Below the pieces are notes generated by a model. That model saw nothing but the letters and a program-made list of their open reading frames with translations. It was not told the DNA's origin and did no database searches. A stretch of 64,000 nucleotides of DNA, from NCBI RefSeq assembly GCF_024972735.1, contig NZ_CP087723.1, positions 1,178,001-1,242,000 of the forward strand, written 5' to 3'. Of this stretch, positions 1 through 64,000 are shown piece by piece (position 1 is the stretch's first letter; each line of letters opens with the position of its first letter). The translations under genes and the position numbers were made by a program. This DNA is from Halalkaliarchaeum sp. AArc-CO. Lineage in GTDB: Archaea > Halobacteriota > Halobacteria > Halobacteriales > Haloferacaceae.

Positions 1-546
1 GATGCCGCATTGGATGCCGGACTGGACCCGGTAAAGCTCAACATGGTCGTCTTCGAGCACACCGCCGGCTACGTCGAGGACATGGTCTATCACGTCGCCG
101 AGAACGACGGGCTCCAGCTCCAGCTCATCGAGTACATGCCGGAGCTCACGGGTCGCCCGGAGTGGAGTATCGACATCCAGCGGGTCCACGACTGGCTTTC
201 AGACATCGCCGACCGGGTCGAACGCCGCGAGATGCACGACCGGAAGCGTTACTTCGTGAACGGCGGGATGATCGAGATCGTCGACCCCGTCGGAAACGAG
301 AAGTTCTGTGCCAACTGCGGCCGCGTCCGGGTTACCCACGAGGGCTACCTCAAGGGGTGTCTCAATCGCAACGACGACTTGCGGCCGATGGGCGAGATGA
401 CCCGCGAGGAGATCCGGGAGGCGTACGAACGGACGGTCGAAACCCGGGTCCCGTACTACGGCGAGTATCTGAAAACGAACGGGAGCGGCGAGTACGAGAT
501 CAACGAGAAGTACATCGGCGCGCCACAATCGACGCCGAGTGACTGA
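1..546 (+). CDS. moaA: GTP 3',8-cyclase MoaA, C-terminal part (5' end outside window)
   Basis: The frame is open from base 1, so the gene begins before the window; 181 residues are visible. MoaA is the radical-SAM enzyme that rearranges GTP in the first step of molybdenum cofactor synthesis. The visible part has the C-terminal cluster motif of the family, [11 protein letters not shown] followed about 14 residues later by GCL, giving the three cysteines that bind the second [4Fe-4S] cluster next to GTP. The upstream IEYMPEL and the downstream LRPMGEM segments also fit MoaA. The N-terminal radical-SAM cysteines are not in view. The gene is probably unrelated to the translation operon that follows. 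Confidence 0.9.
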
Positions 547-601
547 TTTTCCGGGACGCGTCCGGATCCACTACACCGGTTCCTGCCGCCGGTTCGTGAC
601 G

Positions 602-609
602 TTTAAATA
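602..609 (+). promoter_or_regulatory. TATA-like promoter element ahead of tRNA-Ser and the ribosomal operon
   Basis: The sequence GTTTAAATAG has the form of a haloarchaeal TATA box. Transcription would begin near 630 and read through tRNA-Ser into rps13. It is the only clear AT-rich box between moaA and the tRNA. Confidence 0.5.
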
Positions 610-703
610 GAGTCGCCCAGTTGTATCGGGTACACGTGAACTGTAGGGGCGAACGTCCCGAGTCGCGGGCCGTGGGTCCGTCGGCGACGATACCAAAAAG
701 CGA

Positions 704-787
704 GTTGCGGTAGCCAAGCCTGGCCCAAGGCGCTGGGTTGCTAACTCAGTGGCGCAAGCCTCCGGGGTTCGAATCCCCGCCGCAACG
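704..787 (+). tRNA. tRNA-Ser (anticodon GCT)
   Basis: The acceptor stem GTTGCGG (704-710) pairs exactly with CCGCAAC (780-786), followed by a G discriminator. The anticodon arm has stem CTGGG/CTCAG and loop TTGCTAA, placing anticodon GCT at 740-742. The T arm contains GGTTCGAATCC. The extra arm is long, as expected for a class II serine tRNA. No CCA is encoded. It sits 17 bases ahead of rps13, the position known in other haloarchaea. Confidence 0.95.
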
Positions 788-804
788 CTGCAACGCAACC
801 AGAT

Positions 805-1344
805 ATGAGTGCAGACGAACCACAGGACGGCTCTCCGGAGGAGGACGAGGACCTCCGTTACTTCGTCCGGGTCGGACAGACCGACCTCGACGGGACGAAG
901 TCCGTGGAGCGAAGCCTGACAGAACTGAACGGAATCGGCACGCGTACGGCGCGTTTCGTGGCTGACACGGTCGGAATCGACCGGACTGCCACGTTCGGCG
1001 CGCTGGACGACGAGGTGATCGAAGAGGTCGTCGACGTGGTCGAGAACCTCTCGGAGCACGCCCCCGAGTGGATGGCCAACCGTCGCAACGACTTCTACAC
1101 TGGAGAGACGACCCACGAGACCGGGTCCGAGCTCAACCAGCGACGTCGGTACGACATCAACCGGATGAAGATGATCGACTCCTACAAAGGTGTCCGGCAC
1201 AAGCGCGGACAGAAGGTTCGCGGACAGCGAACGAAGTCCACCGGGCGGACCGAAGGAACGATCGGCGTCAACGTCGAGGAGATCCGCGAAGAGGCCGCAG
1301 AGGAAGCGGCCGAAGCGGCTGAAGAGGAGGATGAAGGGCTATGA
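805..1344 (+). CDS. rps13: Small ribosomal subunit protein uS13
   Basis: This is the head protein of the 30S subunit that contacts the P-site tRNA and the inter-subunit bridge. The core includes [14 protein letters not shown] (helix-two-turn-helix) and the basic C-terminal segment [17 protein letters not shown]. The 179-residue protein has acidic tails at both ends, [13 protein letters not shown] and [16 protein letters not shown], typical of halophilic versions. Its stop overlaps the rps4 start by four bases, suggesting translational coupling. Confidence 0.97.
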
Positions 1345-1868
1345 CGACCGGGAGCAACACCAAACGGTACGAAACGCCGAACCACCCCTACCAGGGCGAA
1401 CGGATCGCCGAGGAGTCGGGTCTGATCGGCCAGTACGGCCTCAAGAACAAAGAGGAGCTGTGGCGCGCTCAATCGGAACTGCGCGACTACCGACGCGAGG
1501 CCCGCCGGCTGCTCGGCGAGGCGCAGGGTGACGTCGAAATCGCCGGCGAGTACGGCGAGGAGTTCGTCGCCCGGCTGCGGCGGTACGGGATCCTCTCGGA
1601 GAACGACGACATCAGCGCAGTCCTGGAACTGGACGTCACCGACGTCCTCGAACGGCGGCTGCAGACGGTCGCCTACCGCCAGGGGCTCGCAAGCACCACG
1701 AAACAGGCACGACAGTTCATCGTCCATGGCCACGTTATCGTCGACGGTGCGCGGGTAACCCGCCCGTCGAAAAAGGTGGCCGTCGGCGAGGAGGACTTCA
1801 TCGACTTCGACGAAACGAGTCCGCTCGCGGACGAACTGCACCCCGAGCGGGCGGAGGGACAGGAGTAA
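1341..1868 (+). CDS. rps4: Small ribosomal subunit protein uS4
   Basis: This primary 16S rRNA-binding protein starts 30S assembly. The 175-residue product has an S4 RNA-binding domain in its second half (around residues 105-150), with [20 protein letters not shown] and then [11 protein letters not shown]. The N-terminal part, [13 protein letters not shown], is typical of archaeal and eukaryotic uS4/S9 proteins. The start overlaps the end of rps13 by four bases, and rps11 begins three bases after its stop. Confidence 0.97.
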
Positions 1869-1871
1869 CCC

Positions 1872-2261
1872 ATGTCAGCAAACGATACCGACAAGTGGGG
1901 AATCGCCCACGTGTTCGCGTCGTTCAACAACACGCTCATCACGATCACCGACCAGACCGGCGCCGAGACGATCGCCAAGTCCTCGGGCGGTACCGTGGTG
2001 AAGCAGAACCGCGACGAGGCCTCGCCGTACGCCGCGATGCAGATGGCGGAGGTCGTCGCGGAGGAAGCACAGGCGAAAGGGATCGAGGGCGTTCACGTAC
2101 GCGTTCGCGGTCCGGGCGGAAACGGCAACAAGTCGCCGGGTCCCGGCGCACAGGCGACGATCCGAGCGCTGGCTCGCGCCGGCCTCGAGATCGGCCGGAT
2201 CGAGGACGTGACGCCGATCCCGCACGACGGAACGAAAGCTCCGAAGAACAAGGGCGTATGA
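1872..2261 (+). CDS. rps11: Small ribosomal subunit protein uS11
   Basis: This platform protein of the 30S subunit contacts the mRNA exit region. The 129-residue product has the family signature [20 protein letters not shown] and the end [14 protein letters not shown]. It contains one early [13 protein letters not shown] strand segment, as in other uS11 proteins. Its TGA overlaps the ATG of rpoD by four bases. Confidence 0.97.
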
Positions 2262-3007
2262 GCGACGAGTTCGACGTCGAGTTCATCGAGCGCGACGGCC
2301 GGAGCGCCCGCTTTCTCGTTCGGGGTGTCTCCCCGGCGTTCGCGAACGGGCTCCGGCGCGCGATGATCGCCGACGTGCCGACCTTCTCCATCGACACGGT
2401 ACGGTTCGTGGAGAACTCCTCGGTGATGTTCGACGAGATGATCGGCCTTCGGCTGGGGCTGGTGCCACTGACGACGCCGCTCGACGAGTTCGAGATCGGC
2501 GAGGAAGTCACCCTGGCGCTCGACGTCGAGGGGCCGGCGACGGCCTACTCCGGCGATCTGGTCTCCTCGGAGCCGATGGTCGAGCCGGCCGACGAGAACG
2601 TGCCGATCATCGAGCTCAAGGAGGGACACCGGCTCGAACTGGAGGCTGACGCGGTCCTGGACGTGGGCAAGGAACACGCCAAACACCAGGGCGGCGTTTC
2701 CGTCGGCTATCGTCACCTCCAGCGCGTGGAGGTTCTCGGCGACGCCGGGGAGTTCCACGAGGACGAGCCGCAGATCCTCCGGGGCGTCATCGAGACTCCC
2801 GACGGGGAGCTGGTCCCGACTGCCGAGTTCGATCACGATCTCACGAACCGGTATCCCGGAAAGGAGCTCGAAGTAACCGACGTTACGGGCGCGTTCGTCT
2901 TCCACGTGGAAACGGACGGCTCGTTCACGGTCGAAGAACTGGTCCGTCGCGCGGCCGCCACGATCGGCGACCGCGCGGACGAATTACGCGAGAAAGTCGC
3001 AGTATAA
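2258..3007 (+). CDS. rpo3: DNA-directed RNA polymerase subunit D (Rpo3)
   Basis: Rpo3 pairs with Rpo11 to form the assembly platform of archaeal RNA polymerase, the counterpart of bacterial alpha and eukaryotic RPB3. The 249-residue product begins [14 protein letters not shown]. It has [19 protein letters not shown] near residue 30, the alpha-motif dimerisation helix. No cysteine is present in the central domain, so this protein cannot carry the iron-sulfur cluster found in many other archaeal Rpo3 proteins; haloarchaea are known to lack it. The start was set at 2258 because it couples to the rps11 stop and removes an unrelated upstream extension. Confidence 0.96.
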
Positions 3008-3146
3008 CCGAGCATGTGCCCGACCACCGACGATCCGGCGTTCGCCCGAAGCCCGGAAGCGACGCGTCCAGTCCGGACGCGTCCGACGCCGACGGCAGCC
3101 CGGACCGAAAGTGGTTTGAATGGGCACCTGGTACGTCGGAGTGCAC

Positions 3147-3231
3147 GCAGGGATAGCCAAGTCAGGTCAACGGCGCAGCGTTCAGGGCGCTGTCCCATAG
3201 GGGTCCGCAGGTTCGAATCCTGCTCCCTGCA
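3147..3231 (+). tRNA. tRNA-Leu (anticodon CAG)
   Basis: The acceptor stem GCAGGGA (3147-3153) pairs with TCCCTGC (3224-3230), followed by an A discriminator. The anticodon arm is CAGCG / TTCAGGG / CGCTG with CAG at 3183-3185. A long extra arm and the T arm GGTTCGAATCC complete a class II tRNA. A TATA-like TTTGAAT lies about 30 bases upstream, so it may have its own promoter as well as read-through from rpoD. Its place between rpoD and rpl18e is conserved in haloarchaea. Confidence 0.95.
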
Positions 3232-3339
3232 CTCCGAATTCTCCGTCTCCCCGATCGAAACAGCATCCGCCTCGTTCGCGAGCATGCGTTCGGGGGACGC
3301 TCACTTTCGACTACACACCCTCACACGGAGGGAACTGCT

Positions 3340-3693
3340 ATGAGTAGCAAGACGAATCCACGATTACAGAACCTCATTGCCGAGCTGAAGTCGGTGTCGC
3401 GCGACTCCGGTGCCAACGTCTGGCAGGACGTCGCGACCCGGCTCGAAAAGCCACGGCGCACCCACGCGGAGGTCAACCTGGGCCGCATCGAGCGGTACGC
3501 CCAGGAGGACGAGACCGTCGTCGTACCCGGCAAAGTGCTGGGCAGCGGTGTGCTCGAAAAGAACGTCACCGTCGCCGCCGTCGACTTCTCGGGGACCGCC
3601 CGCAAGAAGATCGAACAGGCCGGCGAAGCGGTGAGCCTCGAACAGATCGCAGAACAGAACCCGGAAGGGACGAACGTCAGGGTGATTCGATGA
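3340..3693 (+). CDS. rpl18e: Large ribosomal subunit protein eL18
   Basis: This is an archaeal and eukaryotic 50S protein of the L15e/L18e fold. The 117-residue product contains the [10 protein letters not shown] segment and [13 protein letters not shown], characteristic of the family. A strong ribosome-binding site, GGAGGGAA, precedes the ATG by about five bases. The stop overlaps rpl13 by four bases. Confidence 0.96.
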
Positions 3694-4139
3694 GTCTCGC
3701 AGAGTTCGACGCCGACCTCGTCGTCGACGCACGCGACTGCATCATGGGCCGGGTCGCCAGCGAGGTGGCCCAGGCTGCGCTCGACGGCGAGCGCGTTGCC
3801 GTGGTGAACGCCGAGCGGGCAGTCATCACCGGAAACGAGGAGTCGACCATGGAGACGTACCGCAAGCGAGCGGATCTCGGCTCCGACCGCGGGCCATACT
3901 ACCCGAAGCGCCCGGACCGGATCTTCAAACGCTCCATTCGCGGGATGCTCCCGCACAAGAAGCCGCGCGGCCGCGAGGCGTTCGAAAACGTCCGCGTGTA
4001 CGTCGGCAACCCGTACGAGGACGATCCGGACCGGGAAGCGATCGTCCTGGACGGGACGTCGCTGGACCGCCTGTCGAACATCAAGTTCACTACGCTCGGA
4101 GAGATCTCCGAGGAACTGGGTGCTACTGTCACATGGTAA
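3690..4139 (+). CDS. rpl13: Large ribosomal subunit protein uL13
   Basis: This early-assembling 50S protein has 149 residues. It shows the uL13 features [15 protein letters not shown] at the N-terminus, the [14 protein letters not shown] segment in the middle, and the family end near [13 protein letters not shown]. It overlaps rpl18e by four bases and rps9 by seven. Confidence 0.97.
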
Positions 4140-4531
4140 CAAACACGTCCGGTAAGAAGAAGACGGCCATCGCCCGCGCCACCGTGCGAGAGGGCGAAGG
4201 CCGCGTACGAATCAACTCCCAGCCCGTCGAACTGTGGGAGCCGGAGTCGTCCCGCCTGAAGATGCTCGAGCCGTTCCGCATTGCCGGGGAGGATCTCCGA
4301 TCGCAGGTCGACATCGACGTCACTGTCTCCGGGGGCGGCTTCTCGGGGCAGGCCGACGCCGCGCGGACGGCCATCGCCCGCGGGCTGGTGGAACATCTCA
4401 ACGACGCCGAACTCCGGGAGGCGTACATGGAGTTCGACCGTTCGCTGCTCGTCAACGACGTCCGGCAGCCCGAACCCAAGAAGTGGGGTGGCCCCGGCGC
4501 TCGTGCACGATACCAGAAGTCCTACCGCTGA
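4133..4531 (+). CDS. rps9: Small ribosomal subunit protein uS9
   Basis: The C-terminal tail of uS9 reaches the P-site tRNA. The 132-residue product has [17 protein letters not shown] at the start. It ends with the basic tail [17 protein letters not shown], whose final arginine is the tRNA-contacting residue in the family. The ATG at 4133 lies inside the end of rpl13, consistent with coupled translation. Confidence 0.97.
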
Positions 4532-4543
4532 GGTGATCACAGC

Positions 4544-4738
4544 ATGATGATCCCAGTCCGGTGTTTCACCTGCGGCAACGTCGTGGGGGAACACTGGGAG
4601 GAGTTCAAGACGCGAACGGAGGAGGACGGCGAGGACCCCGCAGCGGTGCTCGACGACCTGGGCATAACGCGACACTGCTGTCGCCGCATGCTCGTCTCGC
4701 ACACGGACCTCGTCGACGTCGTCGCACCGTACCAATGA
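4544..4738 (+). CDS. rpo10: DNA-directed RNA polymerase subunit N (Rpo10)
   Basis: Rpo10 (RPB10 family) is a small zinc protein that stabilises the Rpo3/Rpo11 platform. The 64-residue product starts with [12 protein letters not shown] and later has RHCCRRML, the invariant CX2C...CC zinc-binding set. It follows rps9 after 12 bases. The second ATG of the ATGATG pair could equally be the true start. Confidence 0.97.
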
Positions 4739-4763
4739 TCGAACCCGAACCCACACGCCACGG

Positions 4764-4943
4764 ATGACACGGCAACGCTACAACCGGTACGAGAAGGCAC
4801 GGATCCTCGGAGCACGGGCGCTACAGGTATCCTACGGCGCGCCGGTGCTTGTCGACACCGACCAGTCGGAACCGATCCTCGTCGCCGCAGAGGAGTACGA
4901 CGCGGGCGTCCTGCCGTTCACGGTCCGTCGGGAGGGGAAATGA
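4764..4943 (+). CDS. rpo6: DNA-directed RNA polymerase subunit K (Rpo6)
   Basis: Rpo6 (omega/RPB6 counterpart) helps fold and hold the large polymerase subunit. The 59-residue product begins [20 protein letters not shown] and contains [10 protein letters not shown], the conserved RPB6 core. Its TGA overlaps the ATG of the enolase gene by three bases, and it lies 25 bases after rpo10 in the usual haloarchaeal order. Confidence 0.95.
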
Positions 4944-6169
4944 CGCGCATCACGTCGGTCTCGCTTCGTCGCGTGCTCGACTCGCGGGGAAACCCGACCG
5001 TCGAGGCCGACGTGCTCACCGAATCCGGCGGCTTCGGCCGGGCGGCGGCGCCCTCGGGCGCATCGACCGGCGAGTACGAGGCGGTCGAACGACCCCCGAC
5101 TGAAGCGATTGCTGCAGCACGCGAACACGCAGTTCCCCGGCTCGAGGGGCAGTTCGCCGGCGACCAGCGGGACATCGACGCCGTGCTTCGCGCCGCCGAT
5201 GGCACCGACGACTTCTCCGAGATCGGTGCAAACAGCGCCGTCGCGATCTCGATGGCGACGGCGAAGGCGGCCGCCGACGTCCTCGGCGCTCCGCTGTACC
5301 AGCATCTCGGTGGTGCCTTCAGGGGAGACAACTTCCCAATCCCGTTGGGGAACGTCATCGGCGGGGGCGAGCACGCACGCGACGCCACCCACATCCAGGA
5401 GTTCCTCGCGGCGCCCGTCGGCGCCCCGAGCGTGGCGGAGGCCGTCTTCGCCAACGCTGCAGTGCACGCCGCGGTCGCAGAGGAACTCGCCGACCGAGAC
5501 GTTTCGGCGGCCAAGGGCGACGAGGGCGCCTGGGCTCCGGCGATTTCGGACGCGGAGGCGTTCGAGGTAATGGACGCCGCAGTCGGGACGGTCGAAGACG
5601 AGGTCGGGTTCGAGATCCGGTTCGGGCTCGACGTCGCCGCCGCCGAACTGTACGACGCCGACGAGGAGGTGTACGTCTACGGCGACGAGGCGAAGACGCG
5701 AGACGAACAGATCGCGTACGTCGCCGAGATGATCGAAGAGTACGACCTCGCGTACGTCGAGGACCCCCTCGACGAGAACGACTTCGAGGGGTACGCGGAA
5801 CTGACCGAACGGGTCGGCGTCGCGGGGACTCGGCCGAGCCAGGCAGGCGACTGCCTGATCTGTGGGGACGACCTATTCGTCACCAACACCGACCGGCTGA
5901 AAACCGGCATCGACGTCGGCGCGGGCAACAGCATCCTGATCAAGCCGAATCAGATCGGAACGCTCACCGACGCGTTCGACGCCGTGGAACTGGCCCACCG
6001 GAACGGCTACGACGCGGTCGTCTCTCACCGCTCCGGTGAAACCGAGGACACGACGATCGCCCACCTCGCCGTCGCGACCGACGCCGCGTTCATCAAGACC
6101 GGAACGGTCGGCGGCGAGCGAACCGCCAAACTCAACGAACTGATCCGCATTGCGGACGACGCAGTATGA
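4940..6169 (+). CDS. eno: Enolase (phosphopyruvate hydratase)
   Basis: This cytoplasmic enzyme interconverts 2-phosphoglycerate and phosphoenolpyruvate. The 409-residue product has the N-terminal [13 protein letters not shown], the [10 protein letters not shown] loop, the metal-ligand region [13 protein letters not shown], the KPNQIGT strand and [10 protein letters not shown]. Compared with the usual form, the segment before GDDLFVTN appears to carry about nine extra residues ([11 protein letters not shown]), which accounts for a length slightly above the common 400. Enolase inside the ribosomal/polymerase operon is the normal haloarchaeal arrangement. Confidence 0.96.
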
Positions 6170-6182
6170 TCTACACCCAGAC

Positions 6183-6992
6183 ATGACGGACAACGAAGAC
6201 GCGGTCGAGGTCGAGGCCGACGACGAGTCGCCGACCGAGACCGACACGACGGAGGAACAGCCGGCCGACCGAGCCGACGAGGCGGCGGAACCCGCCGACT
6301 CGCCGGCGACGGACGCCGAAGAGACGACCGACGACTCGGCTGGCGCCGAGGATCCCGAGGAACCCGAGGAGGCGGGCACCCCGTTCGACGAGGACGTAAT
6401 GCCCGACGACGAGGCGGACCTGCTCATTCCCGTCGAAGAGTACCTCTCGGCGGGGGTTCACATCGGGACTCAACAGAAGACGAAGGACATGGGGCGGTTC
6501 ATCCATCGCGTCCGCGACGACGGGCTGTACGTACTCGACGTCTCCCGGACGGACGAGCGCATTCGGGTCGCTGCGGACTTCCTCGCGAACTACGCCCCCG
6601 AACAGGTCCTGGTCACGTCTTCGCGGCAGTACGGTCGGTTCCCGGCCGAGAAGTTCGCCGACGCCATCGGCGCCCGCGCCCGGACGGGCCGGTTCATCCC
6701 CGGCACGCTCACCAACCCGAAGTACGACGGCTACATCGAACCGGACGTCGTCGTCGTCACGGACCCGATCGGCGACGCCCAAGCCGTAAAGGAAGCGATC
6801 ACCGTCGGCATTCCGGTGATCGCGATGTGTGACTCGAACAACCAGCTGTCGAACGTCGACCTCGTCATCCCGACGAACAACAAGGGTCGGCGTGCGCTGT
6901 CGGTCGTCTACTGGCTGCTCGCCAACGAGACGCTCGACCGCCGCGGCACCGACACCGTCTACGCGCTCGACGACTTCGAGGCCGACATCTAG
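6183..6992 (+). CDS. rps2: Small ribosomal subunit protein uS2
   Basis: This 30S protein binds between head and platform. The start at 6183 ([14 protein letters not shown]) gives 269 residues. The first 75 or so are a low-complexity acidic extension rich in E, D, T and A, and the uS2 core then begins at [19 protein letters not shown]. The core continues with the [15 protein letters not shown] segment and ends near [21 protein letters not shown]. An upstream in-frame ATG inside the eno end is less likely. It is the last gene of the operon; five T residues follow the stop. Confidence 0.95.
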
Positions 6993-6995
6993 ACG

Positions 6996-7000
6996 TTTTT
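6996..7000 (+). terminator. Oligo-T terminator after rps2
   Basis: Five T residues lie four bases after the rps2 stop codon, the simple T-run form of archaeal terminators. The following 276 bases up to 7276 show no convincing gene; a TATA-like TATAAAA at 7154 may drive the next small gene. Confidence 0.4.
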
Positions 7001-7276
7001 CACCGCGCACCGCTCGTTCGTCGAAAATACAGCAAGCCGTGAGCCGCATCGATCGACGCGCGGGTCGCGTACAGTCCCCAGTTCCCCTCGATGCGACCGG
7101 CGGTCCGTCAGTTTCCCGACTACTCCGCCGCGTTTCTACCAACGGGCGCATCGTATAAAAGCTATCGGCGCAATCGTCATCTCAATCCCGAATAGCCGCC
7201 GAGAGTGGAGCCACTGGTAGTGTATCGATTTGTTAGGAGCCCCATTACCATGTAAGGATCGTGCGAGATTTCCGGT

Positions 7277-7429
7277 ATGGACGACCAGTCGACGTGGCTG
7301 GGGACGTGTCCGAACTGCGAGGAGAACATTCCGTCCCGGTCACTCCTCATCGAGTACACGACCTCGGAAGGCTGGGTGCGCCTGTTCGCCGAGTGTCCCG
7401 ACTGCTCGTCGGTCGTTCACCCGGCCTGA
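7277..7429 (+). CDS. Small zinc-ribbon micro-protein (DUF7837-like)
   Basis: This is a 50-residue protein with two CX2C knuckles, CPNC at residues 11-14 and CPDC at 40-43, and the intervening strand LLIEYTTSEG. The pattern matches a family of haloarchaeal zinc-finger micro-proteins of about this size. Its role is unknown; related small zinc proteins are thought to act in regulation or protein binding. A TATA-like box at 7154 leaves a leader of roughly 95 bases, unusually long for a haloarchaeal mRNA. The family name is from memory and is less sure than the zinc fold. Confidence 0.75.
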   Translation: MDDQSTWLGTCPNCEENIPSRSLLIEYTTSEGWVRLFAECPDCSSVVHPA

Positions 7430-7473
7430 CCGTGGCCGGGTAGCGCGGCCGGGTAGCCGGGCGAACCAGCCCC

Positions 7474-8061
7474 CTATCGGTTCCTCGCAGTCAGCAGGTC
7501 GGCAACGCCGATAGACGCGAGCAACACGAGAGCGATCCAGAACCCGACGTCGGCGCCGACGCCCACGGCGGACGAACCGAGCCCGAACAGCAGCCCGAGT
7601 GCGACGATCGTGCCGAGGTAATACACCGGCCAGGGATGTCGATCCGGTTCCTGACCGTCGAGCGTTTCGAGGACAGTTCGAAAGTAAGGGCCGCGTTCGA
7701 CGATGCCGCGATCGGCCTCGTACTCGACGACCCCGGTCTCGTCCAGCTTGGGGAGATGGGACTGGTACAGGCTGATGTAGACGCGCTTTCGCTCCTTCGA
7801 GTGCACCGCCGAGATGGGCTTGTCGTTTTCGATGGCCGCGATCTGTTCGGCAAGATCGCCGAGTTCCAGGCTCCCGTCTGCATTTTCCAGCTGCGACAGC
7901 ACGAGCCGACGCCGACGATTGCGAAGGATGCTGTAGACTTCGTCTACGGGGGGTTCTCTCCCCGATTTCTCCGTCTCGACGTCGTGTTCACCTCGACTCT
8001 CGCCCTGCGGTAGCGATACAGTGCGTGGTTCCCCCCGCTCTCCCTGCTGTTTTCCCATCAT
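7474..8061 (-). CDS. DUF7344-type winged-helix membrane protein
   Basis: The 195-residue product has an acidic, disordered first 40 residues and then a winged-helix domain of the DUF7344 type (VDEVYSILRNRRRRLVLSQL ... RKRVYISLYQSHLPKLDETGVVEYE). At the C-terminus are two predicted membrane helices (YYLGTIVALGLLFGLG and GFWIALVLLASIGVADLL). The likely role is a membrane-anchored transcription regulator, inferred from the fold only. A paralogue with the same layout lies at 62141-62746. The start could be either of two adjacent ATG codons (8061 or 8058). Confidence 0.75.
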   Translation of the reverse strand: MMGKQQGERGEPRTVSLPQGESRGEHDVETEKSGREPPVDEVYSILRNRRRRLVLSQLENADGSLELGDLAEQIAAIENDKPISAVHSKERKRVYISLYQSHLPKLDETGVVEYEADRGIVERGPYFRTVLETLDGQEPDRHPWPVYYLGTIVALGLLFGLGSSAVGVGADVGFWIALVLLASIGVADLLTARNR

Positions 8062-8242
8062 TACTGTAGTGTTTCATTTTGCGTGGTCGGATATGCGAAT
8101 CTATCCGGTGTTCCTCCCCCCAACCACTTCCCATGTACGTTCACATTCATCATGATTAAATGTATTGTTATTGCTCTAACTTTTTTTGATGTCCGTATTC
8201 CAGTCAAGAGTAGCGCAGCCGAGTTTCCGCGGGAACAACGAA

Positions 8243-8473
8243 CTATCCAACCACCGTGCTCCACAGCAGCGAGAAGACGACGAGTCCCACGAGCAGATAC
8301 GCCAGCAACACGATCACGTTCCGTTTCGGAGCGCCGGGATAAAAGCCCGGCAACGTTCGAGTGCAGTGCCGGATCAGTCTCGCCCACACCGGGAGCGCGA
8401 CGACCGAAGAGTGGAGACGCGTCTCGACGTTCGGTTCCGCCGAGATTTCGGTCCCGTTTTGCAGTTTAGTCAT
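8243..8473 (-). CDS. Hypothetical small membrane protein
   Basis: A 76-residue frame beginning MTKLQNGTEI, with one strong hydrophobic segment at the C-terminus (VIVLLAYLLVGLVVFSLLW) preceded by basic residues, which suggests a single-pass anchor. No family is recognised. A longer frame with 14 more N-terminal residues is possible but its first residues look unlike haloarchaeal proteins. It is read in the same direction as the DUF7344-type gene, 181 bases upstream of it. Confidence 0.5.
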   Translation of the reverse strand: MTKLQNGTEISAEPNVETRLHSSVVALPVWARLIRHCTRTLPGFYPGAPKRNVIVLLAYLLVGLVVFSLLWSTVVG

Positions 8474-8829
8474 TCCAGTTAGACCCCATTGAGGCCCCGC
8501 CGGAAGCGCTCTCACGATAACTCCAGAGCCGCCTTCGGTCCCACGTATGTCGGTGGTCTCTGCGAAATCTCTGCCGTTTCGCTGGGCAGTACCGTCCCTC
8601 TACCGCGTGGCTATACAACACTCGGTTGACTCGCATTTGGCTAGATGCCCTATAACGAGGGCCGGAACTGATTACGCCGCGGTTATTTTCGCTCGGAGCT
8701 GATTACGAAACCGATAATTCACCGGGGATCGGCGACATCACGGGTCCTCCGAGCCCTGTGAGTCAGGAACGTTCGGGATCTGTCGGTTAGGAACGTCATA
8801 GCAAAACACTGCACGAACCTCTCACCAGT
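8474..8829. other. Intergenic region with short direct repeats
   Basis: No convincing gene is seen in 356 bases. Two pairs of direct repeats stand out: CTGATTACG at 8668-8676 and 8699-8707 (31 bases apart), and AGGAACGT at 8765-8772 and 8789-8796 (24 bases apart). They lie upstream of the small gene at 8830 and could be protein-binding sites, but nothing beyond the repeats supports this. Confidence 0.35.
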
Positions 8830-9009
8830 ATGAGCACGTTATTCGGCGAGCGTGGTGAGGGACGGGTACCGACTGGGGAGCTGTATCACGTCGTTTGCCG
8901 GGACTGCACGATGGAAGAACTGGTACGGACACCCGAGATCGCGGCGGAACTACAGGAGACCCACCACGAGCGGACGGACCACGCGATTACTCACGAGAGA
9001 ATTCAGTAG
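8830..9009 (+). CDS. Hypothetical small protein with CX2C pair
   Basis: A 59-residue frame, MSTLFGERGEG to HERIQ, with one CX2C pair (CRDC, residues 23-26) and a His-rich helical tail (ETHHERTDHAITHER). The acidic and basic balance and codon use look haloarchaeal. A half-knuckle plus histidines could bind a metal, but no family is recognised. Confidence 0.5.
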   Translation: MSTLFGERGEGRVPTGELYHVVCRDCTMEELVRTPEIAAELQETHHERTDHAITHERIQ

Positions 9010-9351
9010 CTGTTCGGGTTTGTTTGGCGGGTTTCGGGTGTGTGTCCGCTTGTCCACGGCTGACCCTCCAAGAAAGTCAACTAACCAATAATAATATGGC
9101 GGGCACGAGAGCAGGGTCATGTTATTTTATTCACATTATGGGGCGCGTGACCGGGTAACGTGGATTCGAGTGTCGTGTAACGCCAATTCAGAAAATACTT
9201 AAATACCGTACAGTTATCTTCGAAGAAGAGGTCACGTACTGTTCGGGAAACTGAAATTACGTGTCCGAACGCCAAGTGGATCGACCGGGCGACCCTCCCG
9301 AATCGATGGGCTGGGCTCGATTCACGGGCAGCATCTGAGGGGACGACACCG
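9010..9351. other. Intergenic region ahead of the HalOD1 gene
   Basis: The 342 bases hold no supported gene. A TATA-like ACTTAAATA at about 9197-9205 could start transcription near 9228 towards the HalOD1 gene, which would give a leader of over 100 bases. The first part is AT-rich compared with its surroundings. Confidence 0.3.
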
Positions 9352-9693
9352 ATGAAACACAACACGAGACGATCGACGTCCGAAACGTACGGGGCTTCGG
9401 ACGTCGCTGTGATTGGAGAAGCAGCAGCGGTCCGTCGCTTCGACAGCGACGACGAAACCGACCTGACGACCGAAATCGTCTACGCGATCGCGGAGGCCCG
9501 CGGCGTCGATCCGACGGAAGTCACCTCGCCGCCGCTTTACGAGAGCGTGGACACGGTTGCGCTCCAGAACCTCTTTTTCGGCGATCGAGCGAACGGCGCC
9601 GGTTCGAACCGGACGCTCACGCTAGAGTTCCCCTACGCCGAATTTCTGGTCAGAGTGGACAGCGACGGAACCGTCGCCGTGTACGAAGGCTGA
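9352..9693 (+). CDS. HalOD1 output-domain protein
   Basis: The 113-residue product is essentially one HalOD1 domain (haloarchaeal output domain 1), recognised by LTTEIVYAIAEARGVDPTEV, PPLYESVDTVALQNLF and the final strand pattern LEFPYAEFLVRVDSDGTVAVYE. The domain occurs alone or at the C-terminus of haloarchaeal signalling proteins; its biochemical role is unknown. The first 25 residues (MKHNTRRSTSETYGAS) look disordered. Confidence 0.85.
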   Translation: MKHNTRRSTSETYGASDVAVIGEAAAVRRFDSDDETDLTTEIVYAIAEARGVDPTEVTSPPLYESVDTVALQNLFFGDRANGAGSNRTLTLEFPYAEFLVRVDSDGTVAVYEG

Positions 9694-9739
9694 ATCGCGG
9701 AGCGCAACACCTGTAACAGTCGCCGTCCAGTAATCTCAC

Positions 9740-10756
9740 ATGACAGTCTGCAGCGCACCGGGGAAGGTCTACCTCTTCGGGGAGCACGCGGTCGTCTACG
9801 GCGAACCCGCGGTTCCGTGCGCGATCGAGCGCCGGGCGACCGTCGAGGTCCAGCTCCGCGAGGACGATCACGTCCGTGTGCGGGCCGACGATCTGTCGTT
9901 GAACGGTTTTACAGTCGAATACGAAGGGAGAACCGGCGACGATCCCGACGTCGACGTCCCGCGGCCGCTGGTGGAGGCGGCCATGGGATACATCGACGCG
10001 GCGGTCCGACAGGCCAGGGCTGCCGCCGAGGAGCCGGCGGCCGGGTTCGACATCACGGTCCGATCGGAGATCCCACTCGGCGGCGGGCTCGGCTCCTCGG
10101 CGGCGGTCGTGGTCGCCGGGATCGACGCCGCAACCCGGGCGCTGGGCGAACCGCTCGAGAAGGGGGAACTCGCCGACCGGGCCTATCGCGCGGAGTTTGA
10201 AGTGCAGGACGGCCAGGCGTCCCGCGCGGACACGTTCTGTTCGACGATGGGCGGTGCCGTCAGAGTCGAAGGCGACGACTGCCGAACGATCGAGGCACCG
10301 AACCTCCCGTTCGTGATCGGGTTCGACGGCGGTGCCGGCGAGACCGGGGAACTGGTTTCCGGTGTCAGGGAGCTTCGCGACCGGTACGACTTCGCCGCCG
10401 ATACCCTGGCCACGATCGGCGACGTGGTTCGGGACGGGGAAGCGCTGCTTTCGGAGGCGATCCCCGAGACCGATCCGTCGCCGGAGTGGCTCGCGGAACT
10501 CGGCGAACTGATGGACTTCAATCACGGTCTGCTGTCGGCGCTGGGGGTGTCAGCCCGCTCGCTCGACGAGATGGTGTGGGCGGCCCGCGAGGCGGGAGCC
10601 CACGGCGCGAAGCTCACTGGCGCCGGCGGCGGCGGCTGCATCGTCGCGCTCGACGAGTCGTCGGAGTCCAGAACCGCCCTGGAGTTCACGCCGGGCTGTC
10701 AGCGTGCGTTTCGGGCGGAACTGGCGACGGAAGGCGTGCGGGTCGAGGAGGCGTAA
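9740..10756 (+). CDS. mvk: Mevalonate kinase
   Basis: This enzyme phosphorylates mevalonate with ATP, feeding the isoprenoid side chains of archaeal lipids. The 338-residue product is a GHMP kinase with GKVYLFGEHAVVYGEPAVP at the N-terminus, the ATP loop PLGGGLGSSAAVVV near residue 112, and the C-terminal KLTGAGGGGCIVAL. It lies six bases ahead of the isopentenyl phosphate kinase gene, the usual archaeal pairing, and the two are surely co-transcribed. Confidence 0.95.
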   Translation: MTVCSAPGKVYLFGEHAVVYGEPAVPCAIERRATVEVQLREDDHVRVRADDLSLNGFTVEYEGRTGDDPDVDVPRPLVEAAMGYIDAAVRQARAAAEEPAAGFDITVRSEIPLGGGLGSSAAVVVAGIDAATRALGEPLEKGELADRAYRAEFEVQDGQASRADTFCSTMGGAVRVEGDDCRTIEAPNLPFVIGFDGGAGETGELVSGVRELRDRYDFAADTLATIGDVVRDGEALLSEAIPETDPSPEWLAELGELMDFNHGLLSALGVSARSLDEMVWAAREAGAHGAKLTGAGGGGCIVALDESSESRTALEFTPGCQRAFRAELATEGVRVEEA

Positions 10757-10762
10757 TCGCGG

Positions 10763-11536
10763 ATGGACCGCACGGAACAGGATCTCCTCGTGGTGAAGCT
10801 CGGCGGCAGCGTGATCACCGAGAAGGATCGGGCTGAAACGCTGGACGGCCCGGCACTCTCGGCGGCAGCCGACGCGATCGCCGCGGCCAGGGAGGACGGC
10901 GATGTCGGGCGGCTCGCAATCGTCCACGGTGGTGGGAGCTTCGGCCATCACCACGCGAGCCGGCACGGGGTCACGACCGAACGCGGAACCCACGACGCGG
11001 CGGCGGCACTGTCGATCCACGGCGCGATGACGACGCTCAACCGGTTCGTGCTCTCTCGACTCCACGACCGCGACGTGCCGGCGCTTCCTGTGCATCCCCT
11101 TTCGGTCGCCGCACGCGAGTCGGACGGCGCGCTTTCGTGTCCGCTCGAACAGGTCGACGCCATGCTTGCCGAGGGGTTCGTTCCGGTGTTGCACGGCGAC
11201 GGCGTCGTCCACCGCGGGGAGGGGATCACCGTGCTTTCGGGCGACGAACTCGTCTGTCGGCTGGCCGAGGAGCTCGACGCCGCTCGAGTTGGCGTCTGTT
11301 CGACCGTTCCCGGCGTGCTCGACAGCGACGGGGAGGTGATCCGGGAGATAACTGCCTTCGAGGAGGTCGCCGACACTCTCGGAGCGAGCGAGTCGACCGA
11401 CGTGAGCGGCGGGATGGCCGGCAAAGTCCGCGAGCTGCTGGCGCTTTCTGCGCCGGCGTACGTGTTCGGTCCCGACGATCTCTCGCGGTTCCTCCGAGGG
11501 GAGTCGCCCGGTACGCGAATCGACGGATCCGGGTGA
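10763..11536 (+). CDS. ipk: Isopentenyl phosphate kinase
   Basis: IPK converts isopentenyl phosphate to isopentenyl diphosphate, the last step of the archaeal mevalonate route. The 257-residue amino-acid-kinase-fold protein has LVVKLGGSVITEKD at the N-terminus and the signature HGGGSFGHHHA, including the His that distinguishes IPK from other members. The later segment TDVSGGMAGKVRELL closes the nucleotide site. It is directly downstream of mvk, and its end faces the Rieske fusion gene with ten bases between them. Confidence 0.93.
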   Translation: MDRTEQDLLVVKLGGSVITEKDRAETLDGPALSAAADAIAAAREDGDVGRLAIVHGGGSFGHHHASRHGVTTERGTHDAAAALSIHGAMTTLNRFVLSRLHDRDVPALPVHPLSVAARESDGALSCPLEQVDAMLAEGFVPVLHGDGVVHRGEGITVLSGDELVCRLAEELDAARVGVCSTVPGVLDSDGEVIREITAFEEVADTLGASESTDVSGGMAGKVRELLALSAPAYVFGPDDLSRFLRGESPGTRIDGSG

Positions 11537-11546
11537 GGACAACGGC

Positions 11547-13295
11547 TCACGCCTCGTGGATCTTCTCGCCGCGGTTGAGCCGGTCGGCGATTCGATACGT
11601 CTGTTCGCCGGCCCGTCGGGTCGGCGTGTGCGCGGAGAGATATCGGGCAGTCGCGATTAGGTGTACCCGGCCGTTCCGTTCGTCCACGGCGGCGTCGTAC
11701 TGGGTGAACGCCGCCTCGAGGTTCTGTCGCGGGTGGAAGCCGACATCCTCTCGCAGAAGTACTTCGCCGAGAGCTCGTTTCAGACGGTCGACGTCGCCGT
11801 CGGCTGCGAGGAACTCGGCCGTGAGTTGGCCGGCTCGGTCCACTTCTTCGTCGCTCTCGACTTCGAAACACTCCAGGAGCTCCTCGCTGACCTCGTCTGG
11901 ATCTCGGTCCCCGTCCGGATCGGGCAGCGGCGTCGGCGGCGTATTGAGAAACCTGTCGAGATAGACGTTCACCGCCGCATCGAAGACCCCTCGGTACGCC
12001 TCGCTGGCGTCGGTTCGCCGGCTCAGACAAAACACCGCGTTCGCGTACGTGTAGGTGTGATGGACGGTGTTCCAGTCCCGAAACTCGTTGCTCGTTCCGA
12101 ACTGGGCGATTCGTCTGCCGGCGGCGTGGGTCACCACGTTCGCGAGCTCCTCGGCGGTCGCCCCGTTTGCGATGGCTCCCATCAGTTGGTCGATGATTTC
12201 TCGTGGATCCTCTCCCATTACGACGTCGACGAATTCGTCCGGTTTTTCCCACGTTCGATTCGATCCCTGTTCGACCGCGTGCGGGAGTTCAGCTGCTGCG
12301 TCGAAACACAACTGGGCGACGTCGATCGGCTGTCGCCACGACGAGTTCTCCTCGGCCCGATCTGCGGCGGCGAGTCCGGGGGCCAGACTCGGGAGCACCT
12401 CGTCGGCGTGCTCCCACCCGACGTGATCGAGCGTCTCGAACGCCTTGTTGATGAAATCCAGGCGGTGGCCGTTGTCGAGATACAGGTGGTCCGTGGCCGC
12501 CGCGACGAGCAGTTCGGCGATCGCTGGCTCCTCGAGGTCGGCAGCGATCGCGGCCCGGAGTACCCGCTCGGCGCCGTCGGAGTCGCGAACCTCAATGTTG
12601 CTTTGAAACCAACGCTTGAGTCGCTCGGGTGTGACGTCGTCAGTGGAGAGCCGTTCCTGCACGAAAAACGGCGGTTCGCCCGCACAGTCGTCGGCGACCT
12701 CCGAGAGTCCGACGTAGAGTGCCCGGCGTCGATCCTCCGGACGGAGATCCCCGAGGAGGTTCGCCATCACGCCGAGCGTGGTGAGCCCGCGTCCCCAGCC
12801 GTCCTCCCGGTACCGGGTGCCGAACTGGACTCCGATCCGGACCGGGACCGAGGAGGCAACGCCGGCGTCGTCGAGGCCGATCACGGATTTGGCAACGATC
12901 AATCCGAGGTTCTCCTGCAGGCCGTGTTCGAGCCGGTTCCGCCAGCGCTCCTCGGGCGGTTCCTCACGTGGCGGGTGCGGATCGACGTAGACGTCGCCGT
13001 CACGAACCTCGACTGGATAGGTCCCGACGTCGTCCGCGAACGGATCGAACGTGTCCCCACAGGAGATCTCGAACCGGGCGTGGTGCCACGGACACGTCAG
13101 TATCCCGTCGTCGACTGACCCGTCCGTGAGCGGAAAGCCCATGTGGGGACAGCGGTTGTCGGTCGCGTAAAACTCTCCGTCGTGGTGAAACAGGCCGATC
13201 GTTCGGCCGTCGACGCGGAGGGTCTGTGGACTCTCCTCGGTCGCTTCCTCGACGGAAATGACCGGGACGTACGGGTCGTCGAATTCAGACGCCAT
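11547..13295 (-). CDS. Rieske [2Fe-2S] protein with large C-terminal domain
   Basis: The start at 13295 (MASEFDDPYVPVISVEEA) gives 582 residues. The first 105 are a Rieske ferredoxin domain with cluster motifs CPHMGFPL and CPWHHARF, so two Cys and two His bind a [2Fe-2S] cluster. The remaining 470 or so residues are mainly helical and contain repeated His-bearing segments such as VTHAAGRRIAQFG and WNTVHHTYTYANAV. They do not match a family I can name with confidence; a questin-oxidase-like domain is possible. There are no Tat or membrane signals, so it is likely a cytoplasmic oxygenase or electron-transfer enzyme. Substrate unknown. Confidence 0.75.
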   Translation of the reverse strand: MASEFDDPYVPVISVEEATEESPQTLRVDGRTIGLFHHDGEFYATDNRCPHMGFPLTDGSVDDGILTCPWHHARFEISCGDTFDPFADDVGTYPVEVRDGDVYVDPHPPREEPPEERWRNRLEHGLQENLGLIVAKSVIGLDDAGVASSVPVRIGVQFGTRYREDGWGRGLTTLGVMANLLGDLRPEDRRRALYVGLSEVADDCAGEPPFFVQERLSTDDVTPERLKRWFQSNIEVRDSDGAERVLRAAIAADLEEPAIAELLVAAATDHLYLDNGHRLDFINKAFETLDHVGWEHADEVLPSLAPGLAAADRAEENSSWRQPIDVAQLCFDAAAELPHAVEQGSNRTWEKPDEFVDVVMGEDPREIIDQLMGAIANGATAEELANVVTHAAGRRIAQFGTSNEFRDWNTVHHTYTYANAVFCLSRRTDASEAYRGVFDAAVNVYLDRFLNTPPTPLPDPDGDRDPDEVSEELLECFEVESDEEVDRAGQLTAEFLAADGDVDRLKRALGEVLLREDVGFHPRQNLEAAFTQYDAAVDERNGRVHLIATARYLSAHTPTRRAGEQTYRIADRLNRGEKIHEA

Positions 13296-13478
13296 CGTTC
13301 CGGTGCCCTCGAGGACGTGAATCCCCGATGGGCGTCGACGCACTGTGTTTGTCAAGCTGTGACATACAGTTCGACAGGGAATCCGTCACGGTAAATTTTG
13401 CGCCGGGGCTAGCGCTTCGAGACTCCGGGGTCGAGCCGTTCTTTTCAAGTAGCACAGTCTACTATGGGTCGACAACGA

Positions 13479-14636
13479 ATGAGCGAGGACTTCTATGAGG
13501 TACTCGGGGTGTCACGCGACGCCGACGCCGACGAGATCAAACGGGCCTATCGGAAGAAGGCGGCGGAGTATCACCCCGACGTCAGCGACGATCCGGACGC
13601 CGAAGAGAAGTTCAAGCGGATCCAGAAGGCAAAGGAGGTGCTCACCGACGAGGAGAAGCGACAGCTGTACGATCGGCTGGGTCACGAGCAGTTCGAACGG
13701 GCCGAAAAGCACGGCGCGACCGACAACGGCGGCGCCGGCCGCGGTGCGGGGCGGGGCCCGTTCGGCGGCGGCGGTCCGTTCGGCGGCGGCGGAGGTGGTT
13801 TCGAGGACCTGTTTTCGGACCTGTTCGGCGGCGGCAGCCGCGATCCGAACCGCCCACGCCAGGGACGCGACCTCCGGACGGAGATCACGATCGACCTCGA
13901 GGAGGCGTTCGACGGCGCCGAAAAGCGCCTCTCTGTCACCCGGCCGACAGAATGTGACGACTGTGGCGGCACCGGACATCCGCCGGACGCGGACGTACAG
14001 AGCTGTCCGGAGTGTAACGGTCGGGGCCAGGTGACGCAGGTCCAGCAGACCGCGTTCGGCCGCGTCCAGCAGACGACCACCTGCCCCCGGTGTGAGGGGG
14101 ACGGCGAACTGTACTCCGAGACGTGTTCCACCTGTTCGGGTGAGGGTATCGTCCGGGAGGAAGCCACGCTCACCGTCGAGATCCCTGCCGGCGTCGAAAG
14201 CGGCCAGACGCTCCGGATGGGTGGTGAAGGCGCGCCGGGGGAGAACGGCGGTCCGCCGGGCGATCTCCTCATCGACGTGACGGTGGAGGGGGACGACCGG
14301 TTCGAGCGCGACGGCGACGACCTCCATCTCAAGCAGCCGATCTCGTTCCCGCAAGCGGTCTTCGGGGATACGATCGAGATCGAAACGCTCGACGGCACCG
14401 TCGAGATGGACGTTCCGGCCGGCACCCAAAGCGGCGAAACGTTCCGACTGCGGGACCGGGGAATGCCTCGGCTGCGGGGTCGCGGACGCGGTGACCTTTA
14501 CGTCCGGGTGCAGGTAGTCACCCCGGAAAGCCTCAACGAGGAACAGCGGGAGGCGCTCGAGGCGTTCGCCGAGGCGGGTGGCGAGGAGATCGAAATCGAG
14601 GAGGGCTTCTTCGAACGCATCAAGCGGAGTCTGTGA
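13479..14636 (+). CDS. dnaJ: Chaperone DnaJ (Hsp40)
   Basis: DnaJ stimulates the ATPase of DnaK and delivers unfolded proteins. The start at 13479 (MSEDFYEVLGVSRDAD) gives 385 residues; five more residues are possible from an ATG at 13464. The J domain has YHPDVSDD (HPD motif). A Gly-rich linker (GGGGPFGGG type) follows, then four CXXCXGXG zinc repeats beginning CDDCGGTG, CPECNGRG, CPRCEGDG and CSTCSGEG, then the C-terminal peptide-binding domain. dnaK and grpE are not next to it in this window. Confidence 0.95.
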   Translation: MSEDFYEVLGVSRDADADEIKRAYRKKAAEYHPDVSDDPDAEEKFKRIQKAKEVLTDEEKRQLYDRLGHEQFERAEKHGATDNGGAGRGAGRGPFGGGGPFGGGGGGFEDLFSDLFGGGSRDPNRPRQGRDLRTEITIDLEEAFDGAEKRLSVTRPTECDDCGGTGHPPDADVQSCPECNGRGQVTQVQQTAFGRVQQTTTCPRCEGDGELYSETCSTCSGEGIVREEATLTVEIPAGVESGQTLRMGGEGAPGENGGPPGDLLIDVTVEGDDRFERDGDDLHLKQPISFPQAVFGDTIEIETLDGTVEMDVPAGTQSGETFRLRDRGMPRLRGRGRGDLYVRVQVVTPESLNEEQREALEAFAEAGGEEIEIEEGFFERIKRSL

Positions 14637-14678
14637 GCTGCTGTGCGCAGCAAGGGTGTCGTCCCCGTCGTTCCGGGC

Positions 14679-15842
14679 TCAGCCGGAGACGACCTGGACT
14701 GGCACGAGCATGAAACACAGTAGCCCCAGCGCGAAGGTGATGATGCCCACGATCATTCGCGGCCACCCCAGCTGTGACTCGTCGACGGGGTCGGCGGGGC
14801 CGTTGAACGCGATAAACAGCGCGAACACGCCCCAGAACGCCCACAACCCGACCGACTCGTCGAGCCCGTACTCCAGCACGTAGTAGAGGTAGGCGGCGAT
14901 CCCGAACAGGGCCGCCGGAACCAGCGATGCGACCGTCTCCTGTCGCTCGCCGATCATCGCACGCATGATGTGACCGCCGTCGAGCTGACCGACCGGGAGG
15001 AGGTTGAGCAGGGTAAAGAACATCCCGACCCACCCGCCGATGACGACCGGGTGGGCCGCCTTGTTCGCCGCCTCGTAGGCCGTCGGTTCACCCAGTGCCG
15101 ACGCGATCAGCGTCAACAGCGGCGGATCGTTGAACCGGATCATGCTGCCGTCTGCTTCGAGGATCCGTTCGGGGATGGTGATCGGGTCCAAGGAGAGTCC
15201 GATCACTGTCACGACGATCGTCGCAGCCAGCCCCGCAAGCGGCCCCGCGGCACCGATGTCGAACAGCACCTTCCGGGAGGGCATCTGTCCTTTCATCCGG
15301 ATCACTGCTCCCAGCGTCCCGAACGGGAAGACGAACGGGATCACGTACGGCAACGAGACGTTTACCCCGTAGTATCGTGCGGCGGCGTAGTGGCCCAGCT
15401 CGTGGACCAAAAGCACACCAAGCACCGCTGCGGTGAACGGCCACGCCTGGAGGATGACCAGCGGGTTGGCAGTAATCTCCGAGAGCGGGACGTAGTACCA
15501 GCCGTACGCGCCCACGAACAGCGTCGAGATCACTGTCGTCACGAACAACACGAGGTTGGTCCACGGAATTCCTCCCCTTCCGGCGCCGAGCGGGCGCGCG
15601 ATCACGACGTCGGTCCCACTGGTTCGTGCGAGTTCGACCTCGTAGCCGGCCTCACGGAAAGCCGGGGAGATCCGACGCATGAGCGCGCGATCGGGGACCA
15701 GCGACTCGCCGTAATAGAGGATCCGGTCGCCGTCCCGTCGTGTCGATTTTACCTGAAAGAACGTCCGAAGCGGCTCGGGTCGGGGTGTCTCGCCGGAGGC
15801 TTCCGCGTCGTCCACCGGGCCCGAGACCTCCTCGTCTGCCAT
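14679..15842 (-). CDS. Site-2 protease family (M50) membrane metalloprotease
   Basis: This 387-residue intramembrane protease has an acidic N-terminus and a soluble region of about 120 residues. The catalytic zinc motif LLVHELGHYAAARYYG lies in a membrane helix, and the third-ligand motif NLLPVGQLDGGH follows. At least six hydrophobic segments are visible. Family members cut membrane-bound regulators or process proteins within the bilayer; the substrate cannot be told. It converges on dnaJ with 42 bases between the two stop codons. Confidence 0.88.
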   Translation of the reverse strand: MADEEVSGPVDDAEASGETPRPEPLRTFFQVKSTRRDGDRILYYGESLVPDRALMRRISPAFREAGYEVELARTSGTDVVIARPLGAGRGGIPWTNLVLFVTTVISTLFVGAYGWYYVPLSEITANPLVILQAWPFTAAVLGVLLVHELGHYAAARYYGVNVSLPYVIPFVFPFGTLGAVIRMKGQMPSRKVLFDIGAAGPLAGLAATIVVTVIGLSLDPITIPERILEADGSMIRFNDPPLLTLIASALGEPTAYEAANKAAHPVVIGGWVGMFFTLLNLLPVGQLDGGHIMRAMIGERQETVASLVPAALFGIAAYLYYVLEYGLDESVGLWAFWGVFALFIAFNGPADPVDESQLGWPRMIVGIITFALGLLCFMLVPVQVVSG

Positions 15843-15925
15843 CGGACTCAGTTAGGGGCGGGCAGGCAAAACGCTTGTCGTACGTTCGGGAGCCGACGTG
15901 TCGTCGCGGCGCCCTGACGGAACGG

Positions 15926-16924
15926 TCACGGCGAGGGTGACGCCTTCTGAAGTGCGGTTTCGGCGATGTTGCCGCCGTAGTCCCCACACCGGGAGACCGA
16001 ATCGACGATGAGGCCGAGCAACTGTGCCCTCGCGGGATCGAGGTTCCGCAGGTACGAGTCGATCCGTCGAGCGTCCTCGTCGATCCGCTGGACGGCTTTT
16101 CGCGCCTCGTTCGCGACCCGGGTCGCAACGTCCCTATCTTCGGAAAACAGCGCGTCCATCGCGTCGTCGATTACCTGTGTGACCTCCTGGCGGAGCTCTT
16201 CGAGCGCGTCGAGTATTTCCTCGGGGACCGGTTGTTCCAGTTCCAGGGTGAGGTGGGCGATCTTGGTGGCGTGATCGCCGATGCGTTCGAGCTGTCTGGC
16301 GCTCGATTGGTAGTCGAAACAGACCTCCCGGGGGAGTCCGAGCTTTTCTGCGGCCTTCGGGGTCCGTAGCGTCGCCCTGAAGATCCGCGAGACCACGAGC
16401 CAGAGCCGGTCGAGGTCGTCGTCGCGTTCGATCACGTCACGCGAGAGGTCCTCGTCGAGTTCCCCGAGTGCGGCGAGGGCGTCTTCCAGCATCGACAGCG
16501 CGATCAGCCGCATTCGGGTTACGGCGTTGTGAATCGATAGCTCGGAGGAATCGAGCAGATCCCGGATAACTACTTTGTCCGCCGTCTCCTCGAACACTTC
16601 GAGGCCGACGAGACTCTGGACGGCCTCCCTGATCGTGCGGCGTTGCCCGGTCGTGATCCGGCTGCTCTCCAGGATAATGTCGTCGAAGCCACTCACGTAC
16701 ATCGCCGTGACCGCCCGAACCAGTTCCTCGCCGGTTAGATCTGTCACGTCCAGCGTCCCTTCCGTCCGTTGCTCTTCGGTTTTCGGCGTGAGAAACAGCG
16801 CGTCACCCTCCGGATAGAACTCCACTTCGCTTCCGGCGCCCACGTCGTTTTCCGTCGCCCAGGACTTGGGAATCGATACCGTGTACGTCGATCCCCCGGT
16901 GACCTGGACCTTCCGGGTTTCCAT
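15926..16924 (-). CDS. AbrB-PhoU fusion regulator (PhoU2-type)
   Basis: The start at 16924 (METRKVQVTGGSTYTVSIPKSW) gives 332 residues. The first 45 form an AbrB/SpoVT DNA-binding fold, and the rest contains two PhoU three-helix repeats (for example LERIGDHATKIAHLTLELE and RIDEDARRIDSYLRNLDPA). It is divergent from the pst phosphate operon across an AT-rich region, so phosphate-responsive control of that operon is the likely role. The longer upstream frame was rejected because it runs through the TATA-rich promoter DNA. Confidence 0.88.
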   Translation of the reverse strand: METRKVQVTGGSTYTVSIPKSWATENDVGAGSEVEFYPEGDALFLTPKTEEQRTEGTLDVTDLTGEELVRAVTAMYVSGFDDIILESSRITTGQRRTIREAVQSLVGLEVFEETADKVVIRDLLDSSELSIHNAVTRMRLIALSMLEDALAALGELDEDLSRDVIERDDDLDRLWLVVSRIFRATLRTPKAAEKLGLPREVCFDYQSSARQLERIGDHATKIAHLTLELEQPVPEEILDALEELRQEVTQVIDDAMDALFSEDRDVATRVANEARKAVQRIDEDARRIDSYLRNLDPARAQLLGLIVDSVSRCGDYGGNIAETALQKASPSP

Positions 16925-17147
16925 ACCGACAGATCCCGACCGAGTATATATAAATGTGTTCAAATATATATCGTTCACAAACCGAATCGTTTCCGAACGG
17001 TGGCGATTTCTCGCCGCGTTACCGGCAGTCTTGTCCGGATTACGGTCCGCTACCGACTGCCCGAAAACGGAGACAACGTGTCCCAAACATAGTACTATAT
17101 AGTTATTATAGTAGAGTATTTAGGTCGTCCTCGCGGACCGGAAACCG
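16925..17147. promoter_or_regulatory. Divergent promoter region between the AbrB-PhoU gene and pstS
   Basis: This 223-base region is much more AT-rich than its surroundings. Near the regulator gene it has two TATATA-type runs (16945-16953 and 16964-16970) separated by AATGTGTTCA. Near pstS it has the partly palindromic ACTATATAGTTATTATAGTAG (17094-17114) and GAGTATTTAGG just after. The placement gives each gene a TATA box. The symmetrical ATATAGTTATTATAGT segment may be an operator. Regulation by phosphate is inferred from the genes. Confidence 0.5.
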
Positions 17148-18266
17148 ATGGAACGGAAACCCCCTGTGGGGGGGAATGGACGGTCGACTACCGGAACTGA
17201 GTCTGATTTCAGGTTGTCGGATAGTTCCCGTCGACAGTTCCTTTCGATGGCCGGTGCCTCCGTGGGTGCGCTGTCGGTTTCCGGACTCGCGGGCTGTCTC
17301 GTTCGCGGGGAGCCGAGCCACCTCGAAGGACAGATCGTCGTCGACGGCAGCAATACGCTGTTGCCCCACGGTGCCGCGGTGGCCGAGGAGTTCCAGTGGC
17401 GCAACAACCGGGTCCGGATCCCAGTTCGCGGATCGGGAACCGGTGCCGGATTTCAGCTGTTCTGTGAGGGTACCACGGACGTCCAGAACGCCAGCCGGCC
17501 GATCCTGGGTCCGGAAGACGTCCCCGAGGGACAACGCAGCGAAGTAGAACAATGTGGGCAGGCCGGCGTCGACTACGTCGAGTTCGAGGCGGCGCTCGAC
17601 GGACTCGCAGTCTGGGTCCATCCGGACAACCACTGGTGTGACTGTCTCACCACCGAGGAACTGCGCCGGATCTGGGAGCCCGGTTCCGAGGTCGAAACGT
17701 GGGGGGATATCCGCGAGGAGTGGGCCGAGGAGGGTCACGACGGTGAACTGGACTTGTACGGGCGCGATCCGGCCTCTGGGACGTTCGACTCGTTTACGAA
17801 AGCGATCAACGGCGAAATCGGCGCGATCCGGTCGGACTACTCCGCGAGCGCCGACACCAACGTGATCGTCCGCGGCGTTCGCGGGAGCAGAAACGCCCTC
17901 GGCTGGGGCGGGCTGGGCTACTACGAGGAGAACAAGGAGGATCTGAAACTCGTCGACGTCGACGACGGCGACGGCTGTGTCACCCCGACACGGGAGACGA
18001 TCGAGTCGGGAACGTACCAGCCGTTGACGCGGGCGATGTACGTCTATTTCAACGTGAACTCCTTCGAGAAAGAGCACGTCAGGGAGTACGCCCGGTTCTA
18101 CTTCTCGCCGATCGACGAGCGGGCGGACCGCAGCGACGTCGGCCCCGAAGAGGAACTCGCCTGGACCCAGTGGGCCGCACGGAAGGTCGGCTACTTCGCG
18201 ACGACCGACGAGTCGGTCCGAGAGGCGCGCGAACGACTGGAGGAGGTGCTCGCTCGCTATGAGTAG
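17148..18266 (+). CDS. pstS: Phosphate ABC transporter substrate-binding lipoprotein PstS
   Basis: PstS captures phosphate outside the membrane for PstCAB. The 372-residue product has a Tat-type signal with SSRRQFLSM at residues 27-34 and a lipobox ending LAGC with Cys50. The binding-protein core includes [18 protein letters not shown] and [15 protein letters not shown], which together contact the phosphate in this family, and [13 protein letters not shown]. Its end overlaps pstC by eight bases. Confidence 0.93.
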
Positions 18267-19173
18267 CGCCGACCTCACCCGTGCTGGATCGGGGATCGAC
18301 GGGACGAAAAACCGGCTGATCCGGTACGTGTTCTTCGCGTGTGCCGCGGTCACGGTGTTGACGACCGCCGGGATCATCATCGTGCTCGTCGAGGGCGCAG
18401 TGGCCTTCTTCAGGGAGGTATCGATCGTGGAGTTCTTCACGACTGCCGACTGGTCGCCGATCATCCGCCCCCGGTCGTACGGCGTGTTGCCGCTGATCTG
18501 GGGAACGATGCTCATCGTGGTCGGGAGCGCGATCGTCGCGATCCCGGTCGGGACGGCGACGGCGGTGTATCTCGCCGAGTACGCCGACCGCCGCGTCCGC
18601 AAGATCGTCAAACCGACCCTCGAGGTGCTCGCGGGGATCCCGACGATCGTGTACGGCTTCTTCGCGCTGTCGTTCATCACGCCGCTGCTCCAGCAGTTCT
18701 TCCCGGAGACCGGGACGTTCAACGCGGCCGCCGGCGCGATCGTCGTCGGAGTCATGGTGATCCCGATGGTCTCCTCACTTTCCGAGGACGCGATGTCTGC
18801 CGTTCCCGACGAACTCCGCCAGGCGGCCTACGGCCTCGGAGCCACCAAATACGAGGTGTCTACCGATGTGGTGATCCCGGCGTCGGTCTCGGGAATCACC
18901 GCGGCGTACATCCTGGCAATCTCGCGGGCCATCGGCGAGACGATGGCGGTCACGCTCGCGGCGGGGATGCATCCGAACGTCACGTTCAACCCGCTGGAAC
19001 CGATCCAGACGATGACCGCCTACATGGTTCAGGTCGGGATCAGCGACGTGTCGGTCGGCTCGATCGGCTACCAGTCGCTGTTTGCGGTCGGCATCACGCT
19101 GTTTGCGATGACGCTTTCGATGAACCTGCTCAGTCTCTGGGTCAAGTCCCGATTCCGGGAGGAGTACCAATGA
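18259..19173 (+). CDS. pstC: Phosphate ABC transporter permease PstC
   Basis: One of the two membrane channel subunits of the phosphate importer, 304 residues with about six membrane helices. The EAA-type cytoplasmic loop that docks onto PstB is [22 protein letters not shown]. The [12 protein letters not shown] and [15 protein letters not shown] segments are diagnostic for PstC/PstA. It overlaps pstS by eight bases and pstA by four. Confidence 0.93.
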
Positions 19174-20117
19174 GTGAAGAACCGAGCACCGAACCGGCAG
19201 ATCCCTTTGCGGGCATCGCCGACGACGTCCACCGAAAACGACTGATCGGACAGGCCTTCGTCGCCGTCTGCCTCGCCTCGACGCTCGTGGGGATCGTCGC
19301 GCTCGTTGCACTCGTCGCGGACGTGCTCTACGAGTCGTGGGGATGGGTCACCTGGGAGTTCCTCACGTATCCCCCCTCGCGGTTCGTCGAAAACTACCTG
19401 CCGGGCGGTCGAGGGGCGGGGATCTATCCGGCGTTGGTCGGCTCGATCCTGCTGATCGTACTCACTGCCGTGTTCACACTGTTTCTCGGCGTCGGTGCCG
19501 CGATCTACCTCGAGGAGTACGCGCCCGACTCCCGGCTCACGAGCTTCATCGAGGCGAACATCGCCAATCTTGCGGGCGTTCCGTCGATCGTGTACGGCCT
19601 TCTGGGGCTGGCGCTTTTCGTCCGGGCGGCGGGGCTCGGATCGAGCCTCTTGGCGGGGGCGTTGACGCTTACTCTCCTGATCCTTCCGATCGTGATCGTC
19701 TCCGCCCAGGAGGCGATCCGCGCGGTGCCCGATTCCCAGCGCCGGGCCGCCTACGGTGTGGGCGCGACCGACTGGGAGGTAATCCGCGACATCGTGTTGC
19801 CGGCGTCGCTCCCCGGGATCATGACCGGGACGATCCTGGCGCTGTCTCGAGCGATTGGGGAGACGGCGCCGATCCTGATGGTCGGCGCCGCGACGTCGAT
19901 GTTCGTCGCCCCGGTCCGGGACGGACCGTTCGGGCTGCCGGTGCCGGACTTTCTCGGGCCGTTCGCGGCGATGCCGATGCAGATCTTCGACTGGGCTCGG
20001 CTCCCGCAGGCGGAGTTCCAGCACGTCGCTGCCGCCGGAATCGTCGTGTTGCTCGCAGTGCTGCTGGGAATGAACGCGACGGCGATCTACATCAGAAACA
20101 GGTACGAACGACAATGA
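19170..20117 (+). CDS. pstA: Phosphate ABC transporter permease PstA
   Basis: The second membrane subunit of the importer. The ATG at 19170 overlaps the pstC stop and yields 315 residues. It has [12 protein letters not shown], the EAA loop [21 protein letters not shown] and [15 protein letters not shown]. The N-terminal 30 residues are acidic and cytoplasmic. It overlaps pstB by four bases. Confidence 0.93.
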
Positions 20118-20986
20118 GCCAGAACGAATCTACGATGAGCCAGGATCAATCGAACCCGAGTCAGGAACGTGCGACAATGAGCCAGGGGCGGATCGACGAC
20201 GACATCGATCCCAGCATCGAATCGACGCCGGAGGGCGCCACCGCGATCGAGACCCGAGACCTGGAGGTCTTTTACGGCGAGGAGCGGGCGCTTCACCCGA
20301 CCTCGGTCCGACTGCCAGAAAAGCAGGTGACGGCGATCATTGGGCCCTCTGGATGCGGCAAATCGACGTTCCTCCGGTGTTTGAACCGGATGAACGACCT
20401 GATTGACGTCGCCAGAATCGAAGGCGAGGTGTTGTTCAAAGGAAAGAACGTCTACGACGACGACGTCGACCCGGTGGCGCTGCGCCGTCGGATCGGGATG
20501 GTGTTCCAGAAGCCGAACCCGTTTCCGAAATCGATCTACGACAACGTCGCCTACGGGCTGAAGATCCAGGGGTTCGAGGGCGACCTCGACGCCCGCGTCG
20601 AGGAGTCGCTCCGCCGGGCGGCGCTGTGGGACGAGGTGAAAGATCAGCTCGGGTCCTCCGGACTGGACCTCTCCGGGGGGCAACAACAGCGGCTCTGTAT
20701 TGCCCGGGCGATCGCTCCCGACCCGGAGGTGGTGTTGATGGACGAGCCGGCCTCCGCGCTGGATCCGGTTGCCACCTCGAAGGTGGAGGATCTCATCACG
20801 GAACTCGCGGAGGATTACACCGTGATCGTCGTCACGCACAACATGCAACAGGCGGCCCGCATCTCCGACAAGACGGCGGTGTTTCTGACCGGCGGTCGGC
20901 TCGTGGAGTTCGGCGACACCGACCGCATCTTCTCGAACCCCGAACACCAGCGGGTGGAGGATTACATCACCGGCAAGTTCGGGTGA
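20114..20986 (+). CDS. pstB: Phosphate ABC transporter ATP-binding protein PstB
   Basis: The ATPase that powers phosphate import. It has Walker [10 protein letters not shown], signature [16 protein letters not shown], Walker [13 protein letters not shown] and the switch His in [11 protein letters not shown]. From the ATG at 20114 it has 290 residues. The first 25 are a non-conserved tail containing three in-frame ATGAGCCAG copies (20114, 20135 and 20177), so the exact start is uncertain. The overlap with the pstA stop favours the first. Confidence 0.95.
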
Positions 20987-21080
20987 TCGACCGTGGAGGC
21001 CGTATCCTGGAGGTGCCACGGACGGAACGGACGAACGGAGACAGCCTTTTGAGTGAGCCGACGACACAGGGAACAACGAC

Positions 21081-21755
21081 ATGCCACGCACGGATTACCA
21101 GGAGAAATTAACTCAGCTCAGGGAGGACGTGCTGTTCATGAGCGAGGTGGTCGCCGAGCGGCTACAGATGGGACTGGACGCGCTCGCACAGCAGGACGCC
21201 GAAATGGGAGAGGAAGTGATCACTCGGGATCACGAGGTGAACCAGCTGTATCTGGAGCTGGAGAAGGACTGTATCGACCTGATCGCGCTTCAACAGCCCG
21301 TCGCCGGCGACCTGCGCTTCATCGCCGCCTCGTTCAAGATCATCACCGACCTCGAACGGATCGCCGATCTCGCGACCAACCTCGGAGAGTACGCAAAGCA
21401 AGCCAACCGGAGCGTCTTCCCCGACGTCGACGCCCAGCAGATCGGCGCAAATACCCTCACGATGCTGGATGCGGCGATGGAGGCGTACGCGAACGAGGAC
21501 GCCGAGACGTGTTTCGAGGTCGCCGCAATGGACGACGACCTCGACGAGCTGTGCGAGAAGGCGAGCGAGGCGGTCGTTCGCGAACTCATCCAACAGGAGC
21601 GGTTCGACGACGAGACGGAACTCGAGGCACTAATGAACGAGGTTTCCCGGCTGCTGCTCACGATCCGTGACCTCGAACGCGTCGGCGACCACTGCGTCAA
21701 CGTCGCGGCGCGGTCGCTGTACATGATCGAAAACGACGACGAGTTACTGTACTGA
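21081..21755 (+). CDS. phoU: Phosphate signalling regulator PhoU
   Basis: PhoU links the state of the Pst transporter to phosphate-dependent gene control. The 224-residue protein has two PhoU helical repeats with the metal-binding consensus DLERIADLATNLGEYA and DLERVGDHCVNVAARSLYM. It begins MPRTDYQEKLTQLREDVLFM, as in stand-alone PhoU proteins. It follows pstB after 94 bases, and together with the AbrB-PhoU gene on the other side it brackets the pst operon. Confidence 0.93.
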   Translation: MPRTDYQEKLTQLREDVLFMSEVVAERLQMGLDALAQQDAEMGEEVITRDHEVNQLYLELEKDCIDLIALQQPVAGDLRFIAASFKIITDLERIADLATNLGEYAKQANRSVFPDVDAQQIGANTLTMLDAAMEAYANEDAETCFEVAAMDDDLDELCEKASEAVVRELIQQERFDDETELEALMNEVSRLLLTIRDLERVGDHCVNVAARSLYMIENDDELLY

Positions 21756-21778
21756 GTCGGACGTCGCTGTTTTGGAAC

Positions 21779-23032
21779 TCACCGTTCGACAAGTGGAAGT
21801 CGACTCGAGATCGCCATCAGTACGACCCCGAGCGCTGCGAGCACGAGGAAGGTTTCATCGAAGAACCCGCGATCTGCAGCGGCGCCGAACACGACTGGGC
21901 TTCCAGCCCCGACCGCGAACACCAGCGTGCGCAGGATGCCGAACCCCGTCCCCTCGACGTCGTCCGGAAGCGCCCCGACGAGATACGACTCGGTCGCTGT
22001 CTCGAACGCGAGCAGCGTCCCCAACAGGATCGAGATCACGACCAGCAGTGACAGGCTCTCGACGAACGGCAGCGCCGCAAGTGCGGCGACAGACGCGACG
22101 ATCGGGGCCGCCGTGTACCGGACGTTCAGACGATCGTAAAGCGCTCCCGATATCGGGTGGATAACTGCAGTCGAGACGAAGTACAGCCCGAACAGCGCGC
22201 TCGCGACTGCCGGAGAGACGCCCTTCCGCTCTATCAGGTACGTCGGATAGAACCCGGTGAACGCCTGCCAGATCGAAAAGCCGACGATCAACACCAGCGT
22301 GGCGAGCAGTACTGGGGGGTTTTTGAGTTCTCTGAAGACGTATCGGGCGGTCGCAAGCGAGAACGTGTCGACTGCACTCCTACCGTCGTCCGGCTCGGTG
22401 GGAACCGTCACCCACAGTGCGATGGCGACCGCGACGAACGCGGGGATCGCTACTCCGAACCCGAACTGCCAGCCGAGCACCACCGCGATCACGCCGGCGA
22501 TGGGGGGCAACGCTGCCTGCCCGATCTCCGGGGCGACGTTCGTGATCCCGATCGCGGTGCCGTAGCCGTCGGGATACACCCTCGCGATCGCGGTAAAGCG
22601 GGCGATCGCGTAGAAGCCGACGCCGAAACCGAACGCGGCGGTCGCCAGAAACAGCGCGATCGGGGAGCCGGCGACGACGATCAACACGACCGACCCGCCG
22701 GAGACGACCATGCTCGCCACGAGCGTTTTCCGCTCGCCGATCCGGTCTGCGAACAGCCCGCCAGGAAGCTGTCCGAACGCGTACGCGACAAAAAGTACCG
22801 TCAAGAGCGCCCCCGCAGTCGCGAGGTCCAGCCCGTACGTCGCACGGAGATCCGGCAACAGAACCGGATAGATCGTCCGCGTGCCGATCGTGAGCCCCCA
22901 GCCGGCCGCGATCGCAAAGAGGATCGGCCCTCGACCGTCGCTCGCGAGCTGGCGAAGCTGGCTCGCAACCGACGGCAGATAACGGGAGAGCATCGACTGT
23001 CCGGATGATGGTCCGGATCCGGGGCGTATCAT
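21779..23032 (-). CDS. MFS transporter
   Basis: The 417-residue protein has about 12 hydrophobic segments. The major facilitator loop motif between helices 2 and 3 reads GGLFADRIGERKTLV, and RFTAIARVYPDGYGTAIGITN resembles the helix 4-5 region of carriers of the oxalate/nitrate type. Substrate cannot be assigned. It converges on phoU (23 bases apart) and diverges from hmgA. Alternative start codons exist in the first 14 residues. Confidence 0.85.
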   Translation of the reverse strand: MIRPGSGPSSGQSMLSRYLPSVASQLRQLASDGRGPILFAIAAGWGLTIGTRTIYPVLLPDLRATYGLDLATAGALLTVLFVAYAFGQLPGGLFADRIGERKTLVASMVVSGGSVVLIVVAGSPIALFLATAAFGFGVGFYAIARFTAIARVYPDGYGTAIGITNVAPEIGQAALPPIAGVIAVVLGWQFGFGVAIPAFVAVAIALWVTVPTEPDDGRSAVDTFSLATARYVFRELKNPPVLLATLVLIVGFSIWQAFTGFYPTYLIERKGVSPAVASALFGLYFVSTAVIHPISGALYDRLNVRYTAAPIVASVAALAALPFVESLSLLVVISILLGTLLAFETATESYLVGALPDDVEGTGFGILRTLVFAVGAGSPVVFGAAADRGFFDETFLVLAALGVVLMAISSRLPLVER

Positions 23033-23153
23033 TATTGACGCCGGACACAGTATTGCCGCAACCGACCCGTCTCTGGCGACGCCCCGGAATCGCTTCCGTT
23101 GCCGGCGTCTGGAACCGACAGTTCTTATCCCTCAGCGTAACCACTTACTGGAC

Positions 23154-24383
23154 ATGACAGACGTCGATGCCGACGACCTCGCCGACAGCGTTCGGGAGGG
23201 GGAGCTCCGGCTCCACGAACTCGAGGAGCACGCCGACGCCGATCTGGCGACTGCTGCCCGACGGTTGCTCGTCTCCGAACAGTCCGGCGCCGACCTGGAG
23301 ACCATCGGCGCCTACGGGTTCCCGGCCGAAACGGCCGGCCCCAACGTCGAGAACATGCTCGGCGCCGTCCAGGTACCGATCGGCGTCGCGGGTCCCGTCC
23401 GGATCCGCGGTGGCGCCCTCGACGACGAGCGGTATCTCCCGCTGGCAACGACTGAAGGCGCACTGGTGGCCTCGGTCAACCGGGGTTGTTCGGTGCTCGA
23501 CGCCGCCGGCGGGGCCTCGGCTCGCGTGACGAAATCGGGGATGACCCGCGCGCCGGTATTTAAAGTCGAAGACGTCGTCGAGGCGGAGGCGCTCGCAGGG
23601 TGGGTTCGCGACAACGTCGAACAGCTCGCAGACGCAGCCGAATCGACGACCAGCCACGGGGAACTTCTCGACGTGACACCGTACGTCGTCGGCGACAACG
23701 TCTACCTCCGGTTCCGCTACGACACGAAGGACGCGATGGGGATGAACATGGCGACGATCGCGACCGGGGAGGCGTGCGACCTGATCGAATCGGAGACGGA
23801 AGCGTCGCTGGTCGCGCTGTCGGGCAACCTCTGTACCGACAAAAAACCCGCCGCGGTCAACGCAATCGAGGGTCGCGGGCGCACGGTCACAGCGGACGCG
23901 ATCATTCCCAGGGACGTTGTCGAGTCCCGGCTCCACACGACGCCGGAGGCGATCGCGGAGATCAACACCCGAAAGAACCTCGTCGGCTCCGCGAAGGCCG
24001 GCAGCCTGGGGTTCAACGCCCACGTCGCGAACGTGGTCGCGTCGATGTTCCTCGCCACCGGTCAGGACGAAGCCCAGGTGGTCGAGGGGGCGAACGCGAT
24101 CACGACAGCGCGGACCCGTGGGGAGCCTGGCGAGGCCGACCTGTACGTTTCGGTGTCGCTCGCGAGCCTCGAAGTCGGCACCGTCGGCGGCGGAACGAAG
24201 CTTCCCACCCAGTCGGAGGCGCTGTCACTGCTGGGCGTCTCGGGCGGCGGCGACCCGCCGGGGACGAACGCGGACGCCCTGGCGGAGGCGATCGCGGTCG
24301 GAGCGCTCGCGGGGGAACTCTCGCTTCTGGCGGCGCTGGCCTCCCGCCACCTTTCGTCTGCCCACGCCGAACTCGGCCGGTGA
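23154..24383 (+). CDS. hmgA: Hydroxymethylglutaryl-CoA reductase (NADPH)
   Basis: This enzyme reduces HMG-CoA to mevalonate, the committed step of isoprenoid lipid synthesis and the target of statins in haloarchaea. The 409-residue protein is a class I reductase: ENMLGAVQVPIGVAGPVRI, the catalytic glutamate in LATTEGALVASVNRG, DAMGMNMAT in the cofactor site, GNLCTDKKPAAVN with the catalytic lysine, and a C-terminal HLSSAH with the catalytic histidine. It supplies the substrate for the mevalonate kinase at 9740-10756. Confidence 0.96.
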   Translation: MTDVDADDLADSVREGELRLHELEEHADADLATAARRLLVSEQSGADLETIGAYGFPAETAGPNVENMLGAVQVPIGVAGPVRIRGGALDDERYLPLATTEGALVASVNRGCSVLDAAGGASARVTKSGMTRAPVFKVEDVVEAEALAGWVRDNVEQLADAAESTTSHGELLDVTPYVVGDNVYLRFRYDTKDAMGMNMATIATGEACDLIESETEASLVALSGNLCTDKKPAAVNAIEGRGRTVTADAIIPRDVVESRLHTTPEAIAEINTRKNLVGSAKAGSLGFNAHVANVVASMFLATGQDEAQVVEGANAITTARTRGEPGEADLYVSVSLASLEVGTVGGGTKLPTQSEALSLLGVSGGGDPPGTNADALAEAIAVGALAGELSLLAALASRHLSSAHAELGR

Positions 24384-24472
24384 CGAACCACGGGTGAGGG
24401 ACGTCCAGTGATGAACTCGCGGTGACGGACCCTCCGGGAACCACACTGGCGTTTCGGCACCACAAAAGCAGC

Positions 24473-24517
24473 TTTATACTGTGCAACGATGCTCATGGAG
24501 GTAGCACATCTACCTCC
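24473..24517 (+). promoter_or_regulatory. Promoter with perfect hairpin at the expected transcript start
   Basis: A TATA-like TTTATA at 24473-24478 is followed by GGAGGTAG (24497-24504), loop CACAT, and CTACCTCC (24510-24517). This is a perfect eight-base-pair inverted repeat lying where transcription should begin. It could be an operator or a leader hairpin for the gene at 24535. GGAGG in the hairpin could also mask or mimic a ribosome-binding site; a further GGAGG lies at 24521-24525, ten bases before the GTG start. Confidence 0.45.
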
Positions 24518-24534
24518 GACTGGAGGAGCCATCT

Positions 24535-25119
24535 GTGCAGACTGACCCACAACTCGTCGACGACGGTGCGCCGGAGGACGACGGTTCCCGGACGGAACGC
24601 GAGGACACACCGTCGAATGGCGAGCTGATCGACGGCGACCCGCGGGAGTCGTACTCGCCCGCGGAGACGCATCCCGAGCCCGATCAGATACGGATCGGTG
24701 GGCACGACGACTACGCTCTCGATCGGGCGAGCGCGAGAGAGCGGTTCGAGTGGCGACAGGTCGATTTCTCGACGCGCTGTCACTCGGGAACGCTCATCGA
24801 GGGGATCTGGGAAGGGGTGTCCGTCGCTGACGCCATGGACGCGGCCGACCCGTCGCCGGAGACGACTCACGTGGCCCTGGTGGGCGTCGACGGCTACACT
24901 CGGTGTGTACCGGTGCTCGCTGTGCTCGACGGGATCGTCGGGTTCGACTGCGTGGACGGGCGGGACGACGGGGCGCCGCGCGTCGTGGCGTCCGGACTGG
25001 ATTCCCAGGCGTCGGTAATGCGGCTCAGCGCGATCGAACCAGTGTCGCTTGCTCCCGGCGAGGATCCCGGCGAGGTCGAGATCGCACTGCCGGCGGAGGA
25101 ACAATCAGTCCCGCTTTAG
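24535..25119 (+). CDS. Hypothetical protein, sulfite-oxidase-like molybdopterin fold (weak)
   Basis: From a GTG start this has 194 residues. The first 75 are acidic and proline-rich. The rest resembles the oxidoreductase molybdopterin-binding fold: [26 protein letters not shown] followed by [18 protein letters not shown], comparable with the Cys, W-x-GV-x-L and DGY-x-x-x-(I/V)P landmarks of that fold. The domain is only about 115 residues, shorter than a full catalytic domain, so it may have lost the cofactor. Its 3' end overlaps the end of ilvD by 15 bases in convergent orientation. Confidence 0.5.
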
Positions 25120-26844
25120 CGCCGGATTGGTGACGGCTCCGTCGGCCGCCGAGCCGAAGTCGCGGGCGAACTTCGCGAGAACGCCGCCCTCGTAGGGTGG
25201 GTCAGGCTCTTCCCACGCGTCGCGACGGCGTTCGAGTTCCTCCGAAGACACAGCCACTGAGAGCTCTCGGTTCGGCACGTCGACGGTGACCTCGTCGCCC
25301 TCCTCGAGCAGCCCGATCGGGCCGCCGACGGCTGCCTCGGGCGCGACGTGGCCGATCATCGGCCCCCGGGTCCCGCCGGAGAACCGACCGTCCGTCAACA
25401 GCGCTACGTCGTCCTCGTAGCCGGCGCCGACGACCGCGGCGGTGACGCCGAGCATCTCGCGCATCCCCGGCCCGCCTTTCGGCCCCTCGTTGCGGATGAC
25501 GATCACGTCGTCCGGATCGACGTCCCCGTCCTGGACGTACGCCATCGCGTTCTCCTCGTGTTCGAAGATCCGTGCGGGGCCGACGTGACGGAGGGTGTCG
25601 TTGCCGGTCGCCTTCAGCACCGCCCCGTCGGGCGCGAGGTTTCCCGTGAGGATCTTGATCGCGCCTTCCGGCTGTTTCGGCTCGTCGACGGTGTAGAGGA
25701 ACTCCGAATCGAGCTCGTCGTCCTCCGGGAGATCCAGCGTTTCAAGCTCCTCGGCGATCGTCCGACCGGTGACGGTCGCGGCGTCCCCGTGGAACAGCCC
25801 CGCATCGAGCAGCCGGCGGATCACGACCGGCACGCCGCCGACTTCGTGGAGGTCGTTCATCACGTGGGCGCCCCCCGGCTGGAGGTCGGCGATCTTGGGG
25901 GTTCGCTTCGAGATCTCGTCGAACTCCTCGATCGAGAGATCGACGTCGGCTTCGGCCGCGAGTGCGAGCAGGTGCAACACGCCGTTGGTCGAGCCGCCGA
26001 TCGCAGTCTGGAGGGCGATCGCGTTCTCGAAGGATTTTCGGGAGAGGATGTCGGAGGGCCGGCGGTCCTCTTCGACGCATTCCAGGGCGAGTTCGCCGGC
26101 GCGCTCGGCGACCTCGTACCGTTCGGGGTCCTCTGCGGGCGCCGACGCCGACCCGAGGGGGGCCATCCCGAGCGCCTCCGAGATCGACGCCATCGTGTTC
26201 GCGGTGAACATCCCGCCACACGAGCCGGCGCCGGGACAGGCGTTGCGCTCCAGTTCGTCGAGTTCCTCTGCCTCCATCGATCCCTCGGCGTACGCGCCCA
26301 CGCCCTCGAACACTTGCACGATAGTGACGTCCCGTCCCTCGTGCTGGCCGGGCATGATCGAGCCGCCGTACAGGAACACCGACGGGAGGTCGGATCTGAT
26401 CGCGGCCATCATCATCCCGGGAAGGTTCTTGTCGCAGCCACCGATCGTGACCAGCGCGTCCATGCGCTCGCCGAACGCGACGAGTTCGACGGAGTCGGCG
26501 ATCACCTCGCGGGAGATCAGCGAGGCTTTCATCCCCTCTGTGCCCATCGAGATGGCGTCGGAGATGGTGATCGTCCCGAACTCGATGGGCATCCCGCCGG
26601 CGTCGTCGATCCCGTCGATCGCGGCGTCGGCGACGTCTTCGAGGTGGACGTTACACGGCGTGATGTCCGCAGCGGGGTTCGCGACCCCGACCATCGGCGA
26701 GGAGAGGTCCTCGTCGTCGAACCCCATCGCCCTGAACATCGATCTGTGGGGGGCACGCTCTGCGCCCGTCGTCACGTCGCTGCTCGGCAGCGACGGGTCC
26801 TTTTCGCCGGCGAACCGCTCGCCGGACGACTCTCGGTCGTTCAT
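25105..26844 (-). CDS. ilvD: Dihydroxy-acid dehydratase
   Basis: IlvD dehydrates dihydroxy-isovalerate and its methyl homologue in branched-chain amino acid synthesis, using an iron-sulfur cluster. The 579-residue protein starts [13 protein letters not shown]. Cluster and active-site motifs are [25 protein letters not shown] and [16 protein letters not shown]. The [15 protein letters not shown] segment is near the C-terminus. The start at 26844 removes a 27-residue upstream extension unlike the family. No other ilv genes are adjacent. Confidence 0.95.
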
Positions 26845-26919
26845 ATCAGTTCGGACGGGTCCCGGGGGGTTAAAAACCATCGGCCCGGCAGGGATTGCGC
26901 GCACGCCGACGTGATGACA

Positions 26920-26959
26920 CTCCACGTGGCTACGGATCGCTCCACGTGGCTACGGATCG
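26920..26959. repeat. 20-base perfect tandem duplication
   Basis: CTCCACGTGGCTACGGATCG occurs twice in tandem (26920-26939 and 26940-26959). The second copy supplies the last codons of the inositol-phosphatase-family gene, whose stop is at 26950. It looks like a recent slippage duplication. Confidence 0.85.
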
Positions 26960-27807
26960 ATCGTCTGTGAAGCCTCGAGCACGTGGTCGTGGACGCCGCC
27001 GTTCGAGGCGACCAGCCCGCGGGAGTCGTGTCGCCACCGGCCCCCGTCGAGATCGGTCACTCGGCCGTCGGCAGTGCGGACGAGGTGGACGCCGGCGACG
27101 GAATCCCACGGGTTGCACAGGACGTTCGTGATCACGCCGTCGAGCGCGCCGGCCGCGAGCATCGCAAGCTCCAGCTGGGCACAGCCGACGCGCCGGAGGT
27201 CGCCAAACCGGGTGACGATCCCCTCACAGGCGCGGGTGTACTCGTCGCGTCGGTCGAATCCCCACCACACCGTCGGCGCGACCGCACACGTCTCCGGGTC
27301 GGTTCGGCCGCTCGTTTCCATCCGGGTTGCCCCCGGGAGCCCCGCGAGGTCGCCGGAGTCTGCTGTCGCGGAGACGAGTCCCGCGTCGATCGGCCCCTCG
27401 AAGGAGACGGCAGTCCGGCCGTCGGCGAGGTACGAATCACCCAGGGCTGGGGCCTCGACGGCGGCGGCGACCGGTTCGCCGTCGACGACCGCCGCGACCG
27501 CGGTGACCCAAAACGGGATGTCGCGGACGTAGTTGTTCGTCCCGTCGATCGGATCGACGATCCAGGCGGCCCCTTCCTCGGGCACTGTCTTCTCGGCGTC
27601 GCCCTCCTCGCCGACGATGGCGTCCTCCGGAAACGTCTCCCGGATGGCGTCGGACACCGCTGCCTGTGCGTCCCGATCGGCAGCGGTGACAACGTCCGTC
27701 TTCCCGCCTTTGTTCTGGACGTCGATTCCCGTCCGGAACCGCTCGTCGGCCACCGAGGCGCCGGCCCGTGCGGCCCGCGCGGCGACCGCGACCCGTGGCT
27801 CGCTCAT
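26950..27807 (-). CDS. Inositol monophosphatase family protein
   Basis: The start at 27807 (MSEPRVAVAARAARAGASVA) gives 285 residues. Metal-dependent phosphatase motifs are VVTAADRDAQ, GEEGD, WIVDPIDGTNNYVRD (the DPxDGT motif) and WDSVAGVHLV. Archaeal members act on inositol-1-phosphate, fructose-1,6-bisphosphate, or both; the sequence does not decide. The extreme C-terminus falls in a 20-base tandem duplication, so its last four residues may be a recent change. Confidence 0.88.
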   Translation of the reverse strand: MSEPRVAVAARAARAGASVADERFRTGIDVQNKGGKTDVVTAADRDAQAAVSDAIRETFPEDAIVGEEGDAEKTVPEEGAAWIVDPIDGTNNYVRDIPFWVTAVAAVVDGEPVAAAVEAPALGDSYLADGRTAVSFEGPIDAGLVSATADSGDLAGLPGATRMETSGRTDPETCAVAPTVWWGFDRRDEYTRACEGIVTRFGDLRRVGCAQLELAMLAAGALDGVITNVLCNPWDSVAGVHLVRTADGRVTDLDGGRWRHDSRGLVASNGGVHDHVLEASQTIDP

Positions 27808-27931
27808 ACGGACTGTTCCTTTCGCCCCCATCCTGAAGCCGTCGATCCACACTACGGTTCACCCCACCGGCGTCTCGCACCCGTCCCGTTCCCACGGCAG
27901 CGTTTAAGCCACCGGAGCCGAATCCGCCCGT

Positions 27932-29008
27932 ATGCTCATGACGCCGGGACCCACGGAGGTCCCGAAACCGGTCAGGGAGGCAATGGGAGGCGAACTGATA
28001 AACCCGAACGTCGATCCGCGGTTCCGAGAGATCTATCGGGAACTGACCGAACAGCTGTCGAGGGTGTACGGAACCGGGGACACCGACCACCAGGTCGTCG
28101 TCCCCGGCGGGGAGGGGATCCTCGGGCTGGAGGCGTCGATCGCGTCGCTGGTCGAACCCGGAACCCGGGTACTCTGTCTCTCGAACGGGCTGTACGGCGA
28201 CGGGTTCGCCGATTTCGTCGAGAGCTACGGCGGGGAAGCAACGCTCGTGTCCGCGCCGGATACCGAGCCGCTCCCGATTGAGGAACTCGAACGCCGGCTG
28301 CAGGAGGATACCTTCGAGGTCGCGACGATGGTTCACTGCGAGACGCCGACCGGGACACTCAACCGGATCGAACCCGCACTCGATCTGCTCGCGGAGCACG
28401 GCGTTGTCACCGTCGTCGATGCCGTCTCCTCGCTCGGGGGGACGCCGGTCCCGACCGGGAAAATCGACGTCTGTCTGGGGGCCTCACAGAAGTGCTTCAG
28501 CGCACCGCCGGGACTCACGACCGCCGCAATAAGCGACGCCGCCTGGGAGGGCATGGAAGAGCGGGACAACCGATCGCTGTACACGAACTTTCTGCCGTGG
28601 CGGGACACCGACGAGGAGTTCCCGTACACACACCTGACGACCGAAGTCGTCGCGCTCCGGAAGTCGCTCGAACTGTTGCTCGAGGAGGGGCTCGAGTCGG
28701 TCTACCGCCGTCACGAGCAGGCCGCACGGCACTGCCGCAAGCGCGGGGCCGAACTCGACCTCGAACTGCATCCCGACGCGGGCGACGGTCGGACTGCAGC
28801 AGAGCGGAGTTCGCCGACCGTTACGGCGTTTTCGGTACCGAACCGCGCCGAGGTGATTCAGCGTCGGCTCCGGGAAGATTACGACATAACGGTCGCGACT
28901 GGGCTGGCGAGCCACGCCGAGGACGTGATCCGGGTGGGGCACATGGGCCATAACGCGCGCGTCGAGAAAGTCGACCGGACGATGGACGCGCTGGCTTCTG
29001 TCCTGTAG
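27932..29008 (+). CDS. Class V aminotransferase (alanine-glyoxylate/serine-pyruvate type)
   Basis: The 358-residue PLP enzyme starts MLMTPGPTEVPKPVREAMGG, the substrate-binding start typical of alanine-glyoxylate aminotransferases. HCETPTGTLN and VVDAVSSLGG hold the PLP-ring aspartate, and GASQKCFSAPPGL carries the PLP lysine. The end EDVIRVGHMGHNA is also diagnostic. Haloarchaeal members may act in glyoxylate, serine or phosphonate metabolism; neighbours do not decide. The stop codon lies in a 26-base tandem duplication. Confidence 0.9.
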   Translation: MLMTPGPTEVPKPVREAMGGELINPNVDPRFREIYRELTEQLSRVYGTGDTDHQVVVPGGEGILGLEASIASLVEPGTRVLCLSNGLYGDGFADFVESYGGEATLVSAPDTEPLPIEELERRLQEDTFEVATMVHCETPTGTLNRIEPALDLLAEHGVVTVVDAVSSLGGTPVPTGKIDVCLGASQKCFSAPPGLTTAAISDAAWEGMEERDNRSLYTNFLPWRDTDEEFPYTHLTTEVVALRKSLELLLEEGLESVYRRHEQAARHCRKRGAELDLELHPDAGDGRTAAERSSPTVTAFSVPNRAEVIQRRLREDYDITVATGLASHAEDVIRVGHMGHNARVEKVDRTMDALASVL

Positions 29009-29041
29009 TCTCGACGCTGGCTTCTGTCCTGTAGTCTCGAC
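28990..29041. repeat. 26-base perfect tandem duplication
   Basis: A 26-base unit beginning GCTGGCTTCTGTCCTGTAGT occurs twice in direct tandem (28990-29015 and 29016-29041). The first copy contains the aminotransferase stop codon; the second is non-coding. No third copy is seen. Confidence 0.9.
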
Positions 29042-29100
29042 GGCGATATCTCGGTGGCGCAAACGACAACAGTGATGACGCCCCGGACGCAATAACCGAT

Positions 29101-29475
29101 ATGCTCGAACGGCTCCTGCACGCGTTCGGCTACGCGTTCGCCCACCTGCTTTTCTTCCGGGCCGAGTCACCGGACGCGATCGTCCGGCGGCTCCGGCTCG
29201 CCTACCGACTGGTCGGCGTCCGGATCGTCGAAACGCCCCGGATCGACGACGTTCGCCGGACGGTCTTTCTGTGTCCCTACCGGAACCTGGCAGCGGGTCG
29301 GTTCGGCGAGAAGTGGCTGTGCCACGAGAAGCTCGACCGGGTCGACGACGGGTACGTGACCTTCCTCCGCCGGCACCGGGACATCGATTACCAGCGGCCC
29401 CAGTGCTGTAGCGAGCTGTCATACTGTGCGGACTCGGAGTACTGTTACTCCGAAGTGTCCCGATTCGAAACGTGA
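29101..29475 (+). CDS. Hypothetical cysteine-rich protein
   Basis: A 124-residue protein, MLERLLHAFGYAFAHLLFF at the start, with cysteines in CPYRN, LCHEKL and a dense C-terminal set CCSELSYCADSEYCY. The N-terminal helix is amphipathic or weakly hydrophobic. The seven cysteines suggest a metal or cluster site. No family is recognised. It lies 25 bases ahead of a methyltransferase gene and is likely co-transcribed with it. Confidence 0.65.
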   Translation: MLERLLHAFGYAFAHLLFFRAESPDAIVRRLRLAYRLVGVRIVETPRIDDVRRTVFLCPYRNLAAGRFGEKWLCHEKLDRVDDGYVTFLRRHRDIDYQRPQCCSELSYCADSEYCYSEVSRFET

Positions 29476-29500
29476 GCGGATCCTCAAAAAGGGGCCCAGA

Positions 29501-30409
29501 ATGACGGATCCGGATCTCGCCCGGCGGATCGCCGACCAGTTCTCCGGTCGGGGGAAACGCGCCGACATCTGGCGAGGGTTCGACGCCTTCCTCGACACCG
29601 ACGCGTTCCTCAACCTCGGATACTCTCCACGATACGGCAGCCACCTGCTCGGGTCGCCCCAGGACAGGCTCGCGAACCTCGTCGTCGCGGAGGTAACCCG
29701 TCACCACCGTCGCTCCGAGCCAGACGGGCGTTCCGCGACACGCGCTGGAACACTTCTCGACGTCGGCTGCGGCCGAGGGGGTCCGACATCCCGGCTCGCA
29801 GAACAGACGCCCTTCGACGTCGTCGGTATCGATCTCGTCGCCGAAAACGTCTCGCGGGCCCGAAACGCGTCTGCCACCCCCGGGAAGGGAGCCGAAACCG
29901 GTGTCCCGTCGTTTCTGATCGGCGACGCGACGAGGCTCCCTTTCAGGACCGGGGCGTTTTCCGCCCTGGTCGCCGTCGATTCGCTGGTGTACGTGCCGGC
30001 GATCGAACGGGCGTTCGACGAGTTTTCGCGTGTGCTTTCCGACGGCGGCGTCGGCGTCGTCTCTGACCTCGTCGCCGACGGGGGTGGCGACGTCCCCCCC
30101 GACGTGCTCGACCGGTTCGGCGAAGCGTGGGACATGCCTCGTCCACGACAACAGGAGGCGTATCTCTCGGCAATGGCCGACCGCGGGCTCCGGGTTCGGC
30201 GGGTGAATGATCTCACCGACAACAGCGTCGGACGGTTCCGCAAGTGGTCGCGACTGTATCTCACAGTCGCCGACGGCCCGGCGGGGGACGTGCTGGAACG
30301 ACTCCTGCGCCGGGAGGGACTCGACCCGGACGCCGTCACTGAACAGGTGCGGGCCGCACACCGGGCGTTGCCGGCGCTCCGGCACGTGCTGGTGTCGTTC
30401 GAGCGGTAG
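29501..30409 (+). CDS. SAM-dependent methyltransferase
   Basis: From MTDPDLARRIADQFSG (ATG 29501) this is 302 residues. It is a class I methyltransferase with LLDVGCGRGGPTSRLAE (SAM-binding motif I), DVVGIDLVAENVSRAR, GDATRLPFRTGAFSALVAVDSLVYV and a C-terminal helical cap. Its N-terminal segment DAFLNLGYSPRYGSH resembles small-molecule (tocopherol/sterol-type) methyltransferases. It probably works with the cysteine-rich protein just upstream; substrate unknown. Confidence 0.8.
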   Translation: MTDPDLARRIADQFSGRGKRADIWRGFDAFLDTDAFLNLGYSPRYGSHLLGSPQDRLANLVVAEVTRHHRRSEPDGRSATRAGTLLDVGCGRGGPTSRLAEQTPFDVVGIDLVAENVSRARNASATPGKGAETGVPSFLIGDATRLPFRTGAFSALVAVDSLVYVPAIERAFDEFSRVLSDGGVGVVSDLVADGGGDVPPDVLDRFGEAWDMPRPRQQEAYLSAMADRGLRVRRVNDLTDNSVGRFRKWSRLYLTVADGPAGDVLERLLRREGLDPDAVTEQVRAAHRALPALRHVLVSFER

Positions 30410-30448
30410 AATCCGGACAGCGATTCCGGAGATCTCAACCCCTGCAGA

Positions 30449-31918
30449 TCAGGCCAGGAAGACGTGCCGCGGTCGGTCTGCGAGCACGTCCCGCCCCCAG
30501 TCGACGGTGTCTCGGAACGCGTCCGAGCGGAAGAACTCCATTGCGTCGTCTCGGGAGCGCCACTGGCTGGCGATGAACGTGTCGTTTTCGTCCTCGACGT
30601 TGACCATCAGGTCGGTGTCGTGGTGTCCGTCCATCTCGGCGAGCATGCCGCCGACGGTGTCGAACTTCTCGAGGAAGTCGTCCCGGTGTTCCGGCTTGAT
30701 AGTGTAGAACATGCCCATTGTTCCGAAGCCGGACTCTTCGCCCGCCCGCGAGACGATTCCGGGGAGTTCAGACAGGAACCCGGCTGCAGTCTCTGCTGCG
30801 GAGTTGGTTTCCCAGATGCTCACGACCGCGTTGCGGTCGCGATCGCGACCGCGGTAGACGGCGGTTTTGACGTGCGTGTCGTAGTGGTCGAAGTTGGCCC
30901 GGAGACCGTCGACCTCCTCGAACAGCTCCTGGGCGTCCGTCTCGGAGTACAGCACCGTCGCGTAGACGTCCTCGCCGTGGGGCTTTCCGGCGTAGATGTT
31001 CATTTCCTCGAGTTGACCACGGATGTCGTCGGCCTCGCCGGTCTCGTCGTGGGCCCTCTCGGCGTGAGTGCCCTCGTCGTGGGCCCTCTCGGCGTGGCTT
31101 CCTCCGTGGGCGTGGCCGCTTTCGTTTCCGTGTTCGGCGGTGGGAACCTTCGCGCCCTCGAGGAACGCTCCGAGGTCGCTCGGCGGGAACCGCCTGCCGA
31201 CGTAGAAGTACGGGAACTCGCCGTACAGCGAGGAGGCCTCGTCGAACCGCATCTCGTAGACGATGTCCTTTAGATGGACCGGGTCGTCGGCAAACAGCGT
31301 GACACCCCATTCGTGGTCGTCGAGTCCGACCGATGAGGCGACAACCTGCGAGACGTCGCCGGCGTACTTGCGGCCGAACTTCCCGTGGCCCTCCATCAGC
31401 TCCGCGCGCTCGTCGAACGACAGCGCGTACCAGTTGTACTGTTCCCCGCGCCGCTTGTTCATCGGATAAAAACAGAGGTACTCGTTTTCGGGGATGTCGG
31501 GTTCGAGCTTCCCCTCGATGTATCGTCGCAACCCCTCGTTGGTCTCTTCGGCGTCCTCCTTGAAGTAGTCGTCCGAGACGTACCCCGACACTTCGGTCAC
31601 CGAGACGTACGACGTCGACCGTTCGGTAAACTCGGCGAGTGCGGTCGTCTCGAACCGCCGCTCCAGTGCCGAGAGGTCATCGAGCGTGGGCCGGAAATGG
31701 AGAACGAGGAGGTCGGTTTCGTGCCCCATCATCGAGAACACCGCCGACTGTCCGTCCTCGGCATCGGCGACGGCTTCACACTGCTCGAGGAACGCCTGCC
31801 CCTCCTCTATCGCCCGTGTTCGACGCCGTTCCGGCGTCTCCTGCCAGCGCTGCCAGTCGATCGTCCGGAAGTCGTGGAGTACGTACCAGCCTTCGTCGGT
31901 CTGGGGTGGCTCTACCAT
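30449..31918 (-). CDS. pitA: PitA-type heme protein: chlorite-dismutase/HemQ-like domain fused to an ABM domain
   Basis: The start at 31918 (MVEPPQTDEGWYVLHDFR) gives 489 residues. Residues 1-255 form a chlorite-dismutase/coproheme-decarboxylase-like domain. It has the candidate catalytic tyrosine in CFYPMNKRR (Tyr151), the proximal heme histidine in MEGHGKFGRKYAGDV (His178), and DDHEWGVTLFADDP. A His-rich linker (about residues 263-296) contains two HAERAHDE copies encoded by a DNA repeat near 31045-31100. Residues 300-489 are an antibiotic-biosynthesis-monooxygenase-like region. Such fusions are known as PitA in haloarchaea; a heme-synthesis role is plausible but not settled. An insertion element starts about 70-110 bases upstream. 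Confidence 0.88.
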   Translation of the reverse strand: MVEPPQTDEGWYVLHDFRTIDWQRWQETPERRRTRAIEEGQAFLEQCEAVADAEDGQSAVFSMMGHETDLLVLHFRPTLDDLSALERRFETTALAEFTERSTSYVSVTEVSGYVSDDYFKEDAEETNEGLRRYIEGKLEPDIPENEYLCFYPMNKRRGEQYNWYALSFDERAELMEGHGKFGRKYAGDVSQVVASSVGLDDHEWGVTLFADDPVHLKDIVYEMRFDEASSLYGEFPYFYVGRRFPPSDLGAFLEGAKVPTAEHGNESGHAHGGSHAERAHDEGTHAERAHDETGEADDIRGQLEEMNIYAGKPHGEDVYATVLYSETDAQELFEEVDGLRANFDHYDTHVKTAVYRGRDRDRNAVVSIWETNSAAETAAGFLSELPGIVSRAGEESGFGTMGMFYTIKPEHRDDFLEKFDTVGGMLAEMDGHHDTDLMVNVEDENDTFIASQWRSRDDAMEFFRSDAFRDTVDWGRDVLADRPRHVFLA

Positions 31919-32029
31919 GGACTCGGGTACGGACTGGAACTGTTTGGCTTTTGTGAGTCTTCGCTCTGCATCAGTTGGGGTTTTCGAATCGAGATCCGCC
32001 GGTGATCTAAACGAAAAGCAGCGCGAGTT

Positions 32030-32051
32030 CCCCGCCCCACCGTGGGCGGGG
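32030..32051. repeat. Left-end hairpin of the insertion sequence
   Basis: CCCCGCCC pairs with GGGCGGGG across a six-base loop, ten bases beyond the tnpA stop. It is the expected subterminal structure recognised by the Y1 transposase. Confidence 0.65.
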
Positions 32052-32061
32052 GTGAAGCGCG

Positions 32062-32469
32062 TCACTCCGCCGCGTGTTCCGTCTCTTCGATATACCGTTC
32101 AACCACTTCCTCAGACATCGCTCCCGTCGTCCCAACGTAGTATCCGACTTTCCAGAATCCGCCACCCCAGAAATACGACTCTCGAATCTCGGGGTACCGT
32201 TCCAGCAAGTGCTTGCCAGAGTACGACTTGAATTGCCGAGCGATGTTCGCAGGGCTGTACTTCGGGTCTGTTTGCACGAACAGGTGAACGTGGTCGTCTG
32301 CAATCTCCAAGGCGAGAATCTTGTGACCGAAGTGGTCAGCAGTCTCACCAAACAACTCCCGCACATCGTCTTCAACTACGTTGAGAACCGGATGGCGGTA
32401 CTTTGGACACCACACGAAGTGATACTTACAGGAACTAACCGAATGTGCATGACTACGGTATTCTTCCAT
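32062..32469 (-). CDS. tnpA: IS200/IS605 transposase TnpA (Y1 HUH type)
   Basis: The 135-residue single-strand DNA transposase starts MEEYRSHAHSVSSCKYHFVW. The metal-binding HUH motif is His60-Val-His62 in DDHVHLFV, and the catalytic tyrosine is Tyr126 in VVERYIEE, with the preceding FWKVGYYVGTTG segment also typical. It would cut and rejoin the element ends as a dimer. Its start codon is 17 bases from that of tnpB, so the two genes share one small divergent promoter region. Confidence 0.93.
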   Translation of the reverse strand: MEEYRSHAHSVSSCKYHFVWCPKYRHPVLNVVEDDVRELFGETADHFGHKILALEIADDHVHLFVQTDPKYSPANIARQFKSYSGKHLLERYPEIRESYFWGGGFWKVGYYVGTTGAMSEEVVERYIEETEHAAE

Positions 32470-32486
32470 CTTGAATCCCTATATTT

Positions 32487-33818
32487 ATGACAGTCTGGAA
32501 CGAGTGTCAAAGCATGGGTGAAGAAGCCACAAAGACGATTCAGACGCGCCTTCACATCGCGTCTGGTGAGCGGTCGTGGCTTCACGACGCCCGCCTTGCA
32601 TCACGCGAGATATTCAACGACACCATCAGCCTCACACAACAGGGCCACACGCGCACTGAGATACAGAACGAGGTTGACCGCGACGACTTCTTGCGGAACA
32701 ACAAGTGCGCGGTCGTCGGCAAAGCCCTCCAAACGTGGGACTCATACCAGTCACTCCTTAACTGGTGGGAAGAACAGGATGATCCTGATGGAGGCAAGCC
32801 AACGCCTCCGAGTACGGACAAATCTGGTGCGTATCCGGTCGTGATGGCACACACGGAAGGCTACCGCCTCACCGTAGATGAAGACACGAACCGCGTCCAG
32901 TTCCGCATCAGCCCGAAACCCTACAAGAAGGTGAAAGGACACCTACGCGGCGGCCCAGATGCGATGGACGAACTTCGAGACGCTATCACGTCGGATGAAG
33001 TGGATGTTGGGCAGGCCGAACTCCTGTACCGCGATGGCGTGTACTACCTACACGTCACGGTCACACGCGAGTTCGACGTGCCCGACCCCGACACCAGCGA
33101 CACGCTTGTTGGCGTGGACATCAACGAGCGCAATATCGCTCTCACCGCCCTCGACCGCGACACGATGCGGACGAAGGGCACGCTCGTCCTCGACTACGGA
33201 CGAGTCAAGCAGGAACGCCAACGCTACCACACCATCACGAAACGCTGTCAGGAACACGGTAAGACGAGCATCCACCGGAAACTCGGTGACAAGGAGGAGC
33301 GGTTCACCGAGTGGGTGTTGCATCGGCTTTCCCGTGCTGTCGTGGAGTTCGCAGAGCAATTCTCGACTCCGGTTATCGTGTTCGAGGATATGAGCGGCAT
33401 CCGCGACGAAATCAAGTACGGGACGTATATGAACCGCCGGTTGCACAAACTGCCGTTCCACAAGTTCGAGAAGTTTGTCTCGTACAAGGCGACGTGGCAA
33501 GAGATTCCCACGGACACAGTGGACGCTTATTACAATTCGCAGACGTGTTCGTGCTGTGGTGAGCGTGGCAGTCGGCAGGGACGGCGGTTCCGATGTGCGA
33601 ACGACGAGTGTGATGTGACACAAGACCACGCCGACCGGAATGCGTCTGTGAACATTGCATGGCGCGAGAAGGCGAAATTCGACGGTAACACGACGAATTA
33701 CCGGACTCACAAAACCCAGCCACAGGTTCGGTTGGTGCGTCTGTCCGGGTCGGGACGCGTAAGCCGCCCACCCTCATCCCGCTCGCTTGCCGAGCAGGGA
33801 GTGCTACTGCACGGCTGA
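32487..33818 (+). CDS. tnpB: IS605-type TnpB RNA-guided nuclease
   Basis: TnpB proteins are guide-RNA-dependent nucleases related to Cas12 that help the element persist. The 443-residue protein has the split RuvC site: Asp211 in LVGVDINERN, Glu300 in VIVFEDMSG and Asp383 in DHADRNASVNI. A zinc finger lies between them, CSCCGERGS (Cys354, Cys357) and CANDEC (Cys370, Cys375). All catalytic residues are retained. A second ATG (MGEEATK, 32514) could be the true start. The 3' part of the gene and the right end should encode the guide RNA. Confidence 0.93.
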   Translation: MTVWNECQSMGEEATKTIQTRLHIASGERSWLHDARLASREIFNDTISLTQQGHTRTEIQNEVDRDDFLRNNKCAVVGKALQTWDSYQSLLNWWEEQDDPDGGKPTPPSTDKSGAYPVVMAHTEGYRLTVDEDTNRVQFRISPKPYKKVKGHLRGGPDAMDELRDAITSDEVDVGQAELLYRDGVYYLHVTVTREFDVPDPDTSDTLVGVDINERNIALTALDRDTMRTKGTLVLDYGRVKQERQRYHTITKRCQEHGKTSIHRKLGDKEERFTEWVLHRLSRAVVEFAEQFSTPVIVFEDMSGIRDEIKYGTYMNRRLHKLPFHKFEKFVSYKATWQEIPTDTVDAYYNSQTCSCCGERGSRQGRRFRCANDECDVTQDHADRNASVNIAWREKAKFDGNTTNYRTHKTQPQVRLVRLSGSGRVSRPPSSRSLAEQGVLLHG

Positions 33819-33870
33819 GGGAACTACAAAAGCCTCGGGCCACCGCGCCCGAGGTTGTTTACGTGGTTGT
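33700..33870 (+). ncRNA. Putative omega (guide) RNA region at the tnpB 3' end
   Basis: In IS605-type elements the TnpB guide RNA comes from the end of tnpB and the right end of the element, with the guide read into flanking DNA. Here the end of tnpB and the following 50 bases contain several paired segments, including the hairpin at 33834-33855. The exact ends are unknown; the placement is by analogy. Confidence 0.35.
33834..33855. repeat. Right-end hairpin of the insertion sequence
   Basis: CCTCGGGC pairs perfectly with GCCCGAGG around a six-base loop, 15 bases after the tnpB stop. It mirrors the left-end hairpin in stem length and loop size. Confidence 0.7.
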
Positions 33871-33940
33871 TGCCTACTATCTGCCCCCGGAGCTCGCACT
33901 GACATCCATTATACAAGGAGTTCAACGTTCCCGGCCTGTG

Positions 33941-33992
33941 TATAAACAACTGTATAATTAATCTCTCGAATTTGCTTATAAACAATTGTATA
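33941..33992 (+). promoter_or_regulatory. Repeated TATAAACAA-TGTATA promoter motif
   Basis: TATAAACAACTGTATA (33941-33956) and TATAAACAATTGTATA (33977-33992) are 16-base direct repeats differing at one base and 36 bases apart. The second is correctly placed as the TATA box of the lipoprotein gene at 34028. The inner ACAATTGT is palindromic, which suggests that a dimeric regulator may bind on or beside the TATA box. Confidence 0.5.
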
Positions 33993-34027
33993 TTCGACAC
34001 GACTTTATTAACCTTTGAAATCGAAAC

Positions 34028-35002
34028 ATGAGTGTGATGCCAGGGGATAGCCCAGCGGTTGACGAGGAGAGTCGAAACCAGACAACTGACAGCAAGGGCC
34101 GCGTTTCGACGCAGCGTCGGGCGGTCCTGGCGGGGACGGCCGGCTTCGCGTCGGTTGCGCTGGCGGGCTGTGCCGGCGAGGAGGAGCCGACGCCGGAACC
34201 GACACCCGAACCGACGCCGACCGAGGAACCGACGCCGGAGCCGGAAAACTACGTCGTCACCGACGACATCATCGCCGGCTCCGCGGGCGTCCCCGAAGGC
34301 GCTGGCGGCTTCGCACAAGCGTGTTCGCCCCAGCGGCAGTTCATTCCCGGAATGCAGCCGGTGTTCAAGGTCGGCATCTGGGACCCTGCCACGGGCGACA
34401 TCGTCGGTGACGACGTCGTCGACGAGGCTACCGTCGAGATCGACGGTGGACCGTCCATCGAACTCGAGTGGTCCGAGGAGGATCAGTACTGGGACAACAG
34501 CTGGATGGTTCCGGACGACTGGGAACCCGGAACCGTCACCTACGAAGTGGAGGTCACTAACGAAGGCGAGTACCGCAACGTCGGCATCCTCGAAAGCGAA
34601 TTCGAGGTCATCGAGTTCGACGATCCGAAGAACTACGTCGTCACCGACGACCTGCGGACATCCAGCGACGGGATCCCGGACGACGCACAGTTCGTCTCCT
34701 CGTGTGGTCCCTCGCGCGCGTTCGTGACGGGAATGACGGTGATCTTCGACATCGGCGTCTACGACGGCTCCACTGGCGAACCAGTGGGTACCGACGTGGT
34801 CGACGAAGCGACGCTCACGACGGATCGGGACTTCTCGGCCGAGCTCGAATGGGACGATGAAGACCAGTACTGGCAGACCACGTGGGAGGAGATCCCGGAC
34901 GACGAAGAGCCCGGTACGGTCACCTACGAGGTGGAAATCACCAACGAGGGCGAGTTCTACAACGTCGGCGTGCTGGAAAGCGAGTTCGAGATCATCGAGT
35001 AG
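34028..35002 (+). CDS. Tat lipoprotein with two repeated domains of unknown function
   Basis: The 324-residue protein has a Tat signal with Arg30-Arg31 (STQRRAVLAG) and a lipobox ALAGC with Cys48, so it is expected on the outer face of the membrane. A PTPEP-rich linker follows. Then come two homologous domains of about 120 residues, each starting ENYVVTDD or KNYVVTDD, containing an early Cys (AQACSPQR, VSSCGPSR) and ending NVGxLESEFE(V/I)IE. No known family is recognised; the beta-rich pattern suggests a binding or Ig-like module. It lies beside ferredoxin and [4Fe-4S] genes and may serve the same electron-transfer system. Confidence 0.75.
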   Translation: MSVMPGDSPAVDEESRNQTTDSKGRVSTQRRAVLAGTAGFASVALAGCAGEEEPTPEPTPEPTPTEEPTPEPENYVVTDDIIAGSAGVPEGAGGFAQACSPQRQFIPGMQPVFKVGIWDPATGDIVGDDVVDEATVEIDGGPSIELEWSEEDQYWDNSWMVPDDWEPGTVTYEVEVTNEGEYRNVGILESEFEVIEFDDPKNYVVTDDLRTSSDGIPDDAQFVSSCGPSRAFVTGMTVIFDIGVYDGSTGEPVGTDVVDEATLTTDRDFSAELEWDDEDQYWQTTWEEIPDDEEPGTVTYEVEITNEGEFYNVGVLESEFEIIE

Positions 35003-35278
35003 AACTACTCTCTCGATTCGTCCGGTCCCGACAGAACAGCAGCGGAACCGCGACTTTTCTTTGAAGGGTTTCGATAGCTCCCGGTCTCGACGTTGGTCGG
35101 GTCGATACTGCCGGCTGGCGGCTACGGAAACAGTGCGGGTCGCCAGGGGACAGTCGTTACCCGCAAATGTAGATTACAGGTTATCTGTAATAGCAGTTTT
35201 GGTGTGTGTCCCGGTATCAGTCATCGAAGATAGATCGAGCGCCTCCGAAACGACAAGGCAACGCGCGACCGAGGCAAC

Positions 35279-36166
35279 TTACTCCGGGTTCTCGTCGATC
35301 GAGAAGTCCGCGCGAGGATAGCTAACGCAGGTGAGAAGGTAGCCGTCCTCGATCTCGTCGTCGTCGAGATACTGGTTGCCGTCCATCTCCTGGACCTCGT
35401 TGGCGTCGCCGTCGGTTTTGGCCTTGCACTGCCCACAGACCCCGACTTCACACTGGTAGGGAAGGTCGAGCCCCTCATCGAGGCCGGCATCCAACAGTGT
35501 CTCGTCCTCCGAGATGTCGAGGGTGGCTGCGTTGTTCTGGAACTCGACTGCGTGCGTGGCGTCATCTTCCTCGTCGACGTCGTCCCAGATGTCGTCGCCC
35601 TCGTCCGGATTGGTGTCGACCGGAAAGTCCGCGCGGGGATAGCTAACGCAGGTGAGGAGGTACCCCTCGGCGATCTCGTCGTCGTCGAGGTACTGGTTGC
35701 CGTCCATCTCCTGGACTTCTGTGGCATCGCGGTTGGTCTTGGCCTTGCAGACGCCACAGACGCCGGACCGACACTGGTTGGGGAGGTCGAGGCCCGCCTC
35801 CTCGCCCGCTTCCAACAGGTTCTCGTCGTTCGGGATGTTCACCGTCGTCTCCTCCCGGAGGAAATCCACGTCGAACGCCTGGGCTTCGTCAGGATCGTCG
35901 TCGTTCGGATCTTCGTCGTCGTCCGGATCCTCGCCGCCGTCCGGATCGGTGCCGGGCTCAGCGTCCGGCGGATCCGAACGACCGACGTACCGCTGGTCCT
36001 CGGGGAGCTCGAACATTCCGAGACAGCCTGCGAGCGCAACCGTTCCACTGGCTGCCGCTGATTTCAGGAGGAGTCGGCGTTTCGTCCGGGGACAGTCACT
36101 GCCGTCGCAGCGTTCGGAATCTGGGGCTTCTTCGGAGTGTTGCCGTCCGTGATCGTCGCTGCTCAT
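35279..36166 (-). CDS. Tat lipoprotein with two [2Fe-2S] ferredoxin domains
   Basis: The 295-residue protein has a Tat signal with Arg30-Arg31 (KRRLLLKSAAA) and a lipobox with Cys48 (LAGC). An acidic linker follows, then two plant-type [2Fe-2S] ferredoxin domains. Cluster cysteines are 132, 137, 140 and 173 in the first and 239, 244, 247 and 280 in the second (CX4CX2C, then LLTC). The two domains share almost identical segments such as EMDGNQYLDDDEI and GYLLTCVSYPRADF, so they arose by recent internal duplication with a 107-residue period. Ferredoxins are normally cytoplasmic; a membrane-anchored, exported double ferredoxin is unusual and suggests electron transfer outside the cell membrane. 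Confidence 0.85.
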   Translation of the reverse strand: MSSDDHGRQHSEEAPDSERCDGSDCPRTKRRLLLKSAAASGTVALAGCLGMFELPEDQRYVGRSDPPDAEPGTDPDGGEDPDDDEDPNDDDPDEAQAFDVDFLREETTVNIPNDENLLEAGEEAGLDLPNQCRSGVCGVCKAKTNRDATEVQEMDGNQYLDDDEIAEGYLLTCVSYPRADFPVDTNPDEGDDIWDDVDEEDDATHAVEFQNNAATLDISEDETLLDAGLDEGLDLPYQCEVGVCGQCKAKTDGDANEVQEMDGNQYLDDDEIEDGYLLTCVSYPRADFSIDENPE

Positions 36167-36603
36167 ACGAACACAGTCTACTCCAGACGATATCAGATCT
36201 AGTAAAGATTATGAAGACATTTAAATAACTCATTCGGGATCGGTGCCACCGCGAAGAAACTGACACCGAAAAGCTCGTCAGGATTCTGTCGTCGGATTTC
36301 CGCCCCGTAGCGTCTGTTTACCGGGATTCGTTCGGTGTGTCTACGTACTCGCACGCCGAATTCGCAGGTGATTTTTCCGATTTCCCGTGAGAATTTATTA
36401 ATAATGAAGGTTAACGTAGCTTCATTCGAGCGGTAGTAATCGCGGTTCGACTCCGTCGTAGATGAACAGGATGGCCCAGTTCGCACCGGGATAAATCGGT
36501 TTTCTCGCAAGAGTGACGAACGGGATCTGTACCGAGGATGGGTATATAAACTACTGTCATATTCAAACGGAGCCTTTCCCTACTCTAGTTAAATTATACA
36601 GCT
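36167..36603. promoter_or_regulatory. Divergent promoter region between double ferredoxin and first [4Fe-4S] module
   Basis: No gene is supported in this 437-base AT-rich stretch. On the minus strand TTATTTAAATG at about 36219-36229 can serve the ferredoxin gene. On the plus strand GGTATATAAACTACTGTCAT (36541-36560) serves the gene at 36604 and resembles the repeats at 33941-33992. Confidence 0.5.
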
Positions 36604-37842
36604 ATGAGCCAGGGAAACGATCCACCGTATAGGGAGCCACAAACGACTCACGGTTTTCGTGACGGAACTGGCGACGACAGAGCCGACGGGATCGACGAAG
36701 CTCGGGCACGGGAGATCCTGGCGAACGTCGATTACGACACGGATCTCGGGATCGAACTCGCTCGTGACTCCCGCCGGCTGGTTGCCGGCGAGATGAGCGA
36801 CCGGGAGTTCCACGAGAAGCACAACGACGCGATTCTCGAGGAGTTCGGCGTCGACGATCGGCCGAGTGATCCGGACGTCAACTACGGTTCCTCCCGCGGA
36901 GGAAAGCGCACGGGTGCTGGGGATCCGGATCCGGGATCGGACGGCCCGCTTCCGGGCGTCCCCGGAAGCGACGAACCATCCCGACGGTCAGTACTCAAGA
37001 CGGCCGGCATGTTGGGTGCTGCCGCGATCGGCGGTACTGCGGCGCTGCAGGGGGCCGGCGTCGCGGCGGACGATCAGGACGAACCGGAGCCCGACAAGCA
37101 GATGGGAATGGTGATCGACACCGAACGCTGTATTGCCTGTCTCCAGTGTATGCAGGCCTGCAACGAGGAGAACAACACGTCCGAGGGATCGCTGTGGATG
37201 TACGTGTTCCGGTACCAGCAGGACGACTACACCGACGAGACTCACCATCTCTCGCGGCCATGCCAGCACTGTTCGGATGCGCCGTGTGTGAACGCTTGTC
37301 CGACCGCTTCGAGATATCGCAGGACGGAAGACGGGATCGTTCTCACTGATTACGATCGGTGTACCGGGTGCCGGTACTGTGAGATCTCCTGCCCGTACGG
37401 GGTAAACTACTTCCAGTGGACCGAGTCGGAGGGCGAGTTTGACTACGACCGAGAGGTCGACGGAGTCACCTCTGCCGGCGATCCGCCGCAGGGCGTGATG
37501 GGCAAATGTACGTTCTGTATTCAGCGACAGGATTCCGGGGATCCGGAGCTCGAGGGAACGACCGCCTGTGAGGACGCGTGTCCAGTCGACGCGATCCACT
37601 TCGGAGATCTCGAAGACGAGGAGAGCCCACCGCGACAGCACCTCGACGAGAAGAGTTCCGCCTCGAAGTTCCGCCTGTTCAAGGACGCGAACACCAGCCC
37701 GAACGTATTCTACATCGGCAACGAGCCGGAGGGTCATCCGGAGCCGGTCGACGGACCGACGACGGTCGAGAACGCTGGCCTGAGCAAGGATCGTCCGGGT
37801 CGTGACGTCTACGCCGACGGAGGTGACGACGATGGCAACTGA
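36604..37842 (+). CDS. Exported four-cluster [4Fe-4S] protein (PsrB/DmsB/NrfC type)
   Basis: The 412-residue protein begins with a small helical domain (ILANVDYDTDLGIELARDSRR) seen in haloarchaeal ferredoxins of this group. An internal Tat signal follows with Arg127-Arg128 (PSRRSVLKTAGM). The rest carries four ferredoxin-type cluster motifs: CIACLQCMQAC, CQHCSDAPCVNACP, CTGCRYCEISCP and CTFC...CEDACP. Such subunits carry electrons between a membrane quinone protein and a molybdenum catalytic subunit. Its end overlaps the next gene, an NrfD-type protein, by 11 bases. No catalytic A subunit is nearby. Confidence 0.9.
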   Translation: MSQGNDPPYREPQTTHGFRDGTGDDRADGIDEARAREILANVDYDTDLGIELARDSRRLVAGEMSDREFHEKHNDAILEEFGVDDRPSDPDVNYGSSRGGKRTGAGDPDPGSDGPLPGVPGSDEPSRRSVLKTAGMLGAAAIGGTAALQGAGVAADDQDEPEPDKQMGMVIDTERCIACLQCMQACNEENNTSEGSLWMYVFRYQQDDYTDETHHLSRPCQHCSDAPCVNACPTASRYRRTEDGIVLTDYDRCTGCRYCEISCPYGVNYFQWTESEGEFDYDREVDGVTSAGDPPQGVMGKCTFCIQRQDSGDPELEGTTACEDACPVDAIHFGDLEDEESPPRQHLDEKSSASKFRLFKDANTSPNVFYIGNEPEGHPEPVDGPTTVENAGLSKDRPGRDVYADGGDDDGN

Positions 37843-39166
37843 TCAGGAAACACTTGCACAACAGGTCGTACTGAATCCCCTCACCAGTCTGAGCAAAAAG
37901 TACATCGCCCTCCTGCTGGTGCTGCTGGGCTTTGGAGCGATCTACGCGGAGGCCCTGGTACACCAGCTTCGATATGGGTTGGTCGTCACGGACATGGCGT
38001 CCTGGGGGACGCAAGCCGGGGTTACCTGGGGAGTTTACATCGGTGCCTTCGAGTGGTACGCCGGTGCTGCGCTCGGATCAATCGCGATCGCGGGATACAT
38101 CCGGTTTCGAGAGATCGAAGAGTACGAAATGCTCGCTCGGATCGGAGAGCTGTGGGCAGTCATCTCCGCGATCTGTGCGTCGTTCCTCATCGTGATCGAC
38201 CTGGGTCGACCCGAGCGGGTGATCTACGTGATGGAAAGCTGGCCGACCACGGTCCAACACTCCCCGCTCGCGTGGGACGTGACGTTCGTCACCATGCTGA
38301 TCGTGGTGTCGACGACGATGCTCGCGATGTCGCTCCGGCGCGACTACGGATGGATGGACGTCGAGCTTCCGCTTCGCGCCAGGATCCCACAGAAACTGCT
38401 CACGATCGGCTACAGTCCGACCGAGGGTCGGAAGCTGACTTCGATGCTCAAATACATGGGTGCCGGAATGTTGCTCCTGGTCGTCACTGCCGGGATGGTC
38501 CCGGGATGGCTGTTCGGGGTTGTCGGCCCCCAGCCCGGCTACTACGGAAAGATTCAGGGGGTCGTCTTCATCACCGGCGGGATCCCCGCCGGGATCGGCG
38601 CACTTACCGTCATCGCGTACGCGATGCGCCGGATCTACGGTCTCGAGGAGGCGCTCCCGGACGCGATGTTCGTCAATCTCGGGAAGGGGCTTGCCCTGTT
38701 TACGTTCGTCTACCTCATTGCGCTGTTCAACCAGTTCATGCCGATGGTGTTCCCGATGTCGCCGCTGGGCGGTGCAGCGATCGCCGACGCGATGATGTAC
38801 GGGGCGCTGTCCACGTACTTCTGGACCTCCATCGCCCTGCTCGTCTTCCCGATGCTGGCGTTGACCTGGATTTACATGTACCGGTCGATCACGCCCGAGA
38901 TCGGCGTCGTCGCGTCGATGACCGTGATGTTCGGCGTGTTCATCAAAAAGAACCTGGCGGTCCTGGAGCCGCTTATGTTCCCGATCGGACTGCCTTACGA
39001 GCACGGAACCTACTTCCCGACGAACGTCGAGTGGGTGATCTCGCTCGGCGTGCTGTTCGTTGGTATCCTGGCGTTCCTCGTCCTGATCAAAATCATTCCG
39101 ATGTGCTCCGGGACGGGAATCTGCTGTACGAACCCTGATGAATCGATAGAGGAGGTGGAAGCATGA
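37832..39166 (+). CDS. NrfD/PsrC-family membrane protein, long form
   Basis: The start at 37832 (MATDQETLAQQVVLNPL) overlaps the previous gene and gives 444 residues with about ten hydrophobic helices. NrfD-type landmarks are the helix pair with TWGVYIGAFEWYAGAALGS and the ICASFLIVIDLGRPERV segment. The size is nearer to DmsC/HybB-like long forms than to the eight-helix NrfD. The likely role is exchange of electrons with menaquinone and the partner [4Fe-4S] protein. The C-terminus has CSGTGICCTN, three cysteines that could bind something on the cytoplasmic side. Confidence 0.87.
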   Translation: MATDQETLAQQVVLNPLTSLSKKYIALLLVLLGFGAIYAEALVHQLRYGLVVTDMASWGTQAGVTWGVYIGAFEWYAGAALGSIAIAGYIRFREIEEYEMLARIGELWAVISAICASFLIVIDLGRPERVIYVMESWPTTVQHSPLAWDVTFVTMLIVVSTTMLAMSLRRDYGWMDVELPLRARIPQKLLTIGYSPTEGRKLTSMLKYMGAGMLLLVVTAGMVPGWLFGVVGPQPGYYGKIQGVVFITGGIPAGIGALTVIAYAMRRIYGLEEALPDAMFVNLGKGLALFTFVYLIALFNQFMPMVFPMSPLGGAAIADAMMYGALSTYFWTSIALLVFPMLALTWIYMYRSITPEIGVVASMTVMFGVFIKKNLAVLEPLMFPIGLPYEHGTYFPTNVEWVISLGVLFVGILAFLVLIKIIPMCSGTGICCTNPDESIEEVEA

Positions 39167-39369
39167 GTACGACAACACTTGGCCTATACGTACTGTTCGG
39201 CGTCCTGTGGCTACCGCTGTACCTCATCCTGATCGGATGGTTCACGGACGCCCCGAACGACGTCAGAACCGCGGCGATCGGCCTCGGATACTTCGTCGCA
39301 ATCGCCACCGCAATCATCGGCTCGACGGTAGTGTTGGCCCTGTTCCTGGGCCTGTTCACACCGGTGTAG
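39163..39369 (+). CDS. Small two-helix membrane protein
   Basis: The 68-residue protein has two hydrophobic helices (LYVLFGVLWLPLYLILIGWF and FVAIATAIIGSTVVLALFLG). Its start overlaps the stop of the NrfD-type gene by four bases, so it probably is an accessory subunit of that complex. No family name is known to me. The second module downstream lacks a counterpart. Confidence 0.75.
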   Translation: MSTTTLGLYVLFGVLWLPLYLILIGWFTDAPNDVRTAAIGLGYFVAIATAIIGSTVVLALFLGLFTPV

Positions 39370-39385
39370 GACGCCTCAGGCGACG

Positions 39386-39390
39386 TTTTT
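39386..39390 (+). terminator. Oligo-T terminator after the first NrfD module
   Basis: Five T residues 17 bases after the stop of the small membrane protein mark a likely transcript end before the second module's own promoter. Confidence 0.35.
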
Positions 39391-39453
39391 GCGCTGATTT
39401 CGCTTCCGCAGGCGATTGCGCTTCACCACCGGAGACCATCGCTGTGTGGAATT

Positions 39454-39478
39454 GGTATATAAACTGGCCGAATATACA
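39454..39478 (+). promoter_or_regulatory. TATATAAACT promoter of the second module
   Basis: GGTATATAAACT followed by GGCCGAATATA is nearly the same core as at 36541 (GGTATATAAACTACTGTCATA). It lies about 100 bases ahead of the second [4Fe-4S] gene and suggests common control of both modules. Confidence 0.45.
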
Positions 39479-39553
39479 GCCGAATACCAATCCCAGCTAC
39501 TGACCTATTTTTTCCCGTGAAAGGGATGACTCGGTCGGTCGCGTACCGAAACG

Positions 39554-40780
39554 ATGACACTCGACGGTGGTCGAGAAGAGAACTCGACTGTAGCCTCGGA
39601 CCCGAGTACTGCCCGACCCATTGAAATTATGAACGACGATCCACACGCCGACATCGACGAACGGGCCGAACGGCTCCTCGAAGATGTCGATTACGACACC
39701 GAACTGGCAAAGCGGATGGCCAAGGACGCCCGCCGGATCACGAGCGGGGAGCTCTCCGAAGAGGAGTTCCACGAACGATACCGCGAGGAGGTGAGTGAGG
39801 AGTTCGGCGTCGACTATGCCGACTTCGAGGAAACGGGGAACGCGGATCCCGCCGATGGGACGGAGGACACCCCGCACCCACACATTCCGCTGGGCGATCA
39901 GCCGGTCTCCCGCCGGACGGTCATGAAGGCCGGAGGGGCGGCTGCCGCCGGCGCGGCAGCTGCAGGGACTGCCGGCTTCCTCTCGGAGGACTCGACGGAC
40001 GACACTTTCGAGAACCTCGATGCCGAAAGCAATCAGGAGTCCGTCGCCGCCCAGTCGATCGGCCAGCGCAGCATGGGCATGGTCATCGACACGGATGCGT
40101 GCATCAAGTGCCTCCAGTGCGTCCAGGCCTGTAAAGAGGAAAACAAGACGCACGTCGGCGACTTCTGGATGTACGTCCACCGTTATCAGCGGGAAGACCG
40201 CGAGTACGAGGACGAAACCGACTGCGAGTCGCTCCCTCGTCCGTGCCAACACTGCGACGACGCGCCCTGCGTGCGGGTCTGTCCAAACCACTCCCGGATC
40301 CAGCACTACGACGGGCGTGTCCTGTGTAACTACGACACCTGCCTCGGCTGCAAGTACTGTGAGGTCGCGTGTCCGTATCACGTCAACTCGTTCGTGTACT
40401 CCGACATGACGGGCTACTTCACCGGACAGCGGCGAGACGAAGTGGACCGGTGGGTTGCCGGTCCGCCGCCGGACGGCTCCTGCAGCAAGTGTACGTTCTG
40501 TGCCCACCGGCGATTCACCGAGGAGGAGGAAGGAACCACGGCGTGTTCCGACGCCTGTCCGGTGAACGCGATCCAGTTCGGCGACCTCAACGATCCCGAA
40601 AGCGACCCGAACCAGTACCTGGAGGACTTCGACGACGACGAGGTCTTCCAACTCCACACCGACGTCTCGAATCCGAACGTGATCTACGTCGGGGACGACC
40701 CCTCCGACGTCGATACCGATCGCGTGTCCGGACCAACGACACACGCAGACGTCGGGCTGGAGGCGCCCGATCCGTACTGA
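39554..40780 (+). CDS. Second exported four-cluster [4Fe-4S] protein
   Basis: A paralogue of the gene at 36604, 408 residues. It has the same helical N-domain (LLEDVDYDTELAKRMAKDARR) and an internal Tat signal with Arg120-Arg121 (VSRRTVMKAGGAA). Four cluster motifs follow: CIKCLQCVQAC, CQHCDDAPCVRVCP, CLGCKYCEVACP and CTFC...CSDACP. The ATG at 39629 (MNDDPHADIDER) is a possible shorter start. The two paralogues are clearly diverged, so this is an old duplication or separate acquisition rather than a recent copy. Confidence 0.9.
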   Translation: MTLDGGREENSTVASDPSTARPIEIMNDDPHADIDERAERLLEDVDYDTELAKRMAKDARRITSGELSEEEFHERYREEVSEEFGVDYADFEETGNADPADGTEDTPHPHIPLGDQPVSRRTVMKAGGAAAAGAAAAGTAGFLSEDSTDDTFENLDAESNQESVAAQSIGQRSMGMVIDTDACIKCLQCVQACKEENKTHVGDFWMYVHRYQREDREYEDETDCESLPRPCQHCDDAPCVRVCPNHSRIQHYDGRVLCNYDTCLGCKYCEVACPYHVNSFVYSDMTGYFTGQRRDEVDRWVAGPPPDGSCSKCTFCAHRRFTEEEEGTTACSDACPVNAIQFGDLNDPESDPNQYLEDFDDDEVFQLHTDVSNPNVIYVGDDPSDVDTDRVSGPTTHADVGLEAPDPY

Positions 40781-40848
40781 GGTCTCGACGAACGCCAATC
40801 GAATGACTGACACCACGAAACTAACACCGAAAACAGGAACCCAAAACC

Positions 40849-41823
40849 ATGTTTGAATCACCATCGGAACTGTGGGGGACGCTGATCGGGACGTACCTCT
40901 TCCTCGGCGGATTGGCCGGGGGGGCGTACGTCACCGGCGCCGTCGCCGACTACCTGAGCTATCGCAACGAACAACGAGCGGACGCCTACAGCCTGACCGC
41001 CAGGTGGGGAATGGTCATCTCGGTCGTCGCCATCGTCGTCGGTGGCCTCGGACTGCTGTTCCACCTCGGCGAGCCGACGAACGTCGCCTACTTCTGGCTG
41101 TTCACCCAGATGAGCTCCTGGATGACGCTCGGTATCTGGATCATCGGGGTGTTCGTACTGTTAGCGATCATCCAGGCGCTCTGGCTCGGATTCGGTGAAG
41201 ATACCGGGTTCGGTCTCCCGTTCCGTCGGATCAACCGCGTGGCTGACTTCACCCGCCCGACGACCAGAGAGCGGCTCGCGCTCAACGCGATCGGCGCGAT
41301 CGTCGGCCTCGTGTTGATCGTTTATACCGCACTGCTCATCAGCGACGTCTACCCAGTCGTCCCGCTCTGGCACCCCGTGTTGCTCCCGATGCTGTTCCTC
41401 GCGAGCGGGCTCTCCATGGGGATCTGTGCAACCGTCGCGGTCACCACGATCAAGAAAGGCGTCCACGACACCGGCGTCCACGAGTTCAGCCTCGCCGACG
41501 ACGTGGTCATCCTCGGCGAGATCGCGATCCTGGCGGCGTTCCTGTACGTCCTCCAGGGAGACGGCGCGGTCGCACTCGCCACCTACGATCGATTGACGAG
41601 CACGTTCGCCTTCGAGTTCTGGGTCGGGGTCGTCGTGATCGGCCTCATCCTACCGCTCGTGATCTCCGGAGTGATCATCCTGGCGAACCGCATGGACGGG
41701 TTCTCGCTCGGCGGAACCACGGAGAAAGTCGCGTACGTGACGAAGTTCGGCTTCGTCATCATCGGCGGCTGGTTCCTCCGGATGGCAGTGTTGTTCTCGG
41801 CAATCAACGTCCCGATCATCTGA
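40849..41823 (+). CDS. NrfD/PsrC-family membrane protein, short form
   Basis: The 324-residue protein has eight or so hydrophobic helices, the standard NrfD/PsrC size. The N-terminal LIGTYLFLGGLAGGAYVTG and GLLFHLGEPTNVAYFWLF are family landmarks, and the second holds the quinone-site region of PsrC. It follows its [4Fe-4S] partner after 68 bases. Together they form a B-C module that should exchange electrons between menaquinone and an exported partner. Confidence 0.88.
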   Translation: MFESPSELWGTLIGTYLFLGGLAGGAYVTGAVADYLSYRNEQRADAYSLTARWGMVISVVAIVVGGLGLLFHLGEPTNVAYFWLFTQMSSWMTLGIWIIGVFVLLAIIQALWLGFGEDTGFGLPFRRINRVADFTRPTTRERLALNAIGAIVGLVLIVYTALLISDVYPVVPLWHPVLLPMLFLASGLSMGICATVAVTTIKKGVHDTGVHEFSLADDVVILGEIAILAAFLYVLQGDGAVALATYDRLTSTFAFEFWVGVVVIGLILPLVISGVIILANRMDGFSLGGTTEKVAYVTKFGFVIIGGWFLRMAVLFSAINVPII

Positions 41824-41971
41824 GCCACGATTCGGGATTGGCGTGTCGGGGACGTTCGGATCGCATCGACTGGTTTCGACTGATTTTGGACGTTTCCCAC
41901 TGAGTCCGAGGTGACAGTTCCGACCGGGAGAAATCGAGAGGCATACGTGTGCGTATTTTAAATTAGAATAG

Positions 41972-42790
41972 GTGCGTTCCGGAACCACCCCACAGAACGG
42001 CGCGACGGGACGCCGTATTCTGCCACCGATCCCCACAGAGCACGGCGCGTGGGTCATGCTCACCGCAGGCGTGTTGACTCCCCTCGCCGTCGTCGTCGCA
42101 CGTGGAATGCCGGCGGACGGTGTGCTCTGGGCGTTCGTGGCGTTCGTCGTTCTCGCGGTACTCGCACTGCTGTTCCGGGAGGCGCTCCGCCGTCGTGGGA
42201 TTCGGGATGCCCCCGCTGCGCGCCGTCGTCTCCTGTTGATCGCTGTTGTCGAAGTGGTGGCAATTCTTTTCGTCGCGGCCGGCCTGGCGCTCCAGGTCGG
42301 ACCGGTGTGGATACTCGCGGCCGCCGCAGTCCCAGCGGTCGTTCTCGACCTCAGGGTGCGGAAAACTGGGTGGCCCGTCCCGCTCGGCGGGGAGCTTTCC
42401 GGGCTCTGTGCGCTGTCGATCGTCGTTCCTGCCGGCGCCGTGTTGCTGAGACTGGACAGCCGCACGGCGGGGCTCCTCTGGCTGCTGTTTCTGGCGTTTC
42501 ACGTCGGCAGCGTGATCCGGGTCCAGAGCCTCCTTTCGGCGACGGGCCGTCGGGGAGAGCTGTTCCGGCGTGCGTCGTTGAGCTATCACGGCGTCGCGCT
42601 GCTTGCGGTCACTGGGGGCTGGTACGGCGGGCTGCTGGGACTCGGTGCGCCCGTCGCGTTCGCCGTCGCCGGCGGTCGAACGCTGGTCGCCGGCGGAGAG
42701 GCGACGCCTGCACTGAAGACGGTCGGGCGACGGGAAGGACTGCTCTCGACGCTGTTCGTCGTGACTGCGCCGTGGCTCGTGGTCTTTTAA
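41972..42790 (+). CDS. YwiC-like membrane protein
   Basis: From a GTG start the product has 272 residues and about eight to nine hydrophobic segments. The family signature IPTEHGAWVM is near the N-terminus, which fixes the start upstream of the next ATG. YwiC-like proteins are often found beside nitrate respiration genes in bacteria, but their role is unknown. Its place after two NrfD modules supports a link with anaerobic or alternative respiration. It converges on the SAM synthetase gene 26 bases away. Confidence 0.7.
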   Translation: MRSGTTPQNGATGRRILPPIPTEHGAWVMLTAGVLTPLAVVVARGMPADGVLWAFVAFVVLAVLALLFREALRRRGIRDAPAARRRLLLIAVVEVVAILFVAAGLALQVGPVWILAAAAVPAVVLDLRVRKTGWPVPLGGELSGLCALSIVVPAGAVLLRLDSRTAGLLWLLFLAFHVGSVIRVQSLLSATGRRGELFRRASLSYHGVALLAVTGGWYGGLLGLGAPVAFAVAGGRTLVAGGEATPALKTVGRREGLLSTLFVVTAPWLVVF

Positions 42791-42816
42791 GTACTTCACG
42801 GCGCACGGTAGCCGTT

Positions 42817-44019
42817 CTAAAAGGTCGAGATGTCGCCCTCGACGACCCGTCGGGTGACGTCGGTGACGTTCGCGAGTTCGTCGTCGATGATCGCCTCGAT
42901 GTCACTCTGGATATTCACGAGTTCGACGCCGTCGGTCGTCACGACCTGGGCGTCGGCGACGTGGGGCTGGTCGATCGGCCGCCCGATCTGGGAGAGGAGT
43001 CGCACCTGGAGGTCCCGGATCCCGTCGACCTCGTCGACGACTGACTCGGCGATTTCCGTCGAGAGCAGGTTGTAGATCTTTCCGATGTGGTTTACGGGGT
43101 TCTTTCCGGAGGTCGCCTCCATGCTCATCGGCCGGTTCGGGGTGATGAGTCCGTTGGCGCGGTTCCCGCGGCCGACCGATCCGTCGTCACCCTGCTCTGC
43201 GGAGGTGCCGGTCACGGTGAGGTAGATCGATCCGTCCTCGTAATCGTCCGCGGTGTTGACGTCGACGTGGACCTCCCGGTCGGTGTGATCGCGCGCGAGT
43301 TCGGTGACGAACTCGCGAACCCGCTCGACGGCGTCGTCGTACGCTTCGATGTCCTCGAGGTGTTCGTCGATCATCGCCGCCGCGACGGTGATGTCGATTC
43401 GGTCGTTCTCGCGTTTTCCCATCACCTTGATGTCGGCGCCGAGTTCGGGGTTGTCGGCCGCATAGGTCGTGTTGAGCTGCCGTTCGGTGGCGTACACGAT
43501 CTGTTCGGTCTCAGTCAGGGGGGCGTGTCCCACGCCGAAGGAGGTGTCGTTTGCCATCGGCACCGTGGCACCCTCCTCGGAGAACACCTCCTGCAGGTCG
43601 CCAGAGCCCTCGCCGAGCCTGGTGTCGACGACGACGTCCGTGCCGAAGTCCAGTTTCGGTATCTGTTCGGCGAGATACTCCCTTGCGGCTGCAAGCGCCG
43701 TCGAATCGACCGGGAGCGACTGTCCGTCGTATTTCCGGGTCGCCCGGCCGACGATGAGAACGTAGATCGGCTCGACGACCTCGCCGCCGCCGAACGCGGG
43801 TGCCGCCGACCCGGCGGCGAGTTGGGTTTCGTCGGTGTTGTAATGGAGGACCCGCCCCACGCGATCGAGATACATCTGCGAGAGCGCCCGCGAGACCGAT
43901 TCGGCGATGCCGTCACAGATGGAGTCCGGATGACCGATCCCCTTTCGCTCGACGATTTCGACTTCCTGGTCCTCGACCGCTCGTCGGTCGAGTTGGCTGA
44001 CCTGGATGTTCCGACTCAT
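42817..44019 (-). CDS. mat: S-adenosylmethionine synthetase, archaeal type
   Basis: This enzyme makes S-adenosylmethionine from methionine and ATP. The 400-residue protein is of the archaeal MAT family, which is unlike bacterial MetK. It begins [20 protein letters not shown]. It contains [30 protein letters not shown] and [20 protein letters not shown] (nucleotide and phosphate binding), and [10 protein letters not shown] near the end. Length and motifs match the family fully. Confidence 0.95.
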
Positions 44020-44171
44020 TGCCGGACGTTCGCTCGCAGTCGTGCTATAACTTGCGGAAACGTTCCGGAATCTGGTAATGCGTGGTGTGCATATATCGGC
44101 GGCTGTCGGTGCCGTGTCGTCGAAGCCGCCGTCTCGACAGAGCTTTTTGGCTGCCTGCGGCTCGTTCGGGT

Positions 44172-45104
44172 ATGGAGAACGCCCGCGTGCTCGTCACCGG
44201 CGGCGCCGGTTTCATCGGGTCGGTCCTCGCGAATCGTCTCGCTCCCCGAAACGACGTCCTCGTCGTCGACGATCTCTCCCTTGGTACGACCGACAATCTG
44301 GTGGACGACGTTGAGTTTCTGGAGGCTAGCGTCCTCGATCCGGATCTGACGGACACGGTCCGCGACCGACTCGGGGGGGTCGACGCACTGTTCGTCTTCG
44401 CGGCACTCTCCTCGCGGGACATGCACGACGAAGAGCCCCAACGCGGGGTGCGAGTCAACGTCGAGGGGTTCGTGAACTCGGTAGAGGTCGCACGCGACCT
44501 CGGCTGTGAGACGGTCGTGTACGCTTCCAGCTCCTCGGTGTATGGAACCCGCGAGCGTCCGTCACCGGAGTCGCTTTCCGTTCGACCGCGAACCCGCTAC
44601 GAGGCGTCGAAACTCGCGAGGGAACAGTACGCGTCGGCGTACGCCGAGGAGAACTGTTCGGTGACGGGGCTGCGATACTTCTCAGTGTATCAGGGGTTTG
44701 GCGGCAACGAAGCCCACAAGGGCGGATACGCAAACACCGTCTCGCAGTTCGCCGACGCGATCGCCAGGGGGGAATCGCCGGTCGTCTTCGGCGACGGCAC
44801 GCAGACCCGGGATTTCCTCCACGTCGAGGACGCGGTCCGGGCGACCGAACTGGTCGCAGACCAGCGCCTGTCGGGGATATACAACGTCGGCACCGGCGAG
44901 GCGTACAGCTTCAACGAGATGATCGACCTTTTCAACGGGGCATTCGGAACCGACGTCGAACCCGAATACATCGACGTTCCGTACGACGATTACGTCTACC
45001 ACACGCGGGCGGATCCCTCGAAACTCGAAGCCGCGACCGGCTGGGAGCCACGGATCGACTTCGAAACCGGAATCGAGCGCGTGTGTCGACCGTATCTCGA
45101 ATAA
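44172..45104 (+). CDS. NAD-dependent sugar epimerase/dehydratase
   Basis: From MENARVLVTGGAGFIGSVLA (ATG 44172) the protein has 310 residues. It is an extended short-chain dehydrogenase with the GGAGFIG NAD-binding loop, the catalytic SSSSVYG and RYEASK (Tyr-x-x-x-Lys), and the substrate segment DGTQTRDFLHVEDAV. Close relatives act on UDP-glucose or related nucleotide sugars used in surface glycan synthesis. The longer upstream frame was rejected because it has no conserved content. Confidence 0.88.
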   Translation: MENARVLVTGGAGFIGSVLANRLAPRNDVLVVDDLSLGTTDNLVDDVEFLEASVLDPDLTDTVRDRLGGVDALFVFAALSSRDMHDEEPQRGVRVNVEGFVNSVEVARDLGCETVVYASSSSVYGTRERPSPESLSVRPRTRYEASKLAREQYASAYAEENCSVTGLRYFSVYQGFGGNEAHKGGYANTVSQFADAIARGESPVVFGDGTQTRDFLHVEDAVRATELVADQRLSGIYNVGTGEAYSFNEMIDLFNGAFGTDVEPEYIDVPYDDYVYHTRADPSKLEAATGWEPRIDFETGIERVCRPYLE

Positions 45105-45130
45105 ATTTTCTCGTGGTGCCCTGCCCCCCG

Positions 45131-45135
45131 TTTTT
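45131..45135 (+). terminator. Oligo-T run between convergent genes
   Basis: Five T residues in the 34-base gap between the epimerase stop and the end of the convergent zinc-ribbon gene. A likely terminator of the epimerase transcript. Confidence 0.3.
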
Positions 45136-45138
45136 CAG

Positions 45139-45924
45139 TCAATCCACGTCGGCCAGTCTATCGTGACCCCGCGCCAGCGCGTCGAGGTCGTCGTCCCGGA
45201 GGTACGCACCGATTTCCCGGGCGGCGACGACGAGCGTCTCGGCCTCGGCGGGATCCACCTCGCCCTCCAGCGCCCGGACGCGTTTCGTTCGGTCTCGCAG
45301 CCGACCGAGGACGGTCGTCACGTCGGTTGTGTCAGTGCCGACGGCGTCCTCCTCGGTTTCGGTAGCCTCATCGAGGTCGCTCAGGTACGTTACCAGTTCG
45401 TCCCGATACGCTTCGACGACAGTCGCGATGGCCAGCCCCCGAGCCGGTGCCAGCGCGGTCGGCACAGCTTCCGGTTCGGGACGAGCGCCCTCGTCAGTGC
45501 CTTCCAACAGTTTCAGTACGTAGAGGCTCGCCGCTTCGTCGGGATCCTGGAGTCGCCTGTAGGCGTGGACGACCTCCAGCAGTTCCCGGGCGGCCAAATA
45601 GGTGTCGTCGAGCGGCAGGAGTTCGCCCCCTCGAATGAACCCGCGTTTCCGGAGGTACTCCCGAAGGGTCGATCCCAGTTCGTCTGCGATCTCGTCGACC
45701 CCTTCGAGCTCTGTGTCGGCTCCCCGGCGGGGCTCCTCGTCGGCGACCGCTTCCCGGAATCGCGTGAGGTCGAGCGTCGCCGGCGCGTCCGTGTGCCGCT
45801 TGCGCTCGGTTTCGACGCCGACGCTCCGGAGGCTCCCGCAACCGGGACATGCGATCTCCCCGGTGTCGTAGTAGGACCAGCGCGTCCCGCAGTCGGTACA
45901 CTCGCGATCGCCGCGGACCTTCAT
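45139..45924 (-). CDS. TFIIB-type zinc-ribbon protein of unknown function
   Basis: The 261-residue protein begins with a zinc ribbon, CTDCGTRWSYYDTGEIACPGCGS (cysteines 10, 13, 27 and 30). A long acidic helical region follows with no enzyme motif (for example REYLRKRGFIRGGELLPLDD). Comparable proteins occur across haloarchaea as a conserved hypothetical family. A role in nucleic acid or protein binding is suggested by the ribbon only. Confidence 0.72.
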   Translation of the reverse strand: MKVRGDRECTDCGTRWSYYDTGEIACPGCGSLRSVGVETERKRHTDAPATLDLTRFREAVADEEPRRGADTELEGVDEIADELGSTLREYLRKRGFIRGGELLPLDDTYLAARELLEVVHAYRRLQDPDEAASLYVLKLLEGTDEGARPEPEAVPTALAPARGLAIATVVEAYRDELVTYLSDLDEATETEEDAVGTDTTDVTTVLGRLRDRTKRVRALEGEVDPAEAETLVVAAREIGAYLRDDDLDALARGHDRLADVD

Positions 45925-45992
45925 GTCGGGATCGTCGGCGGGAAGCCGCTAAAACGAACCGGTGTGGCGTCCCCGTCGCGACCTGACGACGT

Positions 45993-46436
45993 TCAGTGGT
46001 GTGATTCCCCTTCGATCGCCTCATCCCGGAGCCGTCGACCCTTTTCAGTCTTCACCGCGAGCTCCGGGACGGAGACGGGCGTTCGGTCCTCGTCGATCGC
46101 GACGAACACGAAGTAGGATTCGGTAGTGCGTTCTATCTCGCCGGTTCGAGGATGTTCGCGGTACGCCTGTAGCCGGACCCGGACGCTCGTCCGGCCGGCG
46201 GCGTAGACGTACGAGTGGATGAGGACAGTGTCGCCCTGCGGGACCGGCTTCTCGAAGTCCATTCCCTCGATACTGGCGGTGACACACGTCTGCCCGGCGA
46301 ACCGCATCGCCGACATCGCACCGACCTCGTCCATCCACTTCATCACGTTGCCCCCGTGGGCCATTCCGTAGTTGTTCGTGTGGTTCGGCTGGATGCGCGA
46401 TCGGTTTTCGAGGTACGTGTCGAGCAGCGTGGGCAT
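45993..46436 (-). CDS. Acyl-CoA thioesterase, hotdog fold
   Basis: The start at 46436 (MPTLLDTYLENRSRIQPNHTN) gives 147 residues, one hotdog domain. The active-site region MAHGGNVMKWMDEVGAMSA and the strand ASIEGMDFEKPVPQGD match YciA/BFIT-like acyl-CoA thioesterases. Substrate length cannot be told. It is read in the same direction as the zinc-ribbon gene, 68 bases upstream of it. Confidence 0.88.
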   Translation of the reverse strand: MPTLLDTYLENRSRIQPNHTNNYGMAHGGNVMKWMDEVGAMSAMRFAGQTCVTASIEGMDFEKPVPQGDTVLIHSYVYAAGRTSVRVRLQAYREHPRTGEIERTTESYFVFVAIDEDRTPVSVPELAVKTEKGRRLRDEAIEGESHH

Positions 46437-46590
46437 GGTTGACGGTTGTCGACAGCCAGTAAAAGGCACCCGGGGGGAGATGGGTGTCGGAGCGAACCCA
46501 GGCCTGCGTCGCCAGTGGGCCGCTCCCGTTCACCAGTTGGACACCAGTGTATTTTGGTATGGAGCAATTAATACACGTACACGTTCACTG

Positions 46591-46602
46591 AAAAAAAAAA
46601 AA
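46591..46602 (-). terminator. T12 terminator of the giant protease gene
   Basis: Twelve A residues on the plus strand give a T12 run on the minus strand, 22 bases after the stop of the giant protease gene. It is the longest single-base run noticed in the window and fits an archaeal T-run terminator. Confidence 0.75.
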
Positions 46603-46623
46603 TATCCGACACAGCGACCGGCC

Positions 46624-49600
46624 TCAATCGTCGCCGCTCCAATCGAACTCGGACGGCGGGGTGGCCGGTTCGGCGCCAGTCGTTCCGCGATCGGTCGTCA
46701 CCTCCGGAAACTCGGAGTGCGACGTGGTGGACGTGCTCGTCCGGGAGCCCTCGACGTCACCTCCGACGCGTGACAGTTCCGGGCCGATGACCAGCAGGTT
46801 GACGAGGATCGCCACGAGGACCATCCCCACGAGGCCGGCCGTCCACAGCGGGGACGGGAGGTCGAACAGGGGGGCCCCGTCGTCCCCATCGTCCCTCTCG
46901 CCTCCGTCGTCACCGTCGTCCACGTCCTCGACCGACTTCGCCTCCTCGTCGAGGGCGCTCTCTTCGTCGGGAGCGCTCTCCTCGTCGGGTGCTCCCTCGC
47001 CGTCGACTGATCCGGGATCGTCGTCGGAGCCCGTCTCGCCTGCAGCATCCGTGTTCACTGACGGCTCGACGGTGACTTCAAACTCGCTCGCTTCGTCTCC
47101 GTCCCCGAGTTCGACCTCGTAGGTGCCGGCCTCGCCGAACGCGATCGAGAACGGAACAGTCTCTATCGTACCGGGTGCGACCTCGATCGTCTTCGTTTCG
47201 ACGGTTTCCCCGTCGATCCGGAGCTCGGCTTCGTACTCGCCGTCGACCTCGTCTTCGTTTTCGACGGTCGCCTCGATGACGGCCTCCTCGCCCACGTGGA
47301 TGCGTTCCTCGTCGATCCCTGTCTCGAGCAGTTCGAGGCTGGCGGCGGGAGGGTCGGAGGCGTCACCCGCAGTCACCGCGAACTCGGAGAAGCCCGGCGT
47401 CACCGCAGTGTAGGTGTCGCCCCCCTCGTGAGTCGTCTCCAGTTCCTGCCACTCGCCGTCGTGGTACCGGAGCATCTCGACGTCGTCGGGTTCGGCACCG
47501 TCCGGGAGTTCGTGGGAGCGAACCGTAAACTCGAAGCGAGCTTCCTCGATGTCGTCGTTTTCGATCCCGTTCCGCTCGACGCGGAGGTAGCCGATCGCCT
47601 CACGTCCCTCGGGTTCGGGGGCCGCGTTCGGCTCGCGGGTGGGCGTGTACACGTCGAGATGGAAGTCCTCGGCGCCCTCGCCCAGCGAGAGTTCGAGTCC
47701 GGAGTGGCTGACTGACTCGCCCTCGCCGCTTTCCGCGAGATCGAACCTGACAGACTCCGAGGGGGACGGATCGCTCACCGAAACGGTTGAGCCATCGTCG
47801 GTGGACTCGACTGCGACCGACGGCCCGGGCTCCGGTTCCTCGCCACCGTCGCTCGGGGGGGTACCGAATCCCGGCGGTGGACCGCCTCCGCCCCCACCGC
47901 CACCACTGGCTCCGCCCCCACCGCCACCACTGCTTCCGCTGTCCCCGCCGCTGTCGGCTTCCGTGACGGTGACATTTCCGGCGTAGGCGTCGTTCACGTG
48001 CATCTCGTATTCTCCGGGGTCCTCGAACGCGTGCGTGAGGGTTGCGTTCGCATCTCCGCCGGCGGGGACGGCAACAGATTCAGTGGTGAGGGTTCTGTTG
48101 TCGACTCGGAGATCCAGGTCGACGGTGGCGTCGTACTCGCCGCGGTTCTCGACGGTGACGTTTACGCCGACTTCCTCGCCTTCCTCGATCTCGTTTGTCG
48201 TCAGGCTAGCCGGACCGATTTTCACGTCGGCCGCCGGGTCGATCACCGACAATGTGCCGGCGGGTTCGCCGTCGACGGCAAGGGTGTACTCGCCCGGTTC
48301 GGAAATTTCGTAAGCCAACTCGACCGTCTCGGCGGCCCGCCCCGCCACTTCGACGCGTTCGTCGACGACGCCGTCGCCGTCGAGTTCCAGCTCGACCGTC
48401 AGCTCGCCGGTCACGTCGCCGTCGTTCTCGACGGTCGCCTCGACAGTCACCTCGTTGCCGACCGGGAGTTCGGACTCGGTGGTTTCGGCGTCGACCACGG
48501 AGAGGTTCGCCGGCGCGAGGACGGTCAGGCTGTCAGCGACGGTTTCGGTCCGGTCGCCATCGTTGTCGTCGCCGGCGATCGCGATCGCGTATTCGCCGGC
48601 CTCGGGCGGTCCATAGGCGAATGAGATGGTGTCAGATTCGCCCGCAGGGAGAGTGACGTCCGTGGTTTGGTATTCGTCGTCGTCGACGTGGAGTTCGGCG
48701 GTGAAGGTGCCGTCGCGGTCGCCGACGTTCTCGACGGTCGCCGTGATCGTGGTCTGCTCGCCCGCGACGATCTCGGAGTCGTCCAGGGAGCCCGCGGAGA
48801 GTTCGAAGATCGGGGGCCGTTCGACCGTCAGGGTCGTTTCGGACGTGTCGTCGACCGTGATCCCGTAGGTGCCCGCCTGCTGGAACGACTGTTCGAAGCT
48901 AACGGTCGTGGACGCGCCGGGGTCGAGCGGTACGGTTTGGGTGGCCTCGGGGTCGCCGTCGACGTACAGCGTGGCGACGTAGTCGCCGGTCGCGTCGCCG
49001 ACGTTCTCGACGGTCGCCGTAATCGTGGTCGACTCTCCTTCGAGGATCGGATCCTCGCCCAGGGTGACGTCCCGCGTTTCGAACGCGGAGGTAGCCTCCT
49101 CGACGGTGAGAGTTCCGGCGTGGGCCCCCTCGACGGCTACGTCGTAGGTTCCGGGATCGGCGAACGGTTTCGTAAAGGTGACCGTCTCCGTTTCGCCGGC
49201 CCCGAGTGTAATCTCCTGGCTCCGTTCGGCCGCCCCGTCGATCGAAAGCGACACGTCGACGGTCCCCTGACGGTCGCCGACGTTCTCCACGTCGGCGGTC
49301 ACGTCGACTGACTCGCCCTCGAGGATCGCCTCCCGACTCAGGTCGGCGTCGGTCACAGCGAGCGTCGCGGGTTGTTCGACTGTGAGAGTACCCGCGTGGA
49401 CGCCGTTGACTGTGATCTCGTACGTGCCCGCGTCCGCGAACGATTCAGTGAAGGTCGCAGTCGTCGTCCCGCCGCCGGCGAGGGTTACACTCTTCGAGGT
49501 CACGTCCTCGCCGTCGACCTGGAGTTCGACCGTCAGTTCGCCTTCGCGGTCGCCCTGGTTTTCGATGACGGCGTCGACGTCGACAGACTCGCCCTCGAGG

Positions 49601-52600
49601 ATCGTCTCGTCCTGGAGGTCGGCGCCGGTGACCTCCAGGTCAGCGGGCGCTTCGACGGAGAGTGTTCCGGCGTCGACGTCGCTGAATGAGAGGTCGTACT
49701 CGCCGGCGTGGTCGAACGTCGCCTCGAGCATGACAGTTTCGGTTACCCCGGCTTCGAGGGTGACCTCCTGCTCGTCGACGACCCGGGTGTCAGCGCGGAA
49801 CTCTGCCTCGAAGGTCCCCTCGCGGTCGCCGACGTTCTCCACGTCGGCCGCGAGTTCGACAGAATCGCCCTCGAGGACCGTCGTTTCGTTCAGGTTCGGG
49901 TCGTGGACCTCGAAGGTCGCCGGCCGGTCGACGGTGAGCGTGACCGGGGTGGCGTCGTCGACGCCGATCTCGTAGTCGCCTGCCTCGTCGAACGGCTCGG
50001 CGAAGGTGACGGTCGTCGACTCGCCGCCGTCGAGCGAGAGCTGCTCGGTGGCCGATTGCTCGCCGTCGACGTAGAGGGTCGCCACGTGATCGCCGGACTC
50101 GTCGCCGACGTTTTCGATCGTCGCCTCGATCGTGACCGAATCGCCTTCGAGAACCGTCGTTTCGCTCGGGTTCAGGTTGCTCGTTTCGAACTCGGCAGGC
50201 TCGGGTTCGACGACGGTGAGGTCACCGGCGTATACGTCGCCGATCTCGATCGCGTACTCGCCGGCGGTCTCGAAGGTGTCCGAACGCTGTACCTGGGTGG
50301 ATTCGCCGCCCTCGAGGGTGACGTCGGTCTCGTTGCGAATCTCGGCCCCGGAGCCGTCGTCGGCGGTGAGTTCGACGGTGAAGGTACCCTCCGCTTCGCC
50401 GACGTTCTCGATCGTCGCCGTCGCGGCCGTCGTTTCGCCCTCGAAAATCTCGGTGTCTTCGACGGTGGGATCGCGGACCTCGAATTCGGCGGGCGCGAGG
50501 ACGGTCAGGCTGCCGGCTGTGGTCCCGATCCGGTCGCCATCGCCGTCCTCGCCCTCGATGACGAGGTCCTCCTCGCCGGCCTCGGTGGGTTCATAAGTGA
50601 ACGAGACGGGTTCGGTTTCGCCCGCGATCACGTCGACGTCGGTGGTGTCCTTTTGAACCCCATCGACGAGGAGTTCGGCAGTGAAGGTGCCGTCGCGGTC
50701 GCCGACGTTCTCGACGGTCGCCTCGACCGTGACTGATTCGCCCAGGACGATCTCGAGCTCCTCCAGGCTGCCGTCAGCGAGGTCGAAGACGGGCGGTCGG
50801 TCGACGGTGAGTTCCCCGGCGGGTTCGTCGCTCACGTCGGCGTCGTAGCTGCCGGCATCCGTGACAGTGCCAGAAAGGGCGACGGTTTGGGACTCGCCGG
50901 GAGCGAGGGTGACGGTCGTCGAGTCGAGTGTGATGGTCTGTCCGTCCCCGTCAGTAATCCGGAACTCGGCGTCGAAGTCGCCCTCGGCGTCGCCCGTGTT
51001 TTCGATGGTTGCCGTGGCTTCGGCGGCGTCGCCCTCGAGGATGGTGTCGGTGTCGAGAGTCGCGTGGGTGACCTGGAACTCGGGAGTGGCTTCCTCGACG
51101 GTCAGGATGCCAGCGGTGACGCCGTTGACCGTGATCTCGTAGTCTCCCGGTTCGGCAAACGTCTCGTGGAACGTGACAGTGCCTGTTTCGCCGCCGTGGA
51201 GGGAGATGGTCGTGCTGTTTCTGACCGCTCCGTCGGCCTCGAGTTCGACCGTCAGTTCGCCCTCGCGGTCGCCGTGGTTCTCGACGGTCGCTTCGATCTC
51301 GGCAGATTCGCCCTCGAGGATCGTCTCGTCCACCAGCGTTGAATCCGTGACTTCGAGAGCGGCGGGCGCTTCGACGGTCAGCGTTCCGGCGGGCTCGCCA
51401 CTCACGTCGGCCTCGTAGGTACCGGCGTCGTCGACAGTCCCCGAGAGCGTCACGGAGGTGGACTCGCCAGCGTCGAGCGTGACGGTTTCGGTGTCGAGGG
51501 TCTGTGTGTCCTCGTCGGTGATCCGGAACTCGACCTCGAAGTCGCCCTCGGTATCGCCGACGTTTTCGATCGTAGCGGTCGCTTCGACTGTTTCGCCTTC
51601 GAGGATCGTGTCGGGATCGATGTCGGCGTCGTCGACCTGAAACGAGGGCTGATCCTCAATCAGATAGTCGATCGCGGCTTTGGCGTCGATGATGCCGTGG
51701 CCGTAGCGGGAGTCGGCGATCCCATGTTCGGTTTCCAGATGCCATTTCGCGTCCTGTTCAGGGTCCCAGTCGTCGGGTTTCCAGGCGGTTTCCTGGAGGG
51801 CCTCTGTTATCTCGTCGGGGGAATGGTGTTCGTCTGTGGTCGATTGTACGAGCGCGGCTGCGCCGGCGACGTGGGGGGCGGCCATGGAGGTGCCTGCTTT
51901 GGTCTCGTAGTCGTTTCCGGGTACCGAGCTGGTGATCCACAATCCTGGAGCTGTGACCGAGGGAACCACGTACTCGTCCGGCCAGTCATCGGGTGCACTT
52001 GCACCCCATGCATCGTCGGTATCGATCAATTCGCCACCCGAACGATCCCACATCTCTTTATCGGACGTACTCGCCCCGACACCGACAGAATCGTACTCGT
52101 TACCGGGACTACTACTGGTCTCTTCTCCATCGTTGCCGATTGATGCGATCACGACTACTCCATTGTCTTCAGCAGTGCGGATCGGATCGATAAACGACGA
52201 GTAATAGCCGTCAACACCCATACTCATAGTGATGACGTCGGCGTCGTTTTCGACAGCCCATTCCATCCCACCGATTATCTGTGAAAAGCTCCCCCCGTCA
52301 TCCGGGAGCACGAGCCCGTGCATGAGGTCGGCCTCGGGAGCGACACCGATATGGGTTCCAGTTGCAGCCCCTCCGGCTGCGGTACCACTGACGTGCGTTC
52401 CATGTGATCCGGTGTCGTGCGGTGTCGAATCATCGATCTGATTTCCACTGCTGTCAAACTCGGCCCATCCTCCCGGATAGGTTGGGTCTCCCGGTTGCGT
52501 GGTGTGCAATTCCAGGTCATCGTGATCTGCGTCAATCCCGGTATCTAGAACTGCCACTTTGACACCTTCACCTTGTACACCGTACTTGTCCCACACCGCT

Positions 52601-53229
52601 GGTGCGTTAACTTGTTCGACTCCGTAAACAGTGTCGTAATCTTCCGATCCAACGGACCTGTGTGTTAGTACCTCTCCGCCAGAAATAGTGGACATTCGGG
52701 TAAGAGTCACGCTGTGTTCACCACGAGTGACCCGTTCTTGATCGACTGATTCGTGGCGAACGTCCGTTGGATCCGTCGAATCCGTTGCAGTCACTTCGAA
52801 ATTAGGATGTAATTGAGTCACCCCCTCGACCGCTGCAATGTTCTCGAGTGGGACTTGTTCAGTATCGACAGAAACGAGCACCGCATTCGTGATCCAAAAC
52901 TTCTTTTCTAACTCGATACCGGACTGAGACTCGACAAACGCTGTGAGTGGTTCTTGGGCGTGGTGTACCTGCTTCCTGTGTTCTTCGATCGAAACTCCGT
53001 TTCGCTCATTGCTGCCGACGCTTTCGAGTTGTACAATCAGTTCGATTGTGCCAGATTCGTTTTTGAGGTCCGAATCGATATCGACATCGGCGGATGAAGA
53101 AGGAGAGATCGCCGCTGTTGAATGGTCCGTTAAGGCGACACTACCAGCCGAGAAAGCGACGATAACTACCACGGCTAAAGAGATATGTATCAAATTTTTA
53201 TAATATGGTTCACTCTTACTACATGTCAT
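46624..53229 (-). CDS. Giant membrane-anchored subtilisin with 14 CARDB-like repeats
   Basis: This 2201-residue surface protein has a signal peptide (LIHISLAVVVIVAFSAGSVAL, residues 13-33), an I9-like propeptide and a subtilisin domain. The catalytic residues are Asp229 (VAVLDTGID), His276 (SHGTHVSG), oxyanion Asn366 and Ser448 (GTSMAAPHVAG). From about residue 530 there are 13 CARDB-like repeats of 85-95 residues, most with an ILEGE-like start and xVENVGDxxG. A Gly-rich and Pro-rich linker and a PGF-pre-PGF-like domain (LRVERNGIENDDIEEARFEF to VTPGFSEFAVTAGD) come next, then a 14th repeat, an acidic tract, one membrane helix (GLVGMVLVAILVNLLVIG) and a 45-residue tail. It may process or anchor surface proteins such as those encoded downstream. 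Confidence 0.9.
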   Translation of the reverse strand: MTCSKSEPYYKNLIHISLAVVVIVAFSAGSVALTDHSTAAISPSSSADVDIDSDLKNESGTIELIVQLESVGSNERNGVSIEEHRKQVHHAQEPLTAFVESQSGIELEKKFWITNAVLVSVDTEQVPLENIAAVEGVTQLHPNFEVTATDSTDPTDVRHESVDQERVTRGEHSVTLTRMSTISGGEVLTHRSVGSEDYDTVYGVEQVNAPAVWDKYGVQGEGVKVAVLDTGIDADHDDLELHTTQPGDPTYPGGWAEFDSSGNQIDDSTPHDTGSHGTHVSGTAAGGAATGTHIGVAPEADLMHGLVLPDDGGSFSQIIGGMEWAVENDADVITMSMGVDGYYSSFIDPIRTAEDNGVVVIASIGNDGEETSSSPGNEYDSVGVGASTSDKEMWDRSGGELIDTDDAWGASAPDDWPDEYVVPSVTAPGLWITSSVPGNDYETKAGTSMAAPHVAGAAALVQSTTDEHHSPDEITEALQETAWKPDDWDPEQDAKWHLETEHGIADSRYGHGIIDAKAAIDYLIEDQPSFQVDDADIDPDTILEGETVEATATIENVGDTEGDFEVEFRITDEDTQTLDTETVTLDAGESTSVTLSGTVDDAGTYEADVSGEPAGTLTVEAPAALEVTDSTLVDETILEGESAEIEATVENHGDREGELTVELEADGAVRNSTTISLHGGETGTVTFHETFAEPGDYEITVNGVTAGILTVEEATPEFQVTHATLDTDTILEGDAAEATATIENTGDAEGDFDAEFRITDGDGQTITLDSTTVTLAPGESQTVALSGTVTDAGSYDADVSDEPAGELTVDRPPVFDLADGSLEELEIVLGESVTVEATVENVGDRDGTFTAELLVDGVQKDTTDVDVIAGETEPVSFTYEPTEAGEEDLVIEGEDGDGDRIGTTAGSLTVLAPAEFEVRDPTVEDTEIFEGETTAATATIENVGEAEGTFTVELTADDGSGAEIRNETDVTLEGGESTQVQRSDTFETAGEYAIEIGDVYAGDLTVVEPEPAEFETSNLNPSETTVLEGDSVTIEATIENVGDESGDHVATLYVDGEQSATEQLSLDGGESTTVTFAEPFDEAGDYEIGVDDATPVTLTVDRPATFEVHDPNLNETTVLEGDSVELAADVENVGDREGTFEAEFRADTRVVDEQEVTLEAGVTETVMLEATFDHAGEYDLSFSDVDAGTLSVEAPADLEVTGADLQDETILEGESVDVDAVIENQGDREGELTVELQVDGEDVTSKSVTLAGGGTTTATFTESFADAGTYEITVNGVHAGTLTVEQPATLAVTDADLSREAILEGESVDVTADVENVGDRQGTVDVSLSIDGAAERSQEITLGAGETETVTFTKPFADPGTYDVAVEGAHAGTLTVEEATSAFETRDVTLGEDPILEGESTTITATVENVGDATGDYVATLYVDGDPEATQTVPLDPGASTTVSFEQSFQQAGTYGITVDDTSETTLTVERPPIFELSAGSLDDSEIVAGEQTTITATVENVGDRDGTFTAELHVDDDEYQTTDVTLPAGESDTISFAYGPPEAGEYAIAIAGDDNDGDRTETVADSLTVLAPANLSVVDAETTESELPVGNEVTVEATVENDGDVTGELTVELELDGDGVVDERVEVAGRAAETVELAYEISEPGEYTLAVDGEPAGTLSVIDPAADVKIGPASLTTNEIEEGEEVGVNVTVENRGEYDATVDLDLRVDNRTLTTESVAVPAGGDANATLTHAFEDPGEYEMHVNDAYAGNVTVTEADSGGDSGSSGGGGGGASGGGGGGGGPPPGFGTPPSDGGEEPEPGPSVAVESTDDGSTVSVSDPSPSESVRFDLAESGEGESVSHSGLELSLGEGAEDFHLDVYTPTREPNAAPEPEGREAIGYLRVERNGIENDDIEEARFEFTVRSHELPDGAEPDDVEMLRYHDGEWQELETTHEGGDTYTAVTPGFSEFAVTAGDASDPPAASLELLETGIDEERIHVGEEAVIEATVENEDEVDGEYEAELRIDGETVETKTIEVAPGTIETVPFSIAFGEAGTYEVELGDGDEASEFEVTVEPSVNTDAAGETGSDDDPGSVDGEGAPDEESAPDEESALDEEAKSVEDVDDGDDGGERDDGDDGAPLFDLPSPLWTAGLVGMVLVAILVNLLVIGPELSRVGGDVEGSRTSTSTTSHSEFPEVTTDRGTTGAEPATPPSEFDWSGDD
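46875..51663 (-). repeat. Coding repeats for the CARDB-like domains
   Basis: The segment encodes 13 tandem CARDB-like domains and one later copy. Recurrent DNA blocks such as GTCGCCGACGTTCTC and CCCTCGAGGAT recur roughly every 250-290 bases. They make recombination between repeats and length variation likely. The copies differ enough to exclude a single recent amplification. Confidence 0.7.
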
Positions 53230-53903
53230 ACTGAGCCGGTCTACGAAGCAACTATTAAAGGATATCCATACATCAAATAAATTAATATAATATTATTTAC
53301 TTTTTAATGGCATAGTAAGCTGCGTGACACAGCAAGTTGCGCGTCTCGCAACGAGAGGGATCTGCAACGAACACTAACAGAGTGGTAGTATAAGTGAACT
53401 AGTTGTCTAGATTGAGCCGATTACGACAACATACTATTTCTGTCAAAGAACGTTACTCGATTAAACATATTTCTCGCTACTATTATCAATTATGGTATTT
53501 AGATGAGGGCTAGGGCCGGGTTTCGACCGCACGATCCGATTCTCCTCATAATATTACTAATTCTGATATGTGGTGGGATATTCTGCACATCTTGTATTTA
53601 TTTAAAAGATGCATTCGCCAGAGGTCATGGCTCTACAACCCAATAGCGGTAATTATATTAAATTAGTTATGATATGGTATATCCTGTAATTCATTGTATG
53701 CAGAATGTTGGAAGCTTGATGTATATGTGTGGGTAGATAGATAATCGAAGAGCTCCATTCTCGCGCGCGAAATACGACCTGTTGAAATCCTAATCGAGAT
53801 GATATAGATATTGGCCGGAATAGAATTCGAAGAGAGTGATCCTCCGGATCACATCACGCTGAAGAATGCAGTAAAAATAGTATTTTCGCGTGTTTCCAGG
53901 CTA
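53230..53903. other. Long AT-rich intergenic region
   Basis: No gene is supported in these 674 bases, which are strikingly AT-rich against the surroundings (runs such as AATTAATATAATATTATTTAC near 53279-53300). Near the DUF1102-LruC gene end is a six-base-pair hairpin TGATCC/GGATCA (53837-53851). The promoter of the giant protease lies at the left side. The composition suggests foreign or rapidly changing DNA. Confidence 0.5.
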
Positions 53904-55256
53904 CTATTCGTCGTTTTCGATTTCTAATCTGTTGTCCAACTGCACAGCGATGTTACATTCGACAACATCCCCCGTGACCTCGCCGAGATCACAGTCCTCG
54001 CCGAAGTCAGGACGACCATCGTCATCTTCATCGACGCCGCCGTACGCGTCCCAGATCGCTGTCCCTTCGGTGGGCCAGCTCCACTCTTCGTTCACGACCA
54101 GCAACCGAATATCGCCCCGTTCGACTGTAACGTCCTTGTCGTTGTTCTCGAGGATTGGGTTGAACGGCAGGTCGCTGCCGTGGCAGGCGAACGTGTCGCC
54201 GAGGGTTTCAAAGTCGCATCCGGGTTCGTCGAAGTTCACATCTATTTGGGCCCACTCGTCGGGGATCACGCAGGCGTCATCCCCCTCATCGAGCGTGTCG
54301 AGGACTTCGTCCGTATCATCCCAGACCTCGATAGCGACAGTTCCCGCAGAGAACGAACTGCTATCGTCCCTAAGGGATTCACCCTCGTTGTCGTAATATG
54401 TTACCGTGTACTCGCCACCGCAGTCGAACTCGAACTCGAACGTGTGGCTGTCACCGGCCAGGCGAGCCTGCGGGACGACATTCCATAGGAAGTTCGTGAC
54501 GTAGTCCTCACCGTCTTCGATCCGACGTGTGAAAGTGCCATCAATGTCGACGACCCAGTCGTTGTAGTCCCAGTCTGATTCGTCTTTCGGCAGGTCCTCG
54601 TAGGCGAGGCTGATCCGTCCGGTCTCGGTGATTTCTTCAGGGTCGAAGGTACAGTCGCCATCGACGTCGGCGACGATCCGGATCTCGTTGTCGAGTTCCT
54701 CGAGGAGTTCGTCTCCTTCGCTGAGACCTTTCGAGTTCGTTTTGAGTCCGAGACAGACGCATTCGCCCAGCGGAAGGCCGATCGCGTTGTCCTCACCGAC
54801 GATCGATCGGTCGCGATTGTCTCCGAGATAGAAGTCGACTCGTCGTTCGTCCTCATAGGGTTCAGGAGGGTCCGACAACTCATCGTCGTAGTCTTCGATC
54901 CAGATGCAGGCGTTTTCCTTGCCCTGGTTACAGAGCTGGAAGACGTTGTCTACATACATCCGAGAGTCCGAGTTGATACCCTCACCGAGAGGGGTACCCT
55001 CCCCGATCGTCGGATTGTCGGGGTTCATCAGGATCTCGAGATGCCCGTCACCGTCGAGATGGGCATAACTCGAATTGGGTGTCTCCGACCCGCCGATGCT
55101 ACACTTGTCCATCCCGAGGTAGGCGTCGGGATCCTCTGCGACCTCAATCTTCACACTACGTTGTGATTCGACCCGGGAGAACGCACCGCTACCGAGCAAT
55201 GCGCTCCCACCGACAGATGCCGATCCAACTCCAATCAGGAATTTGCGTCGTTGCAT
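53904..55256 (-). CDS. DUF1102-type secreted protein fused to an LruC-like domain (copy A)
   Basis: The 450-residue protein begins MQRRKFLIGVGSASVGGSAL, a signal sequence like that of haloarchaeal DUF1102/SipW-type proteins, then GAFSRVESQRSVKIEVAEDPDAYLGM, the conserved DUF1102 start. Shared landmarks are VFQLCNQGKE and GECVCLG. After about residue 210 it has an LruC (DUF4842)-like domain: SLAYEDLPKDESDWDYNDWVV, then VPQARLAGDSHTFEF. Copies B and C lack this domain; the solo protein at 60373-61608 has it without the DUF1102 part. It is probably secreted and surface-exposed. Confidence 0.8.
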   Translation of the reverse strand: MQRRKFLIGVGSASVGGSALLGSGAFSRVESQRSVKIEVAEDPDAYLGMDKCSIGGSETPNSSYAHLDGDGHLEILMNPDNPTIGEGTPLGEGINSDSRMYVDNVFQLCNQGKENACIWIEDYDDELSDPPEPYEDERRVDFYLGDNRDRSIVGEDNAIGLPLGECVCLGLKTNSKGLSEGDELLEELDNEIRIVADVDGDCTFDPEEITETGRISLAYEDLPKDESDWDYNDWVVDIDGTFTRRIEDGEDYVTNFLWNVVPQARLAGDSHTFEFEFDCGGEYTVTYYDNEGESLRDDSSSFSAGTVAIEVWDDTDEVLDTLDEGDDACVIPDEWAQIDVNFDEPGCDFETLGDTFACHGSDLPFNPILENNDKDVTVERGDIRLLVVNEEWSWPTEGTAIWDAYGGVDEDDDGRPDFGEDCDLGEVTGDVVECNIAVQLDNRLEIENDE

Positions 55257-55580
55257 GGTGGTTTCTCCATTGTTTCCGGCGGCACCTTTCCAATACAGCT
55301 GGTGCGCGCCTTACCGGACGTCACTACTTGGACGTCCTTTGGTATACACTGGAATCATAATTTCACAGAATATACATGAGATATCAATGAGTGTATTCTT
55401 CACATGAATTGACGTGATCTCGAGGTAATCTAACTTTGAACACATACGATCCGTGTTATCCAGAGTGGAAACGACTCGTCTCGCCGCATGAGTAACATAT
55501 CTCTCCACAGGTCATCGATGGCAGAAAATCAGTTTTCGAGAAAGTAAAGATCGATCCGGTAGATAGACAACAGAGGGATT
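55257..55580. other. Intergenic region between DUF1102 copies A and B
   Basis: The 324 bases hold the conserved promoter and leader of copy A at the left. The remainder (about 55390-55580) is AT-rich with no gene or clear repeat. Confidence 0.4.
55278..55388 (-). promoter_or_regulatory. Conserved promoter and leader hairpin, copy A
   Basis: Read on the minus strand: ATTGATATC (55388-55380), GAAATTA (55364-55358), AGTGTATACC (55350-55341), then GGCGCGCACC (55310-55301) which can pair with GGTGCCGCC (55286-55278) with one bulged base. The ATG is 21 bases further. Boxes recur at the same spacing at copies B and C. GTGTATAC is the likely TATA box, placing transcription start near 55318, so the hairpin is close to the 5' end of the mRNA. 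Confidence 0.7.
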
Positions 55581-56573
55581 TCAGTCGTTGATCTCCGGCA
55601 CGTCCTCCTCGTGTTCGACGCACACGCCCGTGTTACCGATGTCTCCCTGTTCGACAAGGTATTCGATGAGATCTTCTTCGAACTCTTCACACTCTTTATC
55701 TGAATCGATGCCAGTTCGACCGACCTCCACTCCGTTGGTCGAGAGGATAATCGGGTCACACTGTTCGGCAGTCAAGAAGTAGTAGCCGGGGATCCACGGT
55801 TCTTTTCCGTCACCTCTGGTAGCATTCGCACAGACGTTCAATGCACCTGAAATCTCGGCGCCGGTGCATTCCCAGGTCGTGTTGACTGGGAAGTTGTTCT
55901 CGTTGTAGACGCGCCAGAGGAAGTACTCTTCATCGTCGACCTCCATCGAACACATTCCGGTAACCGACATCGAGTCGGGGTCGACACGGTCCCCGAGCTG
56001 TCCGAGATTGTCTGCGTCGGCGTTGATGACGATCTCGTCGTCTTCGACGAGTTCATCACCATCCTCGAGTCCTTTCGTGACTGTGCGAATGCCGACACAG
56101 ATACATTCGCCCACGCCGAGGGGGAATGCGTTCTCAGCACCGACCAGGGAATCATCCTCGTCTCCGTTCAGATAGAATTCCACGGCGTCGTAGTCATCGT
56201 TGTAGTCGTCGTGTAATTCCGGAGTGTCGAACTCGTTGATCCAGACACCAACTTTCTGTTTGCCCTGGTTGCACACCTGGAACACGTCGTCGAAGTACGT
56301 AAAGGAGTCTGAGTTGACCCCTTCACCCCCTGCATCAGTGGGGTTGTCCGGCGACATGTCCACTTCGAGATGCCCGGATTCGTCGATATTTGTGTAACTG
56401 GAGTTCGGGGAGCCTGGACAGCCATCCAGTCCGAGATACGCGTCCGGATCCTCTGCGACTTCGATCGTTACGTTCCGCTGCGATTCCACTCTGCTGAATG
56501 CGCCCGAACCGACGAGCGCGCTGCCTCCGATTGCCGATGCACCTACTCCGTACAGGAATTTCCGCCGTTGCAT
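55581..56573 (-). CDS. DUF1102-type secreted protein (copy B)
   Basis: The 330-residue paralogue of copy A has the same start (MQRRKFLYGVGASAIGGSAL, then GAFSRVESQRNVTIEVAEDPDAYLGL). It keeps VFQVCNQGKQ and the Cys-x-Cys motif GECICVG. After about residue 200 it has its own C-terminal part without the LruC signature, ending acidic (EHEEDVPEIND) and carrying several cysteines, for example TTWECTG. A Tat-independent, SipW-like signal is likely. No signal peptidase gene of that type is in the window. Confidence 0.82.
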   Translation of the reverse strand: MQRRKFLYGVGASAIGGSALVGSGAFSRVESQRNVTIEVAEDPDAYLGLDGCPGSPNSSYTNIDESGHLEVDMSPDNPTDAGGEGVNSDSFTYFDDVFQVCNQGKQKVGVWINEFDTPELHDDYNDDYDAVEFYLNGDEDDSLVGAENAFPLGVGECICVGIRTVTKGLEDGDELVEDDEIVINADADNLGQLGDRVDPDSMSVTGMCSMEVDDEEYFLWRVYNENNFPVNTTWECTGAEISGALNVCANATRGDGKEPWIPGYYFLTAEQCDPIILSTNGVEVGRTGIDSDKECEEFEEDLIEYLVEQGDIGNTGVCVEHEEDVPEIND

Positions 56574-56872
56574 GGTTGTTCTCTCCGTTGGGTTTCCGGC
56601 GGCACCGGTCCGACGTTCGGGGGGGTGCGCGCCTTACTGAATCTGAACTATCCATACCCCCTTTGGTATACACCGTGAGTCTAATTTCTCGGTTGAAGTC
56701 CCGAAATCAATCTCTGTATGCGTCCATAGACGGTCCTGTTATGCTGAAACAATATTTTCCAGTAGGAAATAATTCGAGATTACTCGACTACAATGGTTCC
56801 ATACCTTCCAGACAATCTGCGCATGACGACCACGTCTCACCGTTAGAGAAGGAACTCGTGGAGAGGGGTGTG
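56574..56872. other. Intergenic region between DUF1102 copies B and C
   Basis: These 299 bases contain the copy B promoter and leader, then about 160 bases with no gene. A short plus-strand frame there does not look coding. Confidence 0.4.
56598..56711 (-). promoter_or_regulatory. Conserved promoter and leader hairpin, copy B
   Basis: On the minus strand: ATTGATTTC (56711-56703), GAAATTA (56688-56682), GGTGTATACC (56674-56665), then GGCGCGCACC (56633-56624) pairing with GGTGCCGCC (56606-56598). The loop (17 bases, CCCCCCCGAACGTCGGA type) is unrelated to that of copy A while both stem arms are identical. The ATG is 24 bases further on. Confidence 0.7.
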
Positions 56873-57877
56873 CTACTGTACGTTGAATGTAATCCAGGGA
56901 ATGTACCAATTTTGTTCGGCGCCACGCCGCAGAATGACCTCTACAGACGAGAAGGCTGAGACCGTGCGAGACTCACTTTCACCGGGTCCCAGGGTGACTC
57001 CCTGGTATCGCTCTCCAAAGTCTTCCCCCTCGAGTGGTCCTTCACTAATGGTGTCTCCCGTCCACTGGTCTTCAGTTCCGGATTCTCCATCAACTCGGTA
57101 GTCGAACGCAAAGTACCAATCAGTTGGATTATCAAATGTGAGTTCGATTTCGTTACCGTCGATTTCCCATTCCACGTATGGCCGGTCTTGTCCTTTGTTG
57201 TCTGCGTTAGGGCCTAGACCGTCCGATTCTTCATCGAGGACAAGTTCACCAACCTCGGGGACCACTCCTTCTACGTCGACATCTGCCGTGAGCACGAGCT
57301 CGTCGCCGAAGAGACGATTGTTCTCGGTAGCGTCGACGCTTTTCGTCATCGTCCGGAGACCGATCTCGATACACTCGCCGACTGGGATGCTCACTGCGTT
57401 GTCCTCGCCCATGATCGACTCGGTTCCGTCGTCGCCGACCCCGGCGGCCTCACCCGTGTAGAATTGTACTCTGGGTTCGTCTTCGTAGGATGTGTCCTCT
57501 ACACCGGTCGCGTCAATACCTTCGGGGTAATCCTCGTCAGTTGGAGGTTCGATGTAAAAACCAACTGTCTCCTTTCCCTGGTTGCAGACCTGAAAAAGGC
57601 TGTCGAACCAGGTGAACGAGTCGGAGTTGACTCCTTCACCATCGTTCGGGTTCTCGCCGACATCGATCCCGAGATGTCCTTTTTCGTCTATTTCCACGTA
57701 ATTATCACTGTTTGTCGACCCCGTCCGGGACAGCCCCAGATACGCGTCCGGGTCCTCCGCGACTTCGATCGCCACGTCACGCTGTGATTCGACCCGCGAA
57801 AACGCGCCCGATCCGACGAGCGCGCTGCCTCCGATTGCCGATACACCTATGCCGTACAAGAATTTTCGTCGTTCCAT
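56873..57877 (-). CDS. DUF1102-type secreted protein (copy C)
   Basis: The start at 57877 (MERRKFLYGIGVSAIGGSAL) gives 334 residues. It shares GAFSRVESQRDVAIEVAEDPDAYLGL and LFQVCNQGKE with copies A and B. The Cys-x-Cys of the others is changed to Cys-x-Glu (GECIEIG). The C-terminal part differs again and includes a stretch VEWEIDGNEIELTFDNPTDW and LGPGESESRTV, like beta-sandwich proteins of surface fibres or binding modules. Expected to be secreted. Confidence 0.8.
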   Translation of the reverse strand: MERRKFLYGIGVSAIGGSALVGSGAFSRVESQRDVAIEVAEDPDAYLGLSRTGSTNSDNYVEIDEKGHLGIDVGENPNDGEGVNSDSFTWFDSLFQVCNQGKETVGFYIEPPTDEDYPEGIDATGVEDTSYEDEPRVQFYTGEAAGVGDDGTESIMGEDNAVSIPVGECIEIGLRTMTKSVDATENNRLFGDELVLTADVDVEGVVPEVGELVLDEESDGLGPNADNKGQDRPYVEWEIDGNEIELTFDNPTDWYFAFDYRVDGESGTEDQWTGDTISEGPLEGEDFGERYQGVTLGPGESESRTVSAFSSVEVILRRGAEQNWYIPWITFNVQ

Positions 57878-58199
57878 AGTTGGTTCCGTATCGTTGTTGG
57901 CGCCACCGATCCGGCTGTCAGATCGGCGCACGCCTCAGTGGCCCCCACTCACCGGCCCTGTTTGTGTATACACACCGATCTCAATTTCAAGATAAAATAT
58001 ATGAAATCAATTAGATATTCCCTCTCTGAAAGGCACAATTGTTCCAAAATAGCAATTTCTCATCCCGAAACAATCAATGACTTCTCTCGGTACAATCCGT
58101 GGTTTCTGAAGTGAAAGCGCTCCATACTTCTCGTCATATCTCATCAGAGAGCCTGCCCAAACGACGAAACTAACTGTGTTTTTCACGTTACTGCTATCG
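57878..58199. other. Intergenic region between copy C and the zinc-ribbon membrane gene
   Basis: These 322 bases contain the copy C promoter and leader (57899-58011) and then AT-rich DNA with no gene. Confidence 0.4.
57899..58011 (-). promoter_or_regulatory. Conserved promoter and leader hairpin, copy C
   Basis: On the minus strand: ATTGATTTC (58011-58003), GAAATTG (57988-57982), GTGTGTATACAC near 57973-57962, then a hairpin in which GCGCCGATC (57929-57921) pairs with GATCGGTGGC (57911-57902) with one G-T pair. The stem sequence differs from copies A and B but position and pairing are kept. The ATG is 21 bases beyond 57899. Confidence 0.65.
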
Positions 58200-59072
58200 T
58201 CAGTATGCCCCTCTGAACATGACTGCTTCACATTCACTGCACATCAATGAGACCGAGCTACCACCTGTCTCGGCATTCGGCTTTTCGATCGCCTGCAGTT
58301 CCCCTCCACACGTCGGACACGTCTCCAGGAACGCCCGCAACCGACCGAGTAGTTCGTCCCGTGATCTCCCGTCGAGATCATCCCACACCGGCAACCACTC
58401 ACCGAGCGTTGGATGCAACGCGACGTCAGCCAGAAAAGCCGCTTTCGAGGGCCACTTTCCGAGCTCGTTTCCACCCAGTCGCACGATGAACGTCCCGCCG
58501 GTCTCTTCGGTGACCAGTTCGTCGGGATCGACCTCGAGTACCAACGCCAGCTGCTGTCTTGCCCGGTCGCCGGTTCGAACGCGTTCGATCCGCCGATGCC
58601 AGACGTCCCCAAAGCGATCAGTCAGTCGAAGGTCGTCTCCCGCCTCGGTTTCGGTGACGATACCTGCCTCCTCGAGCAGTTCTGCCAGCGTTCGGCCGTC
58701 GATCACTTCGACCTCCGGCTCCCCGTTTACCTCCGGTTCCGACCGCTTATCGGGACTCGATCCGGTGTCGATATCAGTGGAGCTGACTTCCTCGGCCTCT
58801 TCTGATTCCGTTGGGCGGTCAGGACAATCATCCGGAGCAAGGTAGAGTACCGATACCTTTCGACGCTCTATCACAAACCGTGTCACGGCGACTGTCGAAA
58901 CCGCAGAGATGGCTGCAATCGAGATCACGGACGGATCTCTGCCAAGGACCAGAACGCTCAGGACGCCGATCGAAGCGACAACGAGGACTGACTCGTCTAT
59001 ACGCTCTCTCTTGGACTCTGTAGTGCGTGCACGAGTGCGATCGGCGCTGGGCAAAACACCGGGAGTGTTCAT
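58200..59072 (-). CDS. Membrane protein with C-terminal zinc ribbon, unknown function
   Basis: The start at 59072 (MNTPGVLPSADRTRARTTES) gives 290 residues; seven more are possible. Two hydrophobic helices lie near the N-terminus (VLVVASIGVLSVLVLG and VISIAAISAVSTVAVTRFVI). An acidic linker and a globular domain follow, then a zinc ribbon (ETCPTCGGEL ... LMCSECEAV). No family is recognised. It is divergent from the glycosyltransferase gene; a sensor or scaffold in the membrane is possible. Confidence 0.68.
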   Translation of the reverse strand: MNTPGVLPSADRTRARTTESKRERIDESVLVVASIGVLSVLVLGRDPSVISIAAISAVSTVAVTRFVIERRKVSVLYLAPDDCPDRPTESEEAEEVSSTDIDTGSSPDKRSEPEVNGEPEVEVIDGRTLAELLEEAGIVTETEAGDDLRLTDRFGDVWHRRIERVRTGDRARQQLALVLEVDPDELVTEETGGTFIVRLGGNELGKWPSKAAFLADVALHPTLGEWLPVWDDLDGRSRDELLGRLRAFLETCPTCGGELQAIEKPNAETGGSSVSLMCSECEAVMFRGAY

Positions 59073-59251
59073 TGGTACCAATAGGCGTTTCACTCCGAGT
59101 AACTAAAGTGTCGGTGGATGATATCAGTCTGATGCGTAGCCTCGTCACACCGATTCCCGACCTTCGGAGTCTCCGATTTTGGGGGGCTGTCATTACCAGA
59201 CAACAAGAGGAAATTACAAATAGTCGTGAAATTGTCCGGGACGATTGTAAA

Positions 59252-60349
59252 ATGAAAGTCCTCGCACTCGCGCCGACGACTGAACCGGACACTGGCTGGG
59301 GGAGGTACTCCGACGCAGTCGTCAGACATCTCCGGCAGGACTGGGATCTCGACGTGATTGTCCCGCGGAGAGATCCAGCCGGAATGATACAAAACCCACA
59401 GGAAGTGTTGAAGACGGCGAAACGCGTGCGATCCGTACTGCGGACGGGCGATTACGACGCGTTGTTATCTCTGGTGGATTACCCGTACTCCGTCGTCTCT
59501 TATCTGGCTACCGTCGGGCACTCGGTTCCATATTTCGTCGTGTGCCACGGCACCTACTCCGTTGCCCCACTTCACGCCAACCGTTCGAGACCGATCGCCG
59601 GGCACGCACATCGCAACGCCGCACAACTGTTTCCCGTGAGCAGCTTCACTGCAGAACAGTTACAGGAAGCACAGCCCGGGCTGGACAACGTCACGATCGC
59701 GAGAAACGGCGTGGATCTCGATCAGTGGAGTAACTCCGTCGAGCCGTATCCGATCGACCATCGCGCACTCTTAACTGTCGGACCGTTCAAGCAGCGCAAG
59801 GGCCAGCTGTTCTCCCTGAAAGCGTTTGCCGAAGTCGCCGAGGAATTCCCGGACGTCCAGTACCACTTCGTTGGCAACACAGAGAGGGCATATTTCGATA
59901 CGGTGAGAGACTACGTCTCCGACTCCGGACTCGAGGATCGCGTTCACTTCGAAGGGTTCGTTACTCAAACCGAACTCCGTCGCTGGTACGAAACAGCAAC
60001 GGCCTATTTGATGACGCCAGAGTACATCGACCACGACTTCGAAGGGTTCGGATTGGTCTACCTGGAGGCGAACGCCCACGGGACACCGACGATCGGCACG
60101 ACTGCCACCGGCGCGAGAGACGCGATCGAAGACGGCTATTCGGGCCTGTGTGTCGATCACAATGTAGATGGGACTTCGACAGCTCTTCGGAGGATTTTGG
60201 GAGATGAAGCCCTCAGACGGGAACTATCCAGTACCGCTCGCGAGTGGGCACGAGCCAACAGCTGGGAACGTACTGTGGGCGTTCTCCGAAACGAGATCTC
60301 GAAACACGCGACAGCTGAGATCCGAGCTCCGTTATCTTCTCCTACCTAA
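59252..60349 (+). CDS. Glycosyltransferase family 4
   Basis: From MKVLALAPTTEPDTGWGRYS (ATG 59252) the protein has 365 residues. It is a GT-B-fold glycosyltransferase with the N-terminal GWGRYSDAVVRHL acceptor region, LTVGPFKQRKGQLFSLKAFAEV at the domain junction, and the donor-binding EGFGLVYLEANAHGTPTIGT (E-x7-E motif) and ARDAIEDGYSGLCVD. It probably adds a sugar to a lipid-linked or protein-linked glycan; the surrounding surface proteins are possible substrates. Confidence 0.88.
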   Translation: MKVLALAPTTEPDTGWGRYSDAVVRHLRQDWDLDVIVPRRDPAGMIQNPQEVLKTAKRVRSVLRTGDYDALLSLVDYPYSVVSYLATVGHSVPYFVVCHGTYSVAPLHANRSRPIAGHAHRNAAQLFPVSSFTAEQLQEAQPGLDNVTIARNGVDLDQWSNSVEPYPIDHRALLTVGPFKQRKGQLFSLKAFAEVAEEFPDVQYHFVGNTERAYFDTVRDYVSDSGLEDRVHFEGFVTQTELRRWYETATAYLMTPEYIDHDFEGFGLVYLEANAHGTPTIGTTATGARDAIEDGYSGLCVDHNVDGTSTALRRILGDEALRRELSSTAREWARANSWERTVGVLRNEISKHATAEIRAPLSSPT

Positions 60350-60372
60350 AAACGTAAAGAAGTGTCCTGGAG

Positions 60373-61608
60373 TTACTCTCTACAGGACTCGAACACTTCA
60401 CCGTCGACCGGGTTCTCGTACCAATTGTCGTCCTCGAAGATCGGTTGGTCGCCGTCTCCCGGCGGTCCATCCGCGACAGTTACCCCGTCGTAAGCGGTCG
60501 CAATGTGGACTCTCTCGTAGGGCCACATCCAGTCGGTGGGAACGGCCAACAGACGAACGTCCCCGATGCCGAACTCGACGTCGCGGTTCGGGTTTAGGTT
60601 CTCGAGGCGTGGATCGAAGAACAGTCCGTCGCCGTGTTCTCCGAATTCGGCGAGAGGTTCGTCGGGATCGAACTCCCACGGGTCGTCGAGTTCGAATTCG
60701 AGTGTCGCCGTGTACGCCGGCGGGACACAGGTACCGTCGTCGTCTCCTTCAAGGGCATTCGTGACGTTGTCCGGATAGACATCTCCGGTGTTGAAGACGT
60801 GGATCTCCGTTTCGTCGTCGAATGGCTCGTCTACTTCGTCACCCTCGCCGTTCCCGTCGTAGGTCAGGCTGTAGGTCCCCGTTCCCAATACATCGCCGGG
60901 AACGACCGACCACCTGTGTGTGTCACCTGCCCCCCGTGCCTTCGGGAGCAAATCCAGCTCGATCGAGGAGATGAGGGCATCTCCGTCGACTTCGATGCCT
61001 CTGAACGTCGCATCGACGTCTACGACCCAGTCGTTGTAATCGTAGTCGTTGCTCCCATCGAGGGGGAGGTCCTCGTAGGAAAGCGAAACGGTGTCGGGGA
61101 ATTCGACCTCGATTTCCGTAATTTCGGCCCCACAGAACGTGATGTTGCTGATCGCCGCCTCCTGCCCGCCGGGATTCTCGAGGTCGGAGGCGAACGAAGT
61201 GAGGCCGTCTGCGTCATACTCCTCGCTCGTATCTAGCCCACCGAACGCACAGACTCCCTGGATGACGTATCCGTCTGCCTCGAATTTGATGTAGTTCGGT
61301 TCGCAATCCTCTCCGTCTTTGTTGAATTCGTCGTTATCGGGTTCGTACGTAATGTCGACGACGACATCACCGTCTTCGCGTACGAACTCACACTCGTCGT
61401 CGTCGAATTCGTACTTCGCCAGGAACGTATCCTCCGGACACACACAGGACTGTCCCGGTGGTCCGTTACCCCCTGGGCCTCTCGCTGCTGCCGAGCCCGT
61501 CCCGAAGACGCCGAGCGCGCCTGCGGCACCGAGCCCCTTCAGTACGTTTCTTCGATCGATCGACGTTCCGTCGAATCCGCCGTTCTGGTTGGGGTCGTTT
61601 GCACTCAT
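60373..61608 (-). CDS. Secreted LruC-like (DUF4842) protein
   Basis: The start at 61608 (MSANDPNQNGGFDGTSIDRR) gives 411 residues. It has a Tat signal with SIDRRNVLKGLGAAGALGVF and a mature N-terminus with CVCPEDTFLAKYEFDDDEC. The LruC-like domain spans about residues 190-370 with LSYEDLPLDGSNDYDYNDWVV, LLPKARGAGDTHRWSVV and VRLLAVPTDWMWP. Matching segments in the copy A fusion are WDYNDWVVD, VPQARLAGDSH and IRLLVVNEEWSWP. It converges on the glycosyltransferase gene. A surface or extracellular-matrix role is likely. Confidence 0.8.
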   Translation of the reverse strand: MSANDPNQNGGFDGTSIDRRNVLKGLGAAGALGVFGTGSAAARGPGGNGPPGQSCVCPEDTFLAKYEFDDDECEFVREDGDVVVDITYEPDNDEFNKDGEDCEPNYIKFEADGYVIQGVCAFGGLDTSEEYDADGLTSFASDLENPGGQEAAISNITFCGAEITEIEVEFPDTVSLSYEDLPLDGSNDYDYNDWVVDVDATFRGIEVDGDALISSIELDLLPKARGAGDTHRWSVVPGDVLGTGTYSLTYDGNGEGDEVDEPFDDETEIHVFNTGDVYPDNVTNALEGDDDGTCVPPAYTATLEFELDDPWEFDPDEPLAEFGEHGDGLFFDPRLENLNPNRDVEFGIGDVRLLAVPTDWMWPYERVHIATAYDGVTVADGPPGDGDQPIFEDDNWYENPVDGEVFESCRE

Positions 61609-62140
61609 TATCGATATCTCACTCGGAAAGTGAGTACTATACACTCTGCCGCCTCAGGGCATTGTAATGACATAAATAACCGTTTTAGGGTCTCACAGCC
61701 CGATAAATCGGTAAATCGTTTCTTAACTGGCTTAGAACGCGGTAGTGAACTCCTTGTCGCGTCGCTCTACGTAATTTTCGAGCCGGGACCGGAGTTCGGT
61801 TTCCTTCTGTGTCTCAGCGACCCAGGAACTTGTTTTCCCATTTTAGAAGCGAGTTATTCACTCCAGTCAGTCATCAAAATATGAACGTTAAGGACTCCCT
61901 ATCGACAAGTTCGTCGAAATAACACTGCGACTCGGATCAAACAGCCACGCGTTAGTGACATTCACATAATGATATCTATCAGATATAACATCAGAGTGTT
62001 TTTGGAGTAACATGTTATTACGAAATCTTAGGCCCTAATTCACTATCGGTCCCGCTCTCGTACGATGTGATTACCTAACTGGGGACATGCCATCGTGTTA
62101 TCTGACTCGATGGGTGTGTCGGCCATCGGGGGGTTCAACA
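61609..62140. other. Divergent intergenic region with no clear gene
   Basis: These 532 bases are AT-rich. A five-base-pair hairpin CTCAC/GTGAG (61618-61634) and ACTATACAC beyond it lie ahead of the LruC-like gene, but they do not match the DUF1102 promoter set. A short plus-strand frame (about 61630-61884) looks non-coding. Promoters of both flanking genes must lie here. Confidence 0.4.
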
Positions 62141-62746
62141 ATGGGGATCAGCAATGACACCATCTCGTCGACCGTCGATTCGCTCGTACCGTCCAGTCGA
62201 AACCGAGATCCGGCGATTTCGCGGGAGGAGATCTTCGAAGTACTGAGCAACGAACGGCGCCGACTCGCATTACAGTATCTCGAACAGGCAGACGAGGAAC
62301 CGGTCCCCCTCCGGGAGGTGGTCGACTACGTCACCTCCCGTCAGAACGGCGCTTCACTGGAGGAAATCGACTCGGGGACCCGAAAGGCAGTGTACACCGC
62401 GCTCCGGCAGTCTCATTTTCCGAAGATGGACGACATGGGGGTCGTCGAGTACGATCAACTCCGGGGGGAAATCGAGCTTACGGACACCGCAAACGAGGTC
62501 CAGATGTACCTGGAGTACGTTCCGAAAAACGACATCCCCTGGCACGAGTACTATCTCGGGCTCGCGGGCGTCTGTGCCGCGCTCGTGACGGTAACCTGGG
62601 CCGGAATCTATCCGTTCGGCGGCCTTTCCTGGCAGTTGCTTTCGCTTTTGTTCGTCCTACTGTTCGTGATTTCGGCCGTGTCGCATGCGTATCACGCACG
62701 GGGGAACAGACTCGAAAACGCGACCGTCACCGAAGAGGCTCAGTGA
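62141..62746 (+). CDS. DUF7344-type winged-helix membrane protein (second copy)
   Basis: From MGISNDTISSTVDSLVPSSR (ATG 62141) the protein has 201 residues. The winged-helix domain reads EIFEVLSNERRRLALQYLEQ ... RKAVYTALRQSHFPKMDDMGVVEYD. Two C-terminal membrane helices follow (YYLGLAGVCAALVTVTWAGI and LLSLLFVLLFVISAVSHAY). The domain order is the same as at 7474-8061. It is six bases upstream of a secreted acidic protein gene. Its position beside the surface-protein genes makes it a candidate regulator of them (inference). Confidence 0.78.
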   Translation: MGISNDTISSTVDSLVPSSRNRDPAISREEIFEVLSNERRRLALQYLEQADEEPVPLREVVDYVTSRQNGASLEEIDSGTRKAVYTALRQSHFPKMDDMGVVEYDQLRGEIELTDTANEVQMYLEYVPKNDIPWHEYYLGLAGVCAALVTVTWAGIYPFGGLSWQLLSLLFVLLFVISAVSHAYHARGNRLENATVTEEAQ

Positions 62747-62752
62747 TCGAAC

Positions 62753-63247
62753 ATGCCCTCGATCCGTCAGGGGCTGATCGTTTTCGCGGCCGTCGCTGTG
62801 GGTCTGGCCATCGCGGTCGCCGCGACTGGGGGGTTCTCCACGGGCGACGTCGACCGGCTCGTGGAGATTCAGCTCGACGATCAGTCCTACGTGGACTCGG
62901 AGGCGCACCTCGATACCGAAAACTGTACGCTTGAGGCGACGGTCACGAACCGGTACAAGACGACGCTCGACGTCTCTGTCTCCGTGAACGATCAGTCCGA
63001 GACAAAACCCATCGGCGAGGGAGAGACAGTGAGTTTCGAATTCGAACTCGAGGACAATCCCGAGGAAGTCGGGTTACAAGCGCTCGGTGACGTGGTTCTC
63101 TTCGAGCACGCGATTAGTGACTTTCCGGACTGTGAGGACGGGACTGAAGACGGCTCGACTGCAGAAGACGGCTCGACTGCAGAAGACGGCTCGACTGGCG
63201 ACGAGGAAGACGGAGACAACGAAACCGACGAGGAGACTGACGAATAG
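62753..63247 (+). CDS. Small secreted acidic protein with EDGSTA repeats
   Basis: The 164-residue protein has an N-terminal hydrophobic helix (LIVFAAVAVGLAIAVAATGGF) that can act as signal or anchor. A beta-rich domain with Cys in ENCTLEATVTN and FPDCEDG follows, then a tail with three copies of EDGSTA/G encoded by 18-base tandem repeats. It ends GDNETDEETDE. It is co-transcribed with the DUF7344-type gene six bases upstream. Function unknown. Confidence 0.7.
   Translation: MPSIRQGLIVFAAVAVGLAIAVAATGGFSTGDVDRLVEIQLDDQSYVDSEAHLDTENCTLEATVTNRYKTTLDVSVSVNDQSETKPIGEGETVSFEFELEDNPEEVGLQALGDVVLFEHAISDFPDCEDGTEDGSTAEDGSTAEDGSTGDEEDGDNETDEETDE
63146..63199 (+). repeat. 18-base tandem repeat, three copies
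   Basis: GAAGACGGCTCGACTGCA repeats in tandem, the third copy ending GGCG instead of GCAG. It encodes the EDGSTA units of the acidic tail and can change length by slippage. Confidence 0.75.
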
Positions 63248-63365
63248 CGCTTATTCCACGTCCTCTGGCAACAAACGGTTCGATACCGGAGTTCTGTGAT
63301 GGATGCGTCGGCCGTCCCGGCAATATCTCCGGCAGGTAGTATCTCCGGCAGGTACGTCTCTGTCC

Positions 63366-64000
63366 CTAGGAGGGCCCTCCCGGACCGGACGGACAATTTT
63401 CACTGGTGTGCTCGGGAGTCGTAACGTCGAACCCGTCGTTGTAGTTGAGCTTTAATCCAGCGGTTCCAAGGCAGGGTGACGACTGACACCGTTGAGCGTC
63501 TCCCTCGCCGTCCTCATCGAATCTGAAGCGGGCCGGTGGGTCGGGATCTGCGACGTCATCTGCGTCCTCTTCGTCCATTTTGACTTGGCCTCCAGTGGCA
63601 CCGTTCTCGTAGGTGTAGAGATACCACTCTCGACCGCCAAAGAGAACGACCTCGTAAACCGGCTGTGCCGTGCTCCAGCTCACTCCTGTCGGTTCGCCAT
63701 CTCCGTTTTCGTGAGTCACGGTGATGTCCGTCACGGTGTTTGCAGTTCCATTGCTGCAGAACGCGATGAAGCTAATCGCCGTCGCATCGAGCCGTTCGGG
63801 GAGGTCGTTTTCCTCGGGCGGGATCTCGGGCCCCGGACATTCCCCGCCTTCGTCTGCGTTGATGACGATTCCGTCCTCGAGGTCGTCCAACAACGTGTCT
63901 CCCTCGGTGAGCCCTTTGCTGATCGTACTGATCCCGACGCAGGCACATGCACCCACGTCGAGGACGACGCCGTTTTCTTCACCGATCAGTGATCGGTCCC
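63366..64000 (-). CDS. DUF1102-type secreted protein, fourth copy (5' end outside window)
   Basis: The frame is open to the window end; about 210 residues are visible. DRSLIGEENGVVLDVGACACVG and ISTISKGLTEGDTLLDDLEDGIV align with the middle of copies A-C (DRSIVGEDNAIGLPLGECVCLG and TNSKGLSEGDELLEEL). The Cys-x-Cys is kept (ACACVG). The C-terminal part differs (WSTAQPVYEVVLFGGREWYLY and CQSSPCLGTAGLKLNY). Its promoter, and so whether it has the shared leader, is beyond 64000. Confidence 0.78.
   Translation of the reverse strand, partial: DRSLIGEENGVVLDVGACACVGISTISKGLTEGDTLLDDLEDGIVINADEGGECPGPEIPPEENDLPERLDATAISFIAFCSNGTANTVTDITVTHENGDGEPTGVSWSTAQPVYEVVLFGGREWYLYTYENGATGGQVKMDEEDADDVADPDPPARFRFDEDGEGDAQRCQSSPCLGTAGLKLNYNDGFDVTTPEHTSENCPSGPGGPS

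Follow-up and report, generated by a model that had tools for sequence, protein, structure and literature searches.

A covarying hairpin leader behind a putative core-promoter box precedes pilin-type genes in haloarchaea

Three neighbouring pilin-type genes of a haloarchaeon, here called A, B and C, are preceded by a fixed series of promoter boxes and a GC-rich hairpin, and the arrangement of a box followed by a hairpin leader recurs before genes of the same type across Halobacteria. The architecture itself, i.e. the boxes, their spacing, the hairpins, their covariation and the association with one gene family, is well supported; beyond it, we hold with moderate confidence that A-C represent a local branch, with altered promoters, of a pilin-gene arrangement found throughout haloarchaea, whose hairpin leader would set the lifetime or the translation of the mRNA. 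Haloarchaeal mRNAs usually carry no leader at all, and a leader that compensatory change has preserved at a single family of fibre genes, downstream of a near-exclusive promoter box, is a clear exception. It offers a handle on the control of archaeal pilus and fimbria production, can serve as a model with which to search for pilin-type loci, and represents an archaeal RNA family missing from Rfam.

The window analysed comprises 64 kb (positions 1178001-1242000) of the 3.18-Mb genome of Halalkaliarchaeum sp. AArc-CO, in which the three genes (Table 1) share a near-identical starting peptide, MQRRKFL.GVG...GGSALLGSGAFSRVESQR, and the N-terminal halves of these adjacent paralogues are 53-57% identical. 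The label of DUF1102-type genes given to all three in an earlier note on this DNA holds for B, whose match to Pfam DUF1102 (PF06510; 28.9 bits) lies above the gathering cut-off of 22.2 bits, but not for A, which at 17.7 bits falls below it, nor for C, for which the PF06510 search gave no match. The best model for all three is NCBIfam TafE, a Tat-fimbria adapter protein (NF052522; E 1e-18 to 1e-21), at scores of 66.3 (A), 74.3 (B) and 71.0 bits (C) that do not reach its curated whole-protein cut-off of 155 bits, and an entry deposited in the PDB as a pilin, 9p0a, is homologous to A (E 8.2e-9) and B (E 5.3e-10). Judged by sequence, the most fitting description of A-C is that of TafE/pilin-type surface proteins. 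The copy A protein has 14 matches in the genome at E 0.01, A itself counted; TafE-type genes are present in 289 of 391 Halobacteria genomes, and the product of one gene that carries both leader and box (L200) is identical at 215 of 215 residues to 9p0a, a pilin of solved structure.

Table 1. Genes and upstream elements of copies A, B and C, in positions of the window
Feature	Position	Strand	Description
Copy A gene	53904..55256	(-)	450 aa; N-terminal half TafE/pilin-type
Copy A ATTGATATC box	55388-55380	(-)	Sequence; three-way comparison
Copy A GAAATT box	55364-55359	(-)	Sequence; three-way comparison
Copy A GTGTATAC box	55349-55342	(-)	Putative core-promoter (TATA-position) element; AATACAAAG sits there in relatives
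Copy A leader hairpin	55310-55278	(-)	GGCGcGCACC (55310-55301) / GGTGCCGCC (55286-55278); 9 pairs, one bulge
Copy A ATG	55256	(-)	
Copy B gene	55581..56573	(-)	330 aa; DUF1102 over Pfam cut-off, TafE/pilin-type
Copy B ATTGATTTC box	56711-56703	(-)	Sequence; three-way comparison
Copy B GAAATT box	56688-56683	(-)	Sequence; three-way comparison
Copy B GTGTATAC box	56673-56666	(-)	Sequence
Copy B leader hairpin	56633-56598	(-)	GGCGcGCACC (56633-56624) / GGTGCCGCC (56606-56598)
Copy B ATG	56573	(-)	
Copy C gene	56873..57877	(-)	334 aa; N-terminal half TafE-like
Copy C ATTGATTTC box	58011-58003	(-)	Sequence; three-way comparison
Copy C GAAATT box	57988-57983	(-)	Sequence; three-way comparison
Copy C GTGTATAC box	57973-57966	(-)	Palindrome GTGTATACAC
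Copy C leader hairpin	57934-57899	(-)	GGCGTGCGCCGATC.. / ..GATCGGTGGCGCC; stem changed and extended
Copy C ATG	57877	(-)	

Every element of the upstream order described in the earlier note, namely ATTGAT(A/T)TC, GAAATT, GTGTATAC and then a GC-rich hairpin, was found before A, B and C. The spacings given there agree with ours, except that the figure of 17 was counted from GTATAC and that of 38-39 from GTGTATAC, and the distance from the end of the hairpin to the ATG, 21 nt in A, 24 in B and 21 in C, agrees with the 21-24 bases asserted there. It is also correct that the DNA separating these elements is not conserved, the similarity among the three copies being limited to boxes and stems: A, B and C have two 6-mers in common at matching positions within the 62 nt 5' of GTGTATAC, and none of 20,000 composition shuffles yielded even one such three-way 6-mer. 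This pattern bears on the possibility that the upstream regions are alike by descent alone, through a recent tandem duplication that left the elements unselected, a view to which the adjacency of the paralogues, the identity of their N-terminal halves and the confinement of the ATTGAT and GAAATT boxes to A-C lend some weight. Gap-wide similarity, by which such a duplication was to be recognised, is not what the A-C alignment displays, since the intervening DNA has diverged, and box and hairpin recur, spelled differently, in further haloarchaeal families. We regard duplication alone as very improbable; for the core box and the hairpin these comparisons already contradict it, a statement that does not cover ATTGAT and GAAATT.

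Folded as single strands, the leaders reach -18.3 (A, 60-nt leader), -21.9 (B) and -25.6 kcal/mol (C), with folding z-scores of -1.96, -1.94 and -3.61, respectively; the fold of copy A is only moderately better than its shuffles. The stems of A and B are identical, while that of C has U5-G in place of G6-C, a G-U where the others have an A-U, and additional pairs at positions that are loop in A and B. The stem of C does differ and still pair, as had been proposed, although A-C alone give little covariation and it is the relatives that supply it.

The two upstream boxes and the core box differ in how far they extend beyond A-C. In its own genome the exact pair GAAATT plus GTATAC occurs only before the three genes and at one further, chance place; by these searches the ATTGAT and GAAATT boxes are local to A-C, because the exact combination GAAATT plus TGTATAC has 10 foreign matches among the 170 genomes searched within its family and none of them lies before a TafE/DUF1102-type gene. 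When GTGTATAC was followed instead by a typical gene start 70-100 nt on (pattern GTGTATACN{70,100}ATGVARCGNMG), 8 matches were obtained outside the own genome among the 391 Halobacteria genomes and none with the reversed control; six of the eight precede pilin-type genes, in two other families, and each of these six genes has a potential leader hairpin, mostly with a GCGCG-type 5' arm. In many leaders of other groups, compared from gene starts taken at 202 loci, GTGTATAC is replaced by AATACAAAG(T/G)GGGT, after which come some 20 nt, GAGTAAG and the hairpin. The 14-mer AATACAAAGTGGGT has 12 matches in 116 genomes, all 12 before such genes at 69-99 nt, and its control none. Since GTGTATAC in A-C takes the place that AATACAAAG occupies in the relatives, about 30 nt 5' of the leader start, it most probably represents the core-promoter box proper.

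A different kind of element accompanies the box in the relatives. Half-sites of the form TTCARGC/GCYTGAA are enriched before pilin-type genes (0.41 per 220 nt vs 0.07), and their offsets from the box (-12, -23, -33, -44, -54, -65, -75, -85 and -96) follow a phasing of about 10.5 bp, whereas the regions upstream of A, B and C contain none. The proposal that ATTGAT and GAAATT form the activator site of the regulon finds no support in that form, given that among such genes the boxes are found at A-C alone and the relatives carry the half-sites; the two boxes may nevertheless be a candidate local activator site, and in A-C they may stand in for the TTCARGC/GCYTGAA half-sites. Of the suggested regulon dedicated to surface proteins, the part that survives is the core box with the leader (30/30 matches of the covariance model described below, 12/12 of the 14-mer and 6/8 of the GTGTATAC pattern), but not the upstream boxes, which are local. 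The question of further copies receives a similarly divided answer: the exact upstream boxes stand only before A-C, whereas divergent versions of box plus leader are distributed across Halobacteria.

A covariance model, R1, was built from 17 training leaders from which the sequence of the window was excluded. At E 0.01, R1 returned 30 matches in 292 whole genomes, some training loci included and all from one family (f4), and all 30 lie directly before TafE/DUF1102-type, i.e. pilin-type, genes. Although the box is absent from the model, AATACA(A) is present 27-28 nt 5' of the R1 start in every one of the 30 matches, with the box start exactly 27 nt before R1 in 28 of them. Inside the 64-kb window the top match was the copy B leader (56641-56571; 19.1 bits, E 0.074; next match E 5.4), so that copy B alone was found, and weakly, the leaders of A and C not being recovered. 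Elsewhere in the genome a strong hairpin of the GCGCG.../...GGGCGTG type stands before the ATG of at least four more paralogues (L015, L016, L017 and L019), and a cross-group motif scan found a stem of the GCGCG(C/T)..GG(G)CGTG type (GCGCGYCC/GGGCGTGC) in 8 leaders; a further paralogue, D (L011), and several others show no clear leader, and TafE genes scoring above the cut-off have other promoters. No covariance model of Rfam 15 matched the leaders, permissive thresholds included. The leader is a new archaeal structured leader family, absent from Rfam, whose proposed mechanism is discussed below.

A joint MAFFT alignment of the A, B and C leaders with their relatives was rejected with its stems misaligned, and on the sequence-based alignment A4 (the 17 training leaders, relatives only) RNAalifold finds no common structure and covariation is not significant. 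With the joint and A4 alignments having failed, the structure was therefore assessed in four ways: from fold z-scores, with the independent covariance model, on a model-fitted alignment and through arm swaps. A set of 59 leaders, selected solely for having a box 80-112 nt upstream of the ATG and, as TATAC types were listed, including A-C, has a mean folding z of -2.06, as opposed to -0.10 for 198 regions upstream of other ORFs at the same loci (p 6e-18); for 143 relatives without the box the mean is -0.43. On the model-fitted alignment A5, to which significance is confined, both partners are altered in 9 of the 11 pairs, with 26 cells of such two-sided change against 12.6+-2.8 after shuffling (0/500) and much lower values for slid partners. 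Over the whole set 5' arms match their own 3' arms (16.8) more closely than swapped ones (14.9+-0.37; 0/5000 permutations), whereas swaps among A-C alone do not discriminate, because their stem is bulged. Conserved pairing with compensatory change is present in these leaders on A5, though not significantly on A4, and the proposed structured 5' leader is borne out by folds that beat their shuffles and by stem pairs that covary in the relatives.

The same data weigh on a reading at the level of DNA, according to which the inverted repeat would be an operator for a dimeric regulator without any role in RNA. Haloarchaeal regulators often bind palindromes, and the repeat does lie directly 3' of the promoter box, but the loops between the arms vary from about 5 nt in C to more than 40 nt in relatives, no half-site is common to the genes, and the letters change while the pairing persists. 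We consider such an operator improbable. A ligand-binding riboswitch, or a separate 5' small RNA within the leader, would also account for a conserved structured leader ahead of one gene family; beyond the base of the stem, however, the leaders compared share no conserved core, loop or junction, the inner stems and loops varying freely and widely in letters and size, and the Rfam search had no match. Such an RNA seems to us highly unlikely, and the binding of a small ligand is not the job that we propose for the hairpin.

Under the interpretation that we prefer, transcription would start about 25-30 nt 3' of the core box (GTGTATAC in A-C, AATACAAAG(T/G)GGGT in many of the relatives), at or close to ...GTAAG..., and the distance of 27 nt between box and model would fit that from a TATA-position element to a transcript start, placing the hairpin just inside the transcript. 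The 5' end of the mRNA would then consist of a short single-stranded tail followed by a strong GC-rich hairpin, variable in sequence and size, after which a short unpaired stretch with an SD-like GGAG or GGTG would lead to the AUG. In truncated folds the median distance from the box to the start of the main stem is 34 nt, and that from the end of the stem to the ATG is 14 nt; an SD-like 4-mer, which could serve as ribosome site, is found in 39 of the 59 leaders, and in 5 of these it is occluded by the stem. The hairpin would work as RNA, as a protection of the 5' end, as a brake on the translation of the pilin mRNA, or as both, and a role in mRNA lifetime or translation is the most likely one because the element is 5'-anchored, undergoes compensatory changes, has no conserved loop and appears to leave the ribosome site mostly free.

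A variant of this reading places the emphasis on switching: the hairpin would be a translational gate that restrains translation and is opened by growth phase, a protein or an sRNA. There is a precedent in the Haloferax volcanii hp transcript, in which a stem-loop of the 5'-UTR sets translation (PMC2636863) in vivo under growth-phase control, its stabilisation abolishing translation and its destabilisation rendering translation constitutive. The stems described here are stronger (-18 to -26 vs -7.4 kcal/mol for hp) and finish some 13-24 nt ahead of the ATG, and the block exerted by a strengthened stem in H. volcanii would, by analogy, fit a brake better than a booster. The infrequent covering of SD-like sites nevertheless speaks against a gate, as does the fact that neither an alternative fold nor a conserved loop, which a switch would need, was seen in these leaders. 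We therefore treat gating as possible, though clearly less probable than the broader role in lifetime or translation.

Such operons also contain, in the gaps between their later cistrons, a tRNA-like element of compact form, CCCAC-(linker with YGG)-GGCGGTTCGATTCCGCC-G-GTGGG. The corresponding pattern has 26 matches in 23 of 292 genomes (control 0), mostly just before a surface-protein cistron and often with a pilin-type gene directly 5'; pairing reaches 95.6% in nine distinct T-stems and 81.8% after these are shuffled, and neither ARAGORN nor Rfam reports a tRNA at the loci tested. As tRNA-like elements in H. volcanii constructs are processed by RNase P and tRNase Z (PMC4946936), a function as processing site is plausible by analogy. 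We would only tentatively, and with some doubt, extend this to a two-part RNA programme in which a 5' hairpin leader, anchored to the promoter, on the first cistron is combined with tRNA-like elements (acceptor plus T-arm) cut by RNase P and tRNase Z between the later ones; if true, every pilin cistron would gain a structured 5' end of its own, and a dedicated post-transcriptional control would exist in a group thought to be mainly leaderless.

Among known systems, bacterial 5'-terminal hairpins of the ompA type stabilise their mRNA. The likeness lies in a strong 5' hairpin on the mRNA of an abundant surface protein with an apparently free ribosome site; the difference is that ompA belongs to another domain of life, that there is no homology, and that protection by the leader is here a proposal. 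The families of Tat fimbriae (TafE, NF052522; TafA, NF052520) and the pilin 9p0a share with A-C the signal-like N terminus M-x-RR...GxGAFS, whereas A-C are longer (334-450 aa), score 66-74 bits against the TafE cut-off of 155 bits, and differ from the true TafE genes, which have other promoters. The hp stem-loop and the leader are both haloarchaeal 5' stem-loops, the latter as predicted from sequence; hp concerns one gene with a weak stem, and the part of its report at hand (PMC2636863) describes no family-wide element or dedicated promoter. The general haloarchaeal promoter, finally, consists of a TATA box 'TTWT' and a BRE 'CGAAA' (PMC4983044), and in both cases the box lies at the expected distance from the start, which is a putative one here; unlike that promoter, the present family has GTGTATAC or AATACAAAG(T/G)GGGT, and among 116 genomes AATACAAAGTGGGT occurs only before genes of this kind.

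TTCARGC/GCYTGAA half-sites lie 5' of the promoter box, the probable core-promoter element of this family, in pilin-type genes of many loci, and in this gene set, which includes some close relatives, their offsets from the box (-12, -23, -33, -44, -54, -65, -75, -85 and -96) follow the helical phasing of DNA, about 10.5 bp. Judged from sequence, such phasing suggests that a common activator of the pilin-type genes binds one face of the DNA. The regions upstream of the adjacent pilin-type copies A, B and C have no such half-sites. A candidate local regulator is the DUF7344 gene whose pair with its neighbour is oriented divergently from the surface-protein cluster.

The upstream region of copy D, which is 53% identical to copy A in the N-terminal half, carries neither the A-C boxes nor any clear hairpin. 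Codon 11 of L016 is an in-frame TGA, so this paralogue is probably a pseudogene, in spite of which its leader hairpin is still intact.

The subtilase/CARDB gene immediately adjoins the pilin-type cluster. The Tat-signal protein is without a pilin-type N terminus; it shares domains with another member of the cluster, since its middle region and copy A's C-terminal part (residues 91-420) have 36% identity, and the common region gives weak DUF4114/LruC-like matches.

Features in the window and at related loci
Feature	Position	Strand	Remarks
sot2652 (sense overlapping transcript)	33697-33883	+	Rfam, 156 bits
Subtilase domain, then many CARDB repeats	46624-53229	-	2201 aa
Tat-signal protein	60373-61644	-	
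DUF7344 (putative winged-helix regulator), then small secreted or membrane protein	62087-63247	+	
Copy D (L011)	63366 to past window end		fourth pilin-type paralogue, 357 aa
L016	G000:C1:109701-110189		pilin-type paralogue
tRNA-like element	G000:C2:2540050-2540089, 2540749-2540787		own genome; loci L004, L223, L240
tRNA-like element, further loci	L139, L144, L123, L146, L153, L216-L241		

Gaps 5' of pilin-type and SipW-type cistrons hold a compact tRNA-like element, composed of an acceptor (CCCAC/GTGGG) and a T-arm with the loop TTCGATT. Searched in 292 genomes, its pattern matches 26 times, spread over 23 of them, against 0 for the control; YGG is present in the linker in 24/25, and the T-stems covary. 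Undetected by ARAGORN and by Rfam in the loci tested, the element is a candidate RNase P/tRNase Z site.
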